Shown: positions 1-34,634 of the stretch, piece by piece
Position numbering within the stretch: the first letter of the stretch is position 1
How the letters are laid out: the number at the start of each line of letters is the position of its first letter
Source of the DNA: Jaapia argillacea MUCL 33604
Taxonomy: Eukaryota; Basidiomycota; Agaricomycetes; Jaapiales; Jaapiaceae
Direction of reading: 5' to 3'
NCBI GenBank assembly: GCA_000697665.1
Contig: KL197714.1
Coordinates: 301,850 to 336,483 of the forward strand
DNA: 34,634 nt
Notes under the pieces: model-generated
The model's database searches: none
What the model was told of the DNA's origin: nothing
What the model saw: only the letters and a program-made list of their open reading frames with translations
Position numbers and translations under genes: made by a program

Positions 1-3000
1 CCCCTCTACCTCTGGAAGGCCTTTCCATTATTCACCTCCGACACCTTTTCCCTGGTGCACCTATCCGTTCCCACTGCCCCACCCCCCTCTCAAAGTTCAA
101 TTCATCATATACTACAAGTCTCCGTTCTTCATCTTTACCCTTGTCTATCACCTCCCGTCCTTACAGTAACTTCGTTTATTACTCTCGCGCGGGGTGTATG
201 TTCCACCCGAATAAAGATGACTGACTTATCTCCATCCTTCCCGACGTTGAGTGATCTCAAAAATATCATATTCAATTGTGGCTCCGTGATGTGTGACAGC
301 CAGTCAATATTTATTCTGAGGCTTGGAGAATAAAACAAGAACGACGCCGAAATCCAGCCACTTGCACGGCGGTCCAAGCTGCTCACTACCAAATCGAGTT
401 GTGGCGCAGAGGGCGAAATGTGATCAACTGCATCGCACACTCCACTGTCCACTCCCAACATTGTCGCTCCTCACACTCATGTTATGCGGGGTGCTGCACC
501 CTCCACCTTGGCAGACGGGGTAGAATCATTCAGAGACTTCGGTGTCGAGGCTTGTTGGAAGCACAATATTGACACCACCTGAATTTTCCAAGAAAAGTAT
601 TTCGATATTAAGTATAAGTCTAAAACGGGCTCCCGCCTTGCCTAAAGTGGCAATTCGAGCCTCAAAATGTTTTAAACCCGTTGCAAGGAGGATTCCAGTT
701 CAGAGAAAGTATCAAAGGATGGGTTGATGGCCTCCGTTACCTTGCTGTAGTGACGATCAGTCAGGTGAAAGTATCTGGCGGCGATGCAGCTGCTGACGTT
801 CTTAGTGAGAAGTTGAAAGTTGAACTTGGAGGTCGAAAGTTATCGAATTCCCCGAAGTTGGATACAGGGATATTTGATGAAAAATACTGTCATAATGGAG
901 GAAAAGACACCAGGTCGCGACTCATGCTATTTCCTCGATAAGATCTCAGAATCCATTGGTTCATATAACTTACTGTAATCCAGGAGCTAAGTATCGGCAA
1001 GACGAATAGTGCTGTGAACGCGGTTTCGCGGCGGTACGAAGAGAGCATAGCGATGTCCGTCGCATGCTTCCCGATATCAAGTTATGAGTCTTGTCGAATC
1101 TGGGTAAGGCAGGGTTCGCCACTCAGGCCTGCAACTGGCACGTCCTTGGTCAAAACAAGGATGGTGCGAAGACTCGGAAAATAACGGGAAAGACCGGAGG
1201 CAATGAGACAACCCATACTACTTCATGAAATCGAATTGAGCTTCGCCTAGTCACGGTCTGTGCCTGTGCTGGTTCGAACGGCGTAGAAACAAAGGCCATC
1301 ATCGTGTAGTGAAACGACATTCGTGGATATCGGAGTAGATCACCGAGATATTTCTGTGAGATTCAGAAAAGGTGGTTGAATAACAGGAGGAGGTGGGGTC
1401 TACGCTATAGTCCATCCGGGACCGACTTCGCGTCCGCGCCACAAGTCACGTGAGCGGCTTGTCGGGAAAAGGAAGTCAGTGCCAGTGGCAACTTGAAGGG
1501 CAAGGGAACATCACTCTTGTGTTGGTATCAACTTGGAATCGTCTATCACCATGTACCTTCACCCACCTATCACGAATCTACCGATTCAAATGTCCGACAT
1601 TCATGCAACATTCCTTTCTCCAACTTGCACACGGAGCACCCACCTCCGAGTCCGTGATCCGTTGGTTAGCGCTGATCCGCAATGAAGTTCTTAAAGCACT
1701 TCCTCGATACATTCTTAGCTCTTTTCCAATACTCGTCTGCCCATTTGGTTCTTCGACGAACGTTCATCCATACCCTCGTGTTCCGAGTGTGTAAACCATG
1801 CTTCAAACAATCTCTCCGCGAGAGGTCGAAACATCCTAGTAGGGATTCGTCACCTAGCTGCGTAGAGCCTTGCGGTATCAATGTCGTTCATATCCTCAAG
1901 CGAGACCTGGTTAATGCTCTAGGAATAGTAAACAGCCTAACTATTCTTGTGAACAGCACCTCGGTCCAGTCGACTCCAAACGCACGACTTCATCGCGCAA
2001 GGTTACACCGGCCCCAAGCTTCAAGTTTCAAACCGCGTTTCGCAAGCTCGAGACATCCTAAAGCGGAACGCAAGGGTTCAAAAGTGGATGTGGTTCCTTT
2101 TTCGGTTTGGTGATTCTTGTGTCATCTCGGAGGTACTGATTCTCGGGGATGGCCATTCCACTTGACAACTTCCGCATTCACTCCACGCATTTCATCCTAC
2201 AAGCTACGACAAGCTTAACACGCTAAATCCATGGTGATCAGGCTCGAACAGACAGAAACCGAGATGGAGGCGTACCTGTCCGGACGGCTCCGACTCTGTG
2301 ATAACTACTGTAGTCGTCATCCCGCTGTTACTGCCTTTTCTAGTCTTAAAGGCTCCTTATCAGAAAGATTCCGTCGGAGCGAAGTGACTGACGGGATCGT
2401 CACCAATAAAATGACAAATGTTTCAATGGGCCATCTAAACGGTTAGCGTCAATCAGCACAACGTACGCATACGAAATATATTAGCATTGACCGTCGGACC
2501 ATTTCGATCTTCTCCCGCCATCTCAATATGGGTAACGGGGAGGTCGCATCGAAAAAGGGGGCATGAGTGTACAACCTTTGGTGAGCATTGCAAATATCAG
2601 AGGGTACGAATAGAAAATGCTTCTGAGGAGGAAGTGGATGGTTCGAGACGGATGAAATATAAGTAGACGGCGAATTGAGAGACAATTGCTTACCACTAGC
2701 CTCTGCCGTCACAATTGACGGCGACAGTCGTTAGCCCAGCAAGACACCGTCGCAGCAATACAATCTACGCAGGGTATGATGGTGCCACAGGCACCACCCC
2801 AGGCCGATTGGACACTGCGAGTCCGCGAGCAGGTACAATTCATTTCGACCTTGGACGCTCGACGGTCCCTTTCGCGGTGTGCACGATAAGGATATCAGGT
2901 GCCAAGGGCTCGTGTTGCGCCACCAGGTGCGACCGGGTCGTTCCAAATTCCTACCGAGGTAGCGAGGCAGGGGGCCGCAGAGGTCGGATCCCACTGAGGA

Positions 3001-3798
3001 GAGGTTATAGAAAGCGGTGGGTGTGGAGATCCGCTGGTGGTGAGAACTGGTGAGAATAGTTCAAGTCCTTCGAAGTCCGCTGGGAAGGAATCGCCACGTG
3101 CATCCCAAAAGGGAACACCTAACCTGACTCGGCGTGTCCGGGCCGTCTCCGGTAACTCAACGGTCACCAAAAATTTAAGCAACTGGCCCACGTTTGTGGG
3201 GTGTAGTCACCGACGAGCTCAGCTCCTGTTGGTCGTGTGCTGTCGTGTGCGACTTGGCGCTTTGTCGTGTTCACTGCTGTTCACCGCTCAATTTCATCTG
3301 CTTCATGCTCTACAACGCCGCCTGTGCATGACATAGCCAGGCTGTGCTTTCTATGCTCGGTCTTACATTGAAACGAGTTCAAACACGAGGCACATTCACA
3401 CTTCCTCCGTGTCACAATCCGGGCGATCGGGTGGTCTAGCGTCAAGAAATTTAGTATCTTATGCTCCAGCTTTCGAATGGTGGCGTCGCTGATAGGACTA
3501 TTTTTGTTCTTGCTTTGCTAAAGGCGCTAGGAACTAGGTCACCTGCAAAAGGACCCTGCGCTCATCACGAATTATTTTGGTTGACAACCAATTTGTCGGT
3601 CGACCTGTCGGCTCATTCGTCAAGAGTCGCATGCATTTCATGATGTATTGCAACTCGTCGTGTGCTTTTCATCACTAGCGCATTCCATACCCCACGATTT
3701 GCGCTTGGCCGAAACTTTATAAGCGGTCGCCGACGGTCTTGTTGCCTTAATCTACTTGATCGACCTCAAAGGTACAAACTTCTGCCTTCAAACTCTAA
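1..3798. other. Gene-poor stretch, no supportable gene
   Basis: I see no gene I can support here. Open frames of 60-143 codons occur on both strands, but none shows a recognisable domain, a convincing splice chain or conserved-looking composition. There is no N run, long tandem array or terminal repeat that would mark a mobile element. The right end of this stretch is the 3' flank of the URA5 gene that ends at 3799. A fast-evolving or heavily spliced gene could still be hidden here. Confidence 0.5.
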
Positions 3799-4556
3799 CT
3801 AGCCCTTGATCCCATACTTTTCCCAATATTCCTCCATGCTCGCCAAGTCTTCCTTCATGCCATTCTTGTCCAACCAAACCATGAGATCTCTCATTTTCAA
3901 AATAGCTGTCACTCTTCCAGCCCCGCCCACGACTTCTTCCACTTCCCTAACCGTACTGGCTCCATCCTTCCCAACTTCTTCTCGATCGAGCATGAGGACC
4001 ACACCAATAACCTCGCCTCCTTCCTTCTTGATCTTGTCAATGGAGCCTCGAATGGCAGTCCCCGCTGTCATGACGTCGTCCAGAATTAATACTTTTTTGC
4101 CCTTGACTGGCACGCCCACCATCACGCCTCCCTCTCCATGATCCTTCGCTTCCTTCCGATCATACGCAAATCCAACATCCAGGTTGTGCTGGCTATACAA
4201 CAGCAGTGATGTGCACGCTGCTAGTGAAATGCCTTTGTACGCAGGTCCGAACAGCACATCAAAAGGGGGAAGCGGCGATGAAGGCGCAGACAGGGATTTG
4301 GCAATTGTAGCTGCGTATGCAGAGGCTACGGCGTTAAGGAGGGACCCGGTAGATATGAGACCGGCATTGAAAAAGTAGGGAGATGTTCTGGACGATCACG
4401 CCGTTCAGGGTTTACAACTCGTGGTCTAGGATGAAGATGATGGGACGATGAGACGAACCGGCCTGATTTTAGAACAAACGAGCCAAATTTCAGCGAACCC
4501 ACTTGCATGGATTTCTCAATAAGATCCGTTTGGTAGGGTTGTAGTGAAAATGCCAT
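3799..4556 (-). CDS. URA5: Orotate phosphoribosyltransferase, two exons
   Basis: Catalyses orotate + PRPP to orotidine 5'-monophosphate + PPi, the fifth step of cytosolic de novo pyrimidine synthesis. The model is complement(3799..4387, 4459..4556), 228 aa, a usual length for fungal OPRTases. The 71-nt intron (4458-4388) joins KSGR to TSPYFFNAGL, which reconstitutes the conserved KSGR..PYFFNAG block. The PRPP-binding loop VLILDDVMTAGTAIR lies in the C-terminal half, and LFGPAYKGI is the usual OPRTase segment before it. The start (MAFSLQPYQ) is placed where family N-termini begin; an in-frame upstream Met at 4691 would add 45 residues that look unrelated to the family. The gene is divergent from the channel gene. 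All key motifs are intact. Confidence 0.96.
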
Positions 4557-5065
4557 GGATGTGGGTGTGCGAGCCGTCAACGGAGGGTGTGGGGGGATGG
4601 ATGCCGATGAAAAGCAGGGTGAATTTGATAAGAAGATCAAAAAGGATAACGTACGTCTAGAAATAGTAAAGAGACCTGTGACAAGGGTCACTCGACCATC
4701 AAAGAGAGTATGCCGGCAGGCGTTCTTTGGTGATTCCTACGGTTCTGTCCTCCGCAACGGACTAATATCTTAGCAACTTTTTGTATACATGCTCCCAACA
4801 TGCGTTATGTTACTCTCCGAGTTGCTGCATCTGACCTGCCAGCGCTTGGGAACCACCAGCTTGGGCCTGTCGACGGGGTCGGAACTCGGATCGGCTAGGC
4901 CCGGTGCCCATTCTCCAATCGACGGTGCTGTCATCGCTCCCTGGTCAAGTACCACTGCCTTCCCCTCCTTCCCCTCGGAAATGCTACCAGCTCCTCCTCA
5001 TGCAAATAGGCTACTTCTTACCATTTTTACTCGCCCTCAGGGAACAATCAAAGCAAGACGCTGAT
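4557..5065. promoter_or_regulatory. Divergent intergenic region URA5 / TOK1
   Basis: These 509 bases separate the start codons of URA5 (minus) and the channel gene (plus), so both promoters should lie here. No clear TATA box or repeated element was recognised. An in-frame ATG for the channel exists at 4904, which would add 54 residues. Confidence 0.6.
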
Positions 5066-8000
5066 ATGTATGCTACCGACACGGAGAAGGGAGAAGGTAA
5101 CTCCATTGACCCCAGGAACGTCGATCTTGGCTCCGACGATATCCGGGATGTTGAGAGGGAGGAGGTAGGAGACGACGCGGTAAATTATGGATCACCCCTT
5201 GCCACTGATGTCGAGGAGGAGCCGGAAGCGGAGAGGTCCATTACCGTTCGTCGCGCGAAGAACTTTGACAGGACGACGACTCTTGACCGAACATCCACTT
5301 GGTCCTCGGATTTTACCACCTCACCACCCGCCTCGAACTGGTTTACGAAATTCCGATCCTTCTTATTCCCAGACAAGGACTCGGATATCGACATTTACCT
5401 CCCCACGTACCGCACAACCCCTATCATCTCCGGGATCATCATTCCGTTTTCCATCTTACTGGAAATTCCAGGCTTGACCGACCGTTGGTACATCCGTACT
5501 GAAAACAATCATATCGTCGAAAGCCGGCCGAATCCATCCATCTTGGACATTGGTTTAGGCTTATCTATGGCTTGCGCCTTGGTGGCGAACCTTTGTCTCA
5601 TCGCTCGTTTTATGGAGAAGCGAGTGAAAGCGATGACTCTCCTAGCTATCTTCGCGTTGACCGTTCATGGTGTGTCCTTAGTTTCTGTTGGTGGTCCCAC
5701 TTTTTTTCTGCGCGGTGATGGTCGCCCGAACTGGTCCGAATATATCCCGCGTCTCACACTTTATTCGCTTCGGTTTGTGTGGTAGGCACAGGATCCCATC
5801 TTTTCATTGTAAACGATGGATTTCCTGTGCTCACCATTCATTGTGCAGTTCCTGTACTCTTATCCGCTCTGATTTTGCCAATTACGGCTACGAGCCCCTA
5901 CTTGTATCTAAGGATTTACATCCTTATGATATCATGGATCCGTGGCTTTTGCTCATGGATGATCCATACCACCTCCCCCCTACCGGTGCATCTCGACCAT
6001 TTGGGGTATCTTCGACCGAGCCAGGGTCGATTCTCGTCACTTACGAGACGGCTTCTCATTCGGATCAGGCTCGAGGACCATCCTCAAGCACCGCATGTGT
6101 TGATCCGTTGCTTACTTTATCGATCGCGTTGTGCTAACTGCCTCTTATCCCCCCTTGTGAATAGATATTATCAATGTCACCGCTGTCACAATATTTGGAA
6201 TCGAACATCGATTTGACGACGGATTTACCTATGGTCAAGCGTTTTGGTTAACATTGTGTTCGACCATCGCTTCCGTTATGACCAACATCTCGTTGGTCGT
6301 TGATCTCGTCAGGACGACGGATTTCTCCAAAAGTGGTCAGTATTCTCGTTTTGATCTCGTGCCCTGGGTTTTTGTTGAAGCGGCTTCGTTTCTTTCTAGG
6401 CAGCGGACTAACGCACAAGCAACGTTCCCTCGTTATTATTGTTATGATCCTTCTACTCCAAATCGCTCTCGGCGCGCTGATAAACTCAATTCTAAACCAC
6501 CTCTCGTTCATCGACGGATTATATTTCACCGTCGCATCCATTGAAACTATCGGTTATGGTGATGTTGTACCGAAGACGACCGGGGCTCGGGTCTTCATTT
6601 GTTTATTTTCGACCGTCGGTATAATTAACTTGGGTTTAGCGGTGGGGATGACGAGGTACGTTTTTCGACGGTTCTTCCATTATTCTTTTCTCACCGCGGT
6701 TTAGGGAAACTATTATTGAAGGGTTGGAAGTAAGCTATAGGAAGCGGGTCCGAGAGTTAAGGGCGCATCGTAAGGCGGAGAAGGATAAACGGAAGGCTCT
6801 TTCTCGATGGCGAGCTACCATCGAAGCCAAACTTCGAGATTTGGGAGTTGACGTCTGGGTGCCTGACGATAACCACCAAGGAAGGGACGGGGTTGGCGGA
6901 GATGAATACAACGGCGAGAAGGAGACCAAGTTTATCCGTCTCTACGAGCGAGTCGTTCACGTCCATTGGCTCCCGGAGTTCATCAGTCGACATTCCCGCC
7001 ATCGACATACTTACGACGGTACCCATGCATACGGACATCACGGGATGAAACTCAATATCGACAAGTTATCGCCTGCTCAGCTGGAGGCTTGCTCTTTGGA
7101 AGCCGGCGTCCCTCTCGACACCGTTCTGCCAACCTCGCACACGGCTCGACGAGCTCACGCCCAATGGTTATCATACTGGTGGGGGCATAACGGGCATCCG
7201 CACCTCCCTCAGTTCTTACCCAGCTTCGGGGCCCGGAAGATCATCCACGCTAACGCTATACGCCGTCAGGACGCGGAGATGCAGGAGGCGAACGGTTTCG
7301 GGAGTTCGGGCGCTTACTTTGATCGCGAGCATCTGCGGGATCAGAGACCGAAGAATAGGACGCATGCTCAGCTGGGACAGATGGCGGAGATGATGACGAG
7401 GTTTGCGATTGGTCTTCAGGGTGCCCATGTACATGCTCACGATCAGCGGACGATTCGTGAGAGTGGTACTACGAGCCCGGTTCCGGAAGAGACGTTCGGC
7501 TCGGATGTCGTTTCGAGGACGAGCATCTCTGATCGACGTGTCGAATCACCTGCACCGATGACGGAAGGTGTCAACCTTGATACTGATGACGACGATATCG
7601 GCAATAGTACGGGTGGTAACGCTACTCCAATGCCTAGAGGAACTGGTGACGAGAATAACGGCAATAGCGACAATGACGACAGTCCTGGTCGTAATCGGGC
7701 CCTCTCGTTCAGGGAGGTCTTGACCATGCCTTCGAAAACAGAACTCGAATTATCCCAGAGTCGAGTGCCGGGGATTTCCAGGGTCGGGAAACCCAAACGC
7801 GATGACTCGGACAGCGTGTCAGTGTCCTATGACAGCTTCAAGTCGACTCTTCAGAGCGAAGAGAAGAAGGCGTTCTATGCGAAGGTACGAAGCTTCCCCC
7901 CTTTCTCACAAGTTAAAAACTGAGTGAACGATGATCAGTTATTCGTGGCATGGGGGCTGTTTCTCATGTTTTGGACGGTATGTTTATTTCTTCCTCCCTT

Positions 8001-9008
8001 CGAAACTTTTTTCTCACAGAACTCGTAGAGTGGATCTGCGATCTTTATGAGAACGGAGGGTTGGTCCTATGGAACCGCCATGTACTTTTGCTTTATCTCT
8101 TTCGCCACTATCGGATATGGCGATTACTCCCCCAAGACTCCTGCTGGTCGGGCCGTCTTCGTCGCTTGGGCTTTGCTAGGGGTCGCTACCATGACCATCC
8201 TCATCTCGGGTAGGTTTCTGCCCCTTGATTTCTTTCGCCTTTGGTTAACGACGCGGTTCAGTTATCTCGGAAGCGTATTCCTCTAGATACAAGAGAGCCA
8301 TGCACACGAAAGCGTTCAAGAAGGCCGTCAATCGATACCGGGAGACTTCGCGTCCTCGTCCATCCCTAGATCCTGCCGCAACTCCTCGTGAGCCATCCCA
8401 ACCTGTGATCGACCCGCCTGCGACGATAGGTCGCGGTCGTGTTCCGCTCACGAAAACTGTCACGTTCGAAGAAACTCAAGATCGCGCCCAAAAGCAATTA
8501 GAAGCGCTTCCAGGAGAGATCCTTCAGCAAGCGCGAGCGTTTCATGAGGGGGTGCAATACTTTGTCAAGACGACGACGCAAGACGTTGTTGCGGGAGAGT
8601 CATCGCACAACGATCCCGCGAATCACATGCCATCTGGCCTGGACAAGCTGCTGAATGACATTGCCGCTGCAGCTGGTATCGGAGAACGAGTGAAGTGTGA
8701 GATATTGCAAGATGCGGATGCTAGAAATGTACGTTCACCCTCATACCCTGTGGTGATCAGAACTTAATTGCGTTCCGATTGTAGACTTTGTTCATGTTGA
8801 GCATCGAGAGTACGTCCTATTTCTTATTGCGTTGGTTTGCGAAGCTGACCGTATAGCAGAGGCTCTACGAAATATGATAGGCGCTGCTGAAGGAGCGCTA
8901 GAAGCCCTCTCGGAGCGTGATAAACTCGCCTCAAGCGAGGTCGAAGATACCTCCCTTCCCCAGACTGAAGATAAAACTCCTCCGTTTGAACCTCCTTCCG
9001 ACGATTGA
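5066..9008 (+). CDS. TOK1: Outward-rectifier two-pore potassium channel, TOK1 family
   Basis: Plasma-membrane K+ channel of the fungal TOK class (eight membrane spans, two pore loops). Exons: 5066-5669, 6165-6335, 6400-6655, 6705-7884, 7939-7977, 8029-8209, 8262-8728, 8785-8809, 8860-9008; the frame closes over all eight introns to give 1023 aa. Rough map: acidic cytosolic N-terminus 1-115, TM1 118-137, TM2 159-180, TM3 190-212, TM4 224-248, TM5 269-290, pore 1 with TIGYGD at 308-313, TM6 318-340, long loop 345-737, TM7 738-757, pore 2 with TIGYGD at 777-782, TM8 788-812, then a cytosolic tail. Both selectivity filters are intact. The loop is His-rich around residues 420-450 and later Asp/Asn/Ser-rich. 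Intron 1 is 495 nt, the other seven 49-64 nt. The last acceptor is a TAGCAG tandem, so 8857 is an alternative exon start. The start is chosen for a cytosolic N-terminus; 4904 is the alternative. Confidence 0.93.
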
Positions 9009-9272
9009 TGCCTCGATGTGGTCCAGTTGCCTATACCTTATCGGTGGTAATTATACGAATATTTTTTTATAGCGCTAGAGTGCGCGACAGTTGTTCTATC
9101 ATATTCGTACACGGGATGCACACTATTATTGTACTTCATCATGTATAATCAACGATATATCACTATAGAATAGGCTTTATGTACGCATGCAAGCGAGAAT
9201 ATCGATTGTTTCTTTCGAGGGAATGGTTACTATTCGTACACAGGAAACACGGTTACAGCAAAAGTCAAAAGT

Positions 9273-9974
9273 CTACGAAGGTTGAACTTCGAAGGTGTAC
9301 ATATGGGCGGAGCCGTAGTCCAACCAACCACTTATAATGTGGATCTGAGATTGAAGGTCAGCGCTGACCACGACGGTGAGAATACTACTAGCTTGCCTTC
9401 TTCGAGACGCCCGGGAACTCCTACCCTCTTCCCCATGGTCCGGGTGAGTGGTGAGGAGGCTCAACAATGATCGTAAAGTATCGTGACTATCTGGAAGGTG
9501 AATGACTTTCGACCCTTCCTCGGAGATGGTTGTCTCATCCATGATATTGCGAAAGTATGGGCAAGCGGACAATACCTCGGAGCGCATACGGAACGCAACA
9601 TCGTCGCAAGAGATGAGAAGGATGTCGGCGTCCTTGTCATTGAATGGGGGATCAGCCATCAGGAACGTGGGAGCAATCAATTGATGCTCCTCATCCTGGA
9701 GATAAGAGGCGTAGACTGCTCTCAATGTCGATTGGAGAAGATCGGCGTCCTCAGAGACTTCGATGACTAGGAGGCGACCTCGTCGAGAACGTGGTGCGGT
9801 GTCGAGGACATCCCGGAAGTGAGCTGACACTTGGGAGAGTATGCGTGAGGATACGTGAAATTCGACGTCGTCGGATGTAACCAGAAGTAAATCTGGGTCG
9901 ACGAAGGGAGGAGGGGCTATGCGGAGATGTGTGGAAGCTGGTTGTCCGAATTGATGGTCGTCGGTGTGATGCAT
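9273..9974 (-). CDS. Protein with two tandem BTB/POZ-like domains
   Basis: Single-exon frame of 233 aa. Two copies of the BTB pattern common in mushroom proteins are visible: DPDLLLVTSDDVEFHVSSRIL (about residues 26-46) followed by FRDVLDT, and DADILLISCDDVAFRMRS (about 117-134) followed by FRNIMDET. Each starts with Asp-x-Asp/Leu-hydrophobic strand, then a V/F-x-V/M-x-S-x-x-L turn. The first is followed by VIEVSEDADLLQSTLRAVY, the usual end of this domain. BTB domains mediate dimerisation or bind Cul3 ligases; no further domain shows the role here. The last 60 residues are Arg/Ser-rich and unlike a BTB C-lobe, so an unrecognised intron or truncation is possible. Its mRNA converges with that of TOK1. 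Confidence 0.75.
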   Translation of the reverse strand: MHHTDDHQFGQPASTHLRIAPPPFVDPDLLLVTSDDVEFHVSSRILSQVSAHFRDVLDTAPRSRRGRLLVIEVSEDADLLQSTLRAVYASYLQDEEHQLIAPTFLMADPPFNDKDADILLISCDDVAFRMRSEVLSACPYFRNIMDETTISEEGSKVIHLPDSHDTLRSLLSLLTTHPDHGEEGRSSRASRRRQASSILTVVVSADLQSQIHIISGWLDYGSAHMYTFEVQPS

Positions 9975-10028
9975 TGGTGGTGGTTGTGGTTCAAGAGACG
10001 TTCCGGATGGGCGCCGTCTAACGGACGG

Positions 10029-10035
10029 TTATATA
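10029..10035 (-). promoter_or_regulatory. TATA-like box upstream of the BTB gene
   Basis: Read on the minus strand this is TATATAA, about 55 nt upstream of the BTB start codon at 9974. Spacing is plausible for a fungal core promoter. Confidence 0.4.
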
Positions 10036-10711
10036 CAAGGGCTAGTGCCCATGACGAACTCGGGCGAGAGGTGGTGTAAGAAGCAAGGTGGGGTAAGAAG
10101 CAAGTAAGAAGACCGCACAAGGGACGCAAGACAAATGGCCCAGATTATGCTGTCCACGGCAGATGCAAATTGGTGAATTACATCCACTGACTCGGGTACG
10201 AGGCTGCTACAAGGTAGAGAGGGCAGGGGGGGAAAAGAAAAAGCGGGAGCGATGCGTGGTCGCTCATCAAAGGTTGGGAGTTGTGCTAGTAGGAAAGGCG
10301 GAATAGATCTTGGGGGTGCATCTCCAATGAGGAAGTAAAAGCCATGGTCCATGCAAAGCGAGTTCGTCGTGAAGAAGTCTTCACGGCTCGAGGGACCATC
10401 TAGACGATCCTATTGGCGCGTAAGAGCAAACGTCGCATTCAAAATCAGCGAGTAATGACAAGTCTGAAGATGTTCCGGAGGGTGAATCCAGTTGAAATCA
10501 TGGGGATGAAGATACTCCGATGAACAATGAGGAGGTCTAGGGATATTCTCGGCTTTGCGCTGCGTTCACGAAGAACACATTCTACCAGAATCTGTCAACA
10601 TCCCGAGTAAGTAGCAAGGAACCTTGCGGCCAACTTGCGGCGACGAAGAGTTGAAGTCAAATGGTCACTTACGGTGAAGGAACCTTCGAACCGTTGGGAT
10701 AATGGAAGTAT
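10036..10711. other. Intergenic region between BTB gene and F-box gene A
   Basis: Divergent intergenic DNA upstream of both the BTB gene (minus) and F-box gene A (plus). Small open frames on either strand have no recognisable content. Nothing else was seen. Confidence 0.5.
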
Positions 10712-10761
10712 CGCGGTCCATGGACCAAAAAAAATAGATCAATCAGAGTCCATGGACCGCG
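10712..10761. repeat. 14-bp perfect inverted repeat, 22-nt spacer
   Basis: CGCGGTCCATGGAC at 10712-10725 is repeated in inverse as GTCCATGGACCGCG at 10748-10761. Each arm also contains the self-palindrome TCCATGGA. The spacer includes a run of eight A. It sits about 70 nt upstream of the start of F-box gene A. Copy B (20797) keeps only the right arm. Confidence 0.85.
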
Positions 10762-10832
10762 TTTGAGACCGCGTCGTGCACCACTGTTCCCGTTGCCTCT
10801 TGGACTACACTGGTCCGACTCTGGAACGCGAC

Positions 10833-13777
10833 ATGGCCTACAAACTACCTGACGAACTTCTCAAGGAGATACTTTCGCCGAGCCTCCATGTACCGGATGA
10901 GAAGTTCGCTGATACATCCGGGCCTTCTATATTCTTTCGTTTTGACCTTTCCACTTCCGCTTGCTTACTCGTGTGCAAACGATGGCTGAGAGTCGCCACA
11001 CCTCTCCTGTACGAAGTGGTTGTCCTATGCTCCAAGGCACAGGCACAAGCGCTCTCCCAAGTCTTCGCATCCAACAAGCAACTTGCAACTTTCGTCAAGA
11101 AGTTGCGTGTGGAAGGGGGTATGGTATGCCGATGGAGAAGATCATCAAGGCGTGTCCGAACATTAAGGATCTGTATCTCAGCCTTGCTCTTTACTCCACC
11201 GACAGCGTCTCGGGAATTTGTCGCTCCCTCTCTTCCATAAATCCCACCNNNNNNNNNNNNNNNNNNNNNNNNNNNNNNNNNNNNNNNNNNNNNNNNNNNN
11301 NNNNNNNNNNNNNNNNNNNNNNNNNNNNNNNNNNNNNNNNNNNNNNNNNNNNNNNNNNNNNNNNNNNNNNNNNNNNNNNNNNNNNNNNNNNNNNNNNNNN
11401 NNNNNNNNNNNNNNNNNNNNNNNNNNNNNNNNNNNNNNNNNNNNNNNNNNNNNNNNNNNNNNNNNNNNNNNNNNNNNNNNNNNNNNNNNNNNNNNNNNNN
11501 NNNNNNNNNNNNNNNNNNNNNNNNNNNNNNNNNNNNNNNNNNNNNNNNNNNNNNNNNNNNNNNNNNNNNNNNNNNNNNNNNNNNNNNNNNNNNNNNNNNN
11601 NNNNNNNNNNNNNNNNNNNNNNNNNNNNNNNNNNNNNNNNNNNNNNNNNNNNNNNNNNNNCCCACCGACAGCGTCTCGGGAATTTGTCGCTCCCTCTCTT
11701 CCATAAATCCCACCAGACTCATTCTCTACGAGTCTTCCGACCACCTCGATAATTCAAACACTAGGCAACTGACCGAGGCGCTTTGTGCATCCATCTCCTC
11801 GAACTGGAAAGCGCTGGTAAGGTTGTCGATGACTCTTGTGTGTTTATGACTGACGCTAACCGTTTTAGGTCGTATTCCACAACCCATATGTTGAACACAC
11901 CAGTAAATGGGTCTTCAATAGATGGAGGGCCATCATTTCTGCTCTTTCCAATTCTCCCAGCCTCCGCGAGGTGACTTGCTCATCCTCTCCCGTAATGATA
12001 TCCCACACCTTCGAGATGCTGGCTAAAAATCCCCACCTGCTCGTCATTCGATTCAAACTTAACCACGACGGCCGCAAGAAACGCTACCTTGAGGAGTCTT
12101 TGGACAAGACATCACGACTGGCGAAGTTGATCCAATTTGACCGCCCTCCGTGAGCTACCATAATGCCTTTACTCCTTTACTGCTCCTCAATTTTTCTCTT
12201 AGGGCCCAACGTCCTGTAGATATCCACTTTCCCGTAATCTCCCCTGATTCGTCTTATATTCCAATGGCCTCGACATCCATTGAAATACGAAAGAAGTTCT
12301 GGGCCCAAATTCTCTCGTTTGCGATGTGGAGTGATTGGTGCGATAGGGATTTTGTTGTGGCAGATAGCACATTGTATATGGACAGCAGGATCGGCCTTAC
12401 GCGACAGAACCTACTGACGATATCAAAGGAATTTTACGTATGTTCCCCTTACGCTTGCTTTCCCGAGGACATGAATTGATTCCAGGATGTCCTAGAAAAT
12501 CGGGCTACCTCTCCTATATGCTTATCCCGTTGTACTAGGGCAACGCCGACTTTGCCTTTTCGCCACTCAAATCGCAACCAACCCCGCCCTTGGTTCCCAC
12601 ATTCGATCGATCTTCTTCCTCGTCCCTTACCTTAACGGAGACTTTCCCGGACGTGTCGAGGAAAGTATGGCCCGAATTGTCGCTGCAACGAGCAACCTCA
12701 CTCGTCTACACGAGCCTTGCGACGCTCGTGGTGTTGGGTTGCCTATGAGAGGAGCGACCTTTTTGAAGCTCGTGGAAACATCTGGATCTTCCCTCCTCAC
12801 ATTGAAGGGTATCAAAGTGCTAGATGATCTCGACCCACCAGTCGACCCACCTTCATTCTCCATCTTCGATAATTTTAGAAGGCTTCGTTCACTGGAATGG
12901 AGATCGACGATGAAATTCCAGGACGCTGAAGGCTCAACATCGACGTCCTACCTACCATCTCTTGAATATCTAAAGCTTCAAGACTGTTCCAATAATTTCC
13001 TTGATCAACTGTCGAACCTGAGGTATTCCGACCTTCACTGATTGCGACTCCTTACTCATCATCGTTCGAATCTAGCTTACCATCCCTAGCGCACCTTGAC
13101 TCGGGCGGCCGGAATAGTAGACCCTCTCTCCAACGGTTCTTCTCGAAACATGGCTCAAAGCTTCGGGACGTGGTAGCAAACCCTCATCCTGAGGGTATCT
13201 CTTTCTTCGATCTCTGCCCAAACGTTACCCAACTCAAGTTAACGGCCATCAACCAGGTAGGCCTCAAAACCTGCTTTCCTATCCACGGACCGCGATGATC
13301 CCACTTCTTTACTCTAGGCTCCTCCTTCAACTCTTTTCAAATGCACTACACCACATCGCTACCTCACTCACGTGACGGTCTCTGCATTTGAGTACGTCTT
13401 TTTTGCTGAGTCGATGGATTGCCTCCAACTCTTTCATCGTTTTATACTATGCAGATACGCCAGATCAGACGCAAAGATGTGTTCTCGTCAACGAGACGCA
13501 TGGTCGGCGTTTTTCAAAGATGTTGACTTGACTTCGTTCCCTGCTTTGAAGGAGATCAAATTTTTGGCTTGTGAGTGGCCGAAAGATGAGTGAGTGGGGA
13601 TTTGTGTCTACTTCTTGCACATCCTCGACTCACAAGTTTGATCCCGTGTTGCTTAGGCGTGCAATATCGAAAAACCTTTGGGTCAAGTCTGCAGATGAGT
13701 TCAGGAACAAGTGGGGTGTATTGTTGGCCGACTTCGAAGGGAGGCATTGGAAGTCCAGGCTGAAGGGTTCGCGGTGA
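10833..13777 (+). CDS. F-box-like/LRR protein, copy A (frameshift and assembly gap)
   Basis: Probable substrate adaptor of an SCF-type ubiquitin ligase, by family. Exons: 10833-11816 (containing the N run), 11869-12149, 12203-12437, 12496-13022, 13076-13256, 13318-13391, 13455-13589, 13657-13777. If the gap is collapsed on its 53-base shared flank, the product would be about 690 aa. An N-terminal F-box-like module (LPDELLKEIL ... LLVCKRWLRVATPLLYEVVV) is followed by leucine-rich segments, a second F-box-like module (RKKFWAQILSFAM ... ISKEFYKIGLPLLYAYPVV) and more leucine-rich sequence. Compared with copy B, one base is missing in a G run near 11119, which shifts the frame after the VEGG segment. 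All seven introns and every later exon are open, so the lesion is recent or a sequence error. Confidence 0.75.
11196..11714 (+). repeat. 53-bp exact repeat flanking the N run
   Basis: Bases 11196-11248, immediately left of the N run, are identical to 11662-11714, which begin one base after it. Gene copy B has this stretch once. The repeat is therefore most simply the overlapping end of two contigs. Confidence 0.95.
11249..11660. other. Assembly gap (412 N)
   Basis: Run of undetermined bases inside exon 1 of F-box gene A. Comparison with copy B leaves no missing sequence to be placed here. Confidence 0.99.
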
Positions 13778-13965
13778 CCATGGAACTTGCGTCGTCGTTT
13801 AATTACGTCGTGCGCGAATGCAGAGGGGCAACCGGTTATATTACACAGACAGCACAACTTAGATATCAGAACGGGAAAACCGACTGCGTTCCCAAGCTAC
13901 CACACACACATCACATCGGCTACAAACTGAGGAACTCAGCATGCTCCGCGCTCATGTTCCGAGCT

Positions 13966-14856
13966 CTAATTATAGGTCGTGATAGCAACGTTCAAGGATG
14001 CCTTGAGCATAGTGACTTGTTTGACAGCAGCAGAGGACTGCGTAGGGATGAGCTTTATCAACGCAAACGCGAAGGCCTAAGATATTGTCAAAGGGAAAGT
14101 GTTATCAGAGTAGGAAGAGAACAAAGCGAGGTCACGTACATCGACGCCACCCTCGATGGCGACCAAGGCGAGGCGAACGGGGGCGGCGAAGCCGAATTGA
14201 GCGAGGAAGCCGTGTTTACCGATGATCTGAAGGAAAACCATGGCTTCAACATGAGAACAGGATCGGTGATTATGTCAGAAGCAAGGCTCACGGTGCTGAG
14301 AAGTAATTGATGGATTTTTACGAACTAGAAGCGATATGAAAGAAACCTCAGTTGAACTATACGGAGGGAGGGTTAGGAGAAAAGATACGGACACTGGTAA
14401 GAACAACGACAACTTGTACAGCAACGGTGTTGGAGAACACCACAGGGTTTGGCTAGAGGAGGTAATGCTATCAAAAGACTTGCACGAGAAGGATGTAGAA
14501 AAATACACGGACTCCCATCTGTATGATCTGGGCGGTAGCAGTCGCGACCGAGGTAACAATCTTTTGAAGAGTGAAGGCGATTTGCTGGCAACGAGAATTG
14601 CACATTATCAGCGCGAACACTTTGGACATCATATTCTGAGAGGGACACTAACCGGACCAACGATGGCGATGTTGAAAAAGTTGATCGACCCGCAGAGGGT
14701 ATTGAGGTTACCAGAGGTGGTGGCGACCGATTGGATAGACGTGATGACGGTAATACTTGCGTCGGATGTACTGTTGGTGGTGGGGGCAGCGAGGACGCAG
14801 GACAAACCGGAGAGAGCAGCGAGGCAGAAAGTGGGGAGGAGGCTGAAGAACTTCAT
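13966..14856 (-). CDS. Small secreted protein, HsbA-like, member 1
   Basis: Six exons: complement(13966..14076, 14140..14226, 14292..14324, 14393..14452, 14513..14584, 14653..14856), 188 aa. A signal peptide (MKFFSLLPTFCLAALSG.., predicted cleavage after Ala24) is followed by an N-glycosylation site (NST, residue 28) and a Thr/Ser/Ile-rich helical body with the segments IGKHGFLAQFGF and LIKLIPTQ. The pattern resembles fungal hydrophobic surface binding protein A (HsbA/PF12296), a cell-surface or secreted protein that coats hydrophobic surfaces; this is by resemblance only. Exon lengths 204/72/60/33/87/111 equal those of member 2. Donors of introns 2 and 3 are both GTCCGT. It is tail-to-tail with F-box gene A (188 bp apart). 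Confidence 0.82.
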
Positions 14857-14960
14857 TGTGAAAGTGAAGGGGTGGTAGGTTGGGAACTTTGGGGGCTGTG
14901 AAAGAGAGTGGGGTATTCGAGCTAGATGTTCGAATGGAGAAAATGGAGAGGTCCACTGGT

Positions 14961-14970
14961 ATTTTATACA
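14961..14970 (-). promoter_or_regulatory. TATA box of HsbA-like member 1
   Basis: On the minus strand this reads TGTATAAAAT, about 105 nt upstream of the start at 14856. A CTCCATT-containing stretch and AATACCCC lie between it and the start, as in member 2. Confidence 0.5.
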
Positions 14971-15886
14971 ACTGCGCATCCCTCGCTGGGGGTTCAGAGA
15001 AGATTCCAAAGGATTTGGCAGGCAACAAGATAGAAGAAATTCAAGCATGCAATTGTTCAAGAATGAACGGGATCGCCCAATGTCAACGGTCTGCTATGGG
15101 TTTGCTCGGATTATGCTCGAAGGAAAGACTAGGATTCAGCAATCGGATGGCGCAATGGCGTATCGCTGGAGTTCCGGCTTATTGGATGCCCTAGATGCTA
15201 TTGTTTTTGGAGTTGACGGTGTTACTCTTCAGTTCCATTAGAGCATGGGGCGACCGGTCAGGGAGGCGTCATGATTTTCGCGGACGGAAGCTCTTCTGCC
15301 AAATAATAAGTGATATCCTCGGAGAGAATCCACCATCGAATAGCTGGATAATCCTACAAGGCATGAGTCATGACTTGTCGGTAGGAGTTGGGCAGCGGGA
15401 AGACCATCGTGCAGAGCAGTTCAGTCGACTTGAATTAACGTTATTCAAGTTATCACATACAGTAAATTTGTTTTGGAGATTTCCGTTTCTAGAATCCTAA
15501 CCCTGCTTCCATTTTCGAATTGACGTCATGCCTTTCTTCACTCCTGCAGCACCTGTCGGGCATGCAGAAGCTCCCTGGACGTCCATCACTCAAAAACATC
15601 TCCGGTAACGAAGCGAGCTCCATTTAGCTAAGGGTTTCTCCCTCAGTTGAAATTGCACTTCAGTTTCTTCCCTGCAAGTTCTCGCCGCTTCTCCGATGTT
15701 TGCATTCCTGATTGAGCCCAATGGAACTGGCAACTCGAGTAATCGGTCACCCTCCAATCAAGAGTTCATCCAGTGTCAATTTACCAGGATTCAGAGATTC
15801 CGCCTCTTATCGGCAGATCTCTGGGAGTCATGGGCCTCCAACTTCCCATGTAGCTCGGTGGACTCGACACCCTCTTTAACCAAAGG
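14971..15886. other. Divergent intergenic region of HsbA-like members 1 and 2
   Basis: About 0.9 kb between the TATA boxes of two divergent paralogues. Open frames here have no recognisable content. Shared regulation of the pair is an inference from the arrangement. Confidence 0.5.
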
Positions 15887-15893
15887 TATAAAA
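15887..15893 (+). promoter_or_regulatory. TATA box of HsbA-like member 2
   Basis: TATAAAA within CCAAAGGTATAAAA, 135 nt upstream of the start at 16022. The same 14-base string occurs upstream of member 3. Confidence 0.6.
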
Positions 15894-15907
15894 CCCCGCG
15901 TGCTCTA

Positions 15908-15935
15908 CTCCATTCTCCATTCTCCATTCTCCATT
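15908..15935 (+). repeat. (CTCCATT)x4 microsatellite in 5' UTR
   Basis: Four perfect heptamer copies between the TATA box and start of member 2. Member 1 has one CTCCATT plus an imperfect copy at the equivalent place. Confidence 0.9.
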
Positions 15936-16021
15936 CGACTCGTCTCGAATACCCCGCTCTCGTCACTCGCACTTCAAGCCTCAAGCTCCTCACATTCACC
16001 AATATCTCACTCTGTTATAAA

Positions 16022-16893
16022 ATGAAGTTCTTCAGCCTCCTCCCAACTGTCTGCCTCACAGCCCTCTCTGGCTTGTCCGGCGCCCTCGCTGCACCGACAA
16101 CCAACGGCACCGAGGATGCTACCGTCGCCGTCATCACTCAGATTCAAGCCATCACTACCACCTCCGGCAACCTCAACTCTTTGTGCAACACTCTTAGCAT
16201 TACTAACATCTTCACCGTCGGACCTGTCAGTATCCATCTCTTTCTGTTTCTGAGGTCGGCATTGACAAAGCATCATTAATGTGTCAGCAAATCGGTATCA
16301 CCCTTCAAAGCATCGTAACGTCGGTCATAACCACTACTACCCAAATCGTCCAGATGGGCGTGAGTATCTTTTGTTTCCTTTCTGCTTCTTCTCGTTGAGA
16401 ACCTTGTTTCCGCAGCCAAGCCCCGCGCCGTACCCCGACGCTATCGCCGTCCAGATCGTATCCGTTCTCACTAACTTACGGCCCTCGATCTGTATTGTTA
16501 TACCCCAGAGGCACTGATATCCATCATTTTTAGTTTGTCAAGGTCCACCAGTTGCTCCTCAGCACTGTAAATCTCCTATCCACTTCACAATTTAAAACTT
16601 TCTGACCATTCATCTGCTTCACATAGCTCATCGGTAAAGAAGGTTTCCTTGTACAATTTCCTTTCGTAGCTCCGATTCGTCTGGCTTTGGTCGCTATTGA
16701 GAAATGCGTTGATGTATGTTGCCCTGCCTTCTCTCTCCGTTTGTATCATCATCACAGATTTCCACCTCCGTGGTGATGGCAGGCCTTCGCCATGGCTTTG
16801 ATCAAGCTCATCCCCACCCAGTCTGCCGCTGCCGGCACCCAAATTACGATGCTCAAGGGTTCTTTGACTGTTGCTATCGCCAAATACAACTAG
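16022..16893 (+). CDS. Small secreted protein, HsbA-like, member 2
   Basis: Paralogue of member 1. Exons by comparison: 16022-16225, 16288-16359, 16416-16475 (or to 16457), 16534-16566, 16627-16713, 16783-16893; up to 188 aa. Signal peptide with likely cleavage after Ala24, N-glycosylation site NGT at 28, body segments IGKEGFLVQFPF and LIKLIPTQ. Odd point: the exon 3 donor used in members 1 and 3 is TT here (16476-16477). Read-through meets TGA at 16516. An in-frame upstream GT (16458) would allow splicing with loss of six residues, giving 182 aa. It could therefore be functional with a shorter exon 3 or a recent pseudogene. It is tail-to-tail with member 3. Confidence 0.75.
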
Positions 16894-17698
16894 GAATGAG
16901 TCTGGGAGCTCGAAGAGGTCGCTGTTGATTTGGTAGCGATGTCGATAGTTTGGAGTAATGAGAACGAGGGTGTTTGCTCGAGTGTCTTGTTATTGTCCTT
17001 TCTGATTCAGAAATTAGAAGAGTATGTTGTTTACTTTTACCATCCTCTGGCGAGTTATTATGATCGTTTTGATGCTTTCAATTCACGGGCCAGGCTCGAG
17101 GACACGGGGACAGATTGAATGTCTTAACCTCTAGACTAGGTTTAGTAGTTGAATGCCCCGTCGCTCTTCGCCAACGGAAAAACCATGTCGGTTTTCTTTC
17201 GACTTCGAGAGTTTTCTCTGGCTCTGAGAAGTAATACAGCCGAGGCGGGCTGCTCTCCAACTTCGATTAGATTGTACCCAGAGCGCTTGAAGCGTTGAAG
17301 TGGAGGTCGAACGGTTAAAACGAAGGTGACTCAGACACCATGTAGAGTCCCTCGACCCATTCAAAAAATTTCATTAGGAACATGGTGAGAGTGTCTCCTT
17401 GATGAGTTCTTGGCGTAGGTTTCCAACGTAGTACCGTCGCCATTGGTAGCTGTCCCACCAGCTTATCGATTTGTGTATGCGGGTGGAGATGAGGGACACG
17501 AGCAGACTTTAATTTCATAACATCATTTCGGGACATCCAGGACTACGGAGAAATTGAACAAGAAACGGCGAAACGATTCGTCAAGACAACATTCAAGACA
17601 TACACGGACAGGAAAATTCAAGAAACGGGCATAATGAGAATGGCTAAATCAGGGAAACTCGACATCATCTCGAATGAGAAACCTCCTAGGTATTGATT
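16894..17698. other. Convergent intergenic region
   Basis: 3' flanks of HsbA-like members 2 (plus) and 3 (minus). Short open frames only; nothing recognised. Confidence 0.5.
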
Positions 17699-18529
17699 TC
17701 AGGAGTAGACAGTGATGGCAGCGTTGAGTGAGATGTCCAGGTTGGACATGTCGCCCATGGCGGCAGGGATTTCGGTTGGAATGACATTGATAAGGGCGCG
17801 GGCGTACGTCTAAGAGAGAATCGGGTTATAAACATCACGTCGAGTCGGCTGACCGAGAACGAGAGAGGGAACATACATCGACGACACCTTCAATTGAAAC
17901 CAGCGCGACACGGATGGGTTCGGCGAAACCGAACAAGGAGAGGAGGCCATGCTGCCCGATGAGCTGTGATTTGTAAAGGTTATTAGATGATCACGCAGTG
18001 AACAAGAAGTAACCAAACCGTGGAGAGCAGCTCCTGATGGACGGTGACGAACTAAGAGAACAGTAAAAATTCAGTCCAAACCAATGAAGAGGTCAGCAGG
18101 ACGGCGGACCGTGTTCAATACGTCAACCACATCCAAAGCGACGCTATCGGGGAAGGGGACGGGATTTGGCTGCGGGTAAACTATTTTAGATCCGGCTCTA
18201 TGCTAGTCAGACGTAGATGCCAACCATGTCGACGTGGGTTATGGCAGTGTCGACATCCTGCACGATGGTTGTAAGTGTACTGGCAACTTGCTAAAGGTTT
18301 GATACAATGTTAGATTCTCTCAAGCCGAAGGCGAGGTTGGAAAACCCACAGGTCCTTGGAAAAGGACGTTGACAATGTTGATCTGCGAGACCATCGTGTT
18401 AAGGCTGGCGGAAACGGTGGTCACCATCTGGATGTCGGAGATGACCTGGTCGGAAGATTGGGCGAAGACGCCAGAGAGGCCAGAGACGGCAGCGAGGATG
18501 AGGGAGGGAACGATGGCGAAGAACTTCAT
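17699..18529 (-). CDS. Small secreted protein, HsbA-like, member 3
   Basis: Six exons: complement(17699..17809, 17877..17963, 18019..18051, 18110..18169, 18213..18290, 18350..18529), 182 aa. Signal peptide MKFFAIVPSLILAAVSG.. with likely cleavage after Ala23, then DQVISDIQMVTTVSASLNT and the shared body (IGQHGLLSLFGF, ALINVIPTE). Exons 3-6 have the same lengths as in members 1 and 2. Exon 1 is 24 nt shorter, and exon 2 is 6 nt longer because its donor has moved two codons downstream. It lacks the early N-glycosylation site. Function as for member 1, by resemblance to HsbA. Confidence 0.82.
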
Positions 18530-18616
18530 TTTTGCGTTGAGAAAAGCTGAGAGCAACTGAAGGCGGATGCGATATTCGAGTCTTGTCGAATGCAGAGTTT
18601 GGATGAAGGCTGTTAG

Positions 18617-18632
18617 CTTTTATACCTTTGGG
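18617..18632 (-). promoter_or_regulatory. TATA box of HsbA-like member 3
   Basis: On the minus strand CCCAAAGGTATAAAAG, about 90-100 nt upstream of the start at 18529. It shares CCAAAGGTATAAAA with member 2. Confidence 0.6.
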
Positions 18633-19815
18633 CCCTCCGAAACGAGTTCCGACCATCCTTGACATCGCTGAGAAGTCATCAGGGAGTTAATCACCTTGAA
18701 GCGAAATTGAACAAGATTTACGTGGGTTGAAGACATACCTTCCATCAGATTGCGGTGGTTCAGGACCGCACCTATGATCTCTCCGGGCAGACAAAAAAAC
18801 AGCTTCCGATCAGGTTCAACCCTGTGAATTCTTCACGACAAGGCAAGGGGGCGGATCGCCAAGCATCAAATGTCGGGCATCATTTTGAGATCACCTCAAC
18901 CCTCCGGTGGCCATCTCGGGGAGGCGAAGAGTTAACGGTACGATCCCAACCGATTGCGTCGTGGTTGTGGTTGGTTAGTCGGGAACACAAGCTGTGGAGG
19001 GGCGAAATAATTTAGATGAGAGGCTGTCTCATCTTAAATTCATTGATGGAGATGCGATGCCGGCCAACAACCCCGGCCCAAGACATTCACGCCACCAACC
19101 ACAGATGACAGCTAGGATTCTTGGCTACGAGAACCGCTGTAAGGGCATAACTTCGGAGGCAGTCATCTTGTTACGCACCATGACATTTGAGGGATATTGT
19201 TTCCATTATTGCCCGTGCTTTGACATTGAGACGGAAACAGAAGCCGCCAGGAGTGTGCGTTGCAGCTGGAGGAACAGTCCTCCAAAACAGCATCACGTTT
19301 ATTGCCAGGACGTCTTAAGCCAAAGAGAACTACGTGTTCGTGACATGATCCAGCAAGGAACATCGCGCCCTTGGATCACATTGTTTTACCAGAGTTTAGC
19401 GGAGGGCCATTCATCGTAGATGTGGTGACAACGAGCCCGATGAGGTACTGCACGCAGCACAAGGCTCATTCGTTGCTATGGAAGGCCCCGAGCTGGATCG
19501 TTACAACCGTTTGCCCTCCAGGAGAACAAGAGGGCCGTCCGCAGAGCGAAAATATAGGACATTGATTCTGCGTGGAAGCGATGAACGCTTGTGTGACCTG
19601 TCACGGAAGCAGTTCACAATTCGGCTGATATCAGAGAAAATAAGAGGATAATACACAACGCAGCTGACGAGCAGAATAGAAGGCAGGCACCTGCAAAGCA
19701 ATTTCAATGAAGATTCGGTAGCTCTCATGAGCGCATGTTCGAAAGGGTGGCAACCAGCCACCGAAAGGGACGGCGAAGAGATTCAGAGCTTCAGAACATC
19801 TCGCCTTCGACCTTG
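18633..19815. other. Intergenic, no supportable gene
   Basis: Open frames up to 141 codons occur, but none has recognisable content or a splice chain. Nothing else was seen. Confidence 0.45.
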
Positions 19816-20567
19816 TTACGTAGACATGGGCATATCGGGCAAGGAACCGAATATGGTGTCGATTGCTTGCTGCAGCTTGAAGGAAAAATAGATTAGACTC
19901 TGCTTAAGGGTGGAGAAGAGTGAGTCCTCGACATGGGAACTATTCGGCACATAGGAGCGAGACGCTTGACATGGATGAAGGAAACTTACAGCATCTCGAT
20001 ACAAGGGAGCTTTGGAATAATCTCCGAAACACACTTCTCCATAGGGGTGAATAAGCTTGACGGCCTGTGAAAGTAAGTACGACAGGGGTCTCAGCAATTC
20101 TTCGCGGCAACTGGGAGAAGAACCGTCGATAACCGCGAGGCCTGAACTTGAAACTTGTCCACCACAATGTCGGTAAAAGGTCGGTATGCCGCGGCCTCAT
20201 TGGAGAAGTTGCAAATGAATGCAGTTAGAGCGATTCAGGGGGGTGTCATGACGCTGGGAAGTCGGTGCAGAAACGTCAATACTTCCGTATGATCGCAACG
20301 AAGGTGAGAGAAATAGCTCACTGTGCTGAGCAGGAGCCGAAGAGGCACCGAGTAATACCGAGTGATACCTCTTCGCGGAGGGCAACATTCGAGTTCGTGG
20401 GAGGGAAACCTTGCGGCGAAGAGAGGTCAAGTGGATTCAGACAACGGCCAGTGAGTCGACGATATTGCTGGAGACTCGAGGCTCTTTTACCAGTTAATGC
20501 TACCAGCCTCGAAGTATCGAAAACACGAGAAGAAGTATTCTCGGACAGAGTTCCAAATTGAGGCCAT
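19816..20567 (-). CDS. Candidate small spliced gene, unrecognised
   Basis: A five-exon chain can be read: complement(19816..19875, 19990..20064, 20112..20195, 20369..20409, 20504..20567), 107 aa, with GT..AG at every join and frame kept throughout. The start reads MASIWNSVREYFFSCF and the end AIDTIFGSLPDMPMST. Internal segments such as YRPFTDIVVDKFQVQ look protein-like. I do not recognise a family. Introns are 47, 94, 114 and 173 nt; the longest could hide a further exon. The chain rests on splice signals only and could be chance. Confidence 0.33.
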
Positions 20568-20796
20568 CCCGGCTGTAGCACGATGTATCAGTAGGAGATG
20601 TGGGATTGCAATGTCAACGCCGCCAAGGGCGTAGGGAGAACAAATTTGATTCAGAGTTCAATTCCATTGGCCCACCATCCAGGTATAGAAACAGATAGAA
20701 ACAGAGCTTTTTGATGCACCAGCTTCACTCATCGGAGCTAAGTATCGTCAGTTCATGCAAGCAATCGTGGGGCAATGGGCTGACAGGGATGGACTA

Positions 20797-23413
20797 GTCC
20801 ATGGACCGTGTCTGAGACTGCGTCCCCGTTACCGTTACCGTTATACGCCACTGCCTCTTGGTGAACTGCTCTGACGTCCGACTCTGGAGCCGCAACATGG
20901 CCGACAAACTACCTGACGAAATTCTCAAGGAGATACTTTCACCGAGCCTCCATGTACCGGATGAGAAGTTCACAGATACCTCCGGGCCTTCTGTATTCTT
21001 TCGGTTTGACCTCTCCACTTCCGCTTTCTTGCTCGTGTGCAAACGATGGCTGAGAGTCGCCACACCTCTCCTGTACGAAGTCGTTGTGCTATGCTCCAAG
21101 GCACAGGCACAAGCGCTCTCCCAAGTTTTCGCAACCAACAAGCAACTTGGAACTTTCGTCAAGAAGTTACGTGTGGAAGGGGGCTATGGTATGCCGATGG
21201 AGAAGATCATCAAGGCGTCTCCGAATATCAAAGATCTATATCTCAGCCTCGCTCTTTACTCCACCGACAGCGTCTCGGGGATCTGTCGCTCCCTTTCTTC
21301 CATAAGTCCCACCAGACTCATCCTCTACGAGTCTTCCGACCACCTCGATAATGCAAGCACTAGGCAGCTAACCAAGGCGATATGTGCGTCCATCTCCTCG
21401 AACTGGAAAGCGCTGGTAAGGGTGTCGATGTCTCTCATGTGTTACATCATTGAAGGAGGCGTTGTTGTAGGGCGTATTCCATACACCGTATGTCGATCGT
21501 GGCAGTGGCAAGGTCTATAGTAGATGGTCGGCCATCATTTCTGCTCTTTCCAACTCTCCTAGCCTCCGCGAGGTGACTTGCTCATCCTGTCCCTATGTGG
21601 AGTCCCTCTCATTCCACATGTTGGCCAAAAATCCTCACCTCCTCGTCATTCGATTCAAACTTAAAAACGAGAACGAAGGCCGCTACCTCGAGCAGACTTT
21701 GGACAAGACATCACGACTGGCGAAGTTGATCCAATTTGACCTCCCTCCGTGAGCTACTATTATTCCTTTATTCCTTTACCGCTCTTCAAACCTCCTCGTA
21801 GCGCCCAACGTCCTGCAGACATCCACTTTCCCGTAGCCCTCCCTGATTTGTCTTATATCCCAATGGCCACAACATCCATTGACGTACGAAAGAAGATCTG
21901 GGCTCAAATCCTCTCATTTGCGATGTGGAACGATTGGTGCGATAGGGATTTTGTCGTGGCGGATGTCATATTTTATAAATCCAACAAGATTGGACTTGCG
22001 CGACAGAACCTCCTGACAGTATCAAAGGAGTTTTATGTACGTATCCCTCGCGCCTGCTTTCCGCAGATCTTGTACTGATTGCCTTCGGGTGTCCTAGGAA
22101 ATCGGGCTACCTCTCATATATTCTTATCCAGTGTTGTTAGGACCATACCAACTTTGCCATTTCGCCACTCAAATCGCAACATACCCTGCCCTTGGTTCTG
22201 AAATACGCTCGATCTTCTTCCATGTCACATACCTCCACGGAGACTTACCCCAACTCGTCGAGGAAAGTATGGCCCGAATCGTCGCAGCAACGAGCAATCT
22301 CACTCGTCTGCATGAGCATTGCGACTCTCGTGGTGCTGGGTTGCCGATGAAAGGAACGACCTTTTTGAAGCTTGTGGAAACGTCTGGATCTTCCCTCATC
22401 ACGTTGACGGGTATCAAAGTGTCCGAAAATGTCGTCCCACCAGCCCGTCCACCTTCATTCTCCATCTTTGATAATTTGAGAAGGCTTCGTTCACTAGAAT
22501 GGAGGTCGACGATGGAGTTTCAGGACACTGCAAGCCCAACATGGACATCCTACCTCCCATCTCTCGAATATCTAAAGCTTCAAGATTGTTCCAATAATTT
22601 CCTTGATAATCTGTCGAGCCTGAGGTATTCCAACCCCCGCTGATGGCGACTACGTGCTCATCCCCTTTTGGATCCAGCTTACCTTCCCTAGTGCACCTTG
22701 ACTTGGGCGGCCGGAACAGTACACCCTCTCTGCGACGGTTCTTCTCGAGCCATGGCTCAAAGCTTCGGGACGTGGTGGTAAACCCTCATCCTGAGGGTAT
22801 CTCTTTCTTCGACCTCTGCCCGAACGTTGCCCAACTCAAGTTAACGGCCATCAACCAAGTAGGTCCCGAACCTGCTTTCCAGTGCACCGACCGTGATGAT
22901 CCCACTTCTCCACTCTAGGTTCCTCCTCCAACCTTTTACAAATGCGCCGCACCACATCGCTACCTCACTCGCGTCACGATCTCTGCATTTGCGTGCGTTT
23001 TGTTGACGAGTTGATGGCCTGCTTCCAACTCTTTTATTCTTTTTTACCATCCAGATACTCCAGATCAAATCCAAAAATGATCTCGCGCCAACAATCCGCA
23101 TGGTCCCCACTTTTCAAAGATGCTGACTTGACTTCGTTCCCTGCTTTGAAGGAAGTCCAATGTTTGGCTTGTGAATGGCCGAAAGATGAGTGAGGATTTT
23201 GCTTCGTTTTCCCACACCTCCTCGACTCACGTTTGATCCCGTGGTGGTTAGACGCGCAATAGCGAAAAACCTTTGGGTCGAGTATGCAGACTATTTCAAG
23301 AACAAGTGGGGTGTATTGTTGGTCGACTACGAAGGGAGGCATTGGAAGTCTAGGCTGAAGGGTTCGCGGTGACTATCGAACTGGCGCCGTCGCTTAATCA
23401 GTGTTGTGTGCGA
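20797..23413 (+). repeat. Direct segmental duplication, copy B
   Basis: Partner of 10748-13818. Homology begins at GTCCATGGACCG and runs about 40 nt past the stop codon. A short (CCGTTA)3-like run lies in its 5' flank near 20825-20842. Confidence 0.9.
20897..23372 (+). CDS. F-box-like/LRR protein, copy B (intact)
   Basis: Exons 20897-21415, 21471-21748, 21802-22036, 22098-22624, 22678-22858, 22919-22992, 23055-23189, 23252-23372; all introns are 53-62 nt with GT..AG and the product is 689 aa. N-terminal F-box-like module (LPDEILKEIL ... LLVCKRWLRVATPLLYEVVV, residues 5-60), leucine-rich segments, a second F-box-like module (VRKKIWAQILSFAM ... VSKEFYEIGLPLIYSYPVLL, about 290-360), then leucine-rich repeats (LRRLRSLEW, LPSLEYLKL) and a C-terminus ending GRHWKSRLKGSR. 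F-box proteins usually recruit substrates to SCF ubiquitin ligases; the target is unknown. The start codon is conserved between the copies; an in-frame Met 39 nt upstream is not. Confidence 0.85.
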
Positions 23414-23697
23414 ACCGATCACCGGCATGCCGATGACTGGTGTGACTGACAACTCTGGTACTGAGGCGACCCGCCCTCCGGGTTCATCATCTGTGGGTCA
23501 TGTGTCTAGTTGTGCATTCTCGATTTTGGTCGTACCCCTGTGTTTGGGTTTAGAGTACTAAGACGGCGAGCGGGCCCATGATGGACACCACGCTTCCTAG
23601 TTCCATATTGTCCTTTCATCACATCTCATCTGTGCAGGTAGACTCGCAGTGCAACCAGAGTTGGACTAGTGACGGTATCTCGAGAATTTTATCCACT
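23414..23697. other. Intergenic, nothing seen
   Basis: Between the F-box duplication and the remnant of the zinc-cluster array. No gene or repeat recognised. Confidence 0.5.
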
Positions 23698-23754
23698 TCA
23701 ACTTGAATGCCCCTTCCATATTGTCATTCCCATGGGGCTGTCGAAGACATTCAT
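23698..23754 (-). pseudogene. Degenerate first exon of a zinc-cluster unit (delta)
   Basis: Reads MNVFDSPMGMTIWKGHSS then stop. The first seven residues match the MNIFYSP start of the intact units, but the Cys-x2-Cys half-cluster is lost. The DNA around it (about 23700-24115) matches the right end of the array at 33630-34050, including the upstream flank, so it is a decayed array member. Confidence 0.6.
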
Positions 23755-23886
23755 GATCAGATGGATACGACCCTCGAGGCGCAATCGAAGGGAAACCCAC
23801 TGGTGCTGCTTCAGACCTTGACTTGGCGCACCTTTATGCGAGCCGTCATCCGAACTCGAACTATCTGGGAGCGGAATTAAGCTAGC

Positions 23887-24115
23887 CAGGGTTGAATACA
23901 GTGATCAGGTGAGGCAGGGGGATTTCTGACACAACGGCTGGCTCGACCCTCCGGAGTCTCATGGCAGAAATACATAACTACTGTTGCCTATGCACAGTAA
24001 CCTACAGTAACACGCTAGTGATGTTAAATCTCCGTGCTCTTCACAAAGTTCATCAAAGGACCAGTGGGTAGATGTGGCAAAGACCTGTGAGACTCCCTTC
24101 CCTCTCAACCCGCCC
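23887..24115. repeat. Diverged copy of the array's upstream flank
   Basis: Matches 33826-34050 in the same orientation, with shared strings CCAGGGTTGAATACAG, GATTTCTGACAC, ATCTCCGTGCTC and TGAGACTCCC. Being upstream (minus strand) of the delta and alpha first exons respectively, it is probably a duplicated promoter region. Confidence 0.7.
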
Positions 24116-24195
24116 AGTCAAGATAATATATGACAATTGGCACAACAGCGACTCGAGCCACATTCTACTCCACAATATCGGCGTCGGCGTCCGTA

Positions 24196-27100
24196 TCACC
24201 TCCGGCGTCCCCGGTTCACCATGCACCCATGTTGACCCGATTCGCATCTCGTGCACGGGCCAGTAGGGTTTGGGAACACACATCTGACCTGCATGATGGG
24301 AACGAACGATGCAAAAGGACCCTGGTTTATAGACGGTTGGGTAGGATAGACGTCCCGGTGGGATCTCCGTCAAAATGGGCCAAGGTCGGGTGCCATCCAG
24401 GTACTAAACCTCAGTTTCGACGGAGACGTCGGATACCTGGTCTCGGTAGATTTGCTGGAAGTGTTGGAAGGTCGGATACATCATCCCGGTCCCCACCGCA
24501 GATTAGCACATGAACGCATGTACGGTTGCTGAGATCTTGATATGTTCGACTTCCATGTCAGGTGGATCCAAAACAAAGACTAACAACTCAGTTTTCGACG
24601 TGGCGTGGCTCGCTTCCATCGCTTCCATCGCTGTCGTCGTTGGCATCGAATATCGTCGATCCCGATTCCCTTGTGCCCATATGCCCTGTGGCCTGTTCAC
24701 TATCGGGAATCGTGCTCTTTCTCATCAAACAAACAAGTTCCATTCGCAAGACCCCAATCATGATCAGTACTATAAGCTGTCCCACCGCAACAAGACAATA
24801 CCTATTTCTCAGTTGGTAATCTGATTCGTATGAATCATACTGACCGTCCATGCGAATCGAGATTTGCGATGTCATGCAGACATGATGGAGTACGCTGGGA
24901 TCGGTGAGCTCAATATCATCTAGGACCCTTCGATTCATGCTGACATATAACCCAAAGCTTTTATATCTGAGGGAGTGATTTGCCTGAATTCCAACCTCTT
25001 TGCTGCTTTTTCCAACTCCCCTCGATGTCCCGAAAGACCTCCTTGGCGAGGAAGCCATCATACGAGCAGTTCAGACCCACTCGCACCGATATGACCACTC
25101 TGCTCTCATATGTTCGCTGGTGCTTTTACTTGACCACGGCACTAGTTTTCCTTTGCACCATTCCTTCATCTCATTTGATTGTGGTCTTCCAGACCATCTT
25201 GGATTCTCATAAACCGAGAATCCATGGTTTTCCGTTTACAATTGTCTGCCCATTCTCTCTAGTCTTCGGAGCCCTGAGTTTCGTGTGGGGTAGGTTTCTG
25301 CTTGGATCGATAGTTTTATGTGATCTCACTTCTTTGAAAGCTTGGTTTTGTTCAGTGGACTCACAATCTGCCATCAGCTTCCTTCGGTCTCCTCTCCGCC
25401 AACATTCTCATCCATCCAATGTTTCACCTCAATACCATACCCTTGTCAAACAGAGTTTGACCTATTTTACTGTTCGCATCCAAGGTCTCCCCAATCGACC
25501 ACGCGAACTTTGTGTTCGTGAGTAGATTGCTTATTTTTCGTGAACTCCGTTGTTGAGAGCAGTTTCATCAGTAATCAGTAATGAGACAATTGTCTCTGCA
25601 CTGCGACGTGATATCTCCCGTCTAACGGGCCTACCAACTCACCTTCGCTACTCTTTGTACCTAGATTCTCATCCACTACCCCTTCCTGATAGCGCAAATC
25701 TCGTCAGTCGGGGCATTGGCTTTTTTTCTACCATACGCGTTCACGTCCCCATACTTGGAGGTTCCCGAGATATCAACCAGAATCACGATCTCAGTCAAGC
25801 AGAGAATCGAAAGCGGAATCGAGGTGATTCTGATGCTAGTGCTGATGGTATATCTTTTCCCGTCCCAATTTCTCGTTCTTCACCACTAACCTTTTTAAAC
25901 CTCTTCTTAAGGTCAAGAATCCGATTTGATCTTATCCTCTGGCAAGGGAAAGAGCAAGTTTGAACCTCCCCCCAATAGTACAAAGTCAAAAAAGCAGAAA
26001 ACCATGTTTCGGAGAGGTGCATCTTATCTTTCGCATTTCTTGGAATGCGGTTGACTAACTGTTTACAAACTAGGCTCAGCAAATGGCGGTTTATCTTCGT
26101 CTACTGCTGCACCTGAAAATGCCACCTCGGGACTCGATGCAATCTCTGTCGAGGATTCTCAAGACACTGTGGCCGACGAATCACCTCCCCCATTTGATCC
26201 TTTGTGTTGGATAAGTCAGGGAAAGCGATACAAGGATGTACCAATGGTTGTCTCCTTGGAGTTGTGTCGTTGTGTTAGTCTTCCGACCTTGGCCACCTTA
26301 CTGCTTCCGCCAAACGATATGCCTATCCTCGATCTTCTCAATTTCACCCTCCCCTGCATTCTGGGTTCCTTTCAACTCATCCCACCCACTAGTTGCTTCT
26401 CTTCGGACACTCCCAACACTGGTTTTGATAGCATCATAACCCAGCCAATCCCTCCTCGTGAATTCGTGGAGCAGCTGCGAGCCGCCGCAGGCCAGGCTAT
26501 GTTGGATGGAATGCTATCCATCCGTAGTTGGCGAGATAAAGTGTCACCCCTCCGGCTTCCATTTAGCGTGATGTCGTTTTGGTTGGCGCTCCATGTCTCG
26601 ATATCTGCCAAAGACGATTGGGCTCGGGCGGCGAAGTGGCTTGGGTCATTTGGTACTCCATCTCAGGACCTCGCCAAAGCATGCGCGCACTCTCACCATT
26701 TTCTGTCTGTCATCCCATGGAACCAGCAGATTTTGTCGTACGGTCATGTTGGAGAGTTTGCCCAAATGCTCCGAAATGGGTTTCTCAGCGATATCGTCAT
26801 CAATGCGATGATTCGTAGAATCAATTCTCATTTGAAGCGCTCCCCATCCCCTCCAGCCATCGTCATCACAACTCTCCAGCTTTCCACATACCTCGTCGGT
26901 AACACCTCCCTCACGAAGAAGTCGCCTTCCACTCACCCACCATACAATGCACAATCAGTGGGTTACCTCCAGGATATGGGCAGACGGGTTACCGAGAGTG
27001 CTTGTACTCGGCTCCTCTTCCCATTCTATAGCCCACCACACCATTGGGCTGTAATCTCCATCGACATTCCCCTTCGCACCATCCGTTGTGGTGACTCCAT

Positions 27101-30100
27101 CGGTAGGAGCTGTCCCAAAGTGCTCGTTACAGCGCTTATCGCGTGGCTTCGACACCATTTCGGTGGTCGGCCGTTCACTTTCTCCAACAACCTTCCGTGT
27201 GCCGACCAAGGTGACGATAGTGTCTCTTGTGGCATCATCGCAATTAATACTCTCAAACACCACGCCTTTGGAGAGGTACTGTGGTCCAAGACAAACCGGG
27301 AGTTGCTGCGAATTGAAGAGTTCAATAATATCCTTGGTGACTTCGTAGATTCGTTGGATTCCGAGGGTGTGTCTCTGGTAAGTATTCTACGCATGAACTC
27401 AGGATTCTGTTGTACTGACAATCGATTCCAGTGTAGTGCTCAGAGTACTCCAGTATCTGTGGCTCTGACAGCTCCTCCCTCAACGACATCATCACCGCTC
27501 GCATTGTCTCCGCCCTGTGGGCCCTCAAGCACAGCCTCGTTGGTGGTTACAGTTGATCGTCGGGATAATGAAACTACTCCAGCATCTACAGCCTTGACTA
27601 CTCCTCCCTCAACGACATCATTGCCGTTCACATCACCTCCGCCCTCTGAGCTTGCCTCGTTGATGTTTATAGTCGATCCGCGGAATAGTGAAACTACTCC
27701 AGCGTCTACCGCTCCTCCCTCAATGACATCATTGCCGTTCACATCACCTTCGCCCTCTGAGCCCTCAAGCGTTGCCTCGCCGACGTTTACAGTTGGTCCG
27801 CGGAATAGCAAAACTACTCCAGCGTCTACCACTGCTCCCTCCATGACATCACCGCCGTTTACATCACCTCCGCCCTCTGAGCCCTTCAGTGTTGCTTCGT
27901 TGATGTTTACGGTCGATCCGCGGGATAATGAAACTACTCTAGCGTCTACAGTTCCTCCCTTCATGACATTATCACCGTTCACATCACCTCTGCCCTCTGA
28001 GCCTGCAAATGTTGCTTCGCCATCATCTACAGCCAATCCGTGGGATAACGAAAGTACTTCAACATCTGCGTCTCTTTCTGCCGCAGGATGTACACCTGTA
28101 TCTCCTTCCTCCTCGATAATGTCATCACCACTTCCATTACCTTCACCCTCCGAACCCTCCAATATTATCGAATCTACATCTACCAGTGACATTCGGGAAT
28201 TGGATGTTGAGACCCATCTCCACCCACGATGTAATCCTGCTCCGAGTCCAGGATGCGAGGATCAGCATTTCAATGTACTTGGAAAGCGTGCCGTTCCTGA
28301 TCCAACATTACCCCCAACCAAACGTGTTTGCGCTAAGAAATCTATAACGCCGAGTGAATCTACGGATTTTGGTCCAGTTGGAATCAGCCGTTCTGCCGTC
28401 GCAGCAAAAGTGTTGATGGCCGATGTGGCAGCAGGAACACATACCATCGACAAGGAGAAGTGGGAGAATTATATTGAGAAAATTCTGGCTATGGACCCAG
28501 ATGCCGAGGTTGAGCAAGACGAACCTCTCCTTGTCCGCCATTCCGTTTGCGGGAAGGACTTCAAACAATGGCCCCTCTATGATACGGGCAACTTCAAGAA
28601 ACATCTTGAAAAGTGCAAGAGATCCACCCGACCTGCTGGTGGGACACACACGATATCCTTCCTCTTCAAATCCCTTGGTCGTCAGCAATCTTCGTCGTCA
28701 TCAATACCCCTTTCATCTGCTCACGCTACTCGTCCAACGGCCTCGCCGTCAGAACAGTATTGGCCCTGCCCTGGATTGAGTGAGAAGGACGACTCTCGAA
28801 TTCCTGTCTATCTCTCGCGTACTCAAGTCTCCAGTGCCGGTGGCAAGTCCGCTCTAGTCATAGCCAGGCAATATTTCCCTGATATCGTAAAGATCAAGCA
28901 CCTCTCAGACAACCAACGAGACATCGTTGATCTCGCACAGAAGCATAGCCACACCTGGCGGAACGACCACATTCGGCGACGCATCTTTTCCATTCGTTGT
29001 TCAGAACGGGTGCTGCAAGCCCCACGCAATTCAGATACAAAGCCATGCGTGCCGTGTTTCGCCCTTTTGAAGATGTCGAACTTCAAAACTGCGTTGAATC
29101 GGAAGGAGCCCAATTTGAAGAACAAACTTTTCACACCTGACAAGTATCTCGTAAATCCGGAGATTTCCAAGGTAGTGGCGAAGAATCCTGCTCTTCAAGG
29201 CATTCTTTCTGAGTCAGTGAGTCCTATATCTTAGTCATGTTCGGCTTGCAGTTGTTAACCCCTAGCTAGGACAAACCCTTTCTCTCCACGTTCATCACAC
29301 AGCTCCTTGCGGGGAAGTTTGATAAGGCACCGGTCTTCACGGAACTCCTCCAAGTCATGGCGGATGTTGTCAATCGAGAAGACCGCGGCATTGGGCTTCG
29401 AAATATGCATTATCCCACCAACTATGACCAGTGGGCACATACAATGCAGATCATTGCACCCCGCGCATACCGTCAGTTCAAGAACATATTTCCCTCCCGC
29501 AGCGAGAGAAGCCATCGTGAACGTCGTTCAATGTCACCCAAATTTCGACAAGGAATCCACATTGGAATCGATGAGCGGCTCACCAAATACTGCTCCGATT
29601 ACAACTACCCCTCTGACGCGCCACTTGCCCAGGGTGCTGATGACACGAAGCTCCATCATGCCTTTCGCCCGTCATTCGCAGTTGATAAGGGCAAGTGGTT
29701 CATATACGGGTCCATTGGGCAACCATTCGAAGTTGCCGATCCTGCGGAGTTACAGGCTCAGCTTGATGCCGCAGAGTCCCTGAAAGCGGACAAGGTTCGC
29801 TTATGGATCATACAGATCCCCCTCCCATATGTGCCCCCTCTTGTGCTTGCCGTAGAACCCATAGGCGCCAAGACCAATGCCACCCAGCTCGCTTCATTCG
29901 AAACGAAGCTCCTCTCCTACATCATTCCCAAATTCACCGTTATCTCTATTGCATCTGACGGTGCTGCTCCAGAGTGAGATGCCTGCAAACTTCTCGCCGC
30001 GAGCAATAAGCACCTTGAGTACCGGATTCCGCATCCTGGAGAGGGGATGCCTCCATTGATCTTCTCCATGATCAACCTGGACGGCGCTGTTCTGACAATT

Positions 30101-32837
30101 ATCCAAGATCCCAGCCACTGTCTGAAGACCTTACGGAACAATCTGTTCTCTGGGGCGCGGTTGCTTGTCCTTGGCCAGCACCCAATCTACTATGAGCAAA
30201 TACGAAACATGGCATTCGATGATGCAGGACCCCTCTACCGCCGCGATGTTGAGAAGCTTGACCATCAAGATGATCGCGCAGCTTCGCGACTATTCTCCGC
30301 AACAGCGTTGAAATATCTGGTTGAATCATACCCAGATAATCTGGGACTTGCAGCCTATCTATTTGTCTTCGGTGATATGGTAGATGCCTACCAGAACCGA
30401 GCGATCTCCCACCTAGAACGTGCGAAGATGGTCCTCTGAGCCAAGTTTTTCAAGGACATATGGAAGACCTTCCTTCAAGAAGCCGGATATCCCAAGGCTC
30501 GATACTACATCTCGCAAGAGGCTGACGACATTAGCGATATCCTCATCAATGGATATATCTCGCTACTTATCATCCACCGGGATCATTTGGAACGGCCTCA
30601 TGCATTCCCGCTCCTTCCTTGGCTTCATGGCACATCCCCAAACGAGCATGCATTTGGGACGTGGCGCTCTGTCCTTGAAGATCCTACAATGCTCGACATC
30701 CTTCATCTCGTCCCGAAAACTGATGCAATGCTTCAGTCGGCATGCCAAGTTCAGTACTCATCGAAGGCTGATTTCAAGAAGACGGCATCGGGCTACCACC
30801 ATACCTACTTCAGTGGCGAAGGGGCAAACCTTCATGTCCTGGCTGAGTACCCCTCCGACTCCGAGATTGCCGATGCTGCGAAGGCAGCTTTTGAGGAGGC
30901 AATGATGTTATGGGATCTCCTCGGATATGACCCCTCTACCTCCCACTCGCCCTCTCTACCTTCGCAAATAATCATCGACTCCTCAGAGGCCGAAGATACT
31001 CTGGATGAGGAAGCCCATGATGGTAATGATGGCGAGGCCATATGCAATACCGAAGAATCATTATCCCCCAATGCCGACCTCCAAGCGGCTCTTGACGAGA
31101 GTCGACGCGGTCAGATCGAAAGCCCCGTTGTTGATACTTGCCTCGACGAGTGTAGTTACGCTGCGGTAGCTTTGAGCATTCAGGACCTTGCTCAGATGTG
31201 AGTTTTCCGATTGTAGCTGTCCTCATTCAAAGCTGACCTGATTCGATTAGCACCAGCCTCCCAGAAGATGATCCCGAGACACTGGCAATCATTCGGGATC
31301 GACTCGGCGCTGTACTGTCTGCCATCGCGAAGACAGGCCCCAAAGCTGCGGCCGAAGTCAAGATTCTCATAGCTTCAACATGCGGACCAGCATCTTCTTC
31401 GCCCTCTCACCCCACTTCCCAGGACATCCTAGCACCTATTGATCTTTCTGGCACAAATTCCGAAGACACCAACCGCACACTCGTACCTTTCAGCCTATCC
31501 CCGCTTGTTGCCTTGCGAGAGGGGCACCAAACGACCGAGGCCCGGGATGGTGTTCGTACCCGCAGCACTACTGTTGGGCCTGAGCAAATCTTGAAAGCAA
31601 GCTCTGTTCGTCTTGAACTTGCCAGAAAAATATGGGATGTCATTCGTCGAGATCAGGCCATTGGGACCCAAACTGGTCTTGCGAGACAGCAGAGATACGG
31701 AAAAGCTGCCGCGGGATCAGCCCTGGAGACGCAAGAAGCTGCTACTGGCAACACCGAGAATGCACGACTTGCTGCTCAGGCAGGAGCAGGTGAGGTCAGT
31801 ATGATCATTCTCATTCCGAGTTGCGGAGGCTTTGAAACTGATTCGTTATTGTTTACAAAAGATTGTCCGTCGACGGCGTACTGTTTTCAAGGGGCTCAAG
31901 TGTTGCGACACTGTTTCTACGGCCAAGATCGATCGGCTAACCCTGCTGGAAAATGGCGCTTATGGTATTGTGATCGTTGACGGAGAGCTTATGATTGGAA
32001 AAGGTGAGTTCCCTTTCGGGAACATATTGTTGATTTTGCGACTCATTTACTACTGGCTTGCAGTTCTGACAATGTACGAGAAAGGAGGCGGGAAGAACGG
32101 CAAGCACGCTTGGGTGTCATCCTCATCCACCATCGGTGCAATATCCTACCTTGCCGTCCAACTCTGGCACCAATCGCATGCATCACCACGACAATTTCGG
32201 GGTGTCCACGGAAATTTATCTGCAGCTGGTCTCATCCGCTTTGCACATCTCCCTCCCGGCTCATTCCTCTCCATCATACCTGATCCTTCTGCATCCGTTA
32301 ATGTCAAGGATGGAGGGCGTATTCTCGATCTTACAGCAGCTTGTTATGCAACTTTATTCTCGAAGCTGTTGGAGGAAAAGGCTGCTCTCGTGACCGCAGT
32401 GAAGAAGCTGAACAATCCGAGAAGGAAAAAGGATGCTGGGGAGGCATCAGGAGGAGAATCCTGAATATCTGGGGGGTTTCTGGTGCCATGGGATGCTTTG
32501 TGTATATTTCTACATTTTTCCGGGATTTATTCGAATTTATAGATGTTGGATATACCGGTCCAGGTAGATCTGGGGGGGTTGGTATAATGTCTCATATAAT
32601 CCAAGTAAAATATCGCCCAAGTAGCTATATTTTTGTACAGTACGCGCAATGGGAGGGTGAGGCTGTCTATATCCGACCCAACCGTCTATAAACCAGGGTC
32701 CTGATGCAAAAGGGGATGGGGGTCAGTACGTCTTGCATTTTGGTAGAACTTGTGAGGCAACGACGCGAGATGATTGGAGAGAGTACCTTGAGTTTCTTGC
32801 AACGAACACATGCTCCTGGGCTGTAGAAGATATTCAT
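24196..32837 (-). CDS. Zn2Cys6 mini-gene gamma, intron holds the transposon
   Basis: Exon 1 is 32787-32837 (MNIFYSPGACVRCKKLK), exon 2 is 24196-24288 (VRCVFPNPTGPCTRCESG..). Together they give C-x2-C-x6-C-x8-C-x2-C-x6-C, the exact ligand spacing of a fungal Zn(II)2Cys6 (GAL4-type) DNA-binding cluster, in 47 aa. The intron is interrupted by the 8.4-kb element 24316-32702; without it and one target copy the intron is 103 nt, equal to that of gene beta. Exon 2 ends in TGA directly over a GTGATA that could instead be a splice donor, so a longer protein is possible. Expression across the insertion is doubtful, since the likely branch site (TACTGAC) is now 8.4 kb from the acceptor. Confidence 0.7.
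24308..24315. repeat. Target-site duplication, left
   Basis: GATGCAAA, identical to 32703-32710 on the other side of the element. Confidence 0.93.
24316..24348 (+). repeat. Left terminal inverted repeat
   Basis: The first 27 bases are perfectly inverted at 32676-32702; extending to 33 bases adds one mismatch. Confidence 0.95.
24349..25024. other. Element 5' leader
   Basis: About 0.7 kb between the left terminal repeat and the first supportable coding sequence. Open frames on both strands (for example 24588-25061 minus) are short and unrecognised. The element's promoter should lie here. Confidence 0.5.
25025..32464 (+). pseudogene. Ubl-Ulp1-zinc finger-transposase gene with two in-frame stops
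   Basis: Exons 25025-25517, 25563-25847, 25912-26016, 26074-29216, 29270-31197, 31251-31794, 31862-32003, 32064-32464; frame is kept over all seven introns (2347 codons). Domains: ubiquitin-like fold about residues 144-231 ending LGG; Ulp1/C48 cysteine protease with His (HHWAV, 27042), Asp (CGDS), Gln (ADQGDD) and Cys (SVSCG); Pro/Ser/Thr repeat; zinc-finger-like HSVC..HLEKC, where the first ligand is His; transposase core with Asp 29570 (GIDERL), Asp 29957 (SDGAAPE), Asp 30107 (DPSHCLKTLRNNL) and Glu 30644 (SPNEHAFG) as candidate catalytic residues; Lys-rich C-terminus. TGA at 29975 and 30437 each stand where Arg is expected (DGAAPE-x-DACK, MVL-x-AKFF). Otherwise the frame is undamaged, so decay is recent. 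The N-terminus is uncertain. Confidence 0.85.
27447..28064 (+). repeat. Coding minisatellite, 120-bp unit, about five copies
   Basis: The string GAAACTACTCCAGCGTCTAC and its variants recur at 27570, 27690, 27810, 27930 and 28050, exactly 120 nt apart. Each unit encodes 40 residues rich in Pro, Ser and Thr (core LPFTSPPPSE, then DPRN/D-xET). The multiple-of-three unit keeps the frame, and the antisense frame is also open, which explains a long minus-strand ORF there. Confidence 0.92.
32465..32669. other. Element 3' non-coding region
   Basis: Between the stop codon of the transposase gene and the right terminal repeat. No feature recognised. Confidence 0.6.
32670..32702 (-). repeat. Right terminal inverted repeat
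   Basis: Inverse of 24316-24348, with 27 of 27 outer bases identical. Confidence 0.95.
32703..32710. repeat. Target-site duplication, right
   Basis: GATGCAAA, identical to 24308-24315. Confidence 0.93.
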
Positions 32838-32868
32838 GATTAGACGGATACCGACCCTCGAAACTCAA

Positions 32869-33253
32869 TCAAAGGGAAACGCACAGTCGCGGCTTCGCAG
32901 CCTGACTTTGCCCAGCTTCTTGCGGATTGTGATCCGAACTCGAATTACTTTCCTCCGAGACTCGGTTACTGTCAGTTTTATCATCACTTTCCTCGGGGAA
33001 TCGGCTAGGTCCCAGCCCCTTCACCGCCTTGACGCACTCCATTCCCGTAGATTCACACCTCGTGCACGGATCAGTAGTGTTTGGGAACACACATTTCATC
33101 TGCATAACGTGGTCAGTACGTTTTGCACATCATGGCGGCAATGGGGTTCATGGAGATCGTAGAGCTCGGGAGGCAGCGATGTGGGATGATGGGAGAGATT
33201 ACCTTGAGCTTCTTGCAACGAACACATGCTCCTGGGCTGTAGAAGATATTCAT
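32869..33253 (-). CDS. Zn2Cys6 mini-gene beta
   Basis: Exons 33203-33253 (MNIFYSPGACVRCKKLK) and 32869-33099 (MKCVFPNTTDPCTRCESTGMEC..), intron 103 nt, 93 aa. The joined cluster is C-x2-C-x6-C-x8-C-x2-C-x6-C, a perfect GAL4-type zinc cluster, expected to bind DNA in the nucleus. After the cluster comes a short acidic Ser/Asp/Glu-rich tail (FPEESDDKTDSNRVSEES) and no dimerisation or activation domain. Usual zinc-cluster regulators are 500-1000 aa, so this is either a free-standing small protein or a fragment. The Met start is the first in the unit but was not confirmed by other evidence. Confidence 0.65.
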
Positions 33254-33284
33254 GATTAGGCGGATACCGACTCTCGAAACTTCA

Positions 33285-33675
33285 TCAATGGGAAACGCAC
33301 AGTCGCGGCTTCGCAGCCTGACTCTGCCCAGCTTCTTGCGGGTTGTGATCCGAACTCGAATTTCTCTCCTCCAGGACTCGGTTACTACTGTCGGTGATAT
33401 CATCACTTTCCTCAGGGAGTCGGTGAGGTCCCAGCCCCTTCACCGCCTTCGCGCACTCCACTCCCGCAGATTCACACCTCGTGCACGGGCCAGTAGTGTT
33501 TGGAAACACACATTTCATCTGCATAACGGGGTCAGTACGTTTAATTGCACATCATGGCGGCAATGGGGTTCATGGAGATCGTAGAGCTCGGGAGGCAGCG
33601 ACGTGGGATGATGGGAGTGATTACCTTGAGCTTCTTACAACGAGTACATGTTCCCAGGCTACAGAAGGTAATCAT
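33285..33675 (-). CDS. Zn2Cys6 mini-gene alpha
   Basis: Exons 33625-33675 (MITFCSLGTCTRCKKLK) and 33285-33518 (MKCVFPNTTGPCTRCESAG..), intron 106 nt, 94 aa. Zinc ligands and spacing are the same as in beta, with the same acidic tail (LPEESDDITDSSNRVLEE). It is the first unit of the array in the direction of transcription and the one with the conserved upstream flank, so it is the unit most likely to have its own promoter. An in-frame Met at 33762 would add 29 residues. Confidence 0.65.
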
Positions 33676-33825
33676 AATCGGATGAATACCGACCCTCGAA
33701 GCGTTATCAAAGGGAAACTCACAGTCGCCAACTCGGAACCTGGACTTCTTGCCAGCTGTCATCCGAACTCGAATTATCCTCCTCCGGAAGTGGGTTACTT
33801 GTACTCGAAGACATTGTTAAGGTAT

Positions 33826-34050
33826 CCAGGGTTGAATACAGCCAGGTGAGGTTAGGGGAGATTTCTGACACTGGCACAAACAGCTGTCTCGACTCTCTGT
33901 ACTTATAAATACAGAATTATCAGCGCCTATGATCAGGTACCAAACGGCGATGCAAAATCTCCGTGCTCTGCTCAGCCTCAGTGCGGTTCATATTCCTAGA
34001 AGGACTAGTGGGAAGATAGGATCGGCGACGATCTGAGACTCCCCTCGTCG
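33826..34050. repeat. Upstream flank of the array, partner of 23887-24115
   Basis: Same-orientation partner of the block at the left side. On the minus strand it lies 150-375 nt upstream of the alpha start and holds TATTTATAAG near 33900, a possible TATA element. Confidence 0.65.
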
Positions 34051-34487
34051 TAGAACCAGTCACCTGTGAGGGTGTTGTTACGAACCGATTGTCAAGCTGG
34101 TTGGGGCTGAGGTAGGTGACAAGGCAACATCTCCGGGCTGGACTGGAAAGATAAGATAAGATGATTCATGTTTATGTAAAATCAATCTAGCAAAGAGCCC
34201 CTCTTCAGCCGCGATCATTGAATAACCCAACCATTCATCGGGAACGAGTGTCGGGACCCGTGGCAACCACAGGGGTTGACACAATGCTTAATATCAGTTG
34301 GGAGTGCAATGTTTAATATTAGTTGGGAGTGTACTTAGGGTGTCAATTATCTCAATCATAAACTTCATTGTCAAGGAGAATAGATAGTACATTAACAACT
34401 TTAACATAGTATAGCATCAGCAAACTTGGAAAGCATTCAACTTAACAAAAAGGTCAGTGATATATTTTAGTAAAAGGAGTTGGAAAC
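34051..34487. other. Non-coding region, 3' flank of the helicase fragment
   Basis: AT-rich DNA between the zinc-cluster array flank and the helicase stop codon. It probably includes the end of the Helitron-type element, but no CTRR end with a preceding hairpin could be fixed. Confidence 0.45.
34282..34331 (+). repeat. 25-bp tandem repeat, two copies
   Basis: 34282-34306 and 34307-34331 differ at two positions, both C/T. The copies end in AGTTGGGAGTG. Confidence 0.9.
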
Positions 34488-34634
34488 TTACTCAAGAAGT
34501 ACTTCAGGATATACAATGTTGGTTGTCTTTGTTGTTTCAGAACCTGGGGGAAAGAGGACCTTTATTCTGTTCACTGATGTAACACATGACAGAGCAACAT
34601 AGAGCTGGCCATGGGTGAAAACAGGTGTCTGCAG
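34488..34634 (-). CDS. PIF1/Helitron-type helicase, C-terminal 48 residues
   Basis: Open from the window edge to TAA at 34488-34490. [15 protein letters not shown] matches motif VI of PIF1-family superfamily 1 helicases (usually QLYVALSRVTS), and IVYPEVL is the usual end of fungal Helitron RepHel proteins. The motif VI arginine, which contacts the ATP gamma phosphate, is Cys here (TGT at 34584-34586), so the copy is probably inactive. The rest of the gene lies outside the window. A host PIF1 helicase is less likely because host copies keep this Arg. Confidence 0.8.

Follow-up and report, generated by a model that had tools for sequence, protein, structure and literature searches.

The stretch of DNA analyzed here, called the window, comprises 34,634 nucleotides of contig KL197714.1 of Jaapia argillacea MUCL 33604. 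It contains an element of 8,387 bp (positions 24316-32702) that is bounded by terminal inverted repeats (TIRs), flanked by 8-bp target site duplications (TSDs) and occupied by a single predicted gene. Coordinates of the element and its gene are positions in the window, and loci with a C number are contigs of the same genome (43.7 Mb, 95 contigs), which was searched for copies and relatives. One second copy, L012, is used throughout for comparison. The features of the locus are:

24308..24315, no strand: left 8-bp TSD GATGCAAA, from the sequence and an 8-mer pair scan
24316..24341, plus strand: left TIR, 26 bp perfect, extending to 24348 (33 bp) if one mismatch is allowed
25025..32464, plus strand: single predicted gene, ten exons, 2,303 codons, nine GT-AG introns, frame kept throughout
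Exons 1-5: 25025-25289, 25356-25517, 25572-25847, 25912-26016, 26074-27377
Exons 6-10: 27432-29216, 29270-31197, 31251-31794, 31862-32003, 32064-32464
25124..25289, plus strand: two hydrophobic, membrane-like segments, amino acids ~34-59 and ~66-88 (Kyte-Doolittle)
25460..25762, plus strand: predicted ubiquitin-like domain (Ubl), exons 2-3, ending in LGG, with Gly205-Gly206 at 25757-25762
26784..27308, plus strand: C48/Ulp1 cysteine protease (Pfam Peptidase_C48), His593, Asp610, Gln648, Cys655
27446..28067, plus strand: Ser/Thr/Pro-rich linker of ~120-bp repeats
28539..28616, plus strand: BED-like zinc-finger motif, H-x2-C ... H-x3-C, by eye, no Pfam match
29639..30646, plus strand: predicted DDE-type core, Asp1423, Asp1529, Asp1579-x2-His1582, Glu1758, from an alignment with relatives
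29975..29977, plus strand: in-frame TGA stop in exon 7, not in the L012 copy
30437..30439, plus strand: in-frame TGA stop in exon 7, common to the L012 copy, a sense codon in two distant relatives
31862..32200, plus strand: C-terminal domain, similar by eye to relatives on C13 and C21, no Pfam match
32677..32702, minus strand: right TIR, 26 bp perfect, starting at 32670 (33 bp) if one mismatch is allowed
32703..32710, no strand: right 8-bp TSD GATGCAAA, from the sequence and the 8-mer pair scan

The TIR sequence AGGACCCTGGTTTATAGACGGTTGGG is perfect at the left and right end of the element. Among 11,648 identical 8-mer pairs in the window (pairs more than 1 kb apart; 8-mers with more than 40 copies excluded), the GATGCAAA pair is the sole one enclosing 12-bp inverted ends with at least 11/12 matches, and a shuffle control of 20 windows (2-bp blocks) gave no 8-mer pair enclosing inverted 12-bp ends. 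A sequence-only reading of this DNA had described a complete 8.4-kb transposon with TIRs and an 8-bp TSD; with the repeats at both ends, the duplicated flanks and the shuffle control, this description holds to the base, and we regard it as virtually certain that positions 24316-32702 are a transposon. When the flanks are joined with one TSD, BLAST aligns them over 479 bp to the paralogous stretch 33050-33528 (82.7%, 3 gap positions). Because a second alignment with other penalties was gappy at the insertion point, this paralogous stretch is only fair evidence of an empty site. The element seems to have been inserted into a local repeat. Repeated sequence is found on either side of it (23735-23863, 32743-33386 and 33159-33799).

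Elsewhere in the window, two duplicated segments (10747-13818 and 20796-23414) are 83-89% identical and contain frames that look F-box-like by eye; the F-box-like frame at 20858-21517 had no Pfam match, and a run of N (11249-11660) interrupts one copy of the pair. On the minus strand, positions 3802-4257 encode a phosphoribosyltransferase domain (Pfam, 45.5 bits) and are perhaps an orotate phosphoribosyltransferase gene.

The nine predicted introns of the transposon gene (GT-AG, 53-67 bp) were picked by hand on the basis of splice sites, frame and conservation, and exons 1-5 and 7 can be aligned with the L012 copy. This model retains the single gene filling the element that had been read from the sequence before, but replaces its eight exons by ten and adds the two in-frame TGA stops, which had gone unmentioned. 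Due to these two stops, the window copy is dead: what the fungus carries here is an autonomous DNA transposon of the cut-and-paste type in inactivated form.

Nevertheless, the protein was maintained by selection for a long time, as indicated by low dN/dS values of 0.14-0.22 for core, Ulp1 and Ubl. These values were determined by the Nei-Gojobori method between the window copy and the L012 copy only (dS 0.51-0.71) and are 0.14 for the core, 0.20 and 0.18 for the two halves of the Ulp1 region, 0.225 for the Ubl, 0.40 for the linker after the Ubl and 0.53 for the hydrophobic part. In both copies, inactivation was apparently a late event. An ancestral shared stop at 30437 as cause of death is disfavored, since the dN/dS downstream of the stop (0.121) is about that upstream of it (0.143). 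Parallel, independent mutation at a mutable site is the simplest and likelier reading of the shared stop, which might also be read through. In the aligned core, L012 has 57 CpG sites and the window copy 102; CpG-to-TpG/CpA differences number 57 on the L012 side and 18 in the opposite direction. This heavy CpG loss in L012 is a methylation- or RIP-like decay, as expected of silenced copies.

The protein predicted from this gene begins with the two hydrophobic segments, followed by Ubl, C48/Ulp1 protease, zinc-finger-like motif and a core containing DPSHCLKTLRNNL. The order of the latter four modules had been proposed before and is confirmed, with a C48 match in Pfam (22.0 bits); the two hydrophobic segments ahead of the Ubl were missing from that list. 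At both segments, 19-residue Kyte-Doolittle means exceed 1.4 in the window, in L012 and in a hAT relative on C10; a few further stretches of the window protein likewise exceed this value.

The domain encoded by exons 2-3 very probably has a Ubl fold. Its homologue on C10 (58% identical) scores 20.8 bits (E 3.2e-4) with the Pfam ubiquitin model, short of the cutoff of 25.4; the Ubl of the window and that of L012 gave no match to this model. By itself, the window Ubl weakly matches Coilin_N in Pfam (E 0.062), a model of a Ubl-type fold; the L012 Ubl has no such match. A three-row Ubl profile reached ISG15 in PDB at E 0.065 only. The LGG end with its Gly-Gly is kept in all three copies (window, L012 and C10), and the residues immediately after it differ. 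The spacing between the last strand and the Gly-Gly is the same as in ubiquitin, and LGG is in register with the C-terminus of ubiquitin. A genome search with Ubl exon 3 found three places in all, namely the window, C1 and C10.

The Ulp1 domain of the window scores 22.0 bits with Pfam Peptidase_C48 (PF02902) versus a cutoff of 20.7; the scores of L012 (16.4 bits) and of the C13 relative (17.1 bits) are below this cutoff. The putative catalytic residues His, Asp, Gln and Cys (HW, GD, Q, SCG) are found in both the window and L012, and the window domain aligns weakly with SENP3 (E 0.39). A Ulp1 domain 42% identical to that of the element lies in an open frame of 487 amino acids at C5:401169-402320. 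Core searches of the genome found no core-related sequence there, and by eye the open reading frames in the first 1.9 kb downstream contain no transposase. Antisense to the Ser/Thr/Pro-rich repeat, an open frame of 250 amino acids without Pfam match (27440-28192, minus strand) is probably a by-product of repeat composition. The zinc-finger motif takes the form C-x2-C...H-x3-C in the relatives on C13 and C59.

Copies and relatives of the element are found in the same genome. The L012 copy (C1:331800-341700) shares the left end, at C1:332093, and aligns in three pieces with 70-81% DNA identity as far as element position 6791, where it stops; its right end is lost. At C34:216173, ~1 kb of the element's right end is retained at ~90%. 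A genome scan for TIR starts (18 bases, up to 2 mismatches) gave 22 matches (11 + 11) versus 3 for a reversed control. Twenty of the 22, those with loci, were used for pairing (C39:127213 and C60:5150 were left out), and seven stayed unpaired within 3-kb loci (C34, C1:332093, C73, C79, C2, C6:398311 and C30). Four MITEs of 373-374 bp (C74, C1:3278714, C8:614955 and C95) have similar ends and an exact 8-bp TSD each. Two further short elements are degraded, one with a TSD matching at 6/8 bases (C8:228423) and one without TSD (C18:384798).

The core retrieved relatives on C13 and C21 that are 25-38% identical at the amino-acid level, and via C13 one on C59. The C13 element is a complete member of a sister family (C13:620999-627284, 6,286 bp) with ends AGGCCCCGGGC (24/26 matching) and the TSD GGTACCAG, whose exactness is built in because the scan demanded identical 8-mers. 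The same scan found no element ends at C21, where the right end alone is visible. The C13 element has its modules in the order of the window element, with Ulp1 followed by the zinc finger, the core and the C-terminal domain. Its Ulp1 reading frame has only about 260 bp ahead of it, and no Ubl was seen, either in the frames before Ulp1 or by the Ubl search of the genome. A 2.1-kb derivative of the sister family (C18:718221-720320), located by its ends, has the exact TSD CGTCCAAG. Thus, the search for further copies with 8-bp duplications that had been proposed from the sequence succeeded within the same genome: counting the window element, 7/9 paired-end elements of the two families and their short derivatives have an exact 8-bp TSD, one has 6/8 bases and one has none. 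These relatives corroborate where the window element begins and ends. Two L020 pairings, with five mismatches in the ends and no TSD, were kept out of the nine. Among the short elements whose ends were located regardless of flanks, 5/7 have an exact TSD. AGG-CCC-GG ends next to 8-bp duplications are common to the related elements and short non-autonomous derivatives.

We are confident that the core is a DDE cut-and-paste transposase. Its four candidate acidic positions, and His1582, are kept in every alignment row that covers them; the acidic positions are spaced 106/50/179 in the window and 109/49/189 in the C13 relative. No Pfam model matched the window core at E<=10, its profile had no matches among PDB sequences, and a search of viral contigs with a single protein found no relative. 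The core relatives gave stray Pfam matches only (PCNA_C, a phage tail domain and similar, E 0.034 or worse). An AlphaFold2 model of the core is poor (mean pLDDT 40.4, pTM 0.28), and the RNase H fold therefore stays putative. In this poor model, strands precede Asp1529 and Asp1579 but not directly Asp1423, and Glu1758 is part of a helix, the stretch leading to it from Asp1579 being almost wholly helical.

That the core fits no readily nameable superfamily, as the sequence-only reading had stated, is supported by the failure of all Pfam models, including those for P, hAT, KDZ and MULE. Of the affiliations suggested at that time, the P-like one is backed by the order and spacing of the motif only. 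In the Drosophila P transposase, the signature D230, D303, D339xxH, E531 has spacings of 73/36/192, as given in the portion of PMC8230255 consulted. The element has the same succession of residues, with a long stretch between DxxH and E, and roughly similar spacings, and the poor model has D1579 after a strand, E1758 in a helix and nearly only helices between. With the 8-bp TSD in addition, the element might belong to the P superfamily as a divergent form with a P-type RNase H core, in which the accessory domains alone are new. However, the core has no match to P-element Pfam models, the spacing between the first two aspartates is longer than in P, and the model places no strand directly ahead of Asp1423. 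PF21787 (P transposase) was found nowhere in the genome in a search run without positive control, and the THAP domain had no match in the pieces scanned, the linker 27432-28403 lying outside the scan. We consider membership in the P superfamily rather unlikely; the likeness is one of layout.

A hAT or KDZ element that has diverged beyond the reach of the models is far less probable still, even if both groups make 8-bp TSDs and a hAT of the same genome has the same Ubl module. The hAT dimerisation domain was not found in the element; the same model gives 39.5 bits on the control hAT on C10. The element ends start with AGGAC or AGGCC, unlike hAT TIRs, which begin with YARNG. The MULE transposase domain had no Pfam match in the window or in the pieces of the relatives. 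The KDZ affiliation that had also been suggested is contradicted by PF18758, which has at least 71 matches elsewhere in the genome and none at the element, its copies or relatives. In hhalign, the core profile against four KDZ sequences of the same genome gave a probability of 0.03%, both profiles being shallow. The at least 71 KDZ matches (in pieces), many with internal stops, also show a heavy KDZ load of this genome, which together with the short introns fits a basidiomycete host.

The hydrophobic segments and the Ubl are found in a second type of transposon. C10:991773-996588 is a complete hAT element of 4,816 bp with ends TAGTGTTGCTGGCGGTTCG(A/G) (19/20 matching) and the TSD CGTACTGC, which came from a scan demanding identical 8-mers. 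Judged by sequence, the hydrophobic-Ubl-GG module lies within these ends, upstream of the transposase reading frames. By eye, its introns inside and after the Ubl have the positions of those in the window gene, and a donor-like site stands where the window gene has its first intron. A start codon for the C10 module was not found, and Ulp1 searches gave no match in the C10 element. The module either passed from one kind of transposon to the other or reached both from a common source.

Taken together, we favor, with some reservation, a transposon whose one gene encodes a modular protein retained by selection, which would be a self-cleaving, membrane-anchored polyprotein. This reading is supported by the TIRs and TSDs of this and the related elements, the ten-exon gene, the low dN/dS values, the C48 match, the ubiquitin match of the C10 homologue and the Gly-Gly kept in all three Ubl copies. 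Two N-terminal hydrophobic segments would hold the single polyprotein in a membrane, the Ulp1 domain would cut after the Gly-Gly (Gly206) of its own Ubl, and the freed part of Ulp1, zinc finger and transposase could enter the nucleus. There, zinc finger and DDE core would bind the ends, excise the element and integrate it into target DNA with a stagger of 8 bp. As separate steps, cleavage by Ulp1 after the Ubl, in cis or in trans, is plausible yet somewhat doubtful, and we propose the membrane anchoring just as tentatively. The faster evolution of the hydrophobic segments (dN/dS 0.53) counts against this explanation. Further points against it are the core without Pfam or PDB matches, its poor model, the missing Pfam ubiquitin matches of the window and L012, the ISG15 match at E 0.065 only, and the C48 scores of L012 and C13 below the cutoff. 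The C13 sister family has Ulp1 with no Ubl seen, and the C10 hAT has the Ubl module with no Ulp1 match; neither thus needs the other in cis, which argues against self-cleavage.

The Ulp1 of the sister family, where no Ubl was seen, would fit a protease that acts on host proteins, stripping SUMO from the transposase or from proteins of repair or silencing at the insertion site, with the Ubl as an uncleaved docking domain. Such a function also agrees with the occurrence of Ulp1 or OTU domains in Ginger1, Mutator-type and Crypton elements, for which a role of Ulp1 in transposition or post-transposition repair is proposed in the consulted portions of PMC2836005 and PMC3212892 (the role in PMC2836005). 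However, it leaves unexplained why all three Ubl copies have Gly-Gly at the position of the C-terminus of mature ubiquitin, and gives no reason for the hydrophobic segments. Action on host proteins appears to us rather improbable, and the self-cleaving polyprotein is the reading we retain. Since Ubl and Gly-Gly stand directly before the protease in one polypeptide, it makes a precise prediction, namely one cut after Gly206.

The self-cleavage reading would bear on what Ulp1 and OTU proteases, which recur in unrelated transposons, do there; a role in transposition or the ensuing repair has been proposed (PMC2836005, as excerpted). Here, a plausible Ulp1 substrate, a Ubl ending in Gly-Gly, lies in the same polypeptide just upstream of the protease. 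The module common to a hAT of the same genome means that parts pass between transposon kinds or have a common source. Lacking any Pfam match, the core may represent a further lineage among eukaryotic transposases. The element is possibly a new superfamily. The fuller claim combines a new superfamily-level lineage of fungal DNA transposons, a transposase in the form of a membrane-anchored, self-cleaving polyprotein, and a membrane-ubiquitin module that acts as a portable cassette and is present in a hAT of this genome as well; it is speculative and, taken as a whole, unlikely.

Plant Mutator-type elements with Ulp1 are known as KI elements. As far as the consulted text of the sources goes, transposons bearing Ulp1 (Ginger1, Mutator type, Crypton) and fungal elements with 8-bp TSDs (KDZ) are already known. 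Ginger1, Mutator-type elements and some Cryptons resemble the element in encoding a C48/Ulp1 protease (PMC2836005, PMC3212892), but in the same excerpts Ginger1 has a Gypsy-like integrase, a C-terminal Ulp1 and a 4-bp TSD, Cryptons use a tyrosine recombinase, and no Ubl in the same protein is named for any of these Ulp1-bearing transposons. Among the matches listed in our literature search (titles and beginnings of abstracts; Repbase outside its scope), there was no description of Ubl and Ulp1 fused to one transposase. The hAT element on C10 likewise has an 8-bp TSD and carries the hydrophobic-Ubl-GG module, in which the positions of two introns and of a further donor-like site agree by eye with the window gene; it differs in its TAGTG ends, its dimerisation domain, the missing Ulp1 match and a transposase that is unrelated by Pfam. 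Like the element, Plavaka and EnSpm (CACTA) are fungal DNA transposons; the consulted part of PMC12730594 gives 3-bp TSDs for EnSpm and C(2)C and H(3-4)H motifs for Plavaka, and the element has no Pfam match to this group. KDZ (Kyakuja-Dileera-Zisupton) elements are likewise fungal, with 8-bp TSDs in Zisupton and a Dileera lineage according to the same part of PMC12730594, but the element matches them neither by model nor by profile, and by eye the motif of the third acidic residue differs. The P superfamily (Drosophila P element, THAP9) is similar in its 8-bp TSD and in D-D-[C/D]xxH-E with a long stretch from DxxH to E, as described in the excerpts of PMC8230255 and PMC7776569. In contrast to it, the element has neither a P match in Pfam nor a THAP match in the pieces scanned, carries a BED-like finger, and adds Ubl and Ulp1 to the transposase in a gene of ten exons within 8.4 kb.
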